Assembly: GCF_003337275.1 (NCBI RefSeq)
Contig: NZ_QPJQ01000007.1
Location: 1-64,000, forward strand
Reading direction: 5' to 3'
Origin: Marinomonas foliarum
Lineage (GTDB): Bacteria; Pseudomonadota; Gammaproteobacteria; Pseudomonadales; Marinomonadaceae
Length of the DNA stretch: 64,000 nt
Below are positions 1 to 64,000 of this stretch, piece by piece. Position numbers and translations under genes: made by a program. Position 1 is the first letter of the stretch; each line of letters starts with the position of its first letter. Under the pieces are notes generated by a model. That model saw only the letters and a program-made list of their open reading frames with translations. It searched no databases and was not told the origin of the DNA.

Positions 1-53
1 CAATTTTTAGGGTAATCAATACCCGCTTTGAGTGAAGAAGATTTTTTGTTCAT
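1..53 (-). CDS. Possible 5' end of a gene leaving the window
   Basis: An ATG at 53 on the minus strand opens a frame that stays open to the window edge and starts MNKKSSSLKAGIDYPKN. It is divergent from yebG, which fits a shared promoter region. No clear ribosome-binding site is visible in front of the ATG, and 17 residues are too few to assign a family. It could be a chance open frame. Confidence 0.35.
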   Translation of the reverse strand, partial: MNKKSSSLKAGIDYPKN

Positions 54-90
54 CACTATATATTGACATTGGTTGCTCTAAATGGATAGC

Positions 91-106
91 CCTTACATTT
101 ATACAG
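91..106. promoter_or_regulatory. Weak LexA-box-like site before yebG
   Basis: The 16 bases at 91-106 end in ATACAG, the right half of the gammaproteobacterial LexA box (CTGT-N8-ACAG). The left half reads CCTT rather than CTGT. The position, 24 bases before the yebG start, is right for an SOS operator, but the match is only half good, so this is suggestive only. Confidence 0.25.
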
Positions 107-129
107 TATTATTTTTCATGAGGTGGATC

Positions 130-558
130 ATGCCTGTAATTATCAAATATGTTGTAGAACGCGATGGAATCGAAAAAATGACGTTTACTTCAAAAGCCGA
201 AGCCGATGCATACGACAAACTTCTAGATACCGCTGAAGCGCTTTATGAAGTATTAGATCAAAGCAATTTAGCTGGAGATCATAATCAAAAAGAAGCCTTA
301 TCTATGTACCTAGCAGAGAACAAAGACTCTTTATTAGATATATTAGGCAATAAAAAGAAAACTCCCCCGAAAAACAAAAAATCACCAACCAAAGAATCTA
401 ATGAGAAAACACAGCTCTCGGCAGCGACCTCTGCAAAAAAGACTCTTGAAGATCTTGTTATAGAAACCGATGAAGAGATGATTTATAGCGAAGACGATAG
501 CTCGCTAACATTTGATCTTGATGAAAACAGCGATTTTCCCGAAAGTAATGCGGCATAA
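130..558 (+). CDS. yebG: YebG family SOS-associated protein
   Basis: The first 75 residues closely follow E. coli YebG as I remember it (VKYVV, EKMSFTSKAEADAYDKLLDTAE-like stretch, ALSMYLAENKDSLLDIL-like stretch). YebG is a small DNA-damage-inducible protein of the LexA regulon whose biochemical role is unclear. An in-frame ATG lies upstream at 82, but the ATG at 130 has a good ribosome-binding site (AGGTGG at 120-125) and its product starts where the family starts, so I chose it (142 residues). The C-terminal half is a lysine-rich, then acidic, low-complexity tail that is longer than in E. coli. A degenerate half-palindrome lies just upstream. Confidence 0.88.
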   Translation: MPVIIKYVVERDGIEKMTFTSKAEADAYDKLLDTAEALYEVLDQSNLAGDHNQKEALSMYLAENKDSLLDILGNKKKTPPKNKKSPTKESNEKTQLSAATSAKKTLEDLVIETDEEMIYSEDDSSLTFDLDENSDFPESNAA

Positions 559-664
559 AGCTTCATAAAATTCACCTTTTACACCATAAACGCTCAAATA
601 AATGCATCAATACGAAATTAAGGAGCAGATAAATGCATACCTCATTTGAGGTATTCACATTTCA

Positions 665-707
665 TGACGATTGGTAAATAATTAGCAATTAAAAAGACCA
701 ATCGTCA
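665..707. repeat. 11-bp inverted repeat in leader of hydroxylase gene
   Basis: TGACGATTGGT at 665-675 is perfectly repeated inverted as ACCAATCGTCA at 697-707, with a 21-base AT-rich spacer. It lies 17 bases before the hydroxylase start. No T-run follows, so it is more likely an operator or 5' UTR hairpin than a terminator. Confidence 0.6.
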
Positions 708-724
708 AGAAATAGGAAATAAAA

Positions 725-1696
725 ATGCAGGCTGCCGCAATCATACTCGTCATTGCTACTTTTAGTATGTGCTCCATGTACTACATTTATACGTATAGAG
801 GAAACACTCGATACAGCAGTTGGTCTGAGTATTTCCGTAAAGGTTGGCCGATTTTTGCGCCACTAAACTGCCTACTCTATTTGTTCTCCTGCAAAAAAGT
901 CCGTCAACCAATTATTGACACCCTTCAATATAAAGAATTAGACGAACTCAGAAAAAACTGGGAAGTGATCAGAGATGAAGCACTTGCTCTACAGCATGGC
1001 GGTGAATTAGAAAATATCAATAAACCCGGCTCTGATGCTTCTTATGATTTAGGGTTTAGAACATTTCATAAATATGGCTGGAGAAAATATTATTTGAAAT
1101 GGTATGGGTACACCCATACATCAGCCCAGCAACAGTGCCCAAAGACAACCGAAATTCTCAGCAAAATTAAAAACATTAATGGTGCCATGTTCGCTTATAT
1201 GCCAGGAAACTCAGAACTTACTCGTCATCTAGACCCTGTCGCATGCTCTTTACGCTACCACTTGGGATTAGAAACCCCTAACTCGAAAGACTGCTTTATT
1301 AATGTCGACGGTGAAGAATACGCTTGGCAAGATGGCAAAGACCTTCTGTTTGATGAAACATACCTACACTTTGTGAAGAACAACACAGATGAGAGTCGCC
1401 TGATTTTAATGTGTGACTTCAATCGACCCGTCAATATTTTCGGTAAAGCTATCAACTTCTGCTACAAAATATTAATGAGAGCATCTGTCGTTCCCAACAC
1501 AGATGAGGATAAAGGTGGTTTGGCGAATAGGATCTTCAAAAATGTCACACCATTACTACAGCAAAGTAAAGAATTGAAACAGACAAATAGAAAAGCCTAT
1601 AAACGCCTAAAATATACGGTCAATAGCTTACTGCTTTTAGTGCTAATAGGCGTTTTAGTTGGCTTTATTCAATTCATCTCTTGGTTGGTTTTATAG
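725..1696 (+). CDS. Aspartyl/asparaginyl beta-hydroxylase family, LpxO-like membrane dioxygenase
   Basis: A 323-residue Fe(II)/2-oxoglutarate dioxygenase of the aspartyl/asparaginyl beta-hydroxylase family. The iron ligands are visible as H168-x-D170 and H215, with R225 as the likely 2-oxoglutarate anchor. There is an N-terminal membrane segment (about 2-23) and a C-terminal one (about 303-322). Membrane-anchored proteins of this build include LpxO, which 2-hydroxylates the secondary acyl chain of lipid A, so a role in lipid A modification at the inner membrane is the best inference. It is a single gene; the next gene is convergent. The substrate is not proven by sequence alone. Confidence 0.82.
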   Translation: MQAAAIILVIATFSMCSMYYIYTYRGNTRYSSWSEYFRKGWPIFAPLNCLLYLFSCKKVRQPIIDTLQYKELDELRKNWEVIRDEALALQHGGELENINKPGSDASYDLGFRTFHKYGWRKYYLKWYGYTHTSAQQQCPKTTEILSKIKNINGAMFAYMPGNSELTRHLDPVACSLRYHLGLETPNSKDCFINVDGEEYAWQDGKDLLFDETYLHFVKNNTDESRLILMCDFNRPVNIFGKAINFCYKILMRASVVPNTDEDKGGLANRIFKNVTPLLQQSKELKQTNRKAYKRLKYTVNSLLLLVLIGVLVGFIQFISWLVL

Positions 1697-1785
1697 ATGA
1701 GAATGAAGTGAAATAGGCTCCCCCCTTCTTACACCAAATCACATATAGCTATAACGGTTGGGAGCGACAAGCCTTCCAGTCGTTA

Positions 1786-2043
1786 TTAGCGACCTTTGTT
1801 AGCATGCATTTTATACTGTGTTTTACAGTAGCCGCGAGAAATTTCAGGGTTGCGGAACGCCAAATGCTTACTCGTACGCCCAGAAACCCTAGCACGCCAG
1901 TTTCTAAAGGCTTTAGATTTAAGATTACTTCGCATTAATAAAATCACACCAGGTTCAGAAAGCCCATAAAGCAATTGAATAGCTTCAAATGGTGTACGAT
2001 CTTCCCAAGCCATTTCGATAATTCGTGACGTATCTGGATTCAA
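1786..2043 (-). CDS. DUF2805/TIGR03643 family small protein
   Basis: An 85-residue basic protein with the pattern IIEMAWEDRTPFEAI, then a turn-containing segment and LMR..LK...F..WR.RV.GR.SKH, which I recognise as the DUF2805 (TIGR03643) family. The layout suggests a small helix-turn-helix-like nucleic-acid-binding fold, but no function is established. It is convergent with the upstream hydroxylase and is followed by a 345-base gap. A possible ribosome-binding site (AAGGAAT) precedes the ATG. Confidence 0.75.
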   Translation of the reverse strand: MNPDTSRIIEMAWEDRTPFEAIQLLYGLSEPGVILLMRSNLKSKAFRNWRARVSGRTSKHLAFRNPEISRGYCKTQYKMHANKGR

Positions 2044-2388
2044 AATTATTCCTTAAGTAGCAACCATGACGAGAGTTATACGAAAGGATGAATTCAACGG
2101 ATCAACTATTTTTAGTAAAATGAGCTTCCCTTAACAGTAATCGAAGAACACCATAGCAGCGCCATACCGAACGTGTTTCACTTCCTGCCTTATCAAAGGT
2201 AGGCTTCGCCAATTTATTACTCATTACGCATATTTCACGTTCAACAACTAAACAGCCAAATCAAACTCCTACACGAGAAATCATCTTATCAAGCACTAAG
2301 GATCGTTTTTTAAATAGATAAAACATCGGCAGAATCACTTATACTATTCGTTCCTCTGCATGTATTTCCTAACGTTTTAAGGCCTTTA
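2044..2388. other. 345-base gap between DUF2805 gene and ABC exporter
   Basis: No open frame or RNA gene is apparent. The distal end holds a -10-like TATACT at 2340-2345 that could serve the exporter gene at 2389, without a convincing -35. A short GC-containing hairpin around 2183-2208 is not followed by a T-run. Confidence 0.3.
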
Positions 2389-4224
2389 ATGAAACCTACG
2401 GCTTCACCCAAAAATACTGTCGATAAAAACATGCTTGGCGTCTTTCGTTATAGTCGCCGCGCCATTGATTTGGTGTGGAAAACTTCCCCAACGTTAACTA
2501 TAGGTTTGGCGTTGGCAACTTTAGTTGCCGGCGTCACGCCAGCCGCCATGGCATATGTGGGACAGTTGATCGTGGATGCGGTTGTTGCCGCCATGGAAAG
2601 CTATAAACAAGACCAAGTCCTGCATTATCAAACGGCTCTCAGTTACGTGTTATTGGAAGGCATTTTGGTTTTGGTCATTGCTGCCGCGCAACGCGCATTA
2701 ACTGCTCAGCAGGCCATTTTACAAGGTTTATTAGGTCAAAAAGTCAACCTGCTAATATTAGAAAAAGCCCAAAGCTTAACCCTCTCGCATTTTGAAGATT
2801 CTGAATTTTACGACAAATTAGTTCGCGCTCGCCGCGAAGCATCTAGCCGCCCGCTTGCTCTGGTGAATAAAACCTTTGCACTACTGCAAAATGCCATCAC
2901 GTTATCCAGCTTTGCAGTCTTGCTGTGGCATTTTTCACCGTGGGCTCTGGCGTTATTAATTTGCGGCGCTTTACCTTCCTTTATCGCCGAGGCTAAATTT
3001 TCAGGAGATGCTTTTTTGATGTTTCGCTGGCGCTCCCCCGAAGTGCGCCAGCAAAACTATTTAGAAACCTTGCTGGCTCGAGAAGACAACATCAAAGAAG
3101 TTCGTCTGTACCAGCTGGGCGACCGTTTTTTGCAACGCTACACAGAAATATTCATCAAACTATTCAAAGAAAGTAAGCGACTGATTTTACGTCGCGAAAG
3201 CTGGGGCTTCGCCCTTGGCGTGATAAGTACTTTGGTATTTTATGGCGCCTATGGTTGGATCGTCAGCGACACCATTATTGGTGCGATTACTTTGGGGCAA
3301 ATGACCATGTATTTGCTGTTATTCAAACAAGGCCAAAGTTCGGTTTCTGCTTCACTCACTTCTATTAGTGGCATGTACGAAGATAATTTATACCTATCCA
3401 ACCTATACGAATATTTAGAACAAGAAACGCCGCTTTCTACATCTGGACTCTTGGTTGGACCAACACCCAATGATGGCATTCGTTTCGAAAACGTCTCTTT
3501 CCAATATCCAGGCAGCGAACGTCCCGCGCTTGTCAACATCAACTTACACATTCGCCCCGGCCACAGTCTCGCGATTGTTGGTGAAAACGGTTCTGGCAAA
3601 ACCACGCTCATCAAACTGCTGACTCGTCTTTATAACCCAACACAAGGGCGCATTTTGCTAGACGGCTTGGATTTGCTGGAATGGGAAGAAAGCGCACTAC
3701 TAAAACGCGTTGGCGTGATATTCCAAGACTTTGTGCGCTATCAATTTATTGTGGGTGAAAACATCGGCGCTGGCGATAACGACAGATTTAACGATCAAAC
3801 CGGTTGGAAAAAAGCCGCTGAGCTTGGCAAGGCCACCGACTTTATTGATGAGTTGGAACAAGGCTACCAAACCCAACTTGGCCGCTGGTTCCGTGGCGGA
3901 CAAGAGCTGTCTGGTGGGCAATGGCAAAAAATCGCCTTGGCCCGCGCTTTTATGCGCGAAGACGCCGATATCTTGGTGTTAGACGAGCCGACAGCAGCCA
4001 TGGACGCCCAAGCCGAAGCCAATATTTTTCAGCATTTCCAAGAACACACTAAGGACAAAATGGCGATTCTGATTTCACATCGTTTCTCCACTGTGCGTCT
4101 CGCGCACGAGATCATTGTCATGGAACATGGGCAAATTAAAGAACGCGGCACCCACGATTCATTATTAGCGCAACAAGGTCAATACGCCCATTTATTTACC
4201 TTGCAGGCGCAGGGATATCGCTAA
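2389..4224 (+). CDS. ABC exporter, fused permease and ATPase
   Basis: A 611-residue half-transporter of the ABC exporter type: an N-terminal six-helix membrane domain (about 30-330) and a C-terminal nucleotide-binding domain. Walker A is GENGSGKT at 398-405, the signature LSGGQ at 507-511, and Walker B ILVLDEP begins at 528, followed by the H-loop ISHR. It would act as a homodimer in the inner membrane. The family exports lipids, peptides or drugs; nothing nearby identifies the substrate. The start at 2389 lacks a strong ribosome-binding site but fits the usual family length. Confidence 0.88.
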   Translation: MKPTASPKNTVDKNMLGVFRYSRRAIDLVWKTSPTLTIGLALATLVAGVTPAAMAYVGQLIVDAVVAAMESYKQDQVLHYQTALSYVLLEGILVLVIAAAQRALTAQQAILQGLLGQKVNLLILEKAQSLTLSHFEDSEFYDKLVRARREASSRPLALVNKTFALLQNAITLSSFAVLLWHFSPWALALLICGALPSFIAEAKFSGDAFLMFRWRSPEVRQQNYLETLLAREDNIKEVRLYQLGDRFLQRYTEIFIKLFKESKRLILRRESWGFALGVISTLVFYGAYGWIVSDTIIGAITLGQMTMYLLLFKQGQSSVSASLTSISGMYEDNLYLSNLYEYLEQETPLSTSGLLVGPTPNDGIRFENVSFQYPGSERPALVNINLHIRPGHSLAIVGENGSGKTTLIKLLTRLYNPTQGRILLDGLDLLEWEESALLKRVGVIFQDFVRYQFIVGENIGAGDNDRFNDQTGWKKAAELGKATDFIDELEQGYQTQLGRWFRGGQELSGGQWQKIALARAFMREDADILVLDEPTAAMDAQAEANIFQHFQEHTKDKMAILISHRFSTVRLAHEIIVMEHGQIKERGTHDSLLAQQGQYAHLFTLQAQGYR

Positions 4225-4331
4225 AAGTCTGATCAAGGCCAACCTATGAAGTCGGCTTTTTTGTTATGCTTTGCCTCATCAAACTCGCTCTTTGGCGAAG
4301 CTTACGAGAATAACTCACAGGAAAAACCGTT

Positions 4332-5687
4332 TTGAACCGACGTGATTTTATAAAATCTAGCCTTTTAGTCGCCATGACCAGCTCACTGCCGAGAGTCGTT
4401 CTTGCCGCTACGCCGACTGCTGGTTTCGACTATGAATTAATCGTCGAAGCGGCCGATGTGAACATTGTATCTGGCGGCAGCACACCAGCACTTTGCTTTA
4501 ATGGCGGTTACCCTGCACCTGTGATTCACGCCAAACAACATCAGCCCGTTCGTATTCGTGTGATCAACAAGTTAAACGAGCCGACGACCATTCATTGGCA
4601 TGGCATGAGAATCCCGATTGCCATGGACGGCGTGCCGTTTTTAAGCCAACAGCCCATCATGCCCGGCGAAACCTTCGACTACGAGTTTACGCCACCCGAT
4701 GCGGGCTCTTTCTGGTATCACCCACACATGAACAGCGTCGAGCAACTTGGCAAAGGCTTGGTTGGCGCACTGATTGTAGAGGAAGCTGAGAAGCCAGACT
4801 TTGATGAAGATCTCGTTCTGTGCATGAAGAACTGGCACATCAAAGACGATGGTTCTTTTACCGCTTTGACAACGCCACAGAATGCCTTTCGCATGGGAAC
4901 ACCCGGTCGCGTCATGACCATAAATGGTGAAATCCATCCAACTTATGAAGTCCCTGCTGGCGGTGCGATTCGAGTACGTTTTTTGAATGTGGATAACACA
5001 GTGATGTACCAGATAAACGCAACCGATCCAGCCGCTCAGATCCTTGCTATTGATGGCAATCCAATTGCAGAGCCCATAGCGTTAACCAATCACATGGCCG
5101 CACCAGGAATGCGCCTTGATCTTGGTGTGATAGCACCGAGTAAGGTCGGAGAAACTGTCACCTTTAAACACAAGGGGAAACCCATGGTGACCATCAAAGC
5201 CGTGGCGAGCCAACTTAAAGACCGCGGTTTACCTAAGCTGCCGCTCAATCCCATCCCTGCGCTAGATTTAGAGAACGCGGAAACCATTAAATTTGCGTTT
5301 GAATGGAACGCCAACATCACGCCGATAGAAAAAGATGGCAAGGTGAGCTACAACTTCTGGACAATGAATCGCCGCTATTGGAAAGGCATGTCAAAAGGCC
5401 ACATTCCAGACCCTCTTGCCACATTAGAGCGTGGTAAAACCTATATTTTCGAGCTATCGAATTTGACCCAGTATCACCATCCGATTCATATCCACGGTCA
5501 TACTTTCACGGTTTTAAAATCGAACAAAAAAACCATTACACCATTCCATTCGGATACCGTCTTGCTGGGACAGAATGAAACCGTACTTGCTGCCCTAGTA
5601 GCCGATAATCCAGGGCGTTGGATGTATCACTGCCATATCATCGAACACATGAAAACAGGCTTTATGAGCTTTGTTGAAGTGACGTAA
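4332..5687 (+). CDS. Tat-exported multicopper oxidase with Phe at the type 1 axial position
   Basis: A 451-residue multicopper oxidase. It starts at TTG and has a twin-arginine signal (RRDFIK at residues 3-8, hydrophobic core, ALA-like cleavage near 26), so it is exported folded to the periplasm. All four copper-ligand motifs are present: HWHG at 88-91, WYHPH at 128-132, HPIHIHGH from about 383, and HCHIIEH at 433-439. Aligned with CueO and CotA, the axial residue ten after the ligand cysteine (C434) is F444, not Met or Leu. This is CumA-like in overall motif style. Likely activities are metal-ion or phenol oxidation; the substrate is unknown. No copper-export genes are adjacent. Confidence 0.88.
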   Translation: MNRRDFIKSSLLVAMTSSLPRVVLAATPTAGFDYELIVEAADVNIVSGGSTPALCFNGGYPAPVIHAKQHQPVRIRVINKLNEPTTIHWHGMRIPIAMDGVPFLSQQPIMPGETFDYEFTPPDAGSFWYHPHMNSVEQLGKGLVGALIVEEAEKPDFDEDLVLCMKNWHIKDDGSFTALTTPQNAFRMGTPGRVMTINGEIHPTYEVPAGGAIRVRFLNVDNTVMYQINATDPAAQILAIDGNPIAEPIALTNHMAAPGMRLDLGVIAPSKVGETVTFKHKGKPMVTIKAVASQLKDRGLPKLPLNPIPALDLENAETIKFAFEWNANITPIEKDGKVSYNFWTMNRRYWKGMSKGHIPDPLATLERGKTYIFELSNLTQYHHPIHIHGHTFTVLKSNKKTITPFHSDTVLLGQNETVLAALVADNPGRWMYHCHIIEHMKTGFMSFVEVT

Positions 5688-5698
5688 AAAAGACAATA

Positions 5699-5735
5699 AA
5701 AACCAAATCAATTAAACAAAAATTGATCTGGTTTT
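5699..5735. terminator. Bidirectional terminator between convergent genes
   Basis: 15-base arms at 5699-5713 and 5721-5735 pair with one mismatch around a 7-base loop. The right arm ends in a T-run and the left begins in an A-run, so it can stop both the oxidase gene and the minus-strand DUF2076 gene. Confidence 0.75.
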
Positions 5736-5754
5736 TATTAATTAGCCGTCATAA

Positions 5755-6579
5755 CTAAATAAAATCATCGTCGCCAAAGTCATCAAAACCGCCCATGTCG
5801 TCAAAGCCGCCTTGATCAACACCCCCAGAATCAATATCGCTTTGATCCATATTGGCTTGGTCGAACCCGGCCTGTCCAAAGCCTCGGTTAGGATCTAAAC
5901 CATCATCTGATTGATCAAAACCTGCCTGACCGAATCCACTTTGGTCAGCGCTACCGCTATCGGCAAAGCTGTCCTGCCCAGAATCTGATGCAGGTCCAAT
6001 ATCAGAAGCCGCAGGGGTTTCGTTAATAACATTGGCCATGTCTGCTTCGGAGTGATGGCTAAACATGTTCATCAACATATTCCCAACAACCATACCACCA
6101 GCCACACCAGCGGCGGTTTGCAAGGCACCACCTAAAAAGCTACCAGCACCAGAACGACCTCGACCAACACCTTGCGATTGATTGTCAGTTTGATTCCTTG
6201 ACTGCTGACCTCTTGCCTGTTGGTTGCTTGATTGACCAAAGCCTTGCTGAGAACCATTGCCTCTCCCCCAACCTGAACCTTGCTGAACGGACTCTTGGGA
6301 AGAAGTCTGCTCGCCACCAAATAACCCAGACAAGAAACCGCCAGAACTAGGCTTTGTAGATACGTTACGCTCTAGTTCTTCAACACGAGCATTTAACTGC
6401 TTTAACGCAGCTTCTTGCATGATAATCGTTTGTGCCATGTAGTAAGGTGCAGCAGGATTCGCCACGAGATGTTTATTAATCTGTACTTCTGCTTCTTTAT
6501 CCCGCTCGCCAGTGTTTTTCTCTGCCGTATTAATACGCTCAAACAAACTATCAATTAAACCGCTCGCGTCGTTACTCAT
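5755..6579 (-). CDS. DUF2076 family protein with Gly/Gln/Asp-rich tail
   Basis: A 274-residue protein. The N-terminal 75 residues (LIDSLFERINTAE, DKEAEVQINKHL, PYYMAQTIIMQEAAL) match the DUF2076 pattern as I know it and end in a short coiled coil. The middle is a Gln/Ser/Gly-rich linker, then a small Gly/Ala-rich hydrophobic stretch (about 150-172), and the tail carries imperfect repeats of GFGQAGFDQ and DQ/GG-rich acidic sequence ending in FDDFGDDDF. A GTG sits one codon before the ATG chosen here; GGAG lies 8 bases before that ATG. Function unknown; a role at the envelope is possible. Confidence 0.75.
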   Translation of the reverse strand: MSNDASGLIDSLFERINTAEKNTGERDKEAEVQINKHLVANPAAPYYMAQTIIMQEAALKQLNARVEELERNVSTKPSSGGFLSGLFGGEQTSSQESVQQGSGWGRGNGSQQGFGQSSNQQARGQQSRNQTDNQSQGVGRGRSGAGSFLGGALQTAAGVAGGMVVGNMLMNMFSHHSEADMANVINETPAASDIGPASDSGQDSFADSGSADQSGFGQAGFDQSDDGLDPNRGFGQAGFDQANMDQSDIDSGGVDQGGFDDMGGFDDFGDDDFI

Positions 6580-6786
6580 CACTTTATCTCCAACCTAAAT
6601 ATTACCTTTGCACAAAGATCTCTAAAAATAGTCAGCAGGCAAATGAAAAAAAAGGGCCTGCGATCCCTTAATGATAAGGCTAGGGAATGCGCGAACAAGT
6701 GATTAAAGAGTCAGGAAAAAGGAAACAAGGCTTGGAGGAAGGTTGAGATTTTTACTTAATTGGATTATCTAAAGAACAACAAACAA

Positions 6787-6823
6787 AAACGCCAGATCAA
6801 GCGAGCTTGATCTGGCGTTTTTT
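6787..6823. terminator. Strong bidirectional terminator
   Basis: A perfect 14-bp stem (6787-6800 with 6805-6818), loop CGAG, followed by T-run on the plus strand and preceded by A-run. It lies just downstream of the minus-strand gene at 6850-7191 and would terminate it. Confidence 0.85.
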
Positions 6824-6849
6824 TAATACCTGTAACCTAGTTGCTGAGC

Positions 6850-7191
6850 TTAGAGCTCTTCGTCGGTTTCTAGATCTTCTAGATCTTCATCTTGCTCATC
6901 AGTCGCATCACGTTTTGTGCGTTGGGCTGGTGCGGCTAGAATTTCAAGATAGAACTCAGTCCATTCTTGGCTTTCAGCAAAGCTAATTTTTTCATTAATT
7001 TGAGCGACATGAATCTCTTCAGCAAGCGCTTCTGTTTGACCAAAGCGACAATCAAATCCCCAAAAGTCAGCGTATTCTGGCAATTTTTTATTGCGCTCTC
7101 TTTTTAGATACTTCTTAACTTCGTTTTTTGTCGCTTCAATTAAACGTGGGTATTTGATGGTTGGATGAGATAGTTTAAATGTCTTTTTCAT
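6850..7191 (-). CDS. DUF6172 family protein
   Basis: A 113-residue protein starting MKKTFKLSHP, with a KYLKRERNKKLPE stretch and a DFWGFDCRFG motif, which I recognise as the DUF6172 family of small conserved proteobacterial proteins. The C-terminus is strongly acidic (TDEQDEDLEDLETDEEL). Function unknown; no membrane segment or signal peptide. Followed on its own strand by a strong terminator. AGGATACC precedes the ATG. Confidence 0.65.
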   Translation of the reverse strand: MKKTFKLSHPTIKYPRLIEATKNEVKKYLKRERNKKLPEYADFWGFDCRFGQTEALAEEIHVAQINEKISFAESQEWTEFYLEILAAPAQRTKRDATDEQDEDLEDLETDEEL

Positions 7192-7309
7192 TGGTATCCT
7201 AAAGGATTAAAAGTCAGGAGACGTTGTTGCATGCTCCAATTGCCAAGCATGATAACGGATCGACTTATTTGTCGCCATGGATAAGTCGATAAAATCTCTG
7301 TCACGCAAA

Positions 7310-8383
7310 TTATTCTGCCGTATAAGATCGCAACAAACGATGAATAAAAGCCAACTTCTCCCGCACCGCTGGCACCAAGACAAAAGGATACAAATCCGGT
7401 TGCCCCATGCCACGGTTCAAGTTGTTCACAGCAAACGTTAGCGGCACATATTGAGCAAGAATATCGTCGAAATTATCGTGTCGATATGGGTCGATATTCA
7501 CCATCACAGCGAGGTTCTGGCGATTCGCCCCTGCAGGCTGAAGACTCAAACCAAAATCGCTTGCCATCTCTAAAGTATCGACAATATGCAGATAATGCGC
7601 CCATGTTTCTGCCCAATCTTCCCAAGGATGAGAAGAAGCGTACACACTCACAAAAGACTGCTGCCAATCTGAATTGGGCGCTTTGTAATGTGCTTCTAAT
7701 GCATCTGCATAACTAACCGTTTCATCGCCAAAAACAGATCGAAAGTCAGCCAAAACCTGCTCATCATCAAACACCAACCAATCCCAATAATAATGGCCAA
7801 TTTCATGACGAAAATGACCAATTACGGTCCGATAAGATTCTTGCATGTCTTCGCGCATTTGCTCACGGTCAACCGAGTTGCCTTCTGCGGCGTTAATGGT
7901 TACCTGCCCAGAAGCGTGGCCTGTCATTGCGCTCACATCTTCTGGCACCACGTTATTTTCAGAAATGAAATCAAACGATAAACCGTCTTCTGGCTCTGTT
8001 TTTTTACTCACTAAAGGCAAGCCAAGACGCAGCAGAGAATACACCAAACGATGCTTAGCAAACTCCAGTTGTTGCCATGCCTGACGTTCTTCAATTTTCT
8101 CTAAGTTCGGAATATGGCGGTTTAATTCACAAGCCATACAAAACGTACTGCCGCCCTCTTCTACCAACCAGTTACAGACTTGGTGCTGATGATTTTCGCA
8201 GTAATACCAACGCTTAGCGGGAATGGATTTGTCCGCCATAGCATACCAAGCATTATCAACTGACTTTAGCGCACTAATCACCAATTGATCGGGTAAAAAC
8301 CCCAACGACGACGAACATTGCTCGCAGTGAGTGTTCTCAAATAACACCGTTTGTCCGCATTGCTGGCAGCTGAAAATTTTCAT
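7310..8383 (-). CDS. Zinc-ribbon and HExxH putative metallopeptidase
   Basis: A longer frame is open upstream, but the ATG at 8383 has AGGAG five bases before it and gives a protein that starts directly with a zinc ribbon (C6-x2-C9 and C20-x2-C23), so I chose it (357 residues). A second Cys cluster lies at about 62-85. The catalytic motif is HEIGH at 193-197 and a downstream EDWAETWAHY segment supplies a likely third ligand Glu. This matches the putative zinc-binding metallopeptidase family (COG4307). It has no signal peptide, so it is cytoplasmic. Its substrate is unknown. It is divergent from the LacI-type regulator. Confidence 0.8.
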   Translation of the reverse strand: MKIFSCQQCGQTVLFENTHCEQCSSSLGFLPDQLVISALKSVDNAWYAMADKSIPAKRWYYCENHQHQVCNWLVEEGGSTFCMACELNRHIPNLEKIEERQAWQQLEFAKHRLVYSLLRLGLPLVSKKTEPEDGLSFDFISENNVVPEDVSAMTGHASGQVTINAAEGNSVDREQMREDMQESYRTVIGHFRHEIGHYYWDWLVFDDEQVLADFRSVFGDETVSYADALEAHYKAPNSDWQQSFVSVYASSHPWEDWAETWAHYLHIVDTLEMASDFGLSLQPAGANRQNLAVMVNIDPYRHDNFDDILAQYVPLTFAVNNLNRGMGQPDLYPFVLVPAVREKLAFIHRLLRSYTAE

Positions 8384-8553
8384 AAAACTCCTGCTATCAA
8401 AAAGATAAGCAATTACATGTGAGAAGAAAAAAAGCGGAAACGAATCGAGCATGTGATTCGCTCGACATAATTGCACCTTACTAGGATCATAGTTTACAGT
8501 ACGGCAAATCACCTACTCCTATACGCACTAAAAACAACTATTGAGACGACACC

Positions 8554-9570
8554 TTGCTGAAGAAAAATAACAAGAGCTTCACAACGATTTCAGACGTTGC
8601 GAAACACGCCAAAGTGGGTAAAACCAGTGTTTCACGTTACCTTAATGGGGAACAAGACAAATTATCAGATGAGCTACGAGAAAAAATTGCGCAAGCCATC
8701 ACTCACCTAGATTTTCGCCCTAATCATTCCGCTCGCATGCTTCGAGCAGGCCACTCAAAGCTGATTGGACTCATGCTCGCCGATGTCACCAACCCATATT
8801 CCATAGACGTTTTACAAGGTGTGGAGCATATTTGTCGTCGTGAAGGCTACATGTTAATGGTCTGTAACACGGACAATGAAAAAGAACTGCAAGATCGCTA
8901 TTTAGCATTGCTAGAAGCACACCGAGTCGATGGAATAATAGTAAACACATCAGGTATGGCACAGAAACAAATTAGCAGTTTGGAACAAATCTCATGCCCT
9001 ATTGTTCTGGTGGACAGAATCAACACCTCACTTGGCTTTGATACCATTGGCTTAGATAATGAAGCAGCCGCAAAAGAGGCTTGCCAACATTTACAAACCA
9101 AGGCCTATGAAGCCATTCTCGTCATTACCAAATCCCTCGAAATTGACCCTCGCCAATCCAGAGTTGATGCAATAAAGGCCTTTACCCAAGAACATGAAAG
9201 TATGTCTTGTGACATCATAGAAATAGAAAGCATGACAGTCAGCCAGCTTTCCAAAGCCATTCAAGCTTTCATAGACGCAAACCCAAAACGTAAAAAAGCC
9301 ATATTCACCACCAATGGTGTCGCTATGATGAGTACCGCGAAAGCCTTGAAACAGTTAGACATTCGTATCGGCTCGCAAATAGGCTTAATCAGCATAGACG
9401 ACCCAGAATGGGCTCAATTGTTCGAAGGCGGTATTACCGTCATGCGCCAGCCAACGCAACTCATCGGCCAAACCGCTTGCGAGCGATTACTGACGAGAGT
9501 CCAAGGCAACGAAGAACCAGCACAACACATCAAGCTCAAAGCCGAACTCGTTATTCGGCATTCCACCTAA
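8554..9570 (+). CDS. LacI family repressor of the adjacent sugar-acid operon
   Basis: 338 residues starting at TTG. The N-terminal LacI helix-turn-helix reads TISDVAKHAKVGKTSVSRYLNG, followed by the hinge LDFRPNHSARMLRAG and a periplasmic-binding-protein-like ligand domain. It sits directly upstream of the TRAP/kinase/dehydrogenase operon, and a 20-bp perfect palindrome lies between them. In Pseudomonas the LacI-family PtxS controls the 2-ketogluconate genes, and the operon content here is similar, so a PtxS-like role is inferred. The effector would be the sugar acid or its phosphate. Confidence 0.88.
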   Translation: MLKKNNKSFTTISDVAKHAKVGKTSVSRYLNGEQDKLSDELREKIAQAITHLDFRPNHSARMLRAGHSKLIGLMLADVTNPYSIDVLQGVEHICRREGYMLMVCNTDNEKELQDRYLALLEAHRVDGIIVNTSGMAQKQISSLEQISCPIVLVDRINTSLGFDTIGLDNEAAAKEACQHLQTKAYEAILVITKSLEIDPRQSRVDAIKAFTQEHESMSCDIIEIESMTVSQLSKAIQAFIDANPKRKKAIFTTNGVAMMSTAKALKQLDIRIGSQIGLISIDDPEWAQLFEGGITVMRQPTQLIGQTACERLLTRVQGNEEPAQHIKLKAELVIRHST

Positions 9571-9645
9571 GCCTTTACAACCCCGCGTATGAACTGGTTA
9601 AAAAACAATCATGCATTTTTTTCAAAAGCGATTGACAAAGCCTAT

Positions 9646-9665
9646 TCATGGAATCGATTCCATGA
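9646..9665. promoter_or_regulatory. LacI-type operator palindrome
   Basis: TCATGGAATCGATTCCATGA is a perfect 20-bp palindrome with the central CG step typical of LacI-family operators. It lies 63 bases before the TRAP operon and just after a -35-like TTGACA (9632-9637). A partial second copy, AATCGATCCAT, lies at about 9706-9717. It is almost certainly the binding site of the repressor encoded at 8554-9570. Confidence 0.8.
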
Positions 9666-9728
9666 TATCGTCATCTGCCTAAAGTGCGATCACCATAATC
9701 ATAAAAATCGATCCATAATGGAGTCACC

Positions 9729-10727
9729 ATGAAAAAATTATTTACTTTACTAACGGCTACTGCCGCCCTTTCTCTTGCCGGATGTGGCGACGACTCAACC
9801 AAATCAGATACGATTAAGTTAGTAGCCGCTCACAACCAAACCAATCTCTCTAGTCCCTACCAAACAGGTATGCTTAAACTAAAAGAAGTCGCTGATAATT
9901 CAGGATTTTTTGATGTCGAAGTACATGCAGGAACTATCGGTACCAATGAAAATGAACTAGTGGAAAAGTTGGTTCTCGGTGGCGCTGATATGGTTCTGGT
10001 TTCTCCAGGGTTTATGACGTCATCAGGCATTGAAGAAGTGGATCTATTCTCTTTACTCTACTTGTTCAACGATTACAGCCATTGGGAAAAAGTGGTTGAT
10101 GGCAAAGTAGGTAAAGATATTGCTGACATTATCTACACAAAGTCTGGTGAAAAATACCGAGTAGCCGCTTATTGGACTGCTGGCGTACGTCATTGGTATG
10201 GCAAGCAACCAGTTAATTCTTTTGCAGATGTAAAAGGTATGAAGATTCGTACTCAAACATCCGGTGTCGTTTCTCAATACTGGAAAGAAATCGGTGCTGT
10301 TCCAACCTCTGTAGCTTGGGCTGAGCTTTACCAAGCACTATCAAGCAATGTGGTTGACGCCGCTGAAAACGCTTACCCTTACTTCATTCCAATGGAACAC
10401 CACAAAACATCCAACGGTAAGTACATTTCTGAAACGGGTCACGACTACACTACTCGTCTATTGCTAGTGCGTAATTCGGTATGGGAAAGCTTCAATGACG
10501 AGCAACGTACGGCCTTCAATCAAGCTGTAAAAGAAGCGACTCAAGCGGAACGCCAAGCTTTGTATAGTGAAGAGTCAACTTACAAACAAAAAGCCATTGA
10601 TGATGGTGCTATCGTCAATACGCTGGACCGCACACCTTTCATTGAAAAAGCCCTTTCTATCCAAGATCAGTGGGCGGAAAAAAATGGTATGACAGAAGTT
10701 CTTGAAACCATACGTCAGACCAAATAA
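9729..10727 (+). CDS. TRAP transporter substrate-binding protein (DctP family), predicted lipoprotein
   Basis: 332 residues of the DctP/TAXI-like TRAP binding-protein fold, with the conserved KGMKIRTQTSGVV segment carrying the carboxylate-binding Arg. The signal peptide ends in LSLAGC, a lipobox with Cys19, so the protein should be lipid-anchored rather than freely periplasmic, unlike the second TRAP binding protein in this window. First gene of an operon with dctQM-type permeases, a kinase and a dehydrogenase; the likely ligand is a sugar acid such as 2-ketogluconate or a related aldonate. Confidence 0.88.
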   Translation: MKKLFTLLTATAALSLAGCGDDSTKSDTIKLVAAHNQTNLSSPYQTGMLKLKEVADNSGFFDVEVHAGTIGTNENELVEKLVLGGADMVLVSPGFMTSSGIEEVDLFSLLYLFNDYSHWEKVVDGKVGKDIADIIYTKSGEKYRVAAYWTAGVRHWYGKQPVNSFADVKGMKIRTQTSGVVSQYWKEIGAVPTSVAWAELYQALSSNVVDAAENAYPYFIPMEHHKTSNGKYISETGHDYTTRLLLVRNSVWESFNDEQRTAFNQAVKEATQAERQALYSEESTYKQKAIDDGAIVNTLDRTPFIEKALSIQDQWAEKNGMTEVLETIRQTK

Positions 10728-10782
10728 CACTATCTGCTCGCTTTAGCTCCGAGGGTACCTCGGAGCTTCAAGGATATATGGT

Positions 10783-11280
10783 ATGAAGATACTCACTACA
10801 TTTATCGCTCGACTCCAAATCAGCTTGGGCGTTTTGCTATTGGTGGTGTTCCTCACCGCAACCTTGATCCAAGTTGTTACCCGCTATCTCGGTATTTCAG
10901 TGTTATGGACAGAAGAAATCGCAGTGAATTCGTTTATCTGGGCCATGTTCCTTGGCACAGCCGTAATGGTAAAAGAAAACAAACACTTTGGATTCGATGT
11001 TCTCACTCACTATTTCCAAGGTCATAAACGCTCGGTTTTAGTGATTACTCAGAATCTTATCATGTTGGTTTTCTGTGTATTCTGCTCGCTATACAGCGTC
11101 GAAATCACTCAAGCATTTTGGAACTCTCGTTGGATCAGTATCCCAGAATTTCGACAAGGCTATGTGTGGCTGATCATGCCAATCACCTTTATTAGCTCCA
11201 GCGTTTATCTGGTGGATAACATCTATAACGAAGCGAAAACACTATCTTGCTTCAAGGGGGCTAAATGGAACTCGCGCTAA
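10783..11280 (+). CDS. TRAP transporter small permease (DctQ family)
   Basis: 165 residues with four predicted membrane helices and the DctQ-type pattern VVTRYL.....WTEEIA. Its last 16 bases overlap the start of the large permease gene, implying translational coupling. It forms the membrane complex with the protein encoded at 11265-12524 and works with the upstream binding protein. Confidence 0.88.
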   Translation: MKILTTFIARLQISLGVLLLVVFLTATLIQVVTRYLGISVLWTEEIAVNSFIWAMFLGTAVMVKENKHFGFDVLTHYFQGHKRSVLVITQNLIMLVFCVFCSLYSVEITQAFWNSRWISIPEFRQGYVWLIMPITFISSSVYLVDNIYNEAKTLSCFKGAKWNSR

Positions 11281-12524
11281 TTACTTTATTATTTATTGGC
11301 CTTATCATTCTTGGTATCCCGATTGCCTTCTCTATCGGCATTGCTTCTTTAGTGGGTATCGGCACCATGACTGGTGCACCAACAACTATGATCCCAATGA
11401 AGATGTTCTACGGCCTTAACTCTTATGTGTTGCTCGCTGTACCACTTTTTGTGCTGACAGCCAACATAATGAATAGCGGCCAGATATCTCATCGACTTAT
11501 TAATTTTTCTATCGCCTTAGTCGGTCGCAAACCAGGCGGGCTTGGTCACGCAAACGTATTGGTCTCCATGTTGTTTGCAGGTGTCAGTGGGTCTTCCACA
11601 GCTGATACCGCGGGCGTAGGTAAAATTCTTATCCCTAACATGATCAACAAAGGCTACAGCCGAGAAATGGCGGTTGGCGTTACAGCAGCCTCGTCTACTA
11701 TCGGTGGCATTATTCCACCTAGTATCACCATGGTGATTTATGGTGGATTAACCAATACATCGGTTGGGCAACTCTTTATTGGTGGCATGATTCCTGGCGT
11801 TTTAATTGGTCTTGGAATGATGTTTGTTATTAGCATCATAGCGAAACGTGACAACTTACCAAAAGCAGAGACAATAAGTCGTGTCGAGTTTATTTCATTA
11901 ACGAAAGACGCCGTTCCAGCAATGATCACGCCTCTTATCATTATTGGCGGTATTGTTTTTGGTGTATTCACACCGACAGAAGCAGCCGCATTCTCCGCTG
12001 TTTATGCCTATTTCGTTAGTGCTTTTTACTATAAATCCATTAGCCTCAAAGATTTGCCAAAGATTTTTACCGAAACATTAAAGTTAAGTTGTTTATCACT
12101 TTTTGCTTTGGCAGCCGCTTCGGCTCTTGGTGAATTCCTTGGCTATTACCAAATTAACGCGATTGTATCCGGCTTTTTTGATGGAATGGGTGGCAATGAA
12201 TATTTATTCCTATTCATTATTGTGGCGTTCTTCCTATTTGTTGGCACCTTTATGGATGCGATCCCAGCCATGGTGCTATTTGTTCCAGTTGTTTATCCTG
12301 TCGCCCTCACATTAGGCATAGACCCAGTTCAACTTGGTATCGTCGTCATTATTACTTTATCCATCGGCTTAATCACTCCCCCTTATGGTTTGTGCTTATT
12401 AATCGCAAGTTCCATTGGGGAACTGTCCATTGATCGATCATTTAAAGCAGTTATGCCATATATTTCTGTCATAGTGTTGGTATTGATTGCCGTTATTTTT
12501 ATGCCATTTATCTTATTGATCTAA
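11265..12524 (+). CDS. TRAP transporter large permease (DctM family)
   Basis: 419 residues, about 12 predicted helices, with the DctM landmarks: VPLFVLTANIMNSG, GVSGSSTADTAGVG and STIGGIIPPSITM, the last being the Na+/substrate region. It imports the ligand delivered by the binding protein, driven by an ion gradient. Start overlaps dctQ; AGGGGGC lies just before the ATG. Confidence 0.9.
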   Translation: MELALITLLFIGLIILGIPIAFSIGIASLVGIGTMTGAPTTMIPMKMFYGLNSYVLLAVPLFVLTANIMNSGQISHRLINFSIALVGRKPGGLGHANVLVSMLFAGVSGSSTADTAGVGKILIPNMINKGYSREMAVGVTAASSTIGGIIPPSITMVIYGGLTNTSVGQLFIGGMIPGVLIGLGMMFVISIIAKRDNLPKAETISRVEFISLTKDAVPAMITPLIIIGGIVFGVFTPTEAAAFSAVYAYFVSAFYYKSISLKDLPKIFTETLKLSCLSLFALAAASALGEFLGYYQINAIVSGFFDGMGGNEYLFLFIIVAFFLFVGTFMDAIPAMVLFVPVVYPVALTLGIDPVQLGIVVIITLSIGLITPPYGLCLLIASSIGELSIDRSFKAVMPYISVIVLVLIAVIFMPFILLI

Positions 12525-12548
12525 GAGAGAAAGAAGGAATCATCCATA

Positions 12549-13502
12549 ATGGAAACAAAGCAATCACACTCTTTTGTCACGCTTGGTGAAGCCATGGCTA
12601 TGTTTGTGGCCAAAACGCCAGGCCAACTTGCTGACATTGAAGAATTCCACCGCTCTTTAGCTGGAGCGGAAGTCAACGTCGCTATTGGTATGGCACGTTT
12701 AGGCTTTGAAGCCAGCTACATTAGCAAAGTCGGCAAAGACAGCTTTGGTCAATTTATCCGCCAAGCAATTAGCAATGAGAATATTCACACAAACTGGATT
12801 TCTGAAAGCGCTAATCACGCTACTGGTTTTATGCTGAAATCCAACGTAACCGACGGCAGCGACCCTAAGGTAGAATACTTCCGCAAAAACTCTGCCGCTT
12901 CTACATTAAATTCTACAGACATAGACGAAAATTTATTCAAAGCGGGTTCCCATTTACATCTAACTGGCATCTCGATAGCAGTATCTAGCTCAATGCGTGA
13001 GGCGACAAAACACGCCTTAAACCTAGCAAAAGAGCGAGGCTGCAGTGTGTCTTTTGACACCAACTTGCGACCAACTTTATGGCCAGATGAAGCCACTATG
13101 ATTGCGAATATTAATGAGTTTGCCTTTGCCAGTGACATTGTTTTACCGGGTATAGAAGAAGGCAAAATTCTCGCGGGTAGTGATCAACCAGAAGTAATAG
13201 CCGACTTTTATCTCCAAAATGGTGTCAAAACAGTTATCGTAAAACTCGGTAGCAAAGGCGCATACTTCAAAACCAGTACTGGTGAGTCAGGAACGGTTGC
13301 AGGCTTCCCAGTGGAAAAAGTCGTCGATACAGTGGGGGCTGGCGATAGCTTTGCCGTTGGTGTTATTTCGGCATTACTTGATGGTAAAACCATGGAACAA
13401 GCTGCTCGTCGCGGGAACCTGCTAGGTTCTTTAACGGTGCAAGTTCGTGGCGACAGTGAAGGTTTACCAACTCGCGCGTACCTCAATAGTTTAGAAAAAT
13501 AA
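12549..13502 (+). CDS. PfkB family sugar-acid kinase (KguK/KdgK type)
   Basis: 317 residues of the ribokinase/PfkB fold. The start (GEAMAMFVA), the FHRSLAGAEVNVAIGMARLGF stretch and GSDPKVEYFRKNSAAS resemble 2-ketogluconate kinase KguK as I recall it; the closely related 2-keto-3-deoxygluconate kinase is the alternative. The catalytic motif is DTVGAGDSFAVG near the C-terminus. In the operon it would phosphorylate the sugar acid brought in by the TRAP system, before reduction by the next gene product. If it is KdgK instead, it would complete the pectin route further along the window. Confidence 0.82.
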   Translation: METKQSHSFVTLGEAMAMFVAKTPGQLADIEEFHRSLAGAEVNVAIGMARLGFEASYISKVGKDSFGQFIRQAISNENIHTNWISESANHATGFMLKSNVTDGSDPKVEYFRKNSAASTLNSTDIDENLFKAGSHLHLTGISIAVSSSMREATKHALNLAKERGCSVSFDTNLRPTLWPDEATMIANINEFAFASDIVLPGIEEGKILAGSDQPEVIADFYLQNGVKTVIVKLGSKGAYFKTSTGESGTVAGFPVEKVVDTVGAGDSFAVGVISALLDGKTMEQAARRGNLLGSLTVQVRGDSEGLPTRAYLNSLEK

Positions 13503-13550
13503 TTAAGAGAAAAGCAACCTATACGAAGACAGCCAAAAAGGAGTAACGAG

Positions 13551-14528
13551 ATGAAGAAAAAAGTCATTTTATACCGAGACATTCCAGCAGAAGAACGCCA
13601 ACGACTTGAAGCTGAATTTGACGTTACTTTCTTTGATGGTGTCAGTAAGGACAATAAGGGGGCATTTACAGCCGCCCTTGCCGATGCAGAAGGGCTGATT
13701 GGCTCCAGCATCGGCATGAGCCCAGAATTATTAGATCTTGCCCCCAAACTAAAGGCGGCATCAACGATTTCCGTTGGTACAGACCAGTACGATTTAGCGT
13801 ACCTTGCAAAGCGAGACATTCCATTGATGCACACACCTGGTGTGCTCAACGAAACCACCGCCGATACCATGTTCACGCTGATCATGTGTACTGCTAGACG
13901 CGCTGTTGAGTTATCCAACATGGTACGAGAAGGTCGTTGGACCAGCAACATAGGTGAAGACTTATACGGCACCGACATACATGGAAAAACCCTTGGTATT
14001 ATTGGCATGGGTCGCATTGGTTATGCCATTGCCAAACGCGGGTATTTTGGTTTTGATATGAAGATTCAGTACAGCAACCGCAGTCGCAAACCAGACGCCG
14101 AGCAAGATCTAAACGCAACTTACATGGACTTGGAAGAACTGCTCAAAACATCCGATTTTGTTTGTGTTATGACGCCGTTAACACCAGAAACCGAACGTTT
14201 GATTGGTGCGAAAGAATTCGCCATGATGAAGAAAAGCGCTATTTTCATCAATGGGTCTCGTGGCAAAGTTATTGATGAAACAGCGCTTGTCGAGGCTCTC
14301 AGCAATGGCACTATTCGCGCAGCGGGTTTAGATGTCTTTGAAGTCGAACCGCTAACAGGCGACTCACCGCTTTGTAAACTAGATAACGCTGTACTGTTTC
14401 CCCATATTGGCTCGGCAACAGCAGAAACACGCCTTGCTATGATTACTTGCGCTGTGGACAATTTGATCAATGCACTGAATGGTGATATCTCGCAGAACTG
14501 CGCCAATCAACATTTGTTAAGTAGATAG
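13551..14528 (+). CDS. D-isomer-specific 2-hydroxyacid dehydrogenase (KguD/GhrB type)
   Basis: 325 residues. The NAD(P)-binding motif is GIIGMGRIGYAIA, and the catalytic Arg (NGSRG), Glu (DVFEVEP) and His (FPHIGSAT) are all present. It resembles 2-keto-6-phosphogluconate reductase KguD and the glyoxylate/ketogluconate reductase GhrB. Reduction of phosphorylated 2-ketogluconate to 6-phosphogluconate would feed the pentose phosphate and Entner-Doudoroff routes. Last gene of the operon; its stop codon lies inside a long terminator hairpin shared with the convergent signal-peptidase-like gene. AAAGGAG precedes the ATG. Confidence 0.85.
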   Translation: MKKKVILYRDIPAEERQRLEAEFDVTFFDGVSKDNKGAFTAALADAEGLIGSSIGMSPELLDLAPKLKAASTISVGTDQYDLAYLAKRDIPLMHTPGVLNETTADTMFTLIMCTARRAVELSNMVREGRWTSNIGEDLYGTDIHGKTLGIIGMGRIGYAIAKRGYFGFDMKIQYSNRSRKPDAEQDLNATYMDLEELLKTSDFVCVMTPLTPETERLIGAKEFAMMKKSAIFINGSRGKVIDETALVEALSNGTIRAAGLDVFEVEPLTGDSPLCKLDNAVLFPHIGSATAETRLAMITCAVDNLINALNGDISQNCANQHLLSR

Positions 14529-14553
14529 CCTCTTGGCTATCTACTTAACAAAT
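14512..14553. terminator. Shared terminator hairpin spanning both stop codons
   Basis: A perfect 19-bp inverted repeat (14512-14530 with 14535-14553) around the loop TCTT. It contains the last codons and stops of both convergent genes, so both proteins end in LLSR. No long T-run on the plus strand beyond AAATTTTC. Confidence 0.85.
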
Positions 14554-15370
14554 TTTCTATAGAAAACGGTTGTGTAACCTTGCTCCCCAGACGACTAAAC
14601 TCTTTAGAAAGCCAAATATAAGTCACTTTACCAATAATATCAGACTCAGAAAAAGCCCCCCAATAACGACTGTCATTACTGTTATCTCGCCAATCACCCA
14701 AGACAAATACTTGCCCTTCTGGCACAACTCGCTCAGCCATAGAAATAGAGATTTCGTTGCGTCTAAAACGCTCATCCACTGAAGCGATAAGCTCGGACTT
14801 ACCGTTTAATATCACTTGGCCATTTTCAATGGCTACTCTATCATTCCCTAGGGCTACCACTCGTTGAGTAAACAAGGTTTGTCTGTTATTGGGATAACGA
14901 AACACCACAACATCGCCCACGTTTAAAGACAAATCTTTTGTATCGACAGCAATGTAATCGCCAGGCTGAAGCGTTGGCATCATAGAACGAGAAGGAACCT
15001 GATACAGCTCAAAACCCAACAAGGCACCACGAGACGAGATAAGTGTTTGACCAAGAAACAAGATCAAAGCCAGTATAGCCAGATAGCAATACCAACGATT
15101 ATAAGGCTTCAATTCATAGGTTTTATTCGACAAGGCAAGTCGCACAGCACTGAGCATGGCATACAAATAGAGGCACAGTAAAAAGGCTATGAAAAACCAA
15201 ATGCCATAAGCTGTCGAAAGCCAGCCAAGCTTACCAAATACAAATAGCCCACCAGCTTGTAGAAAAAACAGCCATAAACCTTTTTTAAAATCCCCTGCGT
15301 AGATATGGCCAAAGCCCGGCGACAGGATCGATAATAGTAATGCAGCAATAGGCTTTCTTTTCTTAATCAC
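14537..15370 (-). CDS. Signal peptidase I-like protein lacking the catalytic lysine
   Basis: 277 residues. The first 115 form four predicted membrane helices with a PGFGHIYAGDFKKG motif resembling that of the small protein encoded upstream. The C-terminal part is an S26 peptidase domain: PSRSMMPTL with Ser129 at the catalytic serine position, then GDVVVFRYP, and the late box GDWRDNSNDSRYWG. Where signal peptidase I has the general-base Lys (I-K-R in the FIKRVVGLPGD-type motif), this protein has T-Q-R with Gln169. It may therefore be inactive, use another base, or have a non-proteolytic role. It is unlikely to be the housekeeping LepB. Confidence 0.8.
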   Translation of the reverse strand: MIKKRKPIAALLLSILSPGFGHIYAGDFKKGLWLFFLQAGGLFVFGKLGWLSTAYGIWFFIAFLLCLYLYAMLSAVRLALSNKTYELKPYNRWYCYLAILALILFLGQTLISSRGALLGFELYQVPSRSMMPTLQPGDYIAVDTKDLSLNVGDVVVFRYPNNRQTLFTQRVVALGNDRVAIENGQVILNGKSELIASVDERFRRNEISISMAERVVPEGQVFVLGDWRDNSNDSRYWGAFSESDIIGKVTYIWLSKEFSRLGSKVTQPFSIENLLSR

Positions 15371-15423
15371 GTATTGAATCCCTTCAATTATTACTCTTTA
15401 TCTGTCAATAACTTAACTATCTA

Positions 15424-15666
15424 TCATAAAACCGAACGAAATCGAGAAAAACGCGCGGCATCAATAATTGACCAGAGATGTAATATTCCGCCAACTAACC
15501 ACATAAAGAACAAAATCACCGTTGCCCCTAATGCATAGCTCACAAAAACGGTTACAAAAAAGAACAACGCCATAAAAATACGTCCCTGCACCAATTGACC
15601 TAATCCAGGAATAAAAACATTACAAAGTGCAGCAATCACATTGCCACCTGAACCTTGACCAGACAT
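15424..15666 (-). CDS. Small membrane protein with PGLGQ motif
   Basis: 80 residues when started at the ATG at 15666, which has GGGAG six bases upstream; a start five codons earlier is also open. Two predicted helices flank a NVFIPGLGQLVQGRIFMALFFF segment, similar in pattern to the N-terminus of the downstream signal-peptidase-like protein. I read it as a TM2/DUF5683-like small inner-membrane protein. It is 53 bases upstream of that gene on the same strand and the two probably form an operon. Function unknown. Confidence 0.65.
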   Translation of the reverse strand: MSGQGSGGNVIAALCNVFIPGLGQLVQGRIFMALFFFVTVFVSYALGATVILFFMWLVGGILHLWSIIDAARFSRFRSVL

Positions 15667-15751
15667 AAGCGCTCCCATCATAAAACCGCTAAAAAATTAA
15701 GAATAAGGACAAAACAGATAAATGAAAAGCAACTTCCATCACCTGCCATTA

Positions 15752-16651
15752 CTAAAAATACGCTTTCTTATCCTGATAGGCTTGTTTGATGTGCTCTATC
15801 AATAGCCTCAACTTTTCCGGTAGGTATTTAGTAAAAGGGTAAATGGCGTAAACCCCCAGTCGGCGCGGTTGGTAATCCGGTAAAATGGTGACTAACTTGC
15901 CTTGCTGCAAATCTTCATACACACAGCAACGCGGCACATAGACGATCCCAAAACCAGCCAAGGCAGCCTTGCGTAATGCTTGGGCGTTATTCGTGGCGAA
16001 ACTACCGCTGATGCGCACACTTTCTTCAATGTTACTTCGAGTAAAGCGCCAATCAAAAGAGCCTTGTGCTTGGTAGGTATAAGCCAAGCAATTATGGTCT
16101 CTCAGGGCCTCCAGATCACCGACTTCTCCATATCGCTCGATATAACTTGGCGAGCAACACACCACCCAATTAGATTGAATCAAAGGCTTGGCAATTAGGC
16201 TTGAATCTTCCAACTTGCCGGTCCGAATCGCCAGATCCAATCCTTCGCCAACCAGATCCACAAAGTCATTTTCAAGGCGCATATCCACGGTGATATTCGG
16301 GTATTTTTGACAAAACTCCGCCACCGCTTCAGCCAATAACAATTCCCCAGAAATCGTCGGCACGGACATCTTTATCGTGCCTGTGAGACCTTGACTAAAC
16401 GCCGACACAGAAGCAATTGCATCGCTCACTTGGCCTTCTATATTCTTGGCGTGAACATATAAGCTTTCCCCTGCTTCGGTGAGACTGAGCCGTCTTGTCG
16501 TACGATGGATCAACTGCGCACCGAGATCTTGTTCAAGCTTGCTAATACGTTTGCTCAAGGCAGGCGTCGATAGTCCTGCTTGCTGCGCCGCTTTATTAAA
16601 TGAGCCGGCATCGGCTACATTCACAAAAAGCGTTAAATCGGCTGCGTTCAA
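15752..16651 (-). CDS. LysR family transcriptional regulator
   Basis: 299 residues, with the LysR helix-turn-helix at the N-terminus (LTLFVNVADAGSFNKAAQQAGLSTPALSKRI) and a substrate-binding domain behind it. It is divergent from the FMN-dependent oxidase gene with a 114-base gap, the usual arrangement for a LysR regulator and its target. The effector is probably a 2-hydroxyacid such as lactate. Confidence 0.87.
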   Translation of the reverse strand: MNAADLTLFVNVADAGSFNKAAQQAGLSTPALSKRISKLEQDLGAQLIHRTTRRLSLTEAGESLYVHAKNIEGQVSDAIASVSAFSQGLTGTIKMSVPTISGELLLAEAVAEFCQKYPNITVDMRLENDFVDLVGEGLDLAIRTGKLEDSSLIAKPLIQSNWVVCCSPSYIERYGEVGDLEALRDHNCLAYTYQAQGSFDWRFTRSNIEESVRISGSFATNNAQALRKAALAGFGIVYVPRCCVYEDLQQGKLVTILPDYQPRRLGVYAIYPFTKYLPEKLRLLIEHIKQAYQDKKAYF

Positions 16652-16765
16652 TATCCAACCCCTTTTTTATTAAGACGTTTTAAGAAAGAGTTTATTAGTT
16701 TGTGTCGTATTTATCATAAATAGAACACAGTCTATAGTTAATAAAAAATAAAAGGAGCTGAATCC

Positions 16766-17914
16766 ATGCGTCTCAAAGACTGCCATAACTTCCAAGACTT
16801 TCGCACCCTAGCCAAAAAACGCCTGCCAAGCCCGATTTTCAATTACATTGATGGTGGTGCCGACGACGAGACAACTTACCGCCGCAACACAGCTGCATTT
16901 GAAACCTGTGACCTAGTGCCCAGCGTCCTGACTGGCGTAAAAGACGTAGATCTATCTGTTACCGTTATGGGGCAAAAACTCGCCCTGCCAATTTATTGTT
17001 CGCCAACTGCACTACAACGCTTATTCCATCATGACGGTGAAAGAGCCGTCGCGGGTGCCGCCGAAAAATACGGCACCATGTTTGGCGTGTCGTCCCTTGG
17101 CACGGTGAGCATGGAAGAAATCGCCAAGCAAACCACCACGCCTCAGGTCTATCAATTTTACTTTCATAAAGACCGTGAACTGAACCGTGCCATGATGCAA
17201 CGAGCAAAAGACGCTGGCGTACAAGTGATGATGCTGACAGTCGATTCCATTACTGGCGGCAATCGAGAGCGCGACCTTCGCACCGGCTTCGCCATTCCTT
17301 TTAAATTAAACCTAAAAGGTATGCTGCAATTTGTCCTCAAACCCATGTGGGGCATTAACTACGTGACCCACGAGAAATTCCGTTTACCTCAGCTCGACGA
17401 ACACGTGGACATGGGTTCTGGCGCGACCTCGATTGGCGACTACTTTACCAACATGCTCGATCCATCGATGAACTGGGATGACGTGGCGGAAATGGTGAAA
17501 TTCTGGGATGGAGAGTTCTGCTTAAAAGGCATCATGAGCCGAGAAGACGCTCGCAAAGCAGTGGAAATCGGCTGCACTGGCGTAATTATTTCCAACCATG
17601 GCGGACGCCAACTTGACGGCTCCCGCAGCTCTTTCGATCAGCTAGCGGAAATAGTCGATGAAGTGGGCGACGAAATCGACGTCATCTTCGACAGCGGCGT
17701 ACAGCGGGGCACCCACGTACTCAAAGCTTTATCTCTTGGCGCCAAAGCCGTTGGCATAGGCCGCATGTACTTGTATCCACTCGCCGCCGCAGGACAACCC
17801 GGTGTAGAGCGCGCACTCGGATTAATGAAAGCCGAACTCGAACGAGACATGAAACTCATGGGCAAAACATCGATTGATCAGCTGACGAGAGAAAATTTAC
17901 GGTTTCGATCTTAG
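16766..17914 (+). CDS. FMN-dependent alpha-hydroxyacid dehydrogenase/oxidase (lldD type)
   Basis: 382 residues of the L-lactate dehydrogenase/glycolate oxidase family. Visible hallmarks are FNYIDGGADDETTYRRN at the N-terminus, TVDSITGGNRERD, and the active-site SNHGGRQLDGS with catalytic His and Arg, then FDSGVQRGTHVLKALSLGA and GIGRMYLYPLA for phosphate binding of FMN. It oxidises an L-2-hydroxyacid, most likely L-lactate, passing electrons to quinone or oxygen. AAAGGAG precedes the ATG. A decayed copy of its 3' end lies 2 kb downstream. Confidence 0.87.
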   Translation: MRLKDCHNFQDFRTLAKKRLPSPIFNYIDGGADDETTYRRNTAAFETCDLVPSVLTGVKDVDLSVTVMGQKLALPIYCSPTALQRLFHHDGERAVAGAAEKYGTMFGVSSLGTVSMEEIAKQTTTPQVYQFYFHKDRELNRAMMQRAKDAGVQVMMLTVDSITGGNRERDLRTGFAIPFKLNLKGMLQFVLKPMWGINYVTHEKFRLPQLDEHVDMGSGATSIGDYFTNMLDPSMNWDDVAEMVKFWDGEFCLKGIMSREDARKAVEIGCTGVIISNHGGRQLDGSRSSFDQLAEIVDEVGDEIDVIFDSGVQRGTHVLKALSLGAKAVGIGRMYLYPLAAAGQPGVERALGLMKAELERDMKLMGKTSIDQLTRENLRFRS

Positions 17915-18067
17915 CGCTTTCGGTCTTAGAAAGAACAGTAATCCTCCCCTTACCTTCAAGGGTAGGATTACCGATCTGTTTATATAGATCAAATTCGTGG
18001 TGATAATTCAAACCCTGATCTCCTCTTAATTAGGCTGAGACAAGAGGACTTGTTCCAACCTTCAATA

Positions 18068-19144
18068 TTATTCGACACCTAACACATCAAATCCTCCATA
18101 GACTATTTTTCGAATAGCTGAGCCGGATAAGTTCTCTGAAAACTCAGGTGTCAATTGGCTTGCTTGATTGAGTTTTTCAAGTTGTGCTGCTGTTAACTCA
18201 ATATCCAGTGCGGCAATGTTGGATTGCAATTGAGCCAGAGACGATGCGCCTATAATCGTTGAAGTAACTTCTGGTTTAGACAATGTCCAAGCAAGGGCTA
18301 CTTGAGCAAGTGGTTTTTCTAGTTCACTTGCCACTTCGTGCAAAGCATCAAGTATGAGCCAGTTTCTGTCGCTAAATTTCGAATCACCAAAGGGATTGGG
18401 TTTCGTTAATCGCCCTTCGCCACGCAGACCTTCTTTACTATATTTACCGGTTAAAAAGCCCCCTGCTAATGGACTCCAAGGCATAACAGCCATAGATGTA
18501 TCGCGGGCAACGGGGAAATGCTCTCTTTCCACTTCACGAGCAACCAGTGAGTATTCTAATTGCATGGCAATAGGAGCAGGAATTCGGCGTTCACTCGCTA
18601 AAACTGCCGCTTTCATGGCGATATAAGCAGGCATGTCTGAAAAGGCAAAATAACGAATTTTACCCGCCCTAACTAAATCACCAAGTGTCTGTAATATCTC
18701 TTCAATAGGCGTGACACCATCCCAAATATGCATCCAATAAAGATCGATATAATCCGTACGAAGTCGCTTAAGCGAATTCTCTAATGCCCTATGTATGTTT
18801 TTTGCGCCGCTACCACCTGCATTTGGGTTGGCAATCCTGGCACTTTTATTTTCCGCCAATGGACTTGCTGAAAAATTGAATCCAAATTTTGTGGCTAACA
18901 CAATGTCATCTCGGCTACCGGACTCTGCTATAAATTTACCAAGCAACTCCTCGCTTGCTCCTTGGCCGTAGATATCAGCAGTGTCAATAAAGTTACCTCC
19001 CTTTTCACGATAAGCATCAAATATTGTCTGTGCATCATGCTCAGTGGAGCCCCAATTCGAGCCGCCAAATGTCATAGTGCCTAGGGCTAAAGGACTAACA
19101 ATAAGACCTGAATGACCCAATGGTCGATAAGAGGTTAATTTCAT
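18068..19144 (-). CDS. Aldo/keto reductase
   Basis: 358 residues from the ATG at 19144; an ATG four codons earlier is also possible. The AKR landmarks are present: GTMTFGGSNWGS, FIDTADIYGQGASEELLGKF (catalytic Asp and Tyr), a Lys in LATKFGFNF, and WMHIWDG with the His. The C-terminal NADPH-binding part contains STIIGASSLAQLQSN. The substrate is unknown. It is divergent from a TetR-family gene which probably represses it, and the pair is flanked by lldD and the lldD fragment. Confidence 0.87.
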   Translation of the reverse strand: MKLTSYRPLGHSGLIVSPLALGTMTFGGSNWGSTEHDAQTIFDAYREKGGNFIDTADIYGQGASEELLGKFIAESGSRDDIVLATKFGFNFSASPLAENKSARIANPNAGGSGAKNIHRALENSLKRLRTDYIDLYWMHIWDGVTPIEEILQTLGDLVRAGKIRYFAFSDMPAYIAMKAAVLASERRIPAPIAMQLEYSLVAREVEREHFPVARDTSMAVMPWSPLAGGFLTGKYSKEGLRGEGRLTKPNPFGDSKFSDRNWLILDALHEVASELEKPLAQVALAWTLSKPEVTSTIIGASSLAQLQSNIAALDIELTAAQLEKLNQASQLTPEFSENLSGSAIRKIVYGGFDVLGVE

Positions 19145-19250
19145 TTTTAATTCCATAGTGACTGATATGAAACTAAGACATTACGCCGTTGATTTTTATT
19201 GTCAACAATTACATAATAAACACTATGAATTTTTTTTGGATAAATTGGAT

Positions 19251-19847
19251 ATGAAAAAAGTGGGTAGACCCCTCTCATTTGATAGAGATAAAGCGCTTAA
19301 AAAGGCGATGCTGACATTTTGGCAAAGTGGCTATGAGACAACGTCTATTACAGATTTAACCACTGCCATGGGGATTACTGCACCAAGTCTATATACGGCT
19401 TTTGGTGACAAAAAACAGCTCTTTTTGGAGGCGATTCGTCTTTACGTCTATGCAGATCCTGATGTGATAAACCAAATGGACAATGCGCCAACAGCAAAAG
19501 ATGCTGCATGGTTATTAATGCAGCATTCGGCTGACTTGTTTACCAATGAAAATACGCCACCAGGTTGTTTAATGGCGAGCTCGACCGCTAGCGGATCAGC
19601 TAATTCTGAAGACGTGCGTAGTTACGTTGCAGACATCCGCAATGACATGCGCCTTAATTTGAAATTGCGGATTGATCAAGATATTGAAAAAGTGTTATTG
19701 CCAAGCGATACATCCGCAGATGCTCTTGCTGATTTAGTTTTTGCTATTATCCAAGGTATGTCTGTTCTTGCCCGCGATGGAGTCAAACAAAACAGTTTGA
19801 TTTTACTATGTAAGCAAGCTTTGAAGGCATGGCCTGAAAATCACTGA
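19251..19847 (+). CDS. TetR family regulator (YxaF/LmrA-like)
   Basis: 198 residues from the ATG at 19251. The frame is open further upstream to 19158, but MKKVGRPLSFDRDKALKKAM is the normal beginning of this TetR subgroup and the upstream translation has no family character. The helix-turn-helix is TSITDLTTAMGITAPSLYTAFGDKKQLF. The C-terminal domain has the AIRLYV and GCLMASSTA patterns of regulators that control oxidoreductase genes. Divergent from the aldo/keto reductase with a 106-base gap. Confidence 0.87.
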   Translation: MKKVGRPLSFDRDKALKKAMLTFWQSGYETTSITDLTTAMGITAPSLYTAFGDKKQLFLEAIRLYVYADPDVINQMDNAPTAKDAAWLLMQHSADLFTNENTPPGCLMASSTASGSANSEDVRSYVADIRNDMRLNLKLRIDQDIEKVLLPSDTSADALADLVFAIIQGMSVLARDGVKQNSLILLCKQALKAWPENH

Positions 19848-19907
19848 TAGCAAAAATACGGCGAGCAAATAGTTTGAGGTCAGATGAAGTAGTATCCACC
19901 AGAAGTT

Positions 19908-20263
19908 TTGCTTAAAGCCCTAGAAATTGGCTTCACTAGCGTGGTCATTTCCAATCATGGCGGACGCCAACTTGATAGTTCCCGCAGCTCCTTTGATCAG
20001 CTCGCAGAAATTGTGGTTGAGGTGGGCGATGAAATAGACGTCATCTTCGACAGCGGGGAACTCACGTGCTCAAAGCTTTATCTCTTGGCGCCAAAGCCGT
20101 CGGCATCGGCCGCATGCACTTGTATCCACTCGCCACCGCTGGACAACCCGGTGTCGAACGCGCACTAGGGCTCATAAAAGCCGAACTCGAACGGGATATG
20201 AAACTCATGGGCAAAACATCAATTGATCAACTGACGAGAGAAAACTTACGGTTTAGGTCTTAA
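19908..20263 (+). pseudogene. Decayed duplicate of the lldD-type gene 3' end
   Basis: The region matches the last ~115 codons of the oxidase gene at 16766-17914, with scattered substitutions. The first part (ISNHGGRQLDSSRSS... to FDSGE) is in one frame and the rest (LKALSLGAKAVGIGRMHLYPLA... to ENLRFRS) in another. Comparison with the intact gene shows a 10-base deletion, apparently between two CAGCGG repeats present in the parent (17693-17708). There is no start or N-terminal domain, so it is a dead fragment. Confidence 0.9.
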
Positions 20264-20601
20264 AATGCTGACTACACTTCCGAAGTATAAAGACTAAGCA
20301 TTGCGGCTGCCGCTAAACGAATTCTGTCGGTCTTGCAGGTCGTGTTTTAGCGCGTCAAGAGTTTTGGTTTGGTGTTATCGGGCTTTTGACGGCCTAAAGG
20401 CCGACCTAGAAAAACTATTATAAATCAACAAATTGCAGGCTAAATAACATTACACGCCTGATTACGGTCGTACCTCCCTCATCAGGCCCACAAAACTCAC
20501 CTAATCTTCGCTGACAGCCTTTAGCGATAACCTCCAGTGTCTTAATGAGGCGTTGTTCGTGGTTTTAATGTCAAAGTTACCACTTTCTCAATCACCATAA
20601 A
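20264..20601. other. Gap before the toxin-antitoxin genes
   Basis: No convincing gene. Small hairpins are visible: CGGCCTAAAGGCCG at about 20391-20404, and GCCTGAT/ATCAGGC arms at 20456-20462 and 20481-20487. None has a T-run. The region joins the lldD fragment to the HigBA-type operon and may be debris of past rearrangement. Confidence 0.3.
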
Positions 20602-20653
20602 GTTAACACTAAAGTGAACACTTACCCTTGAAAAAGTTCACTTTAGTGTTAAC
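20602..20653. promoter_or_regulatory. 18-bp inverted repeat operator of the toxin-antitoxin operon
   Basis: Arms at 20602-20619 and 20636-20653 are perfect inverted copies (GTTAACACTAAAGTGAAC and its complement), 16 bases apart, each arm itself being a rough palindrome. The second arm lies between a -35-like TTGAAA (20628-20633) and a -10-like TAACAT (20650-20655). This is the expected design of an autoregulatory site for the antitoxin. Confidence 0.75.
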
Positions 20654-20661
20654 ATTCAAGC

Positions 20662-21015
20662 ATGAGGAATATAAATTTTTACATCATGGAAGATGGCAAG
20701 TCCCCAATAGCAGAATTTCTAGATTCGCTTTCTAGCAAACAAGCACAGAAAGTTGCTTGGGTACTCCAATTAGTTGAAGAACTTGATGCAGTGCCGTCCA
20801 CTTACCTTAAAAAGTTGGTTAATACCGATAACATCTGGGAAGTACGCGTACAAGTCGGCAGCAATATATTTCGTTTATTAGGTTTCTTTGACGGCGACAG
20901 TTTGGTTGTTTTAAATCACGGCTTTCAGAAGAAGACCCAAAAAACACCACCAAGAGACATCAAGATTGCAGAGAGTCGTCGTCACGACTATTTAGCGAGG
21001 AAGAAACATGAGTGA
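20662..21015 (+). CDS. HigB/RelE-superfamily toxin (Gp49-like)
   Basis: 117 residues of the phage-derived Gp49-like/HigB family: [19 protein letters not shown] at the start, [27 protein letters not shown] in the middle and [17 protein letters not shown] near the end. Family members are mRNA interferases of type II toxin-antitoxin systems. Toxin comes first and overlaps the antitoxin gene by 8 bases, the usual HigBA order. No clear ribosome-binding site precedes the ATG, and the predicted transcription start falls on or next to it. Confidence 0.85.
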
Positions 21016-21283
21016 TTTAAAACAGTATTTAACAGACCGCAAAGCCGCCGATAAGGATTTTTCTGAAGGTTACGACGAGGGTTATCAGGCCTTTAAATTT
21101 GGTGTATTGCTCAAAGAAGCGCGCAAGAACGCAGGGTTAACACAAGATGAATTAGCATTGAAACTGCATACTCAAAAAAGCGCCATATCTCGCATTGAGA
21201 ACCATTCGGATGATGTAAAGCTATCGACTCTTGAGCGTTTTGCTACCGCTCTGGGTAAAAAACTCGAAATCCGTTTGGTGTAA
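21008..21283 (+). CDS. HigA-like antitoxin with XRE helix-turn-helix
   Basis: 91 residues. A short N-terminal region is followed by an XRE-type DNA-binding domain ([33 protein letters not shown]). It should neutralise the upstream toxin and repress the operon through the inverted repeat at 20602-20653. Translationally coupled to the toxin by overlap; GAGGAAGAAAC provides a ribosome-binding site inside the toxin gene. Confidence 0.87.
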
Positions 21284-21306
21284 CTTTTCCATCTACAAAA
21301 CGATAG

Positions 21307-21376
21307 AAAACCACTAACAACACCTAATAAATTGTTCTTGTCAGTATCAGAATAAGGCTTTGTTAGTGGTTTTTTA
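21307..21376. terminator. Long-loop terminator between HigBA and rhamnose operon
   Basis: AAAACCACTAACAA (21307-21320) pairs perfectly with TTGTTAGTGGTTTT (21360-21373), followed by a T-run. The 39-base loop is long for a simple terminator, so the arms may have another role, but the position between convergent operons and the T-run favour termination. Confidence 0.6.
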
Positions 21377-21390
21377 ATTTGAATATAAGC

Positions 21391-23097
21391 CTACAACTCC
21401 CCCACCAAGTCCCGCCATTGCTGACGATACAGGTTCAGCAGTGGTTTTATTTGTGCATCACACAGGGCGAGGCTGAGGCGGCCTTTTAGTTTTAGGCTTT
21501 TGTTAGACAGCAAGGCTGCGCCGCCGGACGTACCGGTAACATCCCGAGAGGCGTAGATTTCATTTTGGCTGCGCATGCAGGCCAATAAGGTAAGGAAGTT
21601 GATGTTATTGCTGAACGCGCCTTCGACAATCACGGTATCGCTGCTGTCCATCAGATCTAGACAATAATCCGTCATCAAGGTCACGTACACATCCGCCAAA
21701 GCAGACTGCTGAGCAGGCGTTAATTCAATGCCTCGGTCAATAATTCGCCCTTCGCAGTGGGAAAATGGCCCGCCGCCTTTGGCAAAGGCAGGAATAGCCA
21801 AAATACCGTTTTCTAAAATGAAGTTCACATCGCTCAAGGTGGCTTTGCTGTCGCTGCGCAGTTTCTCCCATTCACGTCCACCCATAAAGCGAATCGTCGG
21901 TGTAGCACGGCCAAGGGCGTCCACATTGGCGAGCATGTCTTTGTCTTCTTGTAGCGCATCCAGCTTACCGTTAATAGTGGCGATGACCGTCCAAGTACCG
22001 CTAGACACTACGGTGAGTTTTTCCATCGGCTGACCGATATAAGGCACTAACGAGGCGTTGGAGTCATGGATACCATTGAAGATAGCGCAACTCGGCGGCA
22101 AGCCAGTTTCTTTGGCTAAGTCTGGCAAAATGGTGCCCAATTTTGCGCCCGTTTCCATGACTTCTGGAAAGCGCTCTGCCCACTGTTGTTCGCATAAAGT
22201 AGAAAACTGACAGCTGGTCGGATTCCATAGATCGGTGTGGCAACCTAATGAGGTCACTTCTGCTGCCTTGTTGCCACTGAGCTTATAACCCCAAAATTGC
22301 GGATACAAAAGTAGTGAATCGACTGTTGCAAACTCATCTGCAAAGCGTTTTTGCTGCCAGAACAATTGCGCACCTAAGTTCAAGCCTTGGGGCAATCTCG
22401 GACTAAAAGATTCACTAAAATCTGGGCGTGCAGCGTCGTATTCTTCTTTTAACTCAGACACACCATCGTATTCATAATCCAGAATCGGCAAGGCAAGTTG
22501 GTCGCCCTTCATGCAAGCAATGGTTGCCCCATGTGTCGTAATCGCAATGCTGGTAATAAAGTAGCGCTGGGCCAAATCGGCCAACGCATCTTTGATCCAT
22601 TGCCAAATTGAATCCACATCCACATGTGGATATGGCGGCGTATCAACCACGCCATTAACACGCTTTTCAATATGCAATAACGAGCCAGTTTGCCCGTCCA
22701 TTAGGCAGATCTTAATGTTGGTTTTACCAATATCTAAAACCGCCACCACGCGCGTTTTATCAGGCTGCAACACATTAAAGCGAAACACTTCTTGCAGCGC
22801 ATCAGCGACAGGTTCAAACGATGGTTTTTTGGTTTCCATGATGTCCGCCATGTATTCCCACCAACGCTGCATAACGGGATGATCGGCTAAGGCTTGTGAA
22901 TCCAGATCATCCGCATCAAAGGTGGCATACAATCGGTTTGAGTTTTGGTTACTCTCATTAGCATCCAAATGAATATAATAATTGCGGATACCATGTTGCT
23001 TAAGGTGCTCAGCAAGCTCTGGCCAGAGTTCATCATGACGTTTCTTGTATTCTTCTTCACAGCCTTTGTGTAAATACATTACTGAGGCATATCTCAT
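21391..23097 (-). CDS. Fused L-rhamnose mutarotase and FGGY sugar kinase (RhaU-RhaK)
   Basis: 568 residues in two domains. Residues 1-104 are an L-rhamnose mutarotase (MRYASVMYLHKGCEEEYKKRH, RNYYIHLD, HPVMQRWWEYMADIM). From about 115 an FGGY carbohydrate kinase begins (RVVAVLDIGKTNIKICLMDG) with GIHDSNAS carrying the catalytic Asp. In rhizobia rhaU and rhaK are separate neighbouring genes in this position; here they are one frame with a short linker and no internal stop. The product would convert beta- to alpha-rhamnose and phosphorylate rhamnulose. Last gene of the rhaSTPQ operon, overlapping rhaQ by 4 bases. Confidence 0.88.
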   Translation of the reverse strand: MRYASVMYLHKGCEEEYKKRHDELWPELAEHLKQHGIRNYYIHLDANESNQNSNRLYATFDADDLDSQALADHPVMQRWWEYMADIMETKKPSFEPVADALQEVFRFNVLQPDKTRVVAVLDIGKTNIKICLMDGQTGSLLHIEKRVNGVVDTPPYPHVDVDSIWQWIKDALADLAQRYFITSIAITTHGATIACMKGDQLALPILDYEYDGVSELKEEYDAARPDFSESFSPRLPQGLNLGAQLFWQQKRFADEFATVDSLLLYPQFWGYKLSGNKAAEVTSLGCHTDLWNPTSCQFSTLCEQQWAERFPEVMETGAKLGTILPDLAKETGLPPSCAIFNGIHDSNASLVPYIGQPMEKLTVVSSGTWTVIATINGKLDALQEDKDMLANVDALGRATPTIRFMGGREWEKLRSDSKATLSDVNFILENGILAIPAFAKGGGPFSHCEGRIIDRGIELTPAQQSALADVYVTLMTDYCLDLMDSSDTVIVEGAFSNNINFLTLLACMRSQNEIYASRDVTGTSGGAALLSNKSLKLKGRLSLALCDAQIKPLLNLYRQQWRDLVGEL

Positions 23098-24101
23098 AAC
23101 GCTTTTGCCTTTTTGTTTTTATATAGAGTAATCAGTACGGGTAAGCTCACAACAGTGATTAACATCACGCCAACGATAATCGTCATGACGATGCCTGGAA
23201 TATTTAACAGCCCCATACCAAAGGTGACCAAGCCCATTAGGATCACCGCCAACACCACGCCAGCAATGGTTCCGCTGCCACCAAGGATGCTCACGCCCCC
23301 TAGAACCACCATGGTAATAATGCTGAGTTCCCAACCCATGGCGATACTTGGGCGCGTGCTGCCCAAACGTGAAGTAAGCAGAATAGAGGCAACACCAGAC
23401 ATCACACCAACCAAGGTAAACAGGATCAAACGATGCTTATCCACCTTGATCCCCGAATAATAAGACGCCGTCGGATTATTACCAATCGCATAGGTGTAAC
23501 GGCCAAACGTAGTGCGATGCAGCAACCAATAAAACACCAAAGCAAAGAAGGCAAACAACACCAGCTCAAACGAGAATACCCAATAAACATACCCCTGCCC
23601 AAAGAACTCAAAGCCATCTGGATAGTCACGTACAACTTGGTCGCCCAACAAGATATAACTGATACCACGAAATAAACTCATGGTACCGATTGTCACCACA
23701 ATGGAGGGAATCTTGAAACGCGTCACCAAGACGCCATTAAACAGACCACAAGCCGCCCCCGCCAAAATACCAACAAATGCGACCGCATAAACGGGTGCGC
23801 CCATTTGTGCGACTAACCCCATCAAGGTACTGGAAAGCGAAATAATAGCTGCCACAGAAATATCAATTTCTTTGGCGATAATCAGCATCGCCATCGGCAA
23901 AGCGATTAAGGCTTTTTCGGTAAAGTTAAAGGTCGCATCCGATAGATTCCAAGGGTCTAAAAAGTAAGGGGATAAATAAGAATTCATCACGCAGACTAAA
24001 AAGACGATTAAGACCAAAAAACTTTCCCAGCGTAGCAAGCCCTGTAGTTTGCTGGTAAACATTGAATCTGGCGTTGCTGATTTTTTTATTGTTGTATCCA
24101 T
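23094..24101 (-). CDS. rhaQ: Rhamnose ABC transporter permease RhaQ
   Basis: 335 residues, about nine to ten predicted helices of the sugar ABC permease family (RbsC-like), with the motif GRYTYAIGNNPTASYYSGI typical of carbohydrate uptake type 2 permeases. It pairs with the permease from 24110-25108. Gene order R-S-T-P-Q-U-K matches the rhizobial rhamnose operon, from which the name is taken. Overlaps the fused mutarotase-kinase gene. Confidence 0.85.
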   Translation of the reverse strand: MDTTIKKSATPDSMFTSKLQGLLRWESFLVLIVFLVCVMNSYLSPYFLDPWNLSDATFNFTEKALIALPMAMLIIAKEIDISVAAIISLSSTLMGLVAQMGAPVYAVAFVGILAGAACGLFNGVLVTRFKIPSIVVTIGTMSLFRGISYILLGDQVVRDYPDGFEFFGQGYVYWVFSFELVLFAFFALVFYWLLHRTTFGRYTYAIGNNPTASYYSGIKVDKHRLILFTLVGVMSGVASILLTSRLGSTRPSIAMGWELSIITMVVLGGVSILGGSGTIAGVVLAVILMGLVTFGMGLLNIPGIVMTIIVGVMLITVVSLPVLITLYKNKKAKAL

Positions 24102-24109
24102 ATGCGCCT

Positions 24110-25108
24110 CTAATTAGCTCGTATTTCGTCATTTGCATTGGGGTTACGTAAGATAATCCGCGCTTTATCTTTGCCTGATGTTGCATTGGCAATAACGGCG
24201 ATAATAATGACTAAACCTGAAATCGCCATTTGCCAAAACGGTGAGACACCAATAATTGGCAAGGCGTTATTCACCACGCCGATAAACAAGGCGCCAATCA
24301 CACAACCCACCACGGTACCCAAACCGCCCACTATACTGACGCCGCCGATTACGCAGGCTGCAATTACTTGCAGTTCAAAGCCATTGGCTACATCAACATA
24401 GGCCACTGCAAAACGCGATACCCACAAATAACCACATAATCCAGACAAGGTACCCGACACTAAAAAAGCATAAAATTGCACCTTACCCACGTTTACACCT
24501 GAGTAAAATGCGGCCATTGGATTGCCACCAGCCGAATAAAAATTACGCCCCCATACACTGAACTTCATTGCCCAGAAAAATAAGATAATGGCGACAATGG
24601 CCATCCAGCCAAGCACGGGCATGGATAAAATTTCATAGCGGGGTAAGCCTATAAAAGACTCGCTCATTTGATGAGAATTCACCCAGGCGCCGTCCGATAA
24701 CAAAAAAGTCGCGCCACGATAAATGCTCATGGTGCCAAGGGTAATCACAATAGAAGGCACTTTTAATAGCCAAACAAATAAGCCATTAATCGCCCCTAAC
24801 AAGGCACCAATAAACAGCGATAAAAATATCAGTAATGCCATAGGAAGTTCTGGAAAATATTGATTCACCATGGCGACAAACATGCCAGTAAATGCCACGT
24901 TGGCCGCCACAGACAAATCAATGCAACGGGTTAGAATCACCAACATCTGCCCCAGAGCTAGCATAATCAGAATTGAAGTGTCATTAAAAATACTGACACT
25001 GTTCGATAGACTAATAAAATCAGGACTGATCACTCCAACACCAAAAAACATCGCCAGTACAATGATACTGAGCACGCCTTCACGGGAGTAAATTAAACGT
25101 TTTAACAT
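24110..25108 (-). CDS. rhaP: Rhamnose ABC transporter permease RhaP
   Basis: 332 residues of the same RbsC-like permease family as its neighbour, with WGRNFYSAGGNPMAAFYSGVNV as the cytoplasmic loop motif contacting the ATPase. Starts inside the last codons of the ATPase gene (7-base overlap), showing tight operon packing. Forms the heterodimeric channel with RhaQ. Confidence 0.85.
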   Translation of the reverse strand: MLKRLIYSREGVLSIIVLAMFFGVGVISPDFISLSNSVSIFNDTSILIMLALGQMLVILTRCIDLSVAANVAFTGMFVAMVNQYFPELPMALLIFLSLFIGALLGAINGLFVWLLKVPSIVITLGTMSIYRGATFLLSDGAWVNSHQMSESFIGLPRYEILSMPVLGWMAIVAIILFFWAMKFSVWGRNFYSAGGNPMAAFYSGVNVGKVQFYAFLVSGTLSGLCGYLWVSRFAVAYVDVANGFELQVIAACVIGGVSIVGGLGTVVGCVIGALFIGVVNNALPIIGVSPFWQMAISGLVIIIAVIANATSGKDKARIILRNPNANDEIRAN

Positions 25109-26601
25109 GTCACACTGCCTCCCGTCGCAAGCGAAACCACCTTCTCAGGAGTCGCGTCAGCACGTGATAATTCACCGACAATTAGACCTTCGTTCATCAC
25201 CAAAATACGATCTGACATACCAAGAATTTCCGGTAACTCCGACGACACCATGATCACAGACAAGCCTGAATCCACCAGCTCAGACATAAATTCATGTACC
25301 GCCGCTTTCGACCCTATGTCGATGCCTTTGGTTGGCTCATCTAAAATGATGACTTTCGGATTAGTGGCGAGCCATTTAGCGATAACGACTTTTTGCTGAT
25401 TGCCTCCTGAGAGGTTCATCACCTTCTCATCCCAACAAGACGCTTTCACTTGCAAGCGCTCACAATATTGGCGAGCCAGTGCCATTTCGCCTTCTTGGTC
25501 AATTTGCCCGTGCTTCGCTAAACGTTCCATCTGCGGCAAACTAACGTTTTGATAAATAGGCAATTCCAACACGATACCTTGTTTTTGACGTTCTTCTGGC
25601 ACATACACAATGCCGTTATCGATAGCCTCTTTGGGTGAGTGAATAATTACTTCTTTACCATTCATTTTGACAGAGCCAGTCACATGATCCGTAGTACCAA
25701 ACAAAGCTTGCATCACTTCCGTTCTGCCAGACCCTACCAGACCATAAACACCAAGGATCTCACCTTTTTTCAAACTAAAACTAATATCGGCAAATTCCGT
25801 TGTGTGGCATAAGTTACTAACTTCTAAAAGAGTTTCGCCAATTTCCACGTCTTTTTTGGGGTACGTTGCTTCGATGCTACGCGCCACCATCATTTCCACC
25901 AACTGCGCTTCGTTGGTGTCTTTGATAAAACCTTCGCCCACAAAAGAACCATCACGAAACACGGTATAGCGATCCGCCAAGGTAAAAATTTCATCAAACT
26001 TGTGAGTTATAAAAAGAATCGCTTTGCCTTGATCTCTTAAAGTATTTACCAATTCATAAAGCTCATGAATTTCATGATGAGATAAAGCCGCTGTTGGCTC
26101 ATCTAAAATCACTACTTTGGCATCAACAGACAAAGCGCGAGCGATACCGACCATGTGTTTTTGGCCAATACTTAATTCGCGTAAGATTTGATTAGGGTTC
26201 ATGTGAGCATTGATTGATGACAGAATTTCTTGTGACCTCGCCTCCATCGCAGGCCAATCAATGGAGAAATGTTTGGTCATCGGGTAGTTGCCCAAAAAAA
26301 TATTTTCCGCCACCGCCAAATCATCAAACAACACGGTTTCCTGATGAATCGCAGTGATGCCTAAAGCATGAGAATCGTGAGGGGAATGAAACTGCACAGA
26401 CTTGCCGTTAAAAATAATTTCCCCACCATCCGGCTGATAAATGCCAGTCATGGTTTTTACTAGAGTCGATTTACCTGCGCCGTTTTCACCGATCAAAGCG
26501 GTCACTTGGCCAGGATAAAGATGAAGGTCGACACCATCCAGTGCTTTCACACCAGGGAAAACCTTACTCACCTTTTTTAGACTGAAAATTGCATTGTTCA
26601 T
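25102..26601 (-). CDS. rhaT: Rhamnose ABC transporter ATPase RhaT (two ABC domains)
   Basis: 499 residues with two nucleotide-binding domains, as in RbsA/MglA. The first has Walker A GENGAGKST at 38-46, signature LSIGQ and Walker B VVILDEPT; the second has a degenerate Walker A (GLVGSGRTE) but a normal LSGGNQQK signature and Walker B. This asymmetry is normal for the family. It powers RhaP/RhaQ. It is separated from rhaS by a 238-base gap with palindromic repeats that could lower expression relative to the binding protein. The name refers to the rhizobial gene, not to the E. coli RhaT permease. Confidence 0.87.
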   Translation of the reverse strand: MNNAIFSLKKVSKVFPGVKALDGVDLHLYPGQVTALIGENGAGKSTLVKTMTGIYQPDGGEIIFNGKSVQFHSPHDSHALGITAIHQETVLFDDLAVAENIFLGNYPMTKHFSIDWPAMEARSQEILSSINAHMNPNQILRELSIGQKHMVGIARALSVDAKVVILDEPTAALSHHEIHELYELVNTLRDQGKAILFITHKFDEIFTLADRYTVFRDGSFVGEGFIKDTNEAQLVEMMVARSIEATYPKKDVEIGETLLEVSNLCHTTEFADISFSLKKGEILGVYGLVGSGRTEVMQALFGTTDHVTGSVKMNGKEVIIHSPKEAIDNGIVYVPEERQKQGIVLELPIYQNVSLPQMERLAKHGQIDQEGEMALARQYCERLQVKASCWDEKVMNLSGGNQQKVVIAKWLATNPKVIILDEPTKGIDIGSKAAVHEFMSELVDSGLSVIMVSSELPEILGMSDRILVMNEGLIVGELSRADATPEKVVSLATGGSVTC

Positions 26602-26650
26602 AACGGCTGCTCTTATTGTTATTCATTATGAAATTATTGAACGAGTAAAA

Positions 26651-26828
26651 CCCCACCCTAACCCTCCCCTTCATAAGGGGAGGGAACAAAAACTCTTAGT
26701 GCCTCCTCATGCTAAGGGGGAGGTGGGGAAAGCTCTGTTCTACCCCCCCCAACCTAGCCCTCCCTTCATAAGTAGAAAGAACAAAAGCTCTTAGCGCCTC
26801 CTCATGCTAAGGGGGAGGTTGGGAGCGG
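26651..26828. repeat. Two diverged copies of a palindromic intergenic repeat
   Basis: Two units 95 bases apart share a nearly identical 39-base core (26686-26724 and 26781-26819, two differences). The first unit has a 10-bp hairpin at 26662-26684 with loop CAT, and is bounded by CCCCACC and GGTGGGG. The second unit has lost its first hairpin. They lie between rhaS and rhaT on the transcribed strand and look like a REP-like dispersed element able to cause mRNA processing or partial termination. Confidence 0.75.
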
Positions 26829-26839
26829 GTTAGTAGCGA

Positions 26840-27835
26840 CTAGAAAATAGAAGAGAACTCATCAACGTTTGAAGCATCGTAGATAAAGGGCTTCGCCATT
26901 GCGCCGTCACCATTTTTATCTACTTCAAGCGTGCCCATGCGCCCCATTGGAATCTCGGTTTTCGTACCTTTGCCTTTCACAAGGTTGTACGCCAGCATGG
27001 TTGCTGAATAACCAAGATCAATTGGGTTCCAGATAGCAAAGCTATGAATGGCACCGCTGTGCACATGACCTGCCAATTCAGAAGGAAGACCTAAACCAGT
27101 CACATACACTTTGCCTGTTAATCCCAAATCGCTAACAGCTTGCGCTGCGGCCAAAATACCGACAGTCGTTGGTGCCACGATAACATCTAGATCAGGGTGG
27201 TTTTTGATCAAGGCGGTGGCTTCACGGAAACTCTTATCCGCTAAGTCATCACCGTAAACGGTATCGACAAGTTTTAGGTTAGGAAATTTGCTAAGGGATT
27301 TTTTCATCTCACCAATCCAAATATTTTGGTTGGTCGAGGTTGGCGTTGCGCTCAGGATGGCAAAAGTACCAGATTTTTTGCCTTTGGCTTTAATAGCATC
27401 AGCAGCAAGCTGTACGTTCATTTCGCCAATCAGACTATTACTAGAAGGGTTTAAATGAACTTGGCGACCTTCTTTGCCAACACCAGAGTCCCAAGAAATG
27501 ACTTTAATGCCACGCTGTTGGGCTTTTTTCAAGGAAGGAACCAAGGCATCCGCATCGTTTGCAGATACCGCAATCGCATCAACACGCTGCGCGATCAGCG
27601 AGTTGATGATTTCAATTTGGCCTTCAGCGGTAGTAGACGTTGGCCCAGTGTAGATAATCTCCACATCGCCTAACTCTTTTTTAGCTTCTTCTGCACCGCG
27701 GTACGCCGCTTCGAAAAAGCCAATACCTAATGCTTTCACTAACAACGCCACTCGAACCTGATCCGCTGCATACGTACCAGAAGCAAATAAAGTTGCAGAA
27801 GCCAACACACATGCCGTGATGAGTTTGTTTTTCAT
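26840..27835 (-). CDS. rhaS: Rhamnose ABC transporter substrate-binding protein RhaS
   Basis: 331 residues from the ATG at 27835, which has GGAG nine bases upstream and starts a clean signal peptide (MKNKLITACVLASATLFASG, cleaved near TYAADQ). The longer upstream frame is not a signal sequence. The mature part is a periplasmic type 1 binding protein of the RbsB-like family (AQRVDAIAVSANDADALVPSLKKA, WDSGV). First transporter gene after the DeoR regulator, in the rhizobial rha gene order. Confidence 0.87.
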   Translation of the reverse strand: MKNKLITACVLASATLFASGTYAADQVRVALLVKALGIGFFEAAYRGAEEAKKELGDVEIIYTGPTSTTAEGQIEIINSLIAQRVDAIAVSANDADALVPSLKKAQQRGIKVISWDSGVGKEGRQVHLNPSSNSLIGEMNVQLAADAIKAKGKKSGTFAILSATPTSTNQNIWIGEMKKSLSKFPNLKLVDTVYGDDLADKSFREATALIKNHPDLDVIVAPTTVGILAAAQAVSDLGLTGKVYVTGLGLPSELAGHVHSGAIHSFAIWNPIDLGYSATMLAYNLVKGKGTKTEIPMGRMGTLEVDKNGDGAMAKPFIYDASNVDEFSSIF

Positions 27836-27897
27836 AATTATCTCCAAGAGCGCGCTCATCGTCACACAACAAGAAGTTGTCGTATCCGAGACGCGGT

Positions 27898-28680
27898 TTA
27901 TTGTTTTTGTTTTTCTACTATGATCAATCGACACCCTGCCGCTTTGATCACTTCTTTACTCTTGTTATCTATTCCATCGTCCGTGATGACGATATCTATC
28001 TGTGAGAGAGGACAAATGATCATACTTGATCGGTTTTGAAATTTTGTACTATCAACCAAAAGCACCCGCTGATCTGCTCGATTTATCAATTTCATTACCG
28101 CTTGTACGATTTGTGGATCTGTCTCCATCACACCGTGAGAATTAATGCCATATGCACCAATAAAAAGAACATCAGCGTACGTGTGATTGGAAATATCATC
28201 TGGAAACGGACTCAAAATAATGTTCTGTTCCCGATGGATTTTTCCGCTCGGCACGGTCACGCTGCACTTACTCTTTTTAATCAACTGATCAGCAATGGAA
28301 AACGAATTGGTCAGCACTTGCAGCTTTAAGCCACGCATAAACTCAGACATAGCCGCTGTCGTTGTGCCGCCGCTGATCATTATTGACATATTGTCCGATA
28401 ATAAATCCACCGCCGCTTTCGCAATACAACGCTTTATGTCCATGTTAATCGTTTGACTAACCGAGTAAGGCCTTCCCAATAAACTCACATCAGATGGAGG
28501 ATTAATGGCTTCCGCCCCACCTCGCACCCGACGCAGTCTCTTTTGCTTGTCTAAAAAGCTGATATCTCTTCGAACTGTTGCTTCTGAAGCGCCTAACACG
28601 TCGGCTAGGTGCGCTACCGTCACAATCGGTCGAGCTTCAACTTCAGACAAGATCACTCTATGCCTTTCAATTTCGTGCAT
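27898..28680 (-). CDS. rhaR: DeoR/GlpR family repressor of the rhamnose genes
   Basis: 260 residues: N-terminal DeoR helix-turn-helix (RPIVTVAHLADVLGASEATVRRDISFLDKQKRLRRVRGGA) and a C-terminal DeoR sugar-phosphate sensor domain (ISGGTTT, VLTNSFSIAD, DSTKF). It is divergent from rhaD and upstream of rhaS, as in rhizobia, where the DeoR-type RhaR represses both transcripts. Induction by a phosphorylated rhamnose intermediate is the family expectation. The name follows the rhizobial usage. Confidence 0.83.
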   Translation of the reverse strand: MHEIERHRVILSEVEARPIVTVAHLADVLGASEATVRRDISFLDKQKRLRRVRGGAEAINPPSDVSLLGRPYSVSQTINMDIKRCIAKAAVDLLSDNMSIMISGGTTTAAMSEFMRGLKLQVLTNSFSIADQLIKKSKCSVTVPSGKIHREQNIILSPFPDDISNHTYADVLFIGAYGINSHGVMETDPQIVQAVMKLINRADQRVLLVDSTKFQNRSSMIICPLSQIDIVITDDGIDNKSKEVIKAAGCRLIIVEKQKQ

Positions 28681-28717
28681 CGATTAAATCCTCGATAATC
28701 AATATAATTAATTTTCA

Positions 28718-28780
28718 ATCATTATCAAGCACTATCGATCACAAAAACACATAAAAAGATAAAAAATGCTTGAAAATGAT
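28718..28780. promoter_or_regulatory. Paired inverted operator-like sites between rhaR and rhaD
   Basis: ATCATTATCAAGCA (28718-28731) recurs inverted as TGCTTGAAAATGAT (28767-28780) with one difference, centres 49 bases apart, in the divergent promoter region. TTTCAA/TTGAAA elements are typical of DeoR-family operators, so these are likely RhaR sites that could act together by looping. Confidence 0.6.
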
Positions 28781-28919
28781 TATTTTTGTTTTAACATGAA
28801 ATCTATCAATCATTCTAACCCGCTGATTGTTCATAACAAAAATAAAATTTAAGTCTTTGATAAATGGCCATAAAACAGAGCTTTAGGCTGTTAAATAAGA
28901 CAAAACTTGAGGTTAAACG

Positions 28920-31010
28920 ATGTCTACTAACTTACTCCCCAACCTTTGGAACGATGCTGAAGCGGCTCTTCTAAGCGAACCAGAATTATTGCAATATCGA
29001 TCAAACTTGCTTGGTTCTGACATGCGCGTGACCAACTACGGTGGCGGCAATACCTCAGCAAAAATCGAAATGAACGACACGCTTACCGGAGAAAAAACCA
29101 CTGTATTGTGGGTAAAAGGTTCTGGCGGCGACATTGGCTCTATGGGGTTAGATGGCTTTTCAACACTTTATATGGATAAGCTAAACCAGCTTTTACCTCT
29201 TTATCGCGGGCTTGAGTTTGAAGATGAGATGGTCGCTTACCTTCCGCATTGTACTTACAACCTAAACTCCCGCGCCGCCAGTATAGATACACCGCTTCAC
29301 GCCTATTTGCCTTACCTCCATGTGGATCACCTTCACCCAGATGCCGTGATTGCTATTGCGGCAAGCAAAAACAGCAAACAACTGACAGAAGACATTTTCA
29401 ACGGTGAGATTGGCTGGCTTCCTTGGCGCCGTCCAGGTTTTCAGCTGGGCATGGATTTACACAAAATCGCCACTGAAAATCCACACCTAAAAGGTGTCGT
29501 ACTAGAAAGCCACGGCCTGTTTACGTGGTCGAATGGCAACAAAGATTGTTACCTAAACTCGCTGAATATTATTAACAAAGCGCAAACGTGGCTAGAACAA
29601 AAAAGTGCTGGCAAAGCCGCCTTTGGTGGCGAGCTATTCAAGACTCTGCCTAATGACAAACGCCAACAAGTCGTTTCGAGCTTAATGCCACTCATTCGAG
29701 GCAAAACCAGCGAAAAACAACGTCAAATTGGTCACTTCAATGCATCCGAAGAAGTGTTGCAGTTCGTCAATTCGAAAGACTTAGACCGTCTTGCTAAACT
29801 TGGCACCTCTTGTCCTGACCACTTCTTACGCACGAAAATTCGTCCATTTGTTGTGGCTTATGATCCGCAAAAAGACAACCTAGACGAAGTCATCGAATCG
29901 CTGGATAAAAGCCTTGCTGATTACCGTGAAGATTACGCGGGCTATTATAACCGTTGTAAACGCGATAACAGCCCAGCTATGCGCGATCCAAACCCAGTCA
30001 TTTATCTAATTCCAGGCGTTGGCATGTTGTCGTTCGCAAAAGACAAAGCCACGGCACGAATTGCTGGCGAGTTCTATGTTAATGCGATTAATGTAATGCG
30101 TGGCGCAGACAGCGTGAGCGAATACGTTGGCTTGCCAGAACAAGAAGCCTTCGACATTGAATACTGGTTATTGGAAGAAGCCAAACTGCAGCGTATGCCA
30201 AAACCAAAATCCTTAGCAGGCCATATCGCTTTGGTGACGGGTGCGGCTGGAGGTATTGGTCTTGCTACGGCAAAACGTCTAGCCAAAGAAGGTGCCAATA
30301 TAGTATTGATGGACATAGACGAAGACGCTCTGACGACGGCACAAGCAGACATCATCGGCGAGTTTGGTAAAGATTCCGCGTCTAGCATCAAGATGGATGT
30401 GACCAACGAAGACGATGTGATCCGTGCAGTGAAACATTGTGCTGTCGCCTTTGGTGGTTTGGATATTGTTGTCTCCAATGCAGGCATCGCCTCTTCAGCA
30501 CCATTAGAAGAAACGTCTCTTGCCCTATGGAATAAAAACCAAAGCATCTTATCTACAGGGTATTTCTTGGTTGCTCGCGAAGCCTTTAGTCTGTTAAAAC
30601 AACAGGATATGGGCGGCAATATGGTATTTATTGCCAGTAAAAACGGTTTGGTTGCCAGTGCAAACGCCAGCGCCTATTGCGTAGCAAAAGCTTCTGAGAT
30701 TCAGCTTGCGCGCTGCGTTGCATTAGAAGGTGCACCACTTGGTATTCGTTCAAATGTGGTTAACCCAGACGCAGTGTTGCGTGGCTCAAAAATTTGGACT
30801 GGTAAATGGAAAGAAGAAAGAGCCAGCGCTTACAAACTATCGACCGATGATTTAGAAGAACATTATCGCCAACGCAGCATGCTGAAGCTTAATGTTTTCC
30901 CTGAAGACATCGCCGAGGCCATTTACTTCTTTGCGTCTGACGCGTCGTCTAAATCGACAGGTAATATTCTGAATGTTGATGCGGGGCATGCGCCATCTTT
31001 TACTCGCTAG
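28920..31010 (+). CDS. rhaD: Bifunctional rhamnulose-1-phosphate aldolase / lactaldehyde dehydrogenase
   Basis: 696 residues in two parts. The N-terminal ~430 residues are a class II aldolase with the zinc-binding histidines in HAYLPYLHVDHLHPD and a catalytic Glu in ESHGLF. The C-terminal ~260 residues are a short-chain dehydrogenase: VTGAAGGIGLATA for NAD and the Y-x3-K pair in AYCVAKAS. This fusion is the known RhaD-type enzyme of rhizobial and Bacillus rhamnose pathways: it splits rhamnulose-1-phosphate to dihydroxyacetone phosphate and lactaldehyde and processes the latter. Divergent from rhaR. Confidence 0.88.
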   Translation: MSTNLLPNLWNDAEAALLSEPELLQYRSNLLGSDMRVTNYGGGNTSAKIEMNDTLTGEKTTVLWVKGSGGDIGSMGLDGFSTLYMDKLNQLLPLYRGLEFEDEMVAYLPHCTYNLNSRAASIDTPLHAYLPYLHVDHLHPDAVIAIAASKNSKQLTEDIFNGEIGWLPWRRPGFQLGMDLHKIATENPHLKGVVLESHGLFTWSNGNKDCYLNSLNIINKAQTWLEQKSAGKAAFGGELFKTLPNDKRQQVVSSLMPLIRGKTSEKQRQIGHFNASEEVLQFVNSKDLDRLAKLGTSCPDHFLRTKIRPFVVAYDPQKDNLDEVIESLDKSLADYREDYAGYYNRCKRDNSPAMRDPNPVIYLIPGVGMLSFAKDKATARIAGEFYVNAINVMRGADSVSEYVGLPEQEAFDIEYWLLEEAKLQRMPKPKSLAGHIALVTGAAGGIGLATAKRLAKEGANIVLMDIDEDALTTAQADIIGEFGKDSASSIKMDVTNEDDVIRAVKHCAVAFGGLDIVVSNAGIASSAPLEETSLALWNKNQSILSTGYFLVAREAFSLLKQQDMGGNMVFIASKNGLVASANASAYCVAKASEIQLARCVALEGAPLGIRSNVVNPDAVLRGSKIWTGKWKEERASAYKLSTDDLEEHYRQRSMLKLNVFPEDIAEAIYFFASDASSKSTGNILNVDAGHAPSFTR

Positions 31011-31104
31011 TTCAGTGAAAAGAACCTTGTCTCCAAAGAGCAACGAGGACTTTGCGCACATAGAGACTTCGCGCAAAGTCCCTAAAAATAAAAAAGGATT
31101 CATC

Positions 31105-32397
31105 ATGAAACAGCTCATTGATCAAAACTTGCTGCAAGAACACAACACCAAGCAGGAAGCCGCCGTCACAAGTGATTACAACGCGCTGGCGGAAAAACTG
31201 GATCGCTCCGGCATCAAAATCGACACTATTTTAGAGCAAGCTAAGCAATTTGCCGTCGCTGTTCCATCTTGGGGAGTAGGCACAGGTGGCACGCGCTTCG
31301 CTCGCTTCCCAGGCTTAGGCGAACCACGCAATATTTTCGAAAAACTGGATGATTGTTCTGTTATTCAATTGCTATCACAAGCTACACCGGCGGTGTCTCT
31401 ACATATTCCTTGGGATCGTCCAAAAGATCCAAACGAACTTCGCCAGTATGCCGAACAATACGGCCTGCATTTTGACGCGATGAATTCCAATACTTTCCAA
31501 GATCAAATTGGTCAGGAAGAGTCGTACAAATTCGGCAGTTTGACCCATACGGATAAAGCCGTACGTGAGCAAGCCATTGCTCACAATATCGATGTCGTTG
31601 AACTTGGCCAAAAGCTAGGTTCAAAAGCTCTAACTGTGTGGGTGGGTGATGGCTCAAACTTCCCAGGCCAACAGCACTTTAAAAACAGCTTCACTCACTA
31701 CCTAGAAAGCATTAAAGAAGTTTACAAGAGCCTACCAGACGACTGGAACATGCTGTTGGAACACAAAATCTTTGAGCCGGCGTTTTACTCTACCGTGATT
31801 CAAGATTGGGGCAGTAACTACCTTGCAGCAAAAGAAACGGGCGAGCGTTGTATGTCATTGGTGGATTTGGGACACCACGCACCGAACGTCAATATTGAAA
31901 TGATCGTTAGCCGCCTTGCGCAATTCGGTAAGCTTGGTGGGTTCCACTTTAACGACAGTAAATACGGTGATGACGATTTAGACAGCGGCTCTATCAATCC
32001 TTACCAGCTGTTCTTGATCTTCAACGAGCTAACAGACATTCGAGCGCAAAATCCTGCCTACAGCCCATTCTACATGCTGGATCAATCACACAATGTGACA
32101 GATCCTGTAGAAAGCTTAATGTACAGCGCTGCGGAAGTGCAACGCGCTTTCGTGAAAAGCTTATTAGTAGATCGCAAAGCCTTAACTCAATACCAGGAAG
32201 CAAACGACCCAATGATGGCGCAGGCCAGCTTAAAGCAAGCCTATAACTTGGACGTTGAGCCAATCTTACAAATGGCCCGTTTACAAGCAGGTGGTGCCAT
32301 CGACCCTGTTAGCTGCTATCGAGCAAGTGGCTATCGCGCAGCCGTTGCCAAATCTCGACCTGCAGATCCGAATAAAACAGGCTCAGGGATTGTGTAA
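31105..32397 (+). CDS. rhaI: L-rhamnose isomerase (RhaI type)
   Basis: 430 residues from the ATG at 31105, which has AAAGGA upstream; the frame is open earlier but overlaps the end of rhaD without family character. The xylose-isomerase-like TIM barrel shows metal-site segments LEHKIFEPAFYST, DLGHHAPNVNIEM and GFHFNDSKYGDDDLDSGS. It converts L-rhamnose to L-rhamnulose. It is of the rhizobial RhaI (TIGR02635-like) kind, not the E. coli RhaA kind. Second and last gene of the rhaDI operon. Confidence 0.87.
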   Translation: MKQLIDQNLLQEHNTKQEAAVTSDYNALAEKLDRSGIKIDTILEQAKQFAVAVPSWGVGTGGTRFARFPGLGEPRNIFEKLDDCSVIQLLSQATPAVSLHIPWDRPKDPNELRQYAEQYGLHFDAMNSNTFQDQIGQEESYKFGSLTHTDKAVREQAIAHNIDVVELGQKLGSKALTVWVGDGSNFPGQQHFKNSFTHYLESIKEVYKSLPDDWNMLLEHKIFEPAFYSTVIQDWGSNYLAAKETGERCMSLVDLGHHAPNVNIEMIVSRLAQFGKLGGFHFNDSKYGDDDLDSGSINPYQLFLIFNELTDIRAQNPAYSPFYMLDQSHNVTDPVESLMYSAAEVQRAFVKSLLVDRKALTQYQEANDPMMAQASLKQAYNLDVEPILQMARLQAGGAIDPVSCYRASGYRAAVAKSRPADPNKTGSGIV

Positions 32398-32438
32398 CTA
32401 ACGGACAAAAGCGCACACGAAATAGAGTAGCTATCAGA

Positions 32439-32471
32439 AAATATAGTCTTTCGTAGAGGCTATATTTTTTT
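32439..32471 (+). terminator. Terminator after rhaI
   Basis: A 10-bp stem (32439-32448 with 32458-32467, one G-U pair), 9-base loop, then a T-run. It closes the rhaDI operon. Confidence 0.8.
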
Positions 32472-32487
32472 AACTATTTTAATTTTA

Positions 32488-32500
32488 GAAACAATGTTTC
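32488..32500. promoter_or_regulatory. KdgR-box-like operator before the GH105 gene
   Basis: GAAACAATGTTTC with ATTAA after it gives the GAAA-N5-TTTC core of the enterobacterial KdgR box. It lies 114 bases before the GH105 start. The same geometry occurs before kduD at 37506-37520 and a kdgR gene is in the window. Confidence 0.72.
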
Positions 32501-32512
32501 ATTAAAAATATT

Positions 32513-32549
32513 TATTTGAAAATATAAATTTAGATATTCATTTCAAATA
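32513..32549. repeat. 9-bp inverted repeat near the GH105 promoter
   Basis: TATTTGAAA (32513-32521) and TTTCAAATA (32541-32549) form perfect inverted arms 19 bases apart in very AT-rich DNA between the KdgR-like box and the gene. It may be a second operator or simply promoter DNA. Confidence 0.45.
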
Positions 32550-32613
32550 GAAATATTGTGATTTATATTAAACAAGACATGAAGCCAATCCAAAAATAAC
32601 AAAGGGATTAAAA

Positions 32614-33732
32614 ATGCATGAATTACTAAGAGAAAAGAAGCATGTTGTTTCACGCGATCAAGTCGTCGAAGCAATCGATCTTTTAACTCAAAATCTCATT
32701 AATATTGAAGACACTACCGGTGACTTTCTGCTACGCCTTGAAGACGGTCGAGTGATCGACACCAAAGGTTGGGCAGGCTGGGAATGGACTCATGGCATTG
32801 GCTTATATGGTTTATTCAAATATTGGCAAATCACCAACAACCCAGACACGCTAAAAATTATTCACGATTGGTTTGAACAACGCCTGAGTGAAGGCACGCC
32901 AACTAAAAACATCAACACGGTTGCACCTTTTTTAACACTGGCTTGTTTGCATGAACGTACGCCAAAAGAGTCTTGGCAGCCGTATTTGGAAGAATGGGCA
33001 GAATGGGTCATGTACGAAATGCCCCGCGTGCAAGAAGGCGGTCTTCAGCACATCGTTTATAACAGCGTAAACCACAACCAAATGTGGGACGACACCTTAA
33101 TGATGAGCGTCCTGCCGCTCGCCAAAATAGGCAAATTACTTAATAAACCCGACTATGTAGAAGAAGCAAAATACCAATTTTTGACTCATATCCAATACCT
33201 AATGGATTCAAAAAGCGGCCTGTGGTTTCACGGCTGGACGTTCGAAGGCAACCACAACTTTGCCGACGCTTTGTGGGCTCGAGGTAATAGCTGGGTCACC
33301 ATTGTGATTCCTGAATTTATTGAATTATTGGATTTGGCTGAAAACGATCCGATTCGCCGCTTCTTGTTATCTACTTTAGAACGCCAAGTCAAAGCCCTAA
33401 GCGAACTACAACACAGCGATGGTCTCTGGCACACCTTGTTAGACGATAGCAGTACTTACCTAGAAGCGTCAGCCTCCGCGGGATTTGCCTATGGCATTTT
33501 AAAAGCCGTACGTAAACGTTATCTCTCCAGCGACTATTTGCCTATTGCGGAAAAGGCCATCAAAGCGGTCTATAGCAACATAGACGCGCAAGGCGAACTG
33601 CAAAACACCTCTTTTGGTACCGCCATGGGTGACGATTTAGAGTATTACAAAAACATCAAAATCACCTCTATGCCTTATGGACAAGCCATGGCGATTTTAT
33701 GTCTTAGCGAATATTTGCGTCGCTATATCTAG
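32614..33732 (+). CDS. GH105/GH88 unsaturated rhamnogalacturonyl hydrolase
   Basis: 372 residues, no signal peptide, so cytoplasmic. The (alpha/alpha)6-barrel family pattern is clear: GWAGWEWTHGIGLYGLFKYW, NQMWDDTLMMSVLPLAKIG with the likely catalytic Asp near 159-160, and ALWARGNSWVTIVIPEF. YteR/YesR-type enzymes of this family remove the unsaturated galacturonyl residue from rhamnogalacturonan disaccharides, releasing rhamnose and a keto-uronate. The position between the rhamnose genes and the KduD/KdgR genes fits this exactly. Probably the first gene of an operon with the TRAP transporter that follows. Confidence 0.88.
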   Translation: MHELLREKKHVVSRDQVVEAIDLLTQNLINIEDTTGDFLLRLEDGRVIDTKGWAGWEWTHGIGLYGLFKYWQITNNPDTLKIIHDWFEQRLSEGTPTKNINTVAPFLTLACLHERTPKESWQPYLEEWAEWVMYEMPRVQEGGLQHIVYNSVNHNQMWDDTLMMSVLPLAKIGKLLNKPDYVEEAKYQFLTHIQYLMDSKSGLWFHGWTFEGNHNFADALWARGNSWVTIVIPEFIELLDLAENDPIRRFLLSTLERQVKALSELQHSDGLWHTLLDDSSTYLEASASAGFAYGILKAVRKRYLSSDYLPIAEKAIKAVYSNIDAQGELQNTSFGTAMGDDLEYYKNIKITSMPYGQAMAILCLSEYLRRYI

Positions 33733-33798
33733 CTGAGGTTAAAGGAAACTCAGCTATCAATTTCTTAGATCAACAATAAACATAAAAAGGATAAGAAA

Positions 33799-34785
33799 AT
33801 GAAAACCAAATTATTTACCACAGCACTTACCCTAATTAGCTTAGGGCTAGCGTCGGCATCCGCTTACGCAGAGAACTTACGTTTTGGCTACGCGAGCAAC
33901 GCGACACCAACCGTAGAAGCGATGAAGAAATTTGCCGAATTAGTGGATCAGAAAACAAAAGGCGATGTCACTGTCACCTTTTTCCCTGACAGCCAATTAG
34001 GTGGCGAACGTGAAATGGTCGAGCTACTACAAGCTGGCCTACTGGACATGACCAAAGTCAGTGGTGGGCTTATGGAAAGTTTTGCTCCTGTGTATGGTGT
34101 CTTTTCGATGCCGTATTTATTTAATAGCCAAGAGCATTTCTATAATGTGATGGATAACTCCAAAATCACCACACCGATTTATGAGTCATCGAAAGGCGAA
34201 GGTATTTTGGGCCTAACCTATTACGACAGTGGAGCTCGTAGCTTCTATACCTCAGAAAAAATCATTCGTAATGTGGATGATCTGAAAGGTCTCAAAATCC
34301 GTGTAATGCAAAGCCCAACGTCTATCAAGATGGTAAAAATGCTGGGTGGCTCGCCTATCGCGATGGGCCAAGCTGACGTCTATTCGTCAATTCAGCAAGG
34401 CGTATTAGATGGCGCGGAGAACAATGAGTTTGCCCTAACGATTGCTCGTCATGCCGAAGTCGCGAAACACTATTCTTATGACGTACATTCTCGTGTGCCA
34501 GATATTGTGTTGATCTCGAAAGCAACCATGGATCGCTTAACACCAGACCAGCGTACAGCAGTTGAAGAAGCGGCAAAAGAGTCTACTGAGTTCCAAAAGA
34601 AAGCCTGGACAAAAGCCGTTAACGACGCAAAAACCATGAGCGAAGAAAAATTCGGTGTGACCTTTTATTACCCAGATGTTAGCGAGTTTCAAGCGGCCGT
34701 TCAGCCAATGTATGAAGAGCTAAAATCAGATCCAGAAAAATATAAGGTTTATCAGGCAATCCGCCAGCAAGCGGAGTCAAAATAA
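33799..34785 (+). CDS. TRAP transporter substrate-binding protein (DctP family)
   Basis: 328 residues with a normal cleaved signal peptide (MKTKLFTTALTLISLGLASASAYAEN). The DctP pattern includes GDVTVTFFPDSQLGGEREMVELLQ and the Arg-bearing DLKGLKIRVMQSPT. By context it binds uronates or unsaturated (rhamno)galacturonide products. It overlaps the small permease gene by one base at the stop/start. AAAAGGATAAGAAA precedes the ATG. Confidence 0.9.
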   Translation: MKTKLFTTALTLISLGLASASAYAENLRFGYASNATPTVEAMKKFAELVDQKTKGDVTVTFFPDSQLGGEREMVELLQAGLLDMTKVSGGLMESFAPVYGVFSMPYLFNSQEHFYNVMDNSKITTPIYESSKGEGILGLTYYDSGARSFYTSEKIIRNVDDLKGLKIRVMQSPTSIKMVKMLGGSPIAMGQADVYSSIQQGVLDGAENNEFALTIARHAEVAKHYSYDVHSRVPDIVLISKATMDRLTPDQRTAVEEAAKESTEFQKKAWTKAVNDAKTMSEEKFGVTFYYPDVSEFQAAVQPMYEELKSDPEKYKVYQAIRQQAESK

Positions 34786-35303
34786 TGCCCAAAATAAGAC
34801 GTTTCCTAGACATCTGTCTAGGGACAATGTGTTCTTTCTTACTCCTTAGCATGGTCGTGATACTTAGCTGGCAGGTAATCAGCCGTTATGTATTCAACGA
34901 CCCTTCGACTTACACCGAAGAGTTACTAAGGTTAGGATTGGTCTGGTTGTCTCTATTAGGAGCTGCTTATTCTGCTGGCCGCGGTTCTCATATGGCCATT
35001 GATCTACTGCGCGATATTTCGCGCGGTAGATTTCAAAAACTCCTTAAGATGTTAGTCCCTATCAGCTTTATTATTTTCAGCATTTACGTACTGATTCTGG
35101 GCGGTTTACACAGCATGCAAATCGCTTCGAAACAACTCACCGCTGTACTGCAAATGCCGATGTCGAGTTTTTACGCGGCTTTACCCGTCTGCGGAGTATT
35201 GCTGATTTTGTACGCTATTTTGAATTTGATTGATGTATTAAAAGAGCCAATGAACAGCAAGACTGGCTCTGATATCGATCAACCACTAAGCATGGGAGAA
35301 TAA
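34785..35303 (+). CDS. TRAP transporter small permease (DctQ family)
   Basis: 172 residues, four predicted helices, DctQ pattern SRYVFNDPSTYTEELLRLGLVWL. Start overlaps the binding-protein stop codon, and the large permease starts two bases after its own stop, so all three are translationally coupled. Confidence 0.9.
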   Translation: MPKIRRFLDICLGTMCSFLLLSMVVILSWQVISRYVFNDPSTYTEELLRLGLVWLSLLGAAYSAGRGSHMAIDLLRDISRGRFQKLLKMLVPISFIIFSIYVLILGGLHSMQIASKQLTAVLQMPMSSFYAALPVCGVLLILYAILNLIDVLKEPMNSKTGSDIDQPLSMGE

Positions 35304-35305
35304 AC

Positions 35306-36604
35306 ATGGCGGGTGAAGCGAGCCTTGTGCTCATTATTACGTTTTCTATCCTGTCTCTTTTAGGGTTACCACTGGCTATCTCCTTGGTTGCCTCGTCATT
35401 GGCAGCAGTCACCATGATGGTGCCAGTGGATATGGCGCTCTTTACTTCTGCCCAAAAAATGGTGGCGAGTTTAGACAGTTTTTCTCTATTAGCCGTACCA
35501 TTTTTTATTCTCTCTGGCGTCATCATGAACTCCGGCGGCATTGCCATTCGCTTGGTTAACTTCGCAAAACTCATGGCTGGACGTATTCCAGGCTCTTTAG
35601 CGCAAACCAACATCGCGGGTAACGTATTATTTGGCTGTATTTCAGGCTCGGCCATTGCGGCGTCTACGTCAATTGGTAGCGTTATGGTGCCGATTCAAGC
35701 CAAAGAAGGCTATGACAGATCCTTTGCTGCGGCAGTGAATATCGCCTCGGCCCCAACAGGCATGCTGGTGCCGCCAACCACGGCTTTTATCATTTACTCG
35801 TTAATTTCTGGTGGCACTTCTGTCGCTGCGTTGTTCTTGGGTGGCGCTGTAGCGGGCGTTATTTGGGCGCTGGGCTTGGTGCTAGTCACCGTTATTATTG
35901 CCAAAAAACGCAAATACCCATTGTCAGATCGAGTGCCTTTTAAAGAAGCCGTTAAGATCACTCTTGATGCGATTCCTAGCTTATTCCTCATCGTGTTTAT
36001 TATTGGTGGGATTGTTATGGGCGTGGTGACGCCAGTAGAAGCCTCTGGTATTGCGGTCATTTACACCATGATTTTGGCATTCTTCATCCATAAAACCACA
36101 CCGCTTCGCGCTTTGCCTAAGTTCCTAATCGAAACATCGCACATTACTGGCACCATCATGTTGCTTTTAGCAGCATCTGCCACCTTGTCATTTGCCATGG
36201 CATTCACTGGTATTCCGGCAGCGATATCGGCTTTGATCCTCGGGATTTCTAACGATCCGATCATGGTTATGCTGATCATCAATATCTTATTACTGGTGAT
36301 AGGCTGCTTTATGGACATTGGACCAGCAATCTTGATCTTCACGCCGATCTTGCTACCGATTGCCATGAAAGTAGGCTACGACCCTGTGCATTTCGGCGTT
36401 GTCATGGTGTTCAACCTTGCCATCGGCACTATCACACCGCCTGTTGGTACTGGCTTATTCGTCGGGGCTACGGTTGCCAAGGTGAAAGTCGAAAAGGTCA
36501 TTGTCGCACTCGCGCCTTTCTATCTTGTTCTGTTCAGCTTACTCGCGCTGATCTCTTACGTGCCTGTCATCACGCTATTCTTACCGAAGTTCTTCGGTCT
36601 ATGA
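35306..36604 (+). CDS. TRAP transporter large permease (DctM family)
   Basis: 432 residues, about 12 helices, with VPFFILSGVIMNSGG, GCISGSAIAASTSIGSVMVP and the APTGMLVPPTTAFIIYS loop typical of DctM. Completes the second TRAP system of the window. It is followed by a strong terminator, so the GH105-TRAP transcript ends here. Confidence 0.9.
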   Translation: MAGEASLVLIITFSILSLLGLPLAISLVASSLAAVTMMVPVDMALFTSAQKMVASLDSFSLLAVPFFILSGVIMNSGGIAIRLVNFAKLMAGRIPGSLAQTNIAGNVLFGCISGSAIAASTSIGSVMVPIQAKEGYDRSFAAAVNIASAPTGMLVPPTTAFIIYSLISGGTSVAALFLGGAVAGVIWALGLVLVTVIIAKKRKYPLSDRVPFKEAVKITLDAIPSLFLIVFIIGGIVMGVVTPVEASGIAVIYTMILAFFIHKTTPLRALPKFLIETSHITGTIMLLLAASATLSFAMAFTGIPAAISALILGISNDPIMVMLIINILLLVIGCFMDIGPAILIFTPILLPIAMKVGYDPVHFGVVMVFNLAIGTITPPVGTGLFVGATVAKVKVEKVIVALAPFYLVLFSLLALISYVPVITLFLPKFFGL

Positions 36605-36659
36605 GGATATAAAACTAACAACTCGATTAAGAATCGTTTGAAACAAAAGAATGGGAAAC

Positions 36660-36696
36660 AATAAAGGCGCTTCATTACTGAAGCGCCTTTATTTTT
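36660..36696 (+). terminator. Strong terminator after the second TRAP operon
   Basis: Perfect 15-bp stem (36660-36674 with 36679-36693), loop TTAC, followed by a T-run to 36696. Confidence 0.87.
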
Positions 36697-36720
36697 GGAA
36701 GCTGGTGAATACTGCTTGGG

Positions 36721-37356
36721 TTAAATCAGTGAGCGTACGTAAGCTTCGATCTCTGGATTTTGGTTATTGTCAAAGAAGCATTGCTGGAAGCGACTTCCTG
36801 CCACGGCAGTGCGAACCAATTCTTGATCCATCGCTTTTAACCCATCCAAATAGCTGTCTTTCATTGTCGCCGCTTTCACTTGATTAAGGATACCTGCATT
36901 CTTCACTTGCGGCTCTCTTCTCTCTACTGGATAGCCCTGCCCACGAGGACCTGAGAATGCTTTTTCGAAAATGTAGCGAGCATTCAATTCTGCCGCCCAA
37001 CCAAATCCTTTAGCGAACGCCATAGCAATAGCATTGCCATTGTTGATTTGATTAAACAGAAACGCGTCAGATGGTTCTAAGCAATAGCCACATACCACGC
37101 CTGGATGAGCATTTAACGACATCATAGCGCCCTGTCCTGTGCCACAACCAGAAACCACAAAGTCCACTGAGTTTGAATTCAACAAAAGGCTAGCCATGAT
37201 ACCTAAGTGGATATAAGTCAGGTGATGATCGTTCTCGCCATCCATTCCGACATTGAATACATCATGATTAAATGGCTCTACAGCTGTATTGAGCTGCTCC
37301 AAGATAGTCGCATTCTTGCCTGCTTGGCTATTCTCCATCATTAATGCAATTTTCAT
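36721..37356 (-). CDS. RpiB/LacAB-like sugar isomerase, probable DhuI-type uronate isomerase
   Basis: 211 residues from the second of two adjacent ATGs, the one with GGAG at proper spacing. The RpiB fold is marked by VVSGCGTGQGAMMSLN (active-site Cys) and FNQINNGNAIAMAF. RpiB-family isomerases called DhuI act on 4-deoxy-5-keto-uronate in place of KduI in some bacteria. No KduI is present here, and the gene is divergent from kduD across a shared KdgR-like box, so I infer that it isomerises the unsaturated uronate product before KduD. The C-terminal ~60 residues are longer than in RpiB proper. Confidence 0.75.
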   Translation of the reverse strand: MKIALMMENSQAGKNATILEQLNTAVEPFNHDVFNVGMDGENDHHLTYIHLGIMASLLLNSNSVDFVVSGCGTGQGAMMSLNAHPGVVCGYCLEPSDAFLFNQINNGNAIAMAFAKGFGWAAELNARYIFEKAFSGPRGQGYPVERREPQVKNAGILNQVKAATMKDSYLDGLKAMDQELVRTAVAGSRFQQCFFDNNQNPEIEAYVRSLI

Positions 37357-37505
37357 CATTGTCTCCTAATTTTGTCTGAATGATTCTCAGCAATTATTGT
37401 TGTAGAGGCTACGGTGTCGCAGTCCTGAATTAATAAGTCATACCACTCAACTATACCAATAGAAAAACAATATTCAATATTTTTCACAATACAACAAAAT
37501 AAAAA

Positions 37506-37520
37506 TGAAATGATGTTTCA
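37506..37520. promoter_or_regulatory. KdgR-box-like operator between isomerase and kduD genes
   Basis: TGAAATGATGTTTCA, flanked by AAAAA and ATAAAA, matches the enterobacterial KdgR consensus geometry (GAAA-N5-TTTC in AT-rich flanks). It lies in the divergent gap and could control both genes. Confidence 0.75.
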
Positions 37521-37630
37521 ATAAAATAAAATTAACATTGTCATTTGAAAATTGTTCTTCTAGTATAGCTCTACAATATGAAAAACAGCCGCGATGCATG
37601 CTGCTATCACTATAATAAAGAGGAAGTACT

Positions 37631-38380
37631 ATGTTCGATCTGACGGGTAAAGTAGCCATTGTCACTGGATGCAATACAGGTCTGGGACAAGGCATGGCGT
37701 TAGCACTAGCCAATGCAGGCGCAGACATCGTTGGTGTTAATAGAAGCGACCCTGCAGAAACAATCGATTTGATCCAAAAAGCAGGTCGCAAATTTCACAA
37801 CGTAAATGCAGACATGAGCAAGATGGACAGTGTTGATCATGTTATAAAAGAGGCCGTTGCAGCCTTTGGAAAAGTCGATATCCTTGTCAATAATGCTGGC
37901 ATCATTCGTCGTAATGACGCATTAGATTTTACCGAAAAAGACTGGGATGAGGTCATGGATCTCAATATCAAATCACTCTTCTTCATGTGCCAAGGCTTTG
38001 CTAAACAAATTATTGCTCAGGGAACACCTGGTAATATTATTAACATCGCTTCTATGTTGTCCTACCAAGGTGGTATTCGAGTACCTTCATACACCGCATC
38101 GAAAAGTGGCGTTATGGGCGTAACAAAATCACTCGCTAATGAATGGGCAAAACATGGCATCAATGTAAATGCCATTGCACCAGGCTACATGGCGACCAAC
38201 AACACTGAAGCATTAAGAGCCAACGAGAGCAGGTCCGAAGAAATTTTAGGCAGAATCCCTGCTGCCCGCTGGGGAACACCAGAAGATATGGCCGGCCCTA
38301 TCGTCTTTTTAGCATCTGAAGCCTCTCGTTATGTCCACGGCTATACCATTGCCGTTGATGGTGGTTGGCTTGCACGTTAA
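37631..38380 (+). CDS. kduD: 2-dehydro-3-deoxy-D-gluconate 5-dehydrogenase (KduD)
   Basis: 249 residues of the short-chain dehydrogenase family: VTGCNTGLGQGMALALANAGADIVGV for NAD binding, NNAGIIRR, catalytic Ser in NIASMLSYQGG and Y-x3-K in SYTASKSG. KduD reduces 2,5-diketo-3-deoxygluconate to 2-keto-3-deoxygluconate. The neighbourhood (KdgR-like box, RpiB-like isomerase, kdgR) supports the assignment. AGAGGAAG precedes the ATG. Confidence 0.88.
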   Translation: MFDLTGKVAIVTGCNTGLGQGMALALANAGADIVGVNRSDPAETIDLIQKAGRKFHNVNADMSKMDSVDHVIKEAVAAFGKVDILVNNAGIIRRNDALDFTEKDWDEVMDLNIKSLFFMCQGFAKQIIAQGTPGNIINIASMLSYQGGIRVPSYTASKSGVMGVTKSLANEWAKHGINVNAIAPGYMATNNTEALRANESRSEEILGRIPAARWGTPEDMAGPIVFLASEASRYVHGYTIAVDGGWLAR

Positions 38381-38459
38381 CGTGCATTTATATGGGATGG
38401 GGTGTTGTTGAATAAAAAAATGTCATATAGTAAATAGACAAAATCCCATTTCAAAAAAA

Positions 38460-39251
38460 ATGAAACTTATGAAGAACGAAGAAAACGCCCTGCAAATTGA
38501 ACCTGTTTCATCTGTGATGAAGATGTTCGCCATTATCACGGCTTTAGCTGAACACAAGTCGCTTGGTATTACAGAATTATCTCAAATAGTCATGAGCTCA
38601 AAGAGCACTGTCTATCGTTTCCTACAAACAATGAAAATGCTAGGATTTGTTTCCCAAGAAGGCGACGATGACCGTTATTGGCTAACGCTAAAGTTATTTG
38701 AAGTCAGTTCAAAAGCATTAGAATACGTTGATCTAGTGTCCCTGACCGAGCCTTACATGGCTAGCATTGGCGAAAAGACAAAAGAAGCACTGCATTTAGG
38801 CGTACGTGATGGCGATAGTATTATCTATATCTACAAAGTCGATGCGCAATATAACTTACGAATGCAGTCACGTATCGGCGGGCGTAACCCGTTGTATTCA
38901 ACCGCAATTGGTAAGGTGCTTTTGGCAGAACGCTCAGAGAGTGATATTAGACAAATCTTTGAAAAAGTAGACTTTATTCCATCCACTGCAAAGACTCATG
39001 TCTCTGTTGATTCACTGCTGGAAGAGCTAAACGACGTGAAAAGCCAAGGCTATGGTGTCGATAATGAGGAACAAGAGGAAGGGCTACGTTGCATTGCTGC
39101 ACCAATATACGACCGTCTTGGCAATGTTATAGCTGGGCTCAGCGTATCCTTTCCGACATTGCGCCACTCTAGCGAAAAGTTTGATCAATATGTTAGCTTG
39201 CTGCAAGATGCAGCAAGCAGTATTTCTGAGAAGCTAGGCTACAAAAAATAG
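38460..39251 (+). CDS. kdgR: IclR family regulator KdgR
   Basis: 263 residues, strikingly like enterobacterial KdgR along its length: GITELSQIVMSSKSTVYRFLQTMK in the winged helix-turn-helix, YNLRMQSRIGGRNPLYSTAIGKVLLA, and DNEEQEEGLRCIAAPIYDR near the C-terminus. KdgR represses pectin and keto-deoxyuronate genes and is released by 2-keto-3-deoxygluconate. Two matching operators are seen at 32488 and 37506. Start codon uncertain: ATGs at 38460 and 38469 both lack a clear ribosome-binding site. Confidence 0.9.
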   Translation: MKLMKNEENALQIEPVSSVMKMFAIITALAEHKSLGITELSQIVMSSKSTVYRFLQTMKMLGFVSQEGDDDRYWLTLKLFEVSSKALEYVDLVSLTEPYMASIGEKTKEALHLGVRDGDSIIYIYKVDAQYNLRMQSRIGGRNPLYSTAIGKVLLAERSESDIRQIFEKVDFIPSTAKTHVSVDSLLEELNDVKSQGYGVDNEEQEEGLRCIAAPIYDRLGNVIAGLSVSFPTLRHSSEKFDQYVSLLQDAASSISEKLGYKK

Positions 39252-39272
39252 CTTGTGAACATAACTAGAAAA

Positions 39273-39303
39273 CGGATTAGGCGGATTTTATCCGCCTAAT
39301 CCG
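39273..39303. terminator. Hairpin between convergent kdgR and membrane-protein genes
   Basis: 13-bp perfect stem (39273-39285 with 39291-39303) with a short T/A loop. On the minus strand it is followed by GTTTTC, so it is a plausible if weak terminator for the minus-strand gene and a 3' end for kdgR. Confidence 0.6.
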
Positions 39304-39326
39304 CTAAACCTTATTACCCAGCTACT

Positions 39327-40304
39327 CTAACGACTAATTTTCTTATACAAATACTTACGGCATGTTCTTTCATCCATTCTCTTAAGCACAAAAACCAACA
39401 CACTAATCACGGCCACTGAAAAAACAATTCGCCCCCAAAAGATCGTCATAAAGTCAGCGCCTATTAAAAGAACCAGCAAAGTATCTTCAATCAAGCTGTG
39501 CAATAAATTCAACAACATCATGGCGACGAAAATATCTCTGGGAGAAATATGACCTCGTTTTGCTTCGTTAATAAGCAAACCGCCACCAAATGACACCCCT
39601 AGCGTAATGCCAACAACCGTTAAGTTTGTTGCCTCTCGGCTGATGCCCAGGACAGACAAGATCGGCTTAAGTAACACCCCCATGAGTTTTTCAATGCCCA
39701 GTAATTTCAGCAAACGTAACAGTGTCATTAACGCGGCGATTACCACAAAAATCATCGCAAGGCTTTGTAGTTGATCAAGCGCCCAGGCCATATAGCTAGG
39801 GTCACTGGTTGGTGTATGCTTCCAAACAGTCTGCGCAGTTGTGTTTAATAGATCTCCGCTTTGATAAATATGGTGAAGTATCCAACCCATTAATAAACCA
39901 CCACCCAGACGAATCACTAGTGTCGCAACAATGCCTACTCCGGCTTTTTTAGCCACCGCCACCTCTACTGGCAATGAATGTGCGAGCAGCAATAACGTTC
40001 CTAAAATAGAGACTTGAGCGACGGTTAAGTCGGCATCCATACTCATAAAGACCACAAGCCCTGCGTACATATTGGTAACCAGTGTTGTTGCCCATACCAA
40101 CCCCATTTCACTGGGCAAGCCAACCAAAGACATAACAGGACTCAGCCAGTGACTTAGCAGTTCTATACCACCAAACTCTTCAATAACCTTGATCACGATA
40201 ATCATCGGAATCATGATTTTATAAAGCGTCCAAGTAACATCAATGATCTCTTTCCAGAGACCATTCCACAAAAGTCCAATCCAACGGGATATACGTTTAT
40301 TCAC
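39327..40304 (-). CDS. Nucleoside-recognition (Gate) domain membrane protein
   Basis: 325 residues from the GTG at 40304, which has GGAG upstream; the longer frame begins at a TTG without one. Eight or so predicted helices contain two copies of the nucleoside-recognition/SpmAB-type Gate pattern (for example IPMIIVIKVIEEFGGIELLSHWLSPVM and VIAALMTLLRLLKLLGIEKLMGVLLKPIL). Such proteins are presumed inner-membrane transporters of uncertain substrate. Convergent with kdgR and divergent from the AsnC-type regulator, which may control it. Confidence 0.8.
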   Translation of the reverse strand: MNKRISRWIGLLWNGLWKEIIDVTWTLYKIMIPMIIVIKVIEEFGGIELLSHWLSPVMSLVGLPSEMGLVWATTLVTNMYAGLVVFMSMDADLTVAQVSILGTLLLLAHSLPVEVAVAKKAGVGIVATLVIRLGGGLLMGWILHHIYQSGDLLNTTAQTVWKHTPTSDPSYMAWALDQLQSLAMIFVVIAALMTLLRLLKLLGIEKLMGVLLKPILSVLGISREATNLTVVGITLGVSFGGGLLINEAKRGHISPRDIFVAMMLLNLLHSLIEDTLLVLLIGADFMTIFWGRIVFSVAVISVLVFVLKRMDERTCRKYLYKKISR

Positions 40305-40451
40305 TTCTCTTGCTCCAAACAATGTATGGATGAAGTCTATTGAGATAAGAAGAAATATGTTGATCAATTTAATAATTGATAACGTCTAATATTTTTAATA
40401 TAAAAGCTATTAAGAAATTTCTAGTCGTATAACTATTGTTTTGAGAAATTT

Positions 40452-40916
40452 ATGGAATTAGACAAAATAGACCGAAAAATCCTAGTCATCTTGCAACGAA
40501 ATAATCGCATCGCAAATGTTGAACTGGCCGAAGAAGTAGGATTATCGCCACCAGCTTGCCATAAAAGGGTAAAACGCTTGAGAGATGACAACATCATCGT
40601 CGGTGACGTTGCTATTGTGAATCCCGAACTGAGCGGTAATAAATTGACTCTTCTAGTATCAGTAGAAATGGAGCGGGATCGAAAAGATGTGTACGACGCT
40701 TTTAAACGCGTCGTTAGCAAAGCGCCAGAAGTGAGACACTGCTACCAAATCACAGGTAGCTATGATTTTATGATGGTCGTCACTGTGCCAGATATCCAAG
40801 CTTTTGAAAGCTTTGTCGATAGAGTGCTTCACACCGAAGCCAACATCCGAAAATTCCAAACCTCGGTGTCGCTGCGAACGGTGAAATCCTCTACCGAGAT
40901 TCATTTGAGCGAATAA
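40452..40916 (+). CDS. Lrp/AsnC family regulator
   Basis: 154 residues: helix-turn-helix (LDKIDRKILVILQRNNRIANVELAEEVGLSPPACHKRVKRL) and RAM ligand domain (HCYQITGSYDFMMVV). Divergent from the membrane protein and convergent with the asparaginase gene, whose stop lies one base away. An amino acid is the likely effector; either neighbour could be a target. Confidence 0.88.
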   Translation: MELDKIDRKILVILQRNNRIANVELAEEVGLSPPACHKRVKRLRDDNIIVGDVAIVNPELSGNKLTLLVSVEMERDRKDVYDAFKRVVSKAPEVRHCYQITGSYDFMMVVTVPDIQAFESFVDRVLHTEANIRKFQTSVSLRTVKSSTEIHLSE

Positions 40917-40917
40917 A

Positions 40918-41922
40918 TTACGCAGAGGTTGAGCAAACAACCTCACCTGTTTTGCGCTTTTCCCAATTTTTTAACGTAACAGAGCGGTATTTCTGCATGA
41001 TGTTATTCGCAACAAAAGATGTAATACCCACATGGTCCAATAATGCGGTCATGACGGACTCTGCAGCTCGAACAGCGCCATCATCACACTTTAGCGCTAT
41101 AGCAAGCTTCAATTCTGGAATAGCTGCAATATAAACACCTTCAGCTCCTACTTTTAGAAAGACGCGCTTTTGTAAGATTCTCATCATATCGGTACAATAA
41201 CGCGCCGTCCCAGCCACCATAAAAGGATACTCGACTACTGCGTCATATAAGGTTTTACAGGCTTTTTGGCGCTCTGTTGATAAGCTATCAGGGCTAGCAA
41301 ACTTAGCAAATGCCAAAGCAAGGTTCGTTAGGGGCATCGCCCATGTAGGTGCGGAGCAACCATCGGGGGACCAAGGTGCTGTGCTGTAATCGTAGTCACA
41401 CATATCCGCCATGGTATCGGCAATCTTCTGCTGCACAGGGTGATCAATGCCAATGTAACCTTCTGATGAAACACCAAGTAATTTCGCTAAGCCCAGCATA
41501 CCCGCATGCTTGCCCGAGCAGTTATTATGCAGTTGATTTGGCTCTTTTCCTTCGCCTGCTAACACATAACCCGCTTCAACGCGCATTGGCCAATGACAAC
41601 CACACTCAAAATCTGCTTCAGTCGATGCCAATTTATCCAGCATACTTTGCACAGTTGCCACATGTTCCGGTTCACCATTATGAGACGCACAACAAATGGA
41701 AATTTCATCGTCACTGAACCCAAAACGTTCCGCCCCTCCCATCTCGATAAAAGCCAACGCCTGCATTGCTTTAATTGCACTGCGAGGGTAAACCAAGGCC
41801 TCTACATCGCCCCAAGATTCAATGACTTCACCCATGCTTGAAACAATAACGGCTTTAATATTGTGCTCACTTTCAACAATACCACCACGTGTTACTTGTA
41901 CAGAAAGAGGTGAATGCTGCAT
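40918..41922 (-). CDS. L-asparaginase of the AnsA/PF06089 family
   Basis: 334 residues from the ATG at 41922, with AGGAG upstream (a TTG codon lies just before). The Rhizobium etli-type asparaginase pattern is visible: YPRSAIKAMQALAF (Ser-Lys), CCASHNGEPEHV, HNNCSGKHAGML and SPDGCSAPTWAMPL. It is unrelated in sequence to E. coli AnsB. No signal peptide, so cytoplasmic: hydrolyses asparagine to aspartate and ammonia. Confidence 0.87.
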   Translation of the reverse strand: MQHSPLSVQVTRGGIVESEHNIKAVIVSSMGEVIESWGDVEALVYPRSAIKAMQALAFIEMGGAERFGFSDDEISICCASHNGEPEHVATVQSMLDKLASTEADFECGCHWPMRVEAGYVLAGEGKEPNQLHNNCSGKHAGMLGLAKLLGVSSEGYIGIDHPVQQKIADTMADMCDYDYSTAPWSPDGCSAPTWAMPLTNLALAFAKFASPDSLSTERQKACKTLYDAVVEYPFMVAGTARYCTDMMRILQKRVFLKVGAEGVYIAAIPELKLAIALKCDDGAVRAAESVMTALLDHVGITSFVANNIMQKYRSVTLKNWEKRKTGEVVCSTSA

Positions 41923-42010
41923 CAAATTGCTCCTTTATCTAAAAATGGACTATTTATCCCAGAATAAATTGAAGGTGAAAAGATAACAACTTACCAAAAT
42001 ACCCTTTATA

Positions 42011-42331
42011 TCACTCCGATGCGATAGTGGTTTGCAGATAGTCATCACAGACTTCAAGTTCATAAATCGTTTTTGACTGAACTAGGCAGCTGCGCATTTC
42101 ATTACGTGCGCTTTGGTAAGCCCCATCGACAAGATCATTGATCTTGTCCCATTGATCTCGGCTTGGCCATTGAGCATAACCCACCAAAATATTGGCTTTA
42201 TCTGACGTGTGCAGTCTTGAGCCATAGCTACCACAGTTTTTATAAATCGCTTTTGTGACGTCAAACCATGCAGCACGAAAAGACGTTTCCGTCCCTTCTT
42301 TGATTTCAAACTCATAAACAGCAATAAACAT
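42011..42331 (-). CDS. Small ABM-fold-like protein
   Basis: 106 residues starting MFIAVYEFEIKEGTETSFRAAW, with YGSRLHTSDKANILVGYAQWPSRDQWDKI. The layout is that of a dimeric alpha/beta-barrel (antibiotic biosynthesis monooxygenase-like) protein. No specific function can be read. Divergent from the AlkC-like gene with a perfect palindrome between them. Confidence 0.65.
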   Translation of the reverse strand: MFIAVYEFEIKEGTETSFRAAWFDVTKAIYKNCGSYGSRLHTSDKANILVGYAQWPSRDQWDKINDLVDGAYQSARNEMRSCLVQSKTIYELEVCDDYLQTTIASE

Positions 42332-42398
42332 CCCTCTCTCCTTGATCGACTAAGCTTTCATACAAAAGTAAACACAGCATAATCAATTTCTTCATTCT

Positions 42399-42420
42399 GT
42401 ATTCAAATATATTTGAATAC
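42399..42420. promoter_or_regulatory. Perfect 22-bp palindrome between divergent genes
   Basis: The 22 bases read the same on both strands (half-site GTATTCAAATA). The length and symmetry suggest a dimeric repressor operator. It is followed at once by two near-tandem CTGACAACA copies (42421-42440). Confidence 0.6.
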
Positions 42421-42488
42421 GCTGACAACAACTGACAACACGAAACGATAAGGTTACTCTTTAAGCTATCACCCAAGAAGATAAACGT

Positions 42489-43610
42489 ATGTCAGAACCC
42501 TTTAAAAACCTCTTCAATAACCATGTTATCAACCATATGGCGGAACACTTTCAACGCCATTGGCAAGACTTCGATAAACAAGGATTTATTGATGCCGCCT
42601 CTCATCAACTTGAAGCATTGGAACTCAAAGCACGCTCTCAACAAATTACCGCTGCGATGAGCCAATATTTGCCAAAGGATTTCGAACACGCAGGTCAAAT
42701 TTTACTAGCCGCCTTAGCGCCAGAATCCAACGAGGAACAAATAATCGAAAGTGACGGTATTACAGGCTGGGCAGTGATGCCAATGGGCGATTATGTAGGT
42801 CTTCATGGTCTTGCTCATCATGATTTTTCCATGACTTTGTTGAACGCTATGACCCGTCGATTTACGTCCGAATTCAGCATTCGATTTTTCTTATTGACGT
42901 CCCAAGAAAAAACTCTCGAAGTACTCAGAAGCTGGCTGAAAGACGACAACAAACACGTACGACGCCTCATCTCCGAAGGCACGCGACCACGCTTACCTTG
43001 GGCTATGCAGTTGCCGAGTTTTATTCTGAATCCAGCACCCGTTATTGAGTTGCTTGAAGAACTGAAAGACGATCCAGAAGAATACGTGCGCCGCTCGGTG
43101 GCCAATAACCTTAATGACATTGCTAAAGATCACCCTGACCTTGTAGCAGACATTGCCGAAAAATGGATGCAAGGTGCCAATATAAACCGCCAAAAGCTGA
43201 TACGCCATGCATGTCGAACCTTATTAAAACAAGGTAATGATAAAGCTCTCGAAGTATTCGGCTACGGCAGACCAAAGTTAGATAGTATTAAGTTGGAAGT
43301 TCATGAAGAACAAGTGAAGCTAAATGGCAACTTAGAATTTTCACTGTTACTAGAATCCACCAGTGAAAGTGATCAAAGCTTGATGATCGATTACGTTATT
43401 CACCATCAAAAGAAAAATGGCAAAACATCAGCTAAGGTTTTTAAGTGGAAAAAAACGATATTGGAAGCTGGTAAGCAAGTCTCTATGAGCAAGAAACACC
43501 CTTTCAAAGCCATCACCACTCGAGTTTATTATGACGGCCTGCATGAGGTGGAAATCCTCGTGAATGGTCAACCGATTGCAAAAAATCGCTTCTTTTTATC
43601 AACCAGCTAA
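42489..43610 (+). CDS. AlkC-like HEAT-repeat DNA glycosylase
   Basis: 373 residues. HEAT-like helical repeats occupy the middle (LEVLRSWLKDDNKHVRRLISEGTRPRLPW, LKDDPEEYVRRSVANNLNDIAKDHPDLV) and a C-terminal Ig-like domain follows (LKLNGNLEFSLLLES...). This is the build of AlkC-type 3-methyladenine DNA glycosylases. It would excise alkylated bases in base-excision repair. The stop codon overlaps the stop of the convergent GGDEF gene by 4 bases. Confidence 0.85.
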   Translation: MSEPFKNLFNNHVINHMAEHFQRHWQDFDKQGFIDAASHQLEALELKARSQQITAAMSQYLPKDFEHAGQILLAALAPESNEEQIIESDGITGWAVMPMGDYVGLHGLAHHDFSMTLLNAMTRRFTSEFSIRFFLLTSQEKTLEVLRSWLKDDNKHVRRLISEGTRPRLPWAMQLPSFILNPAPVIELLEELKDDPEEYVRRSVANNLNDIAKDHPDLVADIAEKWMQGANINRQKLIRHACRTLLKQGNDKALEVFGYGRPKLDSIKLEVHEEQVKLNGNLEFSLLLESTSESDQSLMIDYVIHHQKKNGKTSAKVFKWKKTILEAGKQVSMSKKHPFKAITTRVYYDGLHEVEILVNGQPIAKNRFFLSTS

Positions 43611-44962
43611 CCAACCATAATGCGATTACGCCCTGCCCCTTTGGCTTCATACAGCAATATGTCGGTGCGTTTTATCATTCGGCTTTGGTCGTCAAGGTGC
43701 TGGTACTCAGTAACACCCAGACTAATTGTAAAACTTGGAATATCGGGGTCGTTAAGTGACTCGATAGATTTACGCAATTGGTCTGCCAAAAACTCAGCCT
43801 CTTCAAGATTGGTATCTTTAAGCAATATGGCAAATTCTTCCCCACCCACTCGAAACAGTGCATCGGTTTGACGTAGACGGCGGTGGAGTGTTTTAACCAA
43901 TACCCTAAGCACATTATCACCGACATCATGACCGTATGAGTCATTGATTTTCTTAAAGTAATCAACATCTAATAAAATTAAACTAAAATGATGCCCACTT
44001 TGAGCGAGTACTAATTCATACTTAATTTGCTCATCCCATTTGTGGCGATTAAAGGCGCCAGTCAACTTATCTCGTGTGGCAAGCTCGATTAATTTACTTT
44101 CGACTTCATCACGACTCTCTCGCTCCTGAGAAAATCGTCCAATCAAAATTCTGAGGTCTTTCTCCAACTCATCTAGCTCATCGGTACCTTTATAGCGTGG
44201 GGTATTTGCATCCGCATCATGTGGCATTGATCTATGTAAAGAGTCAATCTGCCCACGCAATACATCCACCTTACGACGAAAAGACAAAATAGTATGAAGC
44301 GTTAAATAAATACCAATTACAAATGCGACAAAGCCCAATGTAGCACTCATAACCAAGAAGTCTCGCTCTTGCTTTTCTACAGATGAGGCAACTTGAATAG
44401 CCAATTGATCGATACTCATTAGTAATTCATTTGCTTCGTCATCCAAAGCGTTGTCTTGCTTCTCTACATTATTCCAGTCAATATCAGAGTGTTGATCTTT
44501 GTTTATAAACTGCACAAAGGCATGTTCAAAACTGACTCTGTGACTATGTAGATCTTTGATTTTTTTCAGTAAAACTTGGTGGTCTGCAACATTAATGCGC
44601 ACACTGTCCAGAGCTAAAGCAGAATGGAGAATGCTAATCGCTCTCTCAAGCTGTGTGGCAAGACGCTGATTAAACTGATCAAAACCTTGCATACCTTTTT
44701 TCCGAAGATTTTCGTCCTCAAAAAAAACATCCCCCTGTAGACGAATACCTTCCATCCAAAGATGCTGTTTAAGTTGGAGAATTTCGATATCAGCAATCAC
44801 TTCCAATAAAGGAATGTCGATTTTGGAAACTTCTTGAATATCTTTATAGATTTTCTGGGATTTATAAGCCGTGTAGAGAATCACAATAAAAAGAAAGGCC
44901 AACAGCACAAATGAAAGGCCGCTGATTTTTCTGGTCATAGACGCATTTAACCAAGTAAACAT
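43607..44962 (-). CDS. Membrane diguanylate cyclase with I-site
   Basis: 451 residues: membrane helix at 14-32, a helical periplasmic sensor region (about 35-200), second helix at 203-225, a short linker and a C-terminal GGDEF domain with GGEEF at 373-377. RQTD at 364-367 is a proper RxxD inhibitory site. It should synthesise cyclic-di-GMP in response to an external signal. It lies 9 bases after the SotB gene on the same strand, suggesting co-transcription. Confidence 0.88.
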   Translation of the reverse strand: MFTWLNASMTRKISGLSFVLLAFLFIVILYTAYKSQKIYKDIQEVSKIDIPLLEVIADIEILQLKQHLWMEGIRLQGDVFFEDENLRKKGMQGFDQFNQRLATQLERAISILHSALALDSVRINVADHQVLLKKIKDLHSHRVSFEHAFVQFINKDQHSDIDWNNVEKQDNALDDEANELLMSIDQLAIQVASSVEKQERDFLVMSATLGFVAFVIGIYLTLHTILSFRRKVDVLRGQIDSLHRSMPHDADANTPRYKGTDELDELEKDLRILIGRFSQERESRDEVESKLIELATRDKLTGAFNRHKWDEQIKYELVLAQSGHHFSLILLDVDYFKKINDSYGHDVGDNVLRVLVKTLHRRLRQTDALFRVGGEEFAILLKDTNLEEAEFLADQLRKSIESLNDPDIPSFTISLGVTEYQHLDDQSRMIKRTDILLYEAKGAGRNRIMVG

Positions 44963-44971
44963 ATTAGCCTG

Positions 44972-46165
44972 TTATCCATCCGCTTTTTTCGTGTTTTTGA
45001 GTATCATAATGACAACACCAAACGCACATACTCCTAATACAGCGCCAGATAATCCAACACTTTCCAAACCAACTCTCTGAATAACTTGGCTACCGATCAA
45101 CGCTCCTGCACCAATACCTAAATTAATGATACCGGAGTACAAAGACATAATAATATCCGCTGCACTGCCATCAACATTCAGTACTCGGATCTGCATACTC
45201 AAGCCAATAATCATCAGAGCTGCGCCCCACAACAACACGCAACTAATAAGCCAGTAGTTATTCGGGGTCACAAAATACAGCATGCCCATACAAAATGTAA
45301 TGATTACAACGCTAGAAACTAACATTTGCGCGTTGGCTTTATCACCAAAATAGCTAAACAACACACTCCCAATTATCCCTGCCATTCCAAATAACAGCAG
45401 AATTGTGGTTGTGAATTGCCCACTGGCACCACCAACTTCATGCAAGAAAGGCTCAATATAACTATAGGCCGTATAATGGGCAGAAAATATCACGAAGATA
45501 AACAAGTACATTCCTAATAACGCACGATTACGCAAAACCTCAGGAACTTTACTCATAGAGCCAGAAAACAAGCTAGGTAAGTTCGGTAACAAACGATACA
45601 TGACCAGCATAATAATAAGTGCAATCACGGCAATAAAAGCAAAGGTAGTACGCCACCCCATAAGCTGACCAATAATACGTCCAGCCGGAACACCTAAAAC
45701 CATAGCCAGTCCAGTACCTGTGGCTAAGACACTTAAAGCAAAAGTATGTTTACCTTGTGGAGCAACACGAATCGCAATAGAGGCAGTAATAGACCAGAAA
45801 ACGGCGTGCGCAAATGCGATACCAATACGACTAATCAGTAAGGTCGTGAAATCCCACGCAATCACAGACAAAATATGACTAACAATGAAAAGCGCGAATA
45901 ATCCCATCAACAGAGATTTTCGCTCTAACTTACGAGTGAGGAGCATCATTGGGAGTGACATCAGCGCCACTATCCACGCATAAACCGTCAGCATCCAGCC
46001 TACTTGAGCAGGGGAAGTCGAGAAACTCTGCGCTATGTCAGACAATAACCCAACCGGTACAAACTCTGTCGTATTAAATATAAAAGCGCTGAATCCCAAA
46101 ATAAACACGCGCAAGTATTGGACACGGCGAGAAACCGTTTCCTCAGGAGAGAAAGTTGACGTCAT
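44972..46165 (-). CDS. sotB: MFS efflux protein SotB
   Basis: 397 residues, 12 predicted helices, closely following E. coli SotB as I know it: FIFNTTEFVPVGLLSDIAQSF, AQVGWMLTVYAWIVALMSLP, SRIGIAFAHAVFWSITASIAIR and YTAYSYIEPF. SotB exports sugars such as arabinose and IPTG. Here it heads a two-gene unit with a diguanylate cyclase and is divergent from a second GGDEF gene. Confidence 0.88.
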   Translation of the reverse strand: MTSTFSPEETVSRRVQYLRVFILGFSAFIFNTTEFVPVGLLSDIAQSFSTSPAQVGWMLTVYAWIVALMSLPMMLLTRKLERKSLLMGLFALFIVSHILSVIAWDFTTLLISRIGIAFAHAVFWSITASIAIRVAPQGKHTFALSVLATGTGLAMVLGVPAGRIIGQLMGWRTTFAFIAVIALIIMLVMYRLLPNLPSLFSGSMSKVPEVLRNRALLGMYLFIFVIFSAHYTAYSYIEPFLHEVGGASGQFTTTILLLFGMAGIIGSVLFSYFGDKANAQMLVSSVVIITFCMGMLYFVTPNNYWLISCVLLWGAALMIIGLSMQIRVLNVDGSAADIIMSLYSGIINLGIGAGALIGSQVIQRVGLESVGLSGAVLGVCAFGVVIMILKNTKKADG

Positions 46166-46420
46166 GATTACCTGCTGAAATGTAAGGTGTTTGAAAGGTC
46201 ATTATTGTCCACTTTTTCAACTTCAACGAAACACTCAAATATGAATGTTTATTGATATTTTACTCCAGTTTTCGAACACAACCCCCCATCAATGTATTTT
46301 AAGGTCCAAAAATCGCAGGGATAAAAACGCCACTCATAAAAAAACTACATTTTCTTACACAATTCAAACGGCTCTTATGAGAATATCACGACTGTTGCAA
46401 ATCGATAAGAATGAGTAATA

Positions 46421-47644
46421 ATGATCCCTTCTATACTGTATTTTTCACCACAATTAGCATCATGGAAGACGCAATTAAATACAAAGTTACAAGCACATGG
46501 ACACACTGTTGAATGGCTCCCCATTCAACAGATTAAGCAGTCCCCCGCACTTTCACTGGTACTCATTGCAGAAAATGATATCAGTGCAGAAGACATCCTC
46601 TTAATCCCGTCCAGAAAAACCATTGTCATTGTTGATGAATGGAGCTTAGAAGTCAGCGCTAAATGGATAAATCGAGGGGCAGATAACTGCTTTGCCCACC
46701 ATGATGAGCACCTGATCAGCTGGCTTCTATCTGAGTTCTCAAAATTTGCCCTGACAAGAACACGCAAGACAGACGACGATGTTTTACAGGTCATTATCGA
46801 CGCTATTCCTGCCCCCATTTTTTTTAAAGACCAACACCATATTTATCGCGGATGTAACACCGCATTTTGTGAATTTATTGGACGCCCCCGGGACGAAGTC
46901 GTCGGCCATTCTGTTTATGATATTGCCCCTAAACACCTCGCTGATATTTACTATGAAGCTGATTGTGAATTATTGGCAAAAGGTGGCACTCAACGCTATG
47001 AAGCAGAAGTAAGATTTTGCAATGGCTCTCTCCATGAAATGGAATTTAATAAAGCCGTTTTCACAAATGCAGGAGGGCAAGCAATCGGCCAAGTTGGTGT
47101 CATGCTAGAAGTAACAGAACGTAACGAATTAATTCGTAAGTTAGACAAAGCAACTCGTACTGATCCATTAACCGGAATGTCTAATCGAAGAGAATTTAAT
47201 CTTACCATCCAAGAAGCACTTAACGAACAGAAGAGTTCAGAGCAAAAGCTCAGTTTAATGACATTGGATATCGATTTCTTTAAGCAAATAAACGATAGGT
47301 TTGGTCATGGCGGAGGAGATCGGACACTGCAGTTAATTGCTAGCTGGCTACAAAGCCAGCTACACGAAACAGACCACGCATTCCGTGTTGGGGGCGAAGA
47401 GTTTTATATTTTAATGCGCGGAAAAAGCATAAAAAGCGCGTTGGGCATGGCGGAAAGCTTGTGCAAACACATGGCAACAACCCCATTTATGATCAATCAT
47501 AAATCAATCTACATAACTTTTTCCGCAGGAGTCATTGAATTAACTCCAAACCTTCCATTAGACGACGCTCTCGAGATGGTAGATAAAGCATTATACGAAG
47601 CAAAATCAAACGGTCGAAATTGTGTTTGTCATGTATTCCAATAA
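46421..47644 (+). CDS. PAS-GGDEF diguanylate cyclase lacking the I-site
   Basis: 407 residues, no membrane helix. Residues 1-110 resemble a degenerate receiver domain, a PAS domain follows (about 120-235, PIFFKDQHHIYRGCNTAFCEFIGR), and the GGDEF domain has GGEEF at 324-328. The residues in the I-site position are HETD, not RxxD, so product inhibition by that route is unlikely. Predicted cytoplasmic c-di-GMP synthase sensing a ligand through PAS. No RBS stands out at the ATG chosen. Confidence 0.86.
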   Translation: MIPSILYFSPQLASWKTQLNTKLQAHGHTVEWLPIQQIKQSPALSLVLIAENDISAEDILLIPSRKTIVIVDEWSLEVSAKWINRGADNCFAHHDEHLISWLLSEFSKFALTRTRKTDDDVLQVIIDAIPAPIFFKDQHHIYRGCNTAFCEFIGRPRDEVVGHSVYDIAPKHLADIYYEADCELLAKGGTQRYEAEVRFCNGSLHEMEFNKAVFTNAGGQAIGQVGVMLEVTERNELIRKLDKATRTDPLTGMSNRREFNLTIQEALNEQKSSEQKLSLMTLDIDFFKQINDRFGHGGGDRTLQLIASWLQSQLHETDHAFRVGGEEFYILMRGKSIKSALGMAESLCKHMATTPFMINHKSIYITFSAGVIELTPNLPLDDALEMVDKALYEAKSNGRNCVCHVFQ

Positions 47645-47741
47645 CCTAAAAAAAAATAAATGTTAACAGGAACGATTTGCATTACTATCTGTCACATACA
47701 AAACAATTTATAAATCCCACTCTGATAGATAGGAACTTGTA

Positions 47742-48788
47742 ATGAAACGTCCAACAATAAAAACATCGCTTTTAACCCTAGCTGGTGCAACAACTATGCT
47801 TGCTTTGAGCAGTACTTCTGCCCACGCCAGTGGTGAGGTCAATGTCTATTCAGCGCGCAGCGAAGCACTGATTGCTCCTTTGCTAGACATTTATGCAAAA
47901 GAAAATAACGTCAAAGTAAACCTAATTACCGGCAGTGCAGACGCTTTGCTAAGCCGTCTGCAATCAGAAGGTGACGCCAGCCCTGCCGACGTATTCATCA
48001 CGGTTGATGCAGGACGTTTATATCGCGCAAAAGAAGCAGGTGTGCTCCAGGCGTTTGAAACAAGCAACTTAAATAAAGTTGTACCTGAGCATCTAAAGGA
48101 TCGTGACGGTTACTGGTATGGCTTGTCTCAGCGTGCTCGCGTTATATTCTATAACCCTGAAACTGTCTCCGCTGCTGATTTATCGACATATGAAGACCTA
48201 GCTGATCCAAAATGGAAAGGCAAAATTTGCATTCGATCTTCTAGCAACATCTACAACCAATCCTTGGTTGCTTCCATGATCGATGCCAATGGAGAAAGAC
48301 AAACGTTAGAATGGATCAAAGGTCTAGTTGCTAACTTTGCACGTCCACCAGCTGGCGGTGACACAGATCAAATTAAAGCGGCCGCTGCAGGCGTTTGTGA
48401 TATCGCGGTCGCAAACACCTATTACTTTGGCCGTTTAGGTTTAAGCAACAAAAAAGAAGACCGTGCAGTTTTTGATAAACTAAAAATGTTCTGGCCTAAC
48501 CAAGCGGCTAACGAGCGTGGTGCTCACGTCAATGTCAGCGGTATTGGCATCACGGCATCCTCTAAAAACACCGACAACGCCAAACAATTAATCGATTTCT
48601 TGACCAATAAGCAAAGCCAAGAATGGTACGCCAACGTGAACAACGAATACGCCGTGATTGAAGGCGTGGCGCCACCAAAAAGCCTAGCGACGTTTGGTGA
48701 ATTCAAAGCTGATAAAGTGTCTTTGAGTGTATTAGGTGAAAACAACCGCCAAGCGGTTAAACTAATGGACCAAGGTGGTTGGAAGTAA
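47742..48788 (+). CDS. Periplasmic ferric-iron-binding protein (FutA/FbpA type)
   Basis: 348 residues with a signal peptide (about 1-29, cleaved near AHASG). The type 2 binding-protein fold shows VNVYSARSEALIAPLL, SPADVFITVDAGRLYRAKEAG and the iron-ligand tyrosines in NTYYFGRLG. It binds Fe3+ for an ABC importer. Permease and ATPase genes are not adjacent, so the partner must be encoded elsewhere. I see no convincing Fur box upstream. Confidence 0.87.
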   Translation: MKRPTIKTSLLTLAGATTMLALSSTSAHASGEVNVYSARSEALIAPLLDIYAKENNVKVNLITGSADALLSRLQSEGDASPADVFITVDAGRLYRAKEAGVLQAFETSNLNKVVPEHLKDRDGYWYGLSQRARVIFYNPETVSAADLSTYEDLADPKWKGKICIRSSSNIYNQSLVASMIDANGERQTLEWIKGLVANFARPPAGGDTDQIKAAAAGVCDIAVANTYYFGRLGLSNKKEDRAVFDKLKMFWPNQAANERGAHVNVSGIGITASSKNTDNAKQLIDFLTNKQSQEWYANVNNEYAVIEGVAPPKSLATFGEFKADKVSLSVLGENNRQAVKLMDQGGWK

Positions 48789-48828
48789 TACTCCAGCTAT
48801 ATCCAAATAGTTACACTGTAATACTTAA

Positions 48829-48854
48829 AAGAGGAGGCTATTTAGCCTCCTCTT
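48829..48854. terminator. Hairpin terminator overlapping the ilvY stop
   Basis: 11-bp perfect stem (48829-48839 with 48844-48854), loop ATTT. On the minus strand it is followed by TTTTAAG and the arm encodes the last residues of IlvY; on the plus strand it ends the iron-binding-protein transcript. Confidence 0.78.
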
Positions 48855-49731
48855 CCATTAAACTCCAAAATGCTTCTACCAATGGGTTCTTCAAACTTTT
48901 CTTGAGTGTAAACAGGCCAATATCATAAGGCTCCAACTCTGGCTGCACATCCAGCACCTTAATTCGATCCACCAATGGGCTGTTATCCAAGACGATTTTT
49001 GGCACAACTCCGATACCAAAACCCAAACTCACCATGCTCACAATCGCCTCATTACCGGTGACTTGAGCATAAATCCTTGGCGCGATGTCGAGTTGACGAA
49101 ACCATTCGTCAATACGTGTTCGAGATACACCACCTTCAGAAAGAATCATTGGGATATTAGCCCACTCCTCTGGCGACGTTGGCGTGTTGGTTGGAACATT
49201 CGGCACTTGCTGTTCAAGTGGCGCAATAAACAACAAAGGCGAAATAGCGATTGGCTTAAAGGCTAAGCCACGAGGCAAGTTAGCTGGGCGGGCAGCAATG
49301 GTAATGTCCTCTTTACCATCCAGAATATGCGCAATCGCATGCTCTGGATCGCCAGTACGTAGCTTTATCTCAATCGCTGGATAAGCAATACGAAAACGAC
49401 GCAGTAATTCATACAAAAAACTATAACTCGCTGTGACTGATCCATAAAGACTGATTTCACCACTAAGCTGGTCGGAATTATCTGTCAATTCATGACGAAT
49501 CAAGTTCCATTGTCGGCTGGTATCGCGAGCGTACTTGAGAAATTTCTGTCCTTCTTGGGTTAATACTACAGTGCGATTATCACGGTTAAACAAAGCCACG
49601 CCGAGCTCGTCTTCTAAGTGTCGGATGTTTCGTGACATGGCAGAAATACTGATGTGACATTCGTCACTGGCGCGTCCGAAATTCAACGTTTCCGCTAAGG
49701 CGAGAAACTGCTTAAGCGTTTTTATATTCAT
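48838..49731 (-). CDS. ilvY: LysR family regulator IlvY
   Basis: 297 residues. LysR helix-turn-helix (FLALAETLNFGRASDECHISISAMSRNIRHLEDELG) and the IlvY-specific stretches TASYSFLYELLRRFR and GVVPKIVLDNSPL. IlvY activates ilvC when acetolactate or acetohydroxybutyrate accumulates, and here it is divergent from ilvC as in E. coli. Its last codons form one arm of a terminator hairpin. Confidence 0.9.
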   Translation of the reverse strand: MNIKTLKQFLALAETLNFGRASDECHISISAMSRNIRHLEDELGVALFNRDNRTVVLTQEGQKFLKYARDTSRQWNLIRHELTDNSDQLSGEISLYGSVTASYSFLYELLRRFRIAYPAIEIKLRTGDPEHAIAHILDGKEDITIAARPANLPRGLAFKPIAISPLLFIAPLEQQVPNVPTNTPTSPEEWANIPMILSEGGVSRTRIDEWFRQLDIAPRIYAQVTGNEAIVSMVSLGFGIGVVPKIVLDNSPLVDRIKVLDVQPELEPYDIGLFTLKKSLKNPLVEAFWSLMEEEAK

Positions 49732-49778
49732 AATGAAGCCTGCACCCTATTGCTGTTTACTCATCATAAATCATGATT

Positions 49779-49802
49779 GCAATAAATGGGATACTATATT
49801 GC
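49779..49802. promoter_or_regulatory. Candidate IlvY binding site
   Basis: GCAATA (49779-49784) and TATTGC (49797-49802) form an inverted repeat in the ilvY-ilvC gap, a dyad of the spacing used by LysR regulators. It is only 6 bp per arm, so the call rests on position. Confidence 0.45.
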
Positions 49803-49952
49803 GAATATATCAATTTACGAAAAGGTTCTACTAGGATAGATTAACCCTACTCGCAGAATGTCAGGAAAATCATTGCTTGGCGACTGTGTCATCCATTTTT
49901 AATATCCGCGTGTTTTTATCGCTGATACATTAATTTAAAAGGTGTGTTTATC

Positions 49953-51425
49953 ATGGCTAATTACTTCAATACTTTGCCGCTACGCGAGCAACTAGCTCAA
50001 CTAGCAAAATGTCGCTTCATGGACAGCTCTGAATTTGCAGACGGCGTAGAAGCGCTTAAAGGCAAAAAAATGGTTGTTATCGGTTGTGGTGCACAAGGTC
50101 TTAACCAAGGCTTGAACCTACGTGATTCTGGACTAGATGTTTCTTACGCATTGCGCCCTGAAGCGATTGCACAAAAACGTCAGTCTTGGAAAAATGCGAC
50201 TGAAAACGGTTTTGTTGTAGGTACTTACGAAGATTTGATCCCAACAGCTGATGTTGTATTGAACCTAACACCTGATAAGCAACACACTCCAGTTGTTACA
50301 GCCGTTATGCCTCTTATGAAAGAAGGCGCTTGCCTATCTTACTCTCACGGTTTCAACATCGTAGAAGAAGGCATGCAAGTACGTGACGACCTTACAGTAA
50401 TCATGGTTGCACCTAAGTGCCCAGGCTCTGAAGTTCGCGCTGAATACGTTCGTGGTTTCGGTGTTCCAACACTTATCGCGGTTCACGAAGACAACGATCC
50501 TAAAGGCGAAGGTCTTGCACTAGCGAAAGCTTACGCTGTTGGTACTGGCGGTCACAAAGCAGGCGTTCTAATGTCTTCTTTCATCGCAGAAGTTAAATCT
50601 GACCTAATGGGTGAGCAAACTATCCTTTGTGGTATGTTACAAACTGGTTCTATCCTTTGCTTCGACAAAATGATTGAAGAAGGCATCGACGCTGGCTATG
50701 CATCTCGCTTGATCCAATTCGGTTGGGAAACCATCACTGAAGCATTGAAATACGGCGGCGTGACTAACATGCTAGATCGTCTTTCTAACCCAGCTAAGAT
50801 CAAAGCATTCGATCTTTCTGAAGAGCTAAAAATGATCATGCGTCCTTTGTACAACAAACACCAAGATGACATCATCAACGGCACTTTCTCTCGCGTAATG
50901 ATGGAAGACTGGGCGAACGATGATAAAAACCTTCTTCAATGGCGTGCAGACACAGCGGAAACTAACTTCGAGAAAACACCAGCTGGCGATGTAGAAATTT
51001 CTGAACAAGAATTCTTCGACAACGGTATCTTGATGGTTGCTATGGTTAAAGCGGGCGTTGAGCTTGCTTTCGAAACCATGACTGCTGCAGGCATCATCGC
51101 AGAATCGGCTTACTACGAGTCTCTACACGAAACGCCACTAATCGCGAACACCATCGCTCGTAAGAAATTGTACGAAATGAACGCGACAATCTCTGATACA
51201 GCGGAATACGGTTGCTACCTATACAACCACGCTTGTGTTCCATTATTGGCTGGCTTCATGAAAGACATCAAAACCGACGTTATCGGTAAAGGTCTTTCTT
51301 TAGAAGATACTGGCGTTGATAACAAGCGCTTGATCGAAGTAAACACAGCACTTCGCTCTCACCCAGTAGAAGCGGTTGGTTCGGTTCTTCGTGGCCACAT
51401 GGCGGATATGAAAAAGATCGTTTAA
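49953..51425 (+). CDS. ilvC: Ketol-acid reductoisomerase, class II
   Basis: 490 residues from the ATG at 49953 ([23 protein letters not shown], as in E. coli); a GTG three codons earlier is also in frame but has no support. The NADPH motif is [28 protein letters not shown] and the duplicated C-terminal domain of class II enzymes is present ([33 protein letters not shown]). It makes the dihydroxy-acid precursors of valine and isoleucine. Probably activated by IlvY. Confidence 0.95.
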
Positions 51426-51440
51426 TACGATTGTTGCGCT

Positions 51441-51527
51441 CGCCAATACTTTGTTAAACCAAGTATTGGCGGACTCATAACATCGTAATTTACCCATAAA
51501 AGCCGAGCTTCAAAACTCGGCTTTTTT
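51441..51527 (+). terminator. ilvC 3' hairpins, second is a terminator
   Basis: Two hairpins follow ilvC. The first (51441-51451 with 51461-51471, 11 bp, no T-run) may protect the 3' end. The second (51498-51507 with 51516-51525, then T-run to 51527) is a standard terminator. Confidence 0.82.
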
Positions 51528-51564
51528 GTCTCTACTTGTTATCAACAAAACATTAGGAAATACC

Positions 51565-53007
51565 ATGGACAGCATCCGCTTAGACAACATCCTCCTCAAC
51601 AAAGTAACAGTGAACTTTGATGATCGCTTTACCCTAAGCGAGATCGACTGGACCATTGAATCAAACCAACATTGGGTGATCACTGGCACAAATGGTGCGG
51701 GCAAATCGGCCTTGGCTGCTGTGCTAGCAGGCGTGGGGGAAATTGAAAATGGCACAATCACCGGTCTGCCAAAAAATGTGGGATTGGTGTCTTTTGAGGC
51801 CCAAGCGGAGCTGATTGCCAAAGAGCTGAAAAAAGACGATGCCGACATTATGGACGTAATTTCCCTCGGCACGCCTGTACATGAAATGATTTTTGAGAAC
51901 TGCCAAGACCCAGAGCTTGCTCACGCCTTGGTAGAAAAATTCGGTTTAAGCACACTACTCGACCGCGCCTTTCGTAAACTCTCCACCGGCGAAACACGCA
52001 AAGTCATGCTGATTCGCGCCCTATCGAGTAAACCGGATTTATTAATTTTAGATGAACCTTTTGATGGCTTAGACGTAGATACGCTTGCCATGTTGCAAGC
52101 GCATCTGGTTTCCATCATAGACACCACGCCTATGATCTTAGTGCTCAACCGCTTCGATGAAATGCCTGAGTTTATTACTCATGTCGCCTATGTGGACAAG
52201 GGTGAACTGGCGCTAACAGTAGACAAAAAAGACGAAAGTGCCTTTAACGAGCTGTATCAGCTACTGCATTTGAAAACCACCGACCTACAAGTACCTGAAG
52301 CTGATCCAGCCAACACCTTGCCAGTACTCGACCCAAGTCAGCCATTGGTCAGACTCAAGCAAGCCACGATTAAATACGGCGATACGATCATTGTTGATAA
52401 GCTGGACTGGACCATTGAACGAGGCCAACATTGGCAACTTAGCGGCCCCAACGGCAGCGGCAAAACCGGCGTATTGTCATTGATCACCGGCGATCACCCG
52501 CAATGCTACACCAACGACATTTTCGTCTTCGGATTCCAACGGGGTAACGGCGAAAGCATCTGGCAGATCAAACAGTTTATCGGCTATGTTTCGACATCTT
52601 TGCAATGGGAATACCGAGTCAGCACCAGCTGCAAAAACGTGATTATTTCCGGCTTCTACGACAGCATCGGCATGTACACAAAATCCTCCGATAACCAGAA
52701 GAAAATCGCCGATCAATGGCTTGCACTGCTCGGCATGAAAGACCGTGCCGACCAACCCTTTAACAAACTCTCCTACGGCGACCAGCGTTTATTACTTATC
52801 GCCCGCGCTATGGTGAAACACCCACCATTATTGATCCTAGACGAGCCCTGCCTCGGACTAGACGACATGAACCGCCAGCTCGTCCTCGCTCTTATCGAGA
52901 AAATTTGTGAAGGCAAAGAAGAAACCACGGTGCTCTACGTCAACCACCACGCGGAAGACCAGATCAAAGGAATAGAAAGCTACTTGGGGTTGAAGAAGAA
53001 TAACTAA
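51565..53007 (+). CDS. modF: ModF-like ATPase with two ABC domains
   Basis: 480 residues from the ATG at 51565, with TAGGAAAT upstream; the frame is open 13 codons earlier without a ribosome-binding site. Two ABC domains in tandem: Walker A GTNGAGKSA and GPNGSGKTG, signatures LSTGE and LSYGD, Walker B LLILDEP in both. The QHWVITG/QHWQLSG pair is typical of ModF (PhrA). ModF is linked to molybdate transport in E. coli but its function is unclear; no molybdate genes are nearby here. Confidence 0.82.
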   Translation: MDSIRLDNILLNKVTVNFDDRFTLSEIDWTIESNQHWVITGTNGAGKSALAAVLAGVGEIENGTITGLPKNVGLVSFEAQAELIAKELKKDDADIMDVISLGTPVHEMIFENCQDPELAHALVEKFGLSTLLDRAFRKLSTGETRKVMLIRALSSKPDLLILDEPFDGLDVDTLAMLQAHLVSIIDTTPMILVLNRFDEMPEFITHVAYVDKGELALTVDKKDESAFNELYQLLHLKTTDLQVPEADPANTLPVLDPSQPLVRLKQATIKYGDTIIVDKLDWTIERGQHWQLSGPNGSGKTGVLSLITGDHPQCYTNDIFVFGFQRGNGESIWQIKQFIGYVSTSLQWEYRVSTSCKNVIISGFYDSIGMYTKSSDNQKKIADQWLALLGMKDRADQPFNKLSYGDQRLLLIARAMVKHPPLLILDEPCLGLDDMNRQLVLALIEKICEGKEETTVLYVNHHAEDQIKGIESYLGLKKNN

Positions 53008-53034
53008 GCTTTTGCAGGCTCTTTGCCTCAGACA

Positions 53035-53101
53035 GAAAACCGTGTGACGCTTCATACTCGAAACTGCCGCCTACCTCACATGAAGCGTCACACTTGTTTT
53101 C
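53035..53101. repeat. Long inverted repeat between modF and the KAP gene
   Basis: GTGTGACGCTTCAT (53042-53055) is perfectly inverted as ATGAAGCGTCACAC (53080-53093). The stem continues after a small bulge with GAAAAC (53035-53040) and GTTTTC (53096-53101). The 24-base loop is long. It may terminate modF, but it also marks the edge of the accessory block. Confidence 0.75.
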
Positions 53102-53170
53102 AAAAGCTGATATATTTAACGCATTCAGGGTTAACTCACCTACAAAAAACTGTCGCAAAAGGACATTGCT

Positions 53171-55954
53171 GTGCCAACAAATCAACCATTTACTACTTAT
53201 GAAGAAGTACAGCTAATAAACAAATTTGAAAAACTAAATAAAAAAGCTATATCTATTCTTACAGCCCGTTGCGCATTACGATGTCTTCCATTATTAGCAG
53301 TAAAAAAAGACCCAAATGACTATTTCCCATATTGGCCAGATGAATACCAAGCTCGATATCTATTGTCAATTTGGTGGGTATCACTAACTACTACCAACAA
53401 CTATAATAAAGCAGTAAATAAAGAAGACAGTGCATCAGTCAGTTTTGACAAAGAATCGTTATATAAAGCCGCAGATGCAGTCAATAAATTTTCCAGCGAA
53501 AACTTTGGCAATACAAACCTATCCTTCTCAGCTTATGCTGCTGCAGAAACTGATGCTGCAGCCTTCGCCGCCAACACCTTTCTAAATATAACAAGCTCTG
53601 CTACTTTTGATTACACCTTTACAAATGCCGCTAATGCGGCAGATGCTGCCTTAGACGCTAATATCCCTTTTCCAAACATTAAGGTGGAGTTCGAGTCAGA
53701 TTTAATATTATTAGAAAAAAGTGAAATTTATCCATTCCGAAATACACCGCTATGGCATAAACCAAATATAGATTATAAAAATTGGATGACAAAACATCTT
53801 AAGGAAGCATTGTACCGACTATCAATAAGGCAAAGCCATTCAAAAACTCAAACCCTCATTAATGATATTTGGCCTATCTATAAAGGGATTTTCGATGGCA
53901 AGCCAGACCAGAAAGCCATAGATAACGCACTCGATCAATTGGAAAATTTTTTTTCCAATAAGGGCATTGACGAAACAGAAAGCAATAAGCTCTTCGATGG
54001 TAAAGATGATGAGCCTGCTTATGGGAAAAGCGACGAGCTGTTTAATAAAAGAAAAAATGAACCGAATTCTGAAACTAAACTCGAAGAAACAGAATATGAC
54101 ATTGAAAGCATTGCGGGTAATCGCCACAACAGCCATCAATATGCAGTTGAAGATAAGCTCAATCGTCAACATCTAGTGAATACCTTGGCGATTTTACTAC
54201 AAGACAAAAATAATCATCACCATCAGACCATTGGTTTGTTAGGTCATTGGGGCGTTGGCAAAACCTCCGTTGTTGAGCTACTTAAAACTGCCCTGCAAAA
54301 GAAAGAAGATAAAACATCTATAGCTAAACGGCTAAAAGACATCCTACTACACTGTCAAACTATTGGTTTACTGAAATATTGTAGAGCTATCAAATCTTCC
54401 ATTGCCAAACGGCTTAAAACTACCTTCCAAACAAAAAAACATAGAGATAAGCCAAAATTTCTATTTGCCGAATTTAATGCCTGGGAATATGAACACACAG
54501 ATAACCTACAAGCAGGTATCGCTCAAGAAATGATCAAGGCGCTGTCTAGTCCAGAACCCAAACCTAATCGTTGGGAAAAGTCATTTTGGCCTTTCCGAAA
54601 AATCTTGCTGACATTACGGTTTGCATGGAGCTTACATAGCTGGAAGATATTAGCGCCTTTATTTCCTCTTGTTTTCGCTCTTGCACCTATTTGGTTTTTA
54701 TACTTTTTCAAAGAACAATTTGATCAAATAAATGATGCGGTTATTTACATTTTCTCTACCACTTGGTTCATCGGATTTTTATACCCAACGTGGAAAGAAA
54801 TTAAAAAGGTATTAGCTGGACCTCTAGCAAAAGAGTTTTTAACTTATTTGAAATTACCTGATTATGGCGAACACTTAGGCATGATTCCGGTGATGCGTGA
54901 GCACATTAAAAAACTCACCAAGGTGCGTTTGGGCAATGAAAAACGCTTGTTGTATGTAGTGGACGATTTGGACCGTTGCGGACACAAGGGCATTGTTAAA
55001 GTGCTCGAAGCAGTGCGAATGGTGCTGGATTTAGACAACGTCATTGTGGTAATCGCCGTAGACCAACGAATTGCCTTAGCGGCACTGGCGCTGAATTACA
55101 AAGAACTCGCCACGCAACATCACATTGAAGATCCTAGGCTGATCGCTCGCGATTACTTAGCGAAAATTATCCACCTTCCTATTGTGCTCACTGAGCCAGA
55201 TGAAGCATCTGTATCCAGTTACCTGGAACACCTTTGGAATGAAACCAGTTCACCGGAAAGTAAAGCGCTAGCCGAAAAGACAGACACCTTACCCCAACAG
55301 GATGAAAACTCTATTAAAGACAACACCAACAACACAGATGAAGCAAACCAGACAGATACTATTGAGCAAAGAGTAAAGACTGAGCAAGAAGGAAACGTCA
55401 TTAGACGGAATACCGAAAGAACCAACACAGAAACGTCGGAAACAGACTTTCCAGTAGAGCAAGAAACAGCAGAAACACCCAAAGATGTTAAACAAGTGGA
55501 ACAACTCGCCGAGCCACAAAAACTCGCCTTTACCTATTGGCTAAAGCATTTCGAGTTATCCAACCCTCGTCAGATAAAACGTTTGAATAACAGCTTTAAT
55601 CTACTTCGTAATTTTTACCCCGGAGAGGATAAAGAGCCAGTAGAAGTAACAAGCGAAGAAGCAGGAAGTGAACATGCCTTCCCCATGATGGTGACACTAT
55701 TTGCTTTTGAATATCTAAATAATCTTGATGACATGCAAAAGCGACAAAAATTAAAACAACTGATTAATAAAGAAAGTGATGATTTAACTGAGAAGGAAGA
55801 GGCATATCTAACAGACTACAAAATAACGCCATTGGTAATTGAACTGGCAAACCTTAGCTTAAAAAACACCACCATGATCCTAGGTATTGAGCCCTTTGTC
55901 CTTCCAGGGATTGATATGATCGATAAAACAGCAGAAAAAACAGAAAGTCGCTAA
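53171..55954 (+). CDS. KAP family P-loop NTPase
   Basis: 927 residues starting at GTG with AGGA upstream. An unusual N-terminal ~320 residues include an Ala/Asn-rich stretch (about 120-163) with no family I recognise. The KAP NTPase domain follows: Walker A GHWGVGKTS at 358-366, the KAP-typical FNAWEY at 435-440, two membrane helices inserted (about 493-513 and 523-541), and Walker B LLYVVDDLDRC at 593-603. A polar, acidic insert of ~100 residues (about 690-780) precedes the C-terminal helical part. KAP NTPases are membrane-linked and often occur in phage-defence or exclusion loci. A-rich codon use in the first third suggests transfer. Convergent with a toxin-antitoxin pair. Confidence 0.85.
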   Translation: MPTNQPFTTYEEVQLINKFEKLNKKAISILTARCALRCLPLLAVKKDPNDYFPYWPDEYQARYLLSIWWVSLTTTNNYNKAVNKEDSASVSFDKESLYKAADAVNKFSSENFGNTNLSFSAYAAAETDAAAFAANTFLNITSSATFDYTFTNAANAADAALDANIPFPNIKVEFESDLILLEKSEIYPFRNTPLWHKPNIDYKNWMTKHLKEALYRLSIRQSHSKTQTLINDIWPIYKGIFDGKPDQKAIDNALDQLENFFSNKGIDETESNKLFDGKDDEPAYGKSDELFNKRKNEPNSETKLEETEYDIESIAGNRHNSHQYAVEDKLNRQHLVNTLAILLQDKNNHHHQTIGLLGHWGVGKTSVVELLKTALQKKEDKTSIAKRLKDILLHCQTIGLLKYCRAIKSSIAKRLKTTFQTKKHRDKPKFLFAEFNAWEYEHTDNLQAGIAQEMIKALSSPEPKPNRWEKSFWPFRKILLTLRFAWSLHSWKILAPLFPLVFALAPIWFLYFFKEQFDQINDAVIYIFSTTWFIGFLYPTWKEIKKVLAGPLAKEFLTYLKLPDYGEHLGMIPVMREHIKKLTKVRLGNEKRLLYVVDDLDRCGHKGIVKVLEAVRMVLDLDNVIVVIAVDQRIALAALALNYKELATQHHIEDPRLIARDYLAKIIHLPIVLTEPDEASVSSYLEHLWNETSSPESKALAEKTDTLPQQDENSIKDNTNNTDEANQTDTIEQRVKTEQEGNVIRRNTERTNTETSETDFPVEQETAETPKDVKQVEQLAEPQKLAFTYWLKHFELSNPRQIKRLNNSFNLLRNFYPGEDKEPVEVTSEEAGSEHAFPMMVTLFAFEYLNNLDDMQKRQKLKQLINKESDDLTEKEEAYLTDYKITPLVIELANLSLKNTTMILGIEPFVLPGIDMIDKTAEKTESR

Positions 55955-55973
55955 TCACACACGACTACGATAT

Positions 55974-56285
55974 CTAAACCCGTTTAATAGCATTTTTATA
56001 AACCTCATTACGCTCCCGCTTTCCTACTGCCAACACAGTGACAATAACGACATCGTCTTGTACTTCGTAAACAAGGCGATAACCTGATTGACGTAATTTT
56101 ATCTTGTAGAGGTTGTCAGCGCCTGAAAGCTTTGAAGCAGGAACATGTGGATGGTCTAAACGCTCGATCAGCTTCTTTTTAAATTGCTGCTGTAGCGTGG
56201 CTCCAAGTTTTTGCCACTCTTTCAGAGCGCTCTTTTTGAATTCGAGTTTATAAGTCAGCGATGCTGACTGAGATACTTTCTTCAT
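55974..56285 (-). CDS. RelE/StbE family toxin
   Basis: 103 residues close in pattern to E. coli RelE (KSALKEWQKLGATLQQQFKKKLIERL, LYKIKLRQSGYRLVYEV, VLAVGKRERNEVYKNA). RelE-type toxins cut mRNA on the ribosome. AGGAACGCGCCA precedes the ATG, and the first 38 bases overlap the end of the antitoxin gene. Confidence 0.88.
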   Translation of the reverse strand: MKKVSQSASLTYKLEFKKSALKEWQKLGATLQQQFKKKLIERLDHPHVPASKLSGADNLYKIKLRQSGYRLVYEVQDDVVIVTVLAVGKRERNEVYKNAIKRV

Positions 56286-56496
56286 TGGCGCGTTCCTTCG
56301 CGAGTACTATCAATTCCATATCTTCCAATTTATCCATTAAGGCTTCATACGCTTCGGCAGGAACACAGTAAAACGCAGGTTCATTGCGATTTAATACAGC
56401 AACCGCCTTACCGTGTGCGCTGGCGGCAACTTTCATTGGGTTAGCTTTAAACTCTGTAATGCTGGCAGCCACGTCGGAAAGGATTCTAGAAGTCAT
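56248..56496 (-). CDS. RelB/StbD-like antitoxin (Phd/YefM fold)
   Basis: 82 residues with the Phd/YefM-type N-terminal DNA-binding half (MTSRILSDVAASITEFKANPMKVAASAHGKAVAVLNRNEPAFYCVPAEAYEALM) and an acidic toxin-binding tail. Antitoxin first, overlapping the toxin gene. A GACCT/AGGTC dyad upstream is a candidate operator. Confidence 0.87.
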   Translation of the reverse strand: MTSRILSDVAASITEFKANPMKVAASAHGKAVAVLNRNEPAFYCVPAEAYEALMDKLEDMELIVLAKERANEESISVSIADL

Positions 56497-56514
56497 TTTA
56501 AAGCACCTTTAATC

Positions 56515-56530
56515 GACCTAATAAAAGGTC
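56515..56530. promoter_or_regulatory. Candidate operator of the RelBE-type pair
   Basis: GACCT (56515-56519) and AGGTC (56526-56530) form a small dyad 19 bases upstream of the antitoxin start on the minus strand, the expected place for autorepression. Short, so tentative. Confidence 0.4.
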
Positions 56531-56548
56531 ATTTTAATTTTCGACTGA

Positions 56549-57067
56549 TCATTTATCAAGCAACACTTTTTTAACAGATCCTACAGATTGATTCTTCGTG
56601 GTCGCTAAGATGTCTTCTGGAAAAAGGGTTTGGTAAGAATTCATGTCGGTATGCTTACCATCAAGTCGTGGATGTAGTCGCCTTTTAAGGTCTTGACTGG
56701 TTTCATGGTCGTTCACCCGCTCTCCAAGTACATCTAATAATGCACCTTCTAAGCATTGTGGTGACCAAAGTATTATCTTGTAGCCATTCTGATGTGCTTT
56801 TTTCATTTCAGCATTAGTGGGAGGAAGATCCGAGTCTAGAACAAGGTAACGTTTGTCGTAATCAACAGCTTTAAAACTACGAATGGCATTTTGAATAATA
56901 TTTCCTGCTGAGCCGCCATCACCCGCTTCCACTTTGGCAGTTCGACCACAAGATCTCGGACAAAAGAATCGCTTCATGTGATCAATAAAGGCTTTATCAT
57001 CAGCTCCTTCGCCTACAACCAGAAGCGATGTGCTGACTGTTTTTCTAATCTGTTTACGTTTGGCCAT
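56549..57067 (-). CDS. TOPRIM/RloB-like protein paired with an AAA ATPase
   Basis: 172 residues. The start KTVSTSLLVVGEGADDKAFIDHMKRFF gives the TOPRIM-like Glu (E20), and DKRYLVLDSDLPP gives the D78-x-D80 pair; CLEGALLD adds a further Glu. I read it as an RloB-like/OLD-type TOPRIM nuclease-like protein. It lies 39 bases after the AAA ATPase gene on the same strand. ATPase plus RloB/TOPRIM pairs are known in abortive-infection-type systems (AbiL, PARIS, OLD/Gabija logic), so a defence effector role is inferred. It is short for a full OLD-type nuclease. Confidence 0.7.
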   Translation of the reverse strand: MAKRKQIRKTVSTSLLVVGEGADDKAFIDHMKRFFCPRSCGRTAKVEAGDGGSAGNIIQNAIRSFKAVDYDKRYLVLDSDLPPTNAEMKKAHQNGYKIILWSPQCLEGALLDVLGERVNDHETSQDLKRRLHPRLDGKHTDMNSYQTLFPEDILATTKNQSVGSVKKVLLDK

Positions 57068-57106
57068 TATGTCATTCCTTTGCTAGCCATCTTTTAATTG
57101 CAGAGT

Positions 57107-58291
57107 TTACAGTTCTGGTACTGCGCCAAGTGCTCCAGCCATATATTTGGCATAGAGATTATCATCAGCTCGTACGCCAACCATCTCATCTAAACGCCAT
57201 GCATCTGAGATTTGTTGCTGTTTTTCACAAAGATAAATCTGGTGTTTTTGCAAGCGGTTAAGGACTTCTGGTGTGTGACACGTGAAGATGAGTTGAGCTT
57301 GATGGGGATTAGTATGTTCAAAGCGAAACCATTCTATGATTTTAGGAATCAAGTATGGATGTAGGTCATTATCGATTTCATCAATCACAGCACAACCGCC
57401 CTTTTCAAGCACGGTCAACAAACGCTCTAACATAACAAAGGCGGATTGCGTACCACTCGACTCTTCCAAAAACGGTAAGGAAAACGCTTTTCCATCAGCA
57501 GATTGATGTATGCCAATAGGCATATAAAGTTGTTCAGATGAGCCATCCTTGTCCGTCGCTTTAAACGCTTTAATCTCCACGTTAGACAGCCCTAAATCAA
57601 ACATTCCCATTACTTCGATCATGCGATCTTTAAGCGTTGGTGACTTTTCATACGATTCTGCGGCATGAAACAAGGCTTCAGACCGAAAATGTCTACGCCC
57701 CATATAAGCCACATTGCTTGCAACACTTTTAAAAAAATCAATAAATGGGCGAGCTTCTAAAATATCGTAACTATAGGCCGCAGACAAAAGTGAGGCATTA
57801 TCACGCAGTGTTTCCGCCTTATTTGCAGGGAAAGGAAAGCCCTTTTCTTTAAAAGAAAACGTCTCACCCTTTTTTTCTCGCTTAAATAGGTAACTGAACT
57901 GACTGCTTGTTTTTACATACAAACCTTCGAATTGAATACGTTCATTATTAAGTACAAGTCGATACCGATAAGTCTGATTGTCTAATAAGAAATCGACTTC
58001 AACCATGGTGTCTTCCTCAAGGTGAAGACGGTGAGGTTGAAAAGGAACATGACTATCAGGATCACCTTTTAAAAAGGACGAACTGGCAAACCAGCTTAAA
58101 AAGACCAGTGGTTTTATAAATTGCGTCTTACCGGATCCATTTGCCCCAACTACAGCAAGCACTTTGTTTAAACGAATGTCAGGCAAGTTGACATCAAACC
58201 CAGATGGGATTGGCTTTTTCCCCACAGCAAAGTTAATCGATGCTTCTTGGGCAAAGCTATAAAAATTGCTAAACCGCATTGAAATAATCAT
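57107..58291 (-). CDS. AAA15-type ATPase (RloA/AbiLi-like), defence ATPase candidate
   Basis: 394 residues from the ATG at 58291; other in-frame starts exist at 58300 (TTG) and 58279. ABC/SMC-like ATPase: MRFSNFYSFAQEASINF at the start, Walker A GANGSGKTQ near residue 49, long insert, signature-like SSGTQSAFVMLERLL, Walker B AVIDEIDNDLHPYLIP and H-loop FTCHTPEVLNRL. This is the COG1106 type that drives RloAB, AbiL and PARIS-like systems. Probably senses infection and controls the TOPRIM-like partner. No restriction-modification genes are adjacent. Confidence 0.8.
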   Translation of the reverse strand: MIISMRFSNFYSFAQEASINFAVGKKPIPSGFDVNLPDIRLNKVLAVVGANGSGKTQFIKPLVFLSWFASSSFLKGDPDSHVPFQPHRLHLEEDTMVEVDFLLDNQTYRYRLVLNNERIQFEGLYVKTSSQFSYLFKREKKGETFSFKEKGFPFPANKAETLRDNASLLSAAYSYDILEARPFIDFFKSVASNVAYMGRRHFRSEALFHAAESYEKSPTLKDRMIEVMGMFDLGLSNVEIKAFKATDKDGSSEQLYMPIGIHQSADGKAFSLPFLEESSGTQSAFVMLERLLTVLEKGGCAVIDEIDNDLHPYLIPKIIEWFRFEHTNPHQAQLIFTCHTPEVLNRLQKHQIYLCEKQQQISDAWRLDEMVGVRADDNLYAKYMAGALGAVPEL

Positions 58292-58430
58292 AAAAAACAA
58301 TTTCCAACAAATTTACGTTGATTTTAAGACTATATAAAAAATACTGCGAAATAGATACCTATCATTAAGAGAATCATAAATACCTCAACCACACTTGACT
58401 GTCATTCTGATCAAAGGTAAAAATAGAGCT

Positions 58431-58505
58431 ATGAAAAACGTATCCCTTACTCAGCAACGAATTATTATCATCATTCCTAGGAGTGGTGGGTTCGTTGTTG
58501 AGTAA
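58431..58505 (+). CDS. Isoleucine-rich leader peptide of the ileS attenuator
   Basis: A 24-codon frame, MKNVSLTQQR then IIIII then PRSGGFVVE and a stop. Five consecutive Ile codons (ATT ATT ATC ATC ATT, 58461-58475) lie directly before a terminator and the isoleucyl-tRNA synthetase gene. This is the design of amino-acid attenuator leader peptides. AGAG three bases before the ATG is a weak ribosome-binding site. Confidence 0.87.
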   Translation: MKNVSLTQQRIIIIIPRSGGFVVE

Positions 58506-58542
58506 ATAAAGCAAACCCGCCCAAGAGGCGGGTTTCTTTTTT
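58449..58542 (+). promoter_or_regulatory. Isoleucine transcription attenuator upstream of ileS
   Basis: Three exclusive pairings are visible. Segment 1 (58449-58461, just before the Ile codons) pairs with segment 2 (58491-58503) over 13 bases with one G-U. Segment 2 also offers GGTGGGTT (58485-58492) to pair with AACCCGCC (58514-58521), the antiterminator. Segment 3 (58513-58521) pairs with segment 4 (58527-58535), nine GC-rich base pairs plus a T-run to 58542, the terminator. A ribosome stalled on the Ile codons would cover segment 1 and free segment 2, allowing read-through; one reaching the stop codon (58503-58505) would cover segment 2 and allow termination. Confidence 0.85.
58513..58542 (+). 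terminator. Attenuator terminator hairpin
   Basis: AAACCCGCC and GGCGGGTTT form a perfect 9-bp stem with loop CAAGA, followed by CTTTTTT. It lies 31 bases before the ileS start. Confidence 0.9.
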
Positions 58543-58572
58543 CTGCTTCTTGGGTTTTAACAGGAAGCCGAT

Positions 58573-61500
58573 ATGAGTACTCAAGACTCCCCTTCGCATT
58601 TAGCCCCTGAGGCTGACAATCCCTCTGCATCCGAGCGTTTTTCGTTCGTGGATGCTGAACATGCTGTGCTGACATTTTGGCAGGACAAACAGATTTTTAA
58701 GCGCTCTCTTGCCGCTTCGAAACATAAGCCTGACTATGTGTTTTACGATGGGCCACCGTTTGCAACGGGGTTGCCCCATCATGGTCATCTGGTGGCATCA
58801 ACCATCAAAGACATCATCCCGCGTTACTTTACGATGAAAGGATTCCATGTAGAGCGGCGTTTTGGTTGGGATTGTCATGGTTTGCCCATCGAGCATGAAA
58901 TCGATAAATCCCTTGGTATGTCCGCCAAAGAAGCGGTTGAATCGCTGGGTATCGCCCGTTACAACGCGGAATGCCGTGGCATTGTTCAGCGTTATGCCAG
59001 CGAGTGGGAAAAGACCATCACGCGCCTTGGCCGCTGGGTAGATTTTGACAACGATTATCGCACCATGGAGCCTTGGTACATGGAGTCCGTTTGGTGGGTC
59101 TTCAAACAATTGTGGGACAAAGGGCTCGTCTACCAAGGGGACAAAGTTATCGCCTATTCCACTGAGCTGGAAACCGTATTATCCAACTTTGAAGCCAGTT
59201 CTAACTACAAGGACGTTCAAGACCCTGCGGTCACAGTGTTGTTTAAACTCGTAGAGGAAGACGCCTATTTTGCCGCTTGGACAACCACACCTTGGACACT
59301 GCCTTCAAACCTTGCCCTGTGTGTTGGTCCAGACATTCCTTATGTCAAAGTCCATGATACCACTATCAACCAAACCCTTTGGCTCGCCGAGGCGCAACTA
59401 GAATCTGTGTGCAAGGGCCATGATGTAGAGGTGCTTGATAGAGTTGTGGGAGCCGACTTGAGTGGTAAACGCTATGAACCGCTTTTCCCCTATTTTAGCC
59501 ACTTGAATGCGTCCGGCGCTTTCCATGTATTTGCCGATAATTTTGTCTCGACTGGCAGTGGTACAGGCATTGTTCACATGGCTCCCGCCTTTGGTGAAGA
59601 CGATAACCGCGTCTGCAAGGCCAATGGTCTAAATGCCTCAGTTTGCCCTTTGGACAGCCGTGGCCGCTTCACCCATGAAGTGACTGACTTCGAGAACTTG
59701 TATGTGAAAGAGGCCGATAAAGCCATCATTCAAACATTAAAAGCGCGTGATCTTTTGTACCGTCAGGAAACCATCACCCATAGTTATCCTTTTTGCCCTC
59801 GCTCCGATACGCCCATCATCTACCGTTCTGTGCCCTCTTGGTACATCAAGGTAGAGCAAATGCGTGCCGAGCTACAAGCCAACAACGATCAGATCAATTG
59901 GGTACCAGAGCATATCCAACAAGGCCGAATGGGAAAATGGTTAGAAGGTGCAATCGATTGGTCGGTATCGCGTAACCGCTATTGGGGTACTCCGCTGCCA
60001 ATCTGGGTAAACGATACAACAGGAAAGCATTTGTGTCTTGGCTCTATAGAAGAGTTAAAAAACTACACTGGCGTAACCGTCGACGATTTGCATCGTGATC
60101 ATGTTGATGAACTGACTTTCTCCCTTCCAAAGGAACCAGGCACCTATCGACGCATTACGGAAGTATTCGACTGCTGGTTTGAGTCCGGTGCCATGCCTTA
60201 TGGACAAGTGCACTACCCCTTTGAAAATAAAGAGCAATTTGAACGTAACTTCCCAGCTGCGTTTATCGCCGAAGGGGTGGATCAAACACGGGGCTGGTTT
60301 TATACCTTACAAGTTCTCAGCCAATGTTTGTTCGGGCGACCAGCGTTTAAAAACGTTATCGTCAATGGCATAGTGATGGCAGAAGATGGCAAAAAGATGT
60401 CCAAACGCCTCAAAAACTACACGCCCCCTGATACTCTGATGGAGCACTATGGGGCGGATGCTTTGCGTCTATATTTGATCAACTCAGGCTTGGTAAAGGC
60501 GGAAGAGCAACGTTTTTCTGATGCTGGCGTACAAGACATGGTGCGTCAGGTGTTGTTGCCTTGGCTCAATGGTTTTCGCTTCTTCTCGACCTACGCCGAG
60601 ATCGATCAATGGCAAGACTCAGGATCGGACAAATCCTCTGATAACATCTTGGACCAGTGGATATTGTCTCGCCTGCAAACCTTAACAACCAAGGTCAATC
60701 AGGAGATGCAAGCCTACCATCTCTATAACGTGGTGCCAGCGCTCTTTGAGTTTATCGAAGATCTCACCAATGGCTATATCCGTTTGAATCGAGCCCGCTT
60801 TTGGCAAAAAGAAATGAATGAAGACAAACAGCAGGCTTATCACACTTTGTACTCTTGTTTGGATACATTCAGCAGGTTAATGGCGCCTTTTACACCGTTT
60901 CTTGCGGAGCATTTATACCAAGAGCTGTTGCCTTTTTCCGCTAACGAAAGGCCAGAGTCAGTGCATTTATGCGACTACCCCACGGCAAATGCGGCGTTAA
61001 AAGACGAAAAGTTAGAAGCCAGTGTCGCTCGTGTTCAGCACATCTTGGTAATGGGCCGCCAACTGCGTAACGATTTGAAAATTAAACTAAAAACACCTCT
61101 CAAATCTCTGACCGTATTGCATAAAGAGGCTAAGGTACTAAACGACATCGCTCGTTTGACGGATTACATTCAAACCGAGCTGAACATCAAAGACATACTC
61201 TTTAGCCAACAGGAAAATGACTACATCGACTTCTACGCTAAAGCGAATTTCCCAGTTTTAGGCAAACGCCTTGGCAAGCAAATGAAATACTATGCAGCAC
61301 GTATTGCGCAACTCAATGAGCAAGAGCTGGAGCATCTAGAAACTCACGGGCAAATCGAGGTGGATGGGCAAGTATTTAACCAAGAAGAGATTCACGTCTA
61401 TCGTCAAGCCAAAGCGGGTACGCACACCACGTCCAACCGTTTTGTGTCGATCAGCATCGACCCAGAACTGACAGAGGAATTGGTGGCGGAAGGCGCCATG

Positions 61501-61743
61501 CGAGAAATTGTTAGCCACATTCAGAAAATGCGTAAACAACAGGGCTACAAGGTATTGGATCGCATCGACATTAGTATCGAAGCGAGTGACGTACTGGCTC
61601 ATTGGTGCCAGCATCACCTCGATTACATCAAGACAGAAACCTTGGCTAATACGTTGAGTTTTACCAAGGTATCTGAATCGGGCTCACGCTTGAGCACCGA
61701 TTTAGGCGAGGTAAACGTCGTTGTTGAGCTAAGCAGTAAATAA
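58573..61743 (+). CDS. ileS: Isoleucyl-tRNA synthetase, type 2 (eukaryote-like)
   Basis: 1056 residues. Class I synthetase signatures are HHGH (HxGH) at 69-72 and KMSKR at 608-612; the editing domain between them contains WTTTPWTLPSNLALCV. The length, GLPHHGHLVASTIKDI, the LSNFEASSNYKDVQDPAV stretch and the long C-terminal region without a Cys zinc finger mark it as type 2 (IleS2), the kind found in eukaryotes and in some bacteria as a mupirocin-tolerant copy. The canonical HxGH is kept, not the swapped GxHH seen in some hyper-resistant IleS2. It charges tRNA-Ile. An Ile attenuator precedes it. Whether a housekeeping type 1 copy exists cannot be seen here. Confidence 0.92.
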   Translation: MSTQDSPSHLAPEADNPSASERFSFVDAEHAVLTFWQDKQIFKRSLAASKHKPDYVFYDGPPFATGLPHHGHLVASTIKDIIPRYFTMKGFHVERRFGWDCHGLPIEHEIDKSLGMSAKEAVESLGIARYNAECRGIVQRYASEWEKTITRLGRWVDFDNDYRTMEPWYMESVWWVFKQLWDKGLVYQGDKVIAYSTELETVLSNFEASSNYKDVQDPAVTVLFKLVEEDAYFAAWTTTPWTLPSNLALCVGPDIPYVKVHDTTINQTLWLAEAQLESVCKGHDVEVLDRVVGADLSGKRYEPLFPYFSHLNASGAFHVFADNFVSTGSGTGIVHMAPAFGEDDNRVCKANGLNASVCPLDSRGRFTHEVTDFENLYVKEADKAIIQTLKARDLLYRQETITHSYPFCPRSDTPIIYRSVPSWYIKVEQMRAELQANNDQINWVPEHIQQGRMGKWLEGAIDWSVSRNRYWGTPLPIWVNDTTGKHLCLGSIEELKNYTGVTVDDLHRDHVDELTFSLPKEPGTYRRITEVFDCWFESGAMPYGQVHYPFENKEQFERNFPAAFIAEGVDQTRGWFYTLQVLSQCLFGRPAFKNVIVNGIVMAEDGKKMSKRLKNYTPPDTLMEHYGADALRLYLINSGLVKAEEQRFSDAGVQDMVRQVLLPWLNGFRFFSTYAEIDQWQDSGSDKSSDNILDQWILSRLQTLTTKVNQEMQAYHLYNVVPALFEFIEDLTNGYIRLNRARFWQKEMNEDKQQAYHTLYSCLDTFSRLMAPFTPFLAEHLYQELLPFSANERPESVHLCDYPTANAALKDEKLEASVARVQHILVMGRQLRNDLKIKLKTPLKSLTVLHKEAKVLNDIARLTDYIQTELNIKDILFSQQENDYIDFYAKANFPVLGKRLGKQMKYYAARIAQLNEQELEHLETHGQIEVDGQVFNQEEIHVYRQAKAGTHTTSNRFVSISIDPELTEELVAEGAMREIVSHIQKMRKQQGYKVLDRIDISIEASDVLAHWCQHHLDYIKTETLANTLSFTKVSESGSRLSTDLGEVNVVVELSSK

Positions 61744-61936
61744 TAAAGCGAAAACATCGGTCTATTGGTTCCCTTTCTTACCAGTAGATCGATGAAGCCT
61801 GTTCCTTGGTAAGAAGTCAGTCTATCTAAGCAACCTCATTCGCAGATTCTTTCTAACCAAAACAAGAAGATAGAAAGTCATAAACTTTAGCGATAAGATA
61901 CGCCCGTTTTTAACAATGAAACCTATAGGGAACACT

Positions 61937-62647
61937 GTGAACCATACTTTACGCTCGATAACACTTGCACTGACTTGTGTCGCTAGTTTATCTGCTAACG
62001 CGGATCCAAAAACACCTGGTACTCATAAAGGCTATTCCACCATTGATATGACTACGGCGGGCATGCCAGCAGATGTGAAGATGATTTCTGTTGCGGATAT
62101 CAAGAAGGAACTGCAAGGCAAAGCACCTTTTGCCGTTGGTTTAGATATTGATGACACTAGCTTGTTCAGCACGCCGGTTTTTTATCGTGGCCAGCAAGAG
62201 TTCTCGCCAAATGGTTATTCTTACCTATCGAATCAAGATTTTTGGGATAAGGCGAATTGTGGCTGGGATGCGTTCAGCATGCCTAAGAACATTGCTAAAG
62301 AGTTGATTGCTATGCACCAAGAACGTGGTGATAGCATTTATTTCATCACTGGTCGTACCGGTTCTGATTGTAATTTCACTACAGAGTATTTGAAAAAGGC
62401 TTTTGATATCAAAGATATGCATGATGTCATATTTGCAGGATCAAGCCGTACTGAATACACAAAAACCAAGTACATCAAAGAGAATGACATCAAAATGTAC
62501 TATGGCGATGCCGATGGTGACATTATTTCAGCTCGTAATGCTGGCGCAGAAGGCATTCGAGTAATGCGCGCGGCGAACTCTAGCTACAAACCCATTCCTA
62601 AGAATGGCATCTATGGTGAGCGAGTACTAAAAGACTCTCAGTACTAA
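61937..62647 (+). CDS. aphA: Class B acid phosphatase AphA
   Basis: 236 residues from the GTG at 61937, which has AGGG upstream; an ATG seven codons earlier has no ribosome-binding site. Signal peptide (about 1-23, cleaved near SANADP). The HAD-type catalytic motif is GLDIDDTSLFSTP, with FITGRTGSD and YGDADGDI as later motifs. AphA is a periplasmic non-specific phosphatase and phosphotransferase that dephosphorylates nucleotides so nucleosides can be taken up. Length matches E. coli AphA. Confidence 0.9.
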   Translation: MNHTLRSITLALTCVASLSANADPKTPGTHKGYSTIDMTTAGMPADVKMISVADIKKELQGKAPFAVGLDIDDTSLFSTPVFYRGQQEFSPNGYSYLSNQDFWDKANCGWDAFSMPKNIAKELIAMHQERGDSIYFITGRTGSDCNFTTEYLKKAFDIKDMHDVIFAGSSRTEYTKTKYIKENDIKMYYGDADGDIISARNAGAEGIRVMRAANSSYKPIPKNGIYGERVLKDSQY

Positions 62648-62675
62648 GCTATTCTCTTTATTAGCGTCAAATGAT

Positions 62676-62706
62676 AAAAAGCCGAAAATTGAGTTTTCGG
62701 CTTTTT
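62676..62706. terminator. Bidirectional terminator between aphA and the HD gene
   Basis: A 13-bp stem (62676-62688 with 62694-62706) whose outer parts are A- and T-runs and whose core is GCCGAAAA/TTTTCGGC. Works for both convergent genes. Confidence 0.87.
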
Positions 62707-62758
62707 ACTGCTTTCTACTATTGGCAAATATCAGCACACGAATGCAAGGCAGCGGGAT

Positions 62759-63349
62759 CTATCGCTGAAAATGCTGGCTCACCAACTTTTGCACTAGGCT
62801 CCAGATTCTCTTTGAACCCGCGCTAATCACTGAACCATAGCGTTGCTTAACTTGTTCGTGACTGACATTACCTTCGCCCCAAGTGCCACCCTCGGTGGCG
62901 ACGTTATGAATCAGTGGCTGTAGACGATCTAGGGATTTGGCAAATACAGCGTCGTTGCTTTCTGCCGTTTCAAATTCGTACCAAAAGGCTTTGAGTTCTT
63001 CGCCTTGTGACGTTGGCAATAAACCAAAAATACGCTCTGCGGCTTTTTGTTCTGCCTCTTCTTGAGCAGTGTTGTCCGAGGTTTCGTGAATTGGGTGATC
63101 ACCCGCGTCGATCTCAACAATGTCATGGATCAAGAGCATCTTAATCACACGGTCTATATTGATTTCTTTATCCGAACAGTCCTTTAGGATTAAGGCATAC
63201 ATGGCTAAATGCCAAGAATGCTCGGCGGAGTTTTCTCTGCGAGATTGATCAATCAATGGCGATTTACGGATGACAGACTTCAGTATGTCTATTTCACGCA
63301 AAAAATCGAGTTGCTGCTCGATGGCTGTATCGTTAAGTTGATCTGACAT
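62759..63349 (-). CDS. HD-domain phosphohydrolase (YfbR-like 5'-nucleotidase family)
   Basis: 196 residues. The HD-superfamily metal motifs are present: H in SAEHSWHLAMYA, HD in LLIHDIVEIDAGD, and a later Asp in SLDRLQPLIHN. This is the HD_3/YfbR-like family, which includes dNMP 5'-nucleotidases. Cytoplasmic. Convergent with aphA; not in an operon with a known nucleotide pathway gene. Confidence 0.83.
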   Translation of the reverse strand: MSDQLNDTAIEQQLDFLREIDILKSVIRKSPLIDQSRRENSAEHSWHLAMYALILKDCSDKEINIDRVIKMLLIHDIVEIDAGDHPIHETSDNTAQEEAEQKAAERIFGLLPTSQGEELKAFWYEFETAESNDAVFAKSLDRLQPLIHNVATEGGTWGEGNVSHEQVKQRYGSVISAGSKRIWSLVQKLVSQHFQR

Positions 63350-63447
63350 GCAATACCTTCACCTGAATTATTGATGTTTGGTCAAGAGTACCTAAGTAGC
63401 TATAAAAATCGACCCTAAGTTTCAAAACTAGCCTCCAAGTAGTAGCA

Positions 63448-64000
63448 TCATGCTTCTGCCTGATTAGTCATCACTTCCTCTAATTGCAGACCCAACATCT
63501 CCATTGTTGTATTTTTAGTTTGTACTGGGAATCCGCCAACTGCCAGAGCTATCCATTCTGCAGCATTTGGGATAATTTCTACCAGCTGAGGAAGGTCATT
63601 AACGCATAGAAATTTGATGTCAGGGTCTGTTGCTCTGCTGAGTATCGCTAGAGTGTCCGTAAGCGGTTTCCCTTTCCCATATCCGCTAGAGATATGAAGG
63701 TGGTCATCTTCGGCGCTAAGCTTGGCTTCCTTATTCAATATACAGGCATGGTTATGCAGTCCCTGTGGGAAAAATTGAGCTAAGTTTCGAAATCTGTATT
63801 TAATATTATTGAGGAACTCATCGGGATAGCGAGCAAACAATTCGGCCATCTTTGAACGTAGAAAAGGATGGACGACATGGGCAGCAGAGAACAACTCAGA
63901 AGCCGGAATCCCAATAATTTTAGCCGCATTCGCCTGCATAAAGTAATGAAATTTCGCGGGATCAACGCGTGCTTCAGTGCCGCTAATCCGCTTACTAAAA
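63448..64000 (-). CDS. Unrecognised protein, 5' end outside the window
   Basis: The frame runs from the stop at 63448 to the window edge without interruption; an ATG at 63939 exists, but 20 further codons (FSKRISGTEARVDPAKFHYF) are open upstream, and the translation looks coding, so I treat it as truncated. About 183 residues are visible. Features include DHLHISSGYGKGKPLTDTLAI and a C-terminal LQLEEVMTNQAEA. No family is recognised and no membrane segment is seen. Confidence 0.6.
   Translation of the reverse strand, partial: FSKRISGTEARVDPAKFHYFMQANAAKIIGIPASELFSAAHVVHPFLRSKMAELFARYPDEFLNNIKYRFRNLAQFFPQGLHNHACILNKEAKLSAEDDHLHISSGYGKGKPLTDTLAILSRATDPDIKFLCVNDLPQLVEIIPNAAEWIALAVGGFPVQTKNTTMEMLGLQLEEVMTNQAEA

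What the first reader, a model, noticed from the sequence alone, without database searches (positions are those of the whole stretch)
58431..58572. Isoleucine attenuator controlling an isoleucyl-tRNA synthetase gene
A 24-codon leader with five consecutive Ile codons is followed by three mutually exclusive stems: 1:2 (58449-58461 with 58491-58503), antiterminator 2:3 (58485-58492 with 58514-58521) and terminator 3:4 (58513-58521 with 58527-58535 plus T-run). The order and spacing are those of the classic trp/his/ilv attenuators, but the target is ileS. Leader-peptide attenuation of a synthetase gene is known for pheST in E. coli; I do not know of a described ileS case in proteobacteria. T-box control of ileS is the Gram-positive counterpart.
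Basis: partly seen in the sequence, partly recalled or inferred. Interest (0 to 1): 0.93.

Follow-up and report, generated by a model that had tools for sequence, protein, structure and literature searches.

The report
Isoleucine-starvation switch on spare tRNA synthetase
In front of its second isoleucyl-tRNA synthetase gene a marine bacterium carries a tiny reading frame with five isoleucine codons in a row, rival RNA hairpins and a terminator, an arrangement shared by relatives, and this likely lets the gene be transcribed only when charged isoleucine tRNA runs short, as an antibiotic that blocks the main enzyme would cause.

Summary
In detail: a 24-codon leader (58431-58505, five consecutive Ile codons), a 1:2 stem, an 8-bp antiterminator and a strong terminator precede a 1056-aa ileS. 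The gene is not the housekeeping one. It is an IleRS2, the enzyme class of MupA, MupB and TmlM; the ordinary ileS copy lies elsewhere in the same genome (Marinomonas).

The leader precedes ileS2 in all 7 of 48 Marinomonas genomes that have ileS2, and in 17 of 80 ileS2 loci from named genomes (Marinomonas, Vibrio, Veronia, Natronospirillum, Pseudomonadales and other gammaproteobacterial MAGs). Across 12 lineages the 1:2 strands change sequence but stay complementary (0 of 20,000 permutations pair as well). Ribosome-masked folds of the nascent RNA give the antiterminator for a stall at any Ile codon.

Rfam calls this element 'Pseudomonas sRNA P9'. 39 of 44 P9 loci fetched carry an Ile-rich leader; downstream lie ileS2, ilvA, citramalate synthase, small P-loop kinases or SnoaL-like genes. 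P9 is best read as an isoleucine attenuator family. Promoter position predicts a leaderless leader peptide.

Verdict: very likely a real isoleucine attenuator of ileS2; a known kind of device on a new target. No expression data; induction by IleRS inhibitors is inferred.

The parts
58395..58424 (+). predicted sigma-70-type promoter: TTGACT (58395-58400), 18-nt spacer, AAAAAT (58419-58424); would start transcription at about the leader AUG
   Evidence: consensus scan, 9 of 12 (such sites are about as frequent in shuffles, 2 found against a mean of 1.0); its position relative to the leader start is conserved in 23 of 23 ileS2 leaders against 8.8% of shuffles
58431..58505 (+). leader peptide ORF MKNVSLTQQRIIIIIPRSGGFVVE*, 24 codons plus TAA
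   Evidence: sequence; same ORF with Ile run in all 7 Marinomonas genomes with ileS2
58461..58475 (+). five consecutive Ile codons (ATT ATT ATC ATC ATT)
58447..58462 (+). strand 1, pairs with 58490-58505 (stem 1:2)
   Evidence: covariation across lineages
58468..58489 (+). inner hairpin of 1:2, in which Ile codons pair with strand 2 (58468-58476 with 58481-58489)
58485..58492 (+). strand 2 GGUGGGUU, antiterminator 5' arm
58490..58505 (+). 3' arm of stem 1:2
58513..58521 (+). strand 3 AAACCCGCC, 3' arm of antiterminator (58514-58521) and 5' arm of terminator
58527..58542 (+). strand 4 GGCGGGUUU (58527-58535) and U-run (58537-58542) of the terminator
58458..58536 (+). match to Rfam RF00624 (P9), 53.7 bits, gathering score 43
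58562..58565 (+). AGGA, likely Shine-Dalgarno of ileS2
   Evidence: sequence; function inferred
58573..61743 (+). ileS2, 1056-aa isoleucyl-tRNA synthetase of the IleRS2 type

Best explanation
The 58431-58542 leader is predicted to be a ribosome-mediated transcription attenuator that would let RNA polymerase read into ileS2 only when ribosomes stall at its five Ile codons for lack of charged tRNA-Ile. Read from the sequence or computed here: the leader ORF with its Ile run; stem 1:2 enclosing the GGUGGG strand 2; strand 2 able to pair with strand 3; strand 3 also forming the terminator with strand 4; the same layout before ileS2 genes of several gammaproteobacterial lineages. Inferred: transcription starts at about the leader AUG and ribosomes translate it leaderless; with enough Ile-tRNA the ribosome runs to the stop codon, covers strand 2, and the terminator ends transcription; without translation 1:2 hides strand 2 and transcription also ends; a ribosome stalled at the Ile codons covers strand 1 and frees strand 2, the antiterminator forms before strand 4 emerges, and ileS2 is made. 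In this genome ileS2 stands beside a housekeeping IleRS1, so its likely sense is reserve charging capacity, switched on by isoleucine starvation or by inhibitors of IleRS1 such as pseudomonic acids or thiomarinol.
For: Anatomy and folding. Masked folds of RNA ending after strand 3 give the antiterminator with the A site at any of Ile1-Ile5 (-14.3 to -14.4 kcal/mol); [quoted passage not shown] Conservation: 7 of 7 Marinomonas genomes with ileS2; 17 of 80 ileS2 loci of named genomes; in a scan for terminators without an Ile criterion, 14 of 15 terminators upstream of ileS2 (50 loci scanned) follow an Ile leader. Stem 1:2: one sequence for each of 12 ileS2 lineages, native pairing -16.5 against -10.9 kcal/mol for swapped partners, 0 of 20,000 permutations as good. 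Pairs 3:4 and 2:3: 287 of 288 and 259 of 288 cells standard in 36 leaders. Specificity for Ile: the other genes behind the family include ilvA and citramalate synthase. A core model (R1) finds nothing beside IleRS1 genes or tmlM. A relative of the element, P9, is listed among sRNAs that Livny et al. detected in P. aeruginosa (PMC2375449, passages), as expected of a terminated leader.
Against: No expression, start-site or termination data for any of these loci. With the full leader transcribed, the terminator wins in the fold even with a stalled ribosome, so antitermination has to be kinetic. Longest-helix support for 1:2 is weaker (481 of 20,000 permutations) and several lineages have contiguous helices of only 5-6 bp. 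The loci were selected with a >=3 Ile criterion, so Ile content within the 17 is partly circular. 63 of the 80 ileS2 loci, including the TmlM clade, lack the leader; the tree forces at least 3 changes of the trait. 12 of 16 other ileS2 leader loci do not reach Rfam's P9 gathering score. The promoter match by itself is no better than shuffles.
Confidence: 0.9

Rival explanations
1. The leader RNA is mainly a trans-acting small RNA (as the Rfam name P9 says) and its position before ileS2 is incidental.
For: RF00624 is filed as a gene-type sRNA; P9 is listed among sRNAs detected in P. aeruginosa (PMC2375449, passages).
Against: 39 of 44 P9 loci fetched carry an Ile-rich leader ORF ending before the terminator, and the genes behind them include ilvA, citramalate synthase and ileS2: a cis reading explains both. 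An extra trans role is not excluded; attenuator leaders can have one (Sinorhizobium rnTrpL, PMC7298713, passages).
Confidence: 0.05
2. The terminator is a fixed, unregulated brake; the Ile run is incidental and ileS2 is expressed at a constant low level.
For: A strong terminator is present and no expression data exist.
Against: Strand 2 mimics strand 4 in 36 of 36 cores aligned and stem 1:2 is kept by compensating changes; Ile leader precedes 14 of 15 such terminators found without an Ile criterion.
Confidence: 0.04
3. A T-box (direct tRNA-Ile sensing) or other riboswitch controls ileS2.
For: T-boxes were predicted before ileS in Actinobacteria (PMC1262725, passages).
Against: The Rfam scan of the whole window finds only RF00624 at the gathering score; most of the leader is filled by the ORF.
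Confidence: 0.01

Closest known systems
[quoted passage not shown] only the title was seen, in a reference list; paper not held; organism recalled)
   Same: A spare synthetase gene under a leader-peptide attenuator that reads the shortage of its own charged tRNA
   Different: Trp instead of Ile, actinobacterium instead of gammaproteobacteria, no sequence relation tested
Rfam RF00624, Pseudomonas sRNA P9
   Same: The window element scores 53.7 bits over a gathering score of 43; P9 loci with ilvA share the Ile leader, strand 2 and terminator
   Different: Filed as an sRNA gene; before ileS2 in Marinomonas and Vibrionaceae; the more distant ileS2 leaders stay under the gathering score
Classic trp/his/ilv-type and pheST attenuators of enterobacteria (recalled; ilvG, ilvI and leuA examples in PMC2659441, passages)
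   Same: Leader peptide with regulatory codons, three rival helices, terminator with U-run
   Different: Target is ileS2; Ile codons lie inside the hairpin that hides strand 2; predicted leaderless start
Leaderless leader peptides before aminoacyl-tRNA synthetase genes of Streptomyces lividans (leuS, trpS, thrS; PMC8079986, passages)
   Same: Leader peptide of a synthetase gene transcribed without a 5' untranslated region
   Different: Other amino acids and phylum; some lack a typical terminator
TmlM, thiomarinol-resistance IleRS of plasmid pTML1 (PMC3069032, passages)
   Same: IleRS2 enzyme, 62.1% identical over 96% of the window protein
   Different: The tmlM upstream region shows no Ile leader or P9-like terminator; resistance of the window enzyme is untested

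Membership tests
Ribosome-mediated transcription attenuators | Short ORF with a run of codons for the relevant amino acid | tested here: met
   Five consecutive Ile codons in a 24-codon ORF before an isoleucyl-tRNA synthetase gene
Ribosome-mediated transcription attenuators | Mutually exclusive 1:2, 2:3 and 3:4 helices in the right order, terminator followed by U-run | tested here: met
Ribosome-mediated transcription attenuators | Helices kept by evolution | tested here: met
   1:2 kept by compensating changes in 12 lineages, 0 of 20,000 permutations by energy, 481 of 20,000 by helix length; 2:3 and 3:4
Ribosome-mediated transcription attenuators | Readthrough depends on charging of the cognate tRNA and on translation of the leader | not testable with these tools
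   needs reporter or RNA data
Rfam RF00624 (P9) | Covariance-model score over the gathering score | tested here: met
   53.7 against 43 bits; of 16 other ileS2 leader loci 4 met it and 12 did not
IleRS2 (eukaryote-like IleRS) | HYPFE motif, no C-terminal Cys4 zinc element, second IleRS beside IleRS1 (features from PMC4861432, passages) | tested here: met
   HYPFE is in the translation; Pfam finds zf-FPG_IleRS in the genome's IleRS1 but not in the window protein, which has DUF5915 at that end; IleRS1 found elsewhere in the genome
MupA / MupB mupirocin-resistance enzymes | NCBIfam curated cut-off | tested here: not met
   752 and 759.8 bits, both under the cut-off of 1900: a relative, not a member
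Hyper-resistant G/AXHH IleRS2 (PMC10485003, passages) | Swapped signature motif | tested here: not met
   the window protein has HHGH, the HXGH order
T-box leader | T-box covariance-model match | tested here: not met
   only RF00624 reported at gathering scores

The most novel reading that the evidence does not exclude
'Pseudomonas sRNA P9' is really a gammaproteobacterial sensor of isoleucyl-tRNA shortage: a leaderless leader-peptide attenuator reused for isoleucine synthesis (ilvA, citramalate synthase), for small P-loop kinases, SnoaL-like and acetyltransferase genes of unknown use, and for ileS2. With ileS2 it forms a self-contained unit (promoter, sensor, drug-tolerant type of IleRS) that moves between strains, senses an IleRS inhibitor through the damage it does, and turns on the replacement enzyme.
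Probability: 0.55. Interest if true: 0.8.

Novelty: new member of a known kind. Interest (0 to 1): 0.62.

Why it matters
It would give a function to an Rfam family filed as an sRNA, extend leader-peptide attenuation to an isoleucyl-tRNA synthetase in Proteobacteria, and suggest how a spare synthetase of the mupirocin/thiomarinol-tolerant class can stay silent until needed. It also ties small P-loop kinases and SnoaL-like proteins of unknown role to isoleucine shortage, which makes their function testable.

Tried and rejected
T-box or other riboswitch: no match in the window. Trans sRNA as the main role: disfavoured by the Ile leaders and downstream genes. Leader on the housekeeping IleRS1: not found; in the window genome IleRS1 starts 32 nt after the preceding gene, and the core model finds nothing in L003, L138 or L139. 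Leader on tmlM: not found. The first clustering for the stem test failed, because text similarity lumped nearly all sequences together and left 2-3 clusters, so it says nothing; it was replaced by one sequence for each lineage, chosen by me. An earlier version with 17 clusters also gave 0 of 10,000 permutations. A structure count on A1 was given wrong columns and is void; per-sequence counts were used instead. Core-model search of the class: 9 of 369 genomes matched; of its 10 places L161, L163 and L164 look like chance and L162 lies before an aspartokinase-like gene with a Thr/Ile leader, perhaps a thr-type attenuator. Literature: ten searches listed no paper that I could see describing a leader-peptide attenuator of ileS in Proteobacteria, nor one naming P9 as an isoleucine or ilvA attenuator; the library holds open-licence PMC papers only, I read passages and not whole papers, so earlier description is not excluded. 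Vitreschak et al. 2004, a survey of proteobacterial attenuators (seen only as a citation), was not sought by id.

Rows dropped or set aside before counts: L026 and L048 fell out of the stem test because the strand-2 pattern did not match; four pattern hits on a wrong strand or place (L017 minus, L018 minus, L042 minus, L131 plus) were discarded from the 67 rows; near-identical Marinomonas copies and close MAG relatives were collapsed; L075 has no upstream DNA and was left out; L036 could not be searched for IleRS1.

Full report
Observation. The leader, the Ile run and the three helices are in the sequence at the stated coordinates. Helix 1:2 runs 58447-58462 with 58490-58505 and carries an inner hairpin (58468-58476 with 58481-58489) in which Ile codons pair with strand 2. 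The region folds far below shuffles (z -7.76, 0 of 200). The Ile run is the only one of its length in the window, both strands.

Identity of the gene. The downstream protein is an isoleucyl-tRNA synthetase by TIGR00392 (961.4 bits, cut-off 621.4). The same genome holds another IleRS on C25 with 32% identity, between genes that I read as ribF and lspA. That one has the C-terminal zinc finger zf-FPG_IleRS; the window protein has DUF5915 instead, and the HYPFE motif of the eukaryote-like class (motif from PMC4861432, passages). It resembles MupA and MupB but stays under their curated cut-offs. It is 62.1% identical over 96% of its length to the IleRS of pTML1, TmlM, which gave thiomarinol resistance in E. 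coli (PMC3069032, passages). It is thus an auxiliary IleRS2. Its signature motif is HHGH, the HXGH order, not the swapped form tied to hyper-resistance (PMC10485003, passages). The genus is Marinomonas: best named hits M. spartinae 93% and M. rhodophyticola 85%.

Conservation within the genus. IleRS2 occurs in 7 of 48 genomes, and all 7 carry the leader (L002 and L029-L034). RF00624 matches 19 of 48 genomes at E <= 0.001 and 8 of 48 over the cut-off. Of the 21 places, 7 are ileS2 leaders, 13 lie before a small P-loop kinase gene (read from translations and, for L021, from the DNA; HMM support under the curated cut-offs for L009 and L016) and one (L028) looks like chance. In 6 of 7 other Marinomonas loci compared, DNA similarity to the window starts at 58394-58414, that is at or inside the predicted promoter, and the upstream flank differs; L032 shares the flank. 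Promoter, leader and ileS2 thus appear to move as one block.

Conservation beyond the genus. Of 80 ileS2 loci from named genomes, 17 carry an Ile leader followed by the CCCGCC/GGCGGG terminator: two Marinomonas (M. spartinae is probably also one of the 7 above), Veronia, two Vibrio, Natronospirillum and 11 MAGs labelled Pseudomonadales, K189A clade, Gammaproteobacteria or Proteobacteria. In a scan for terminators alone, 15 of 50 loci had one and 14 of these had the Ile leader; the exception was L067. Of 31 genomes checked for IleRS1, 8 have it (57-90% identity to the window genome's IleRS1) and 23 show only the 30-33% match of IleRS2 itself (MAGs may be incomplete). The leader occurs in 5 of the 8 and in 11 of the 23. 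The attenuator therefore serves ileS2 both as a spare gene and, apparently, as the only ileS.

History. On a tree of 36 IleRS2 proteins the leader trait needs 4 changes against a shuffled mean of 12.3 (0 of 500 shuffles as low), and well-supported branches force at least 3. The copies of Marinomonas, two Vibrio species and Veronia form one supported clade (100/99), all with leaders; pTML1, two Pseudoalteromonas luteoviolacea strains and Vibrio sp. S9_S30 form another (100/100), all without. One deep gain with losses is compatible with this but not shown.

Structure across lineages. Strand 1 lies in the leader before the Ile codons and its partner after GGTGGG. Taking one sequence for each of 12 lineages, native partners pair at -16.5 kcal/mol and swapped partners at -10.9; 0 of 20,000 permutations reach the native mean. 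By longest contiguous helix the support is weaker (481 of 20,000). With kinase, ilvA and SnoaL-type leaders included (28 lineages) the figures are 0 and 9 of 20,000. In 36 cores, 287 of 288 terminator cells and 259 of 288 antiterminator cells are standard pairs; where the terminator is CCCACC/GGTGGG (3 cores) the third pair of 2:3 changes from U-G to U-A, and where strand 2 is GGCGGG (4 cores) it is C-G.

How it would work. Masked folding of the window leader: with a ribosome at any Ile codon and RNA made up to the end of strand 3, the antiterminator forms; with a ribosome at the stop codon only the terminator forms; with no ribosome 1:2 and the terminator form. The terminator helix (-15.1) is more stable than the antiterminator (-10.6), and the full-length fold prefers it even under a stall, so antitermination must be kinetic, as is usual for this class (general knowledge). 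Stop codons lie at several places relative to strand 2; by my reasoning each would let a ribosome at the stop cover it.

Predicted leaderless leader. In 23 of 23 ileS2 leaders the best sigma-70-like promoter in the 60 nt upstream ends 6-8 nt before the start codon, against 406 of 4600 shuffles (8.8%); 22 of 23 have TTGAC at the matching distance and 0 of 23 have a Shine-Dalgarno-like motif. Eight of the 23 are Marinomonas copies, so they are not independent, and for three loci (L046, L079, L083) a longer in-frame start was chosen by me. Over 54 leaders of all kinds the gap is 5-8 nt in 41. Leaderless attenuator leaders are known from Sinorhizobium trpL (PMC7298713, passages) and Streptomyces (PMC8079986, passages).

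The wider family. In the order, 47 of 390 genomes match RF00624 at E <= 0.001 and 16 over the cut-off; 0 of 14 control genomes match. Of the 23 new loci (L115-L137) the downstream genes read as threonine dehydratase (7: L115-L118, L124, L128, L132; HMM support for the three scanned, L115, L124 and L132), P-loop kinase (10), SnoaL-like protein (3; Pfam for L119) and citramalate synthase (L135, 613 bits against a cut-off of 950 for CimA); L136 and L137 look like chance. An Ile-rich leader was found in 19 of 21 genus loci and 20 of these 23. A model of the core (R1) matched 9 of 369 genomes of the class and added three SnoaL/DUF4440-type genes, a kinase and a GNAT acetyltransferase. Threonine dehydratase and citramalate synthase are entry steps to isoleucine (general knowledge), which fits an isoleucine sensor.

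Comparison with what is known. The kind of device is old, and a spare synthetase under its own amino acid's attenuator has a precedent in tryptophanyl-tRNA synthetase (title seen). For ileS, T-boxes were predicted in Actinobacteria (PMC1262725, passages). The text of a survey of premature terminators has no occurrence of ileS (PMC2965389), nor has one on Shewanella cis-regulatory RNAs (PMC2659441). I found no description of this ileS2 attenuator or of P9 as an isoleucine attenuator in the searches named under Tried and rejected.

What is shown and what is not. Shown: sequence anatomy, conservation, pairing across lineages, a second IleRS. Inferred: start site, leaderless translation, stall-dependent readthrough, induction by IleRS inhibitors, tolerance of the window enzyme to them.

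Noticed in passing
L009, L015-L026, L121, L123, L125-L127, L129-L131, L133, L134, L158: A small P-loop kinase-like gene (about 175 aa, MKKVAVFGKPGSGKST..., weakly like 'DNA topology modulation protein' models) lies behind P9-type attenuators in Marinomonas and relatives; why it should answer to isoleucine is unknown.
   Followed up: partly
L119, L120, L122, L156, L159, L160, L165: SnoaL/DUF4440-type genes (six loci) and one GNAT acetyltransferase gene (L165) also lie behind the same kind of attenuator.
   Followed up: partly
L135: Ile-rich leader and P9-type terminator before a citramalate synthase-like gene, an entry to isoleucine that bypasses threonine.
   Followed up: partly
L047, L050, L073, L155: Pseudoalteromonas luteoviolacea and Vibrio sp. 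S9_S30 carry ileS2 of the TmlM (pTML1) clade without the Ile leader, beside an IleRS1 in the three genomes searched.
   Followed up: partly
window 56549-58300 (minus strand): An AAA_21 ATPase gene next to a RloB-like gene (Pfam score under the cut-off) directly upstream of ileS2; looks like a defence-type pair.
   Followed up: no
window 53171-55954 and 55974-56285: A KAP-family P-loop NTPase gene, and a short ORF that reads like a RelE-type toxin (my reading of the translation).
   Followed up: no
L162: A Thr/Ile-rich leader and terminator before an aspartokinase-like gene, perhaps a thr-type attenuator, matched weakly by the core model (34.5 bits).
   Followed up: no
L078 and L077: An ileS2 locus titled Klebsiella pneumoniae MAG groups tightly with one titled Deltaproteobacteria; the Klebsiella label may be a binning error.
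   Followed up: no
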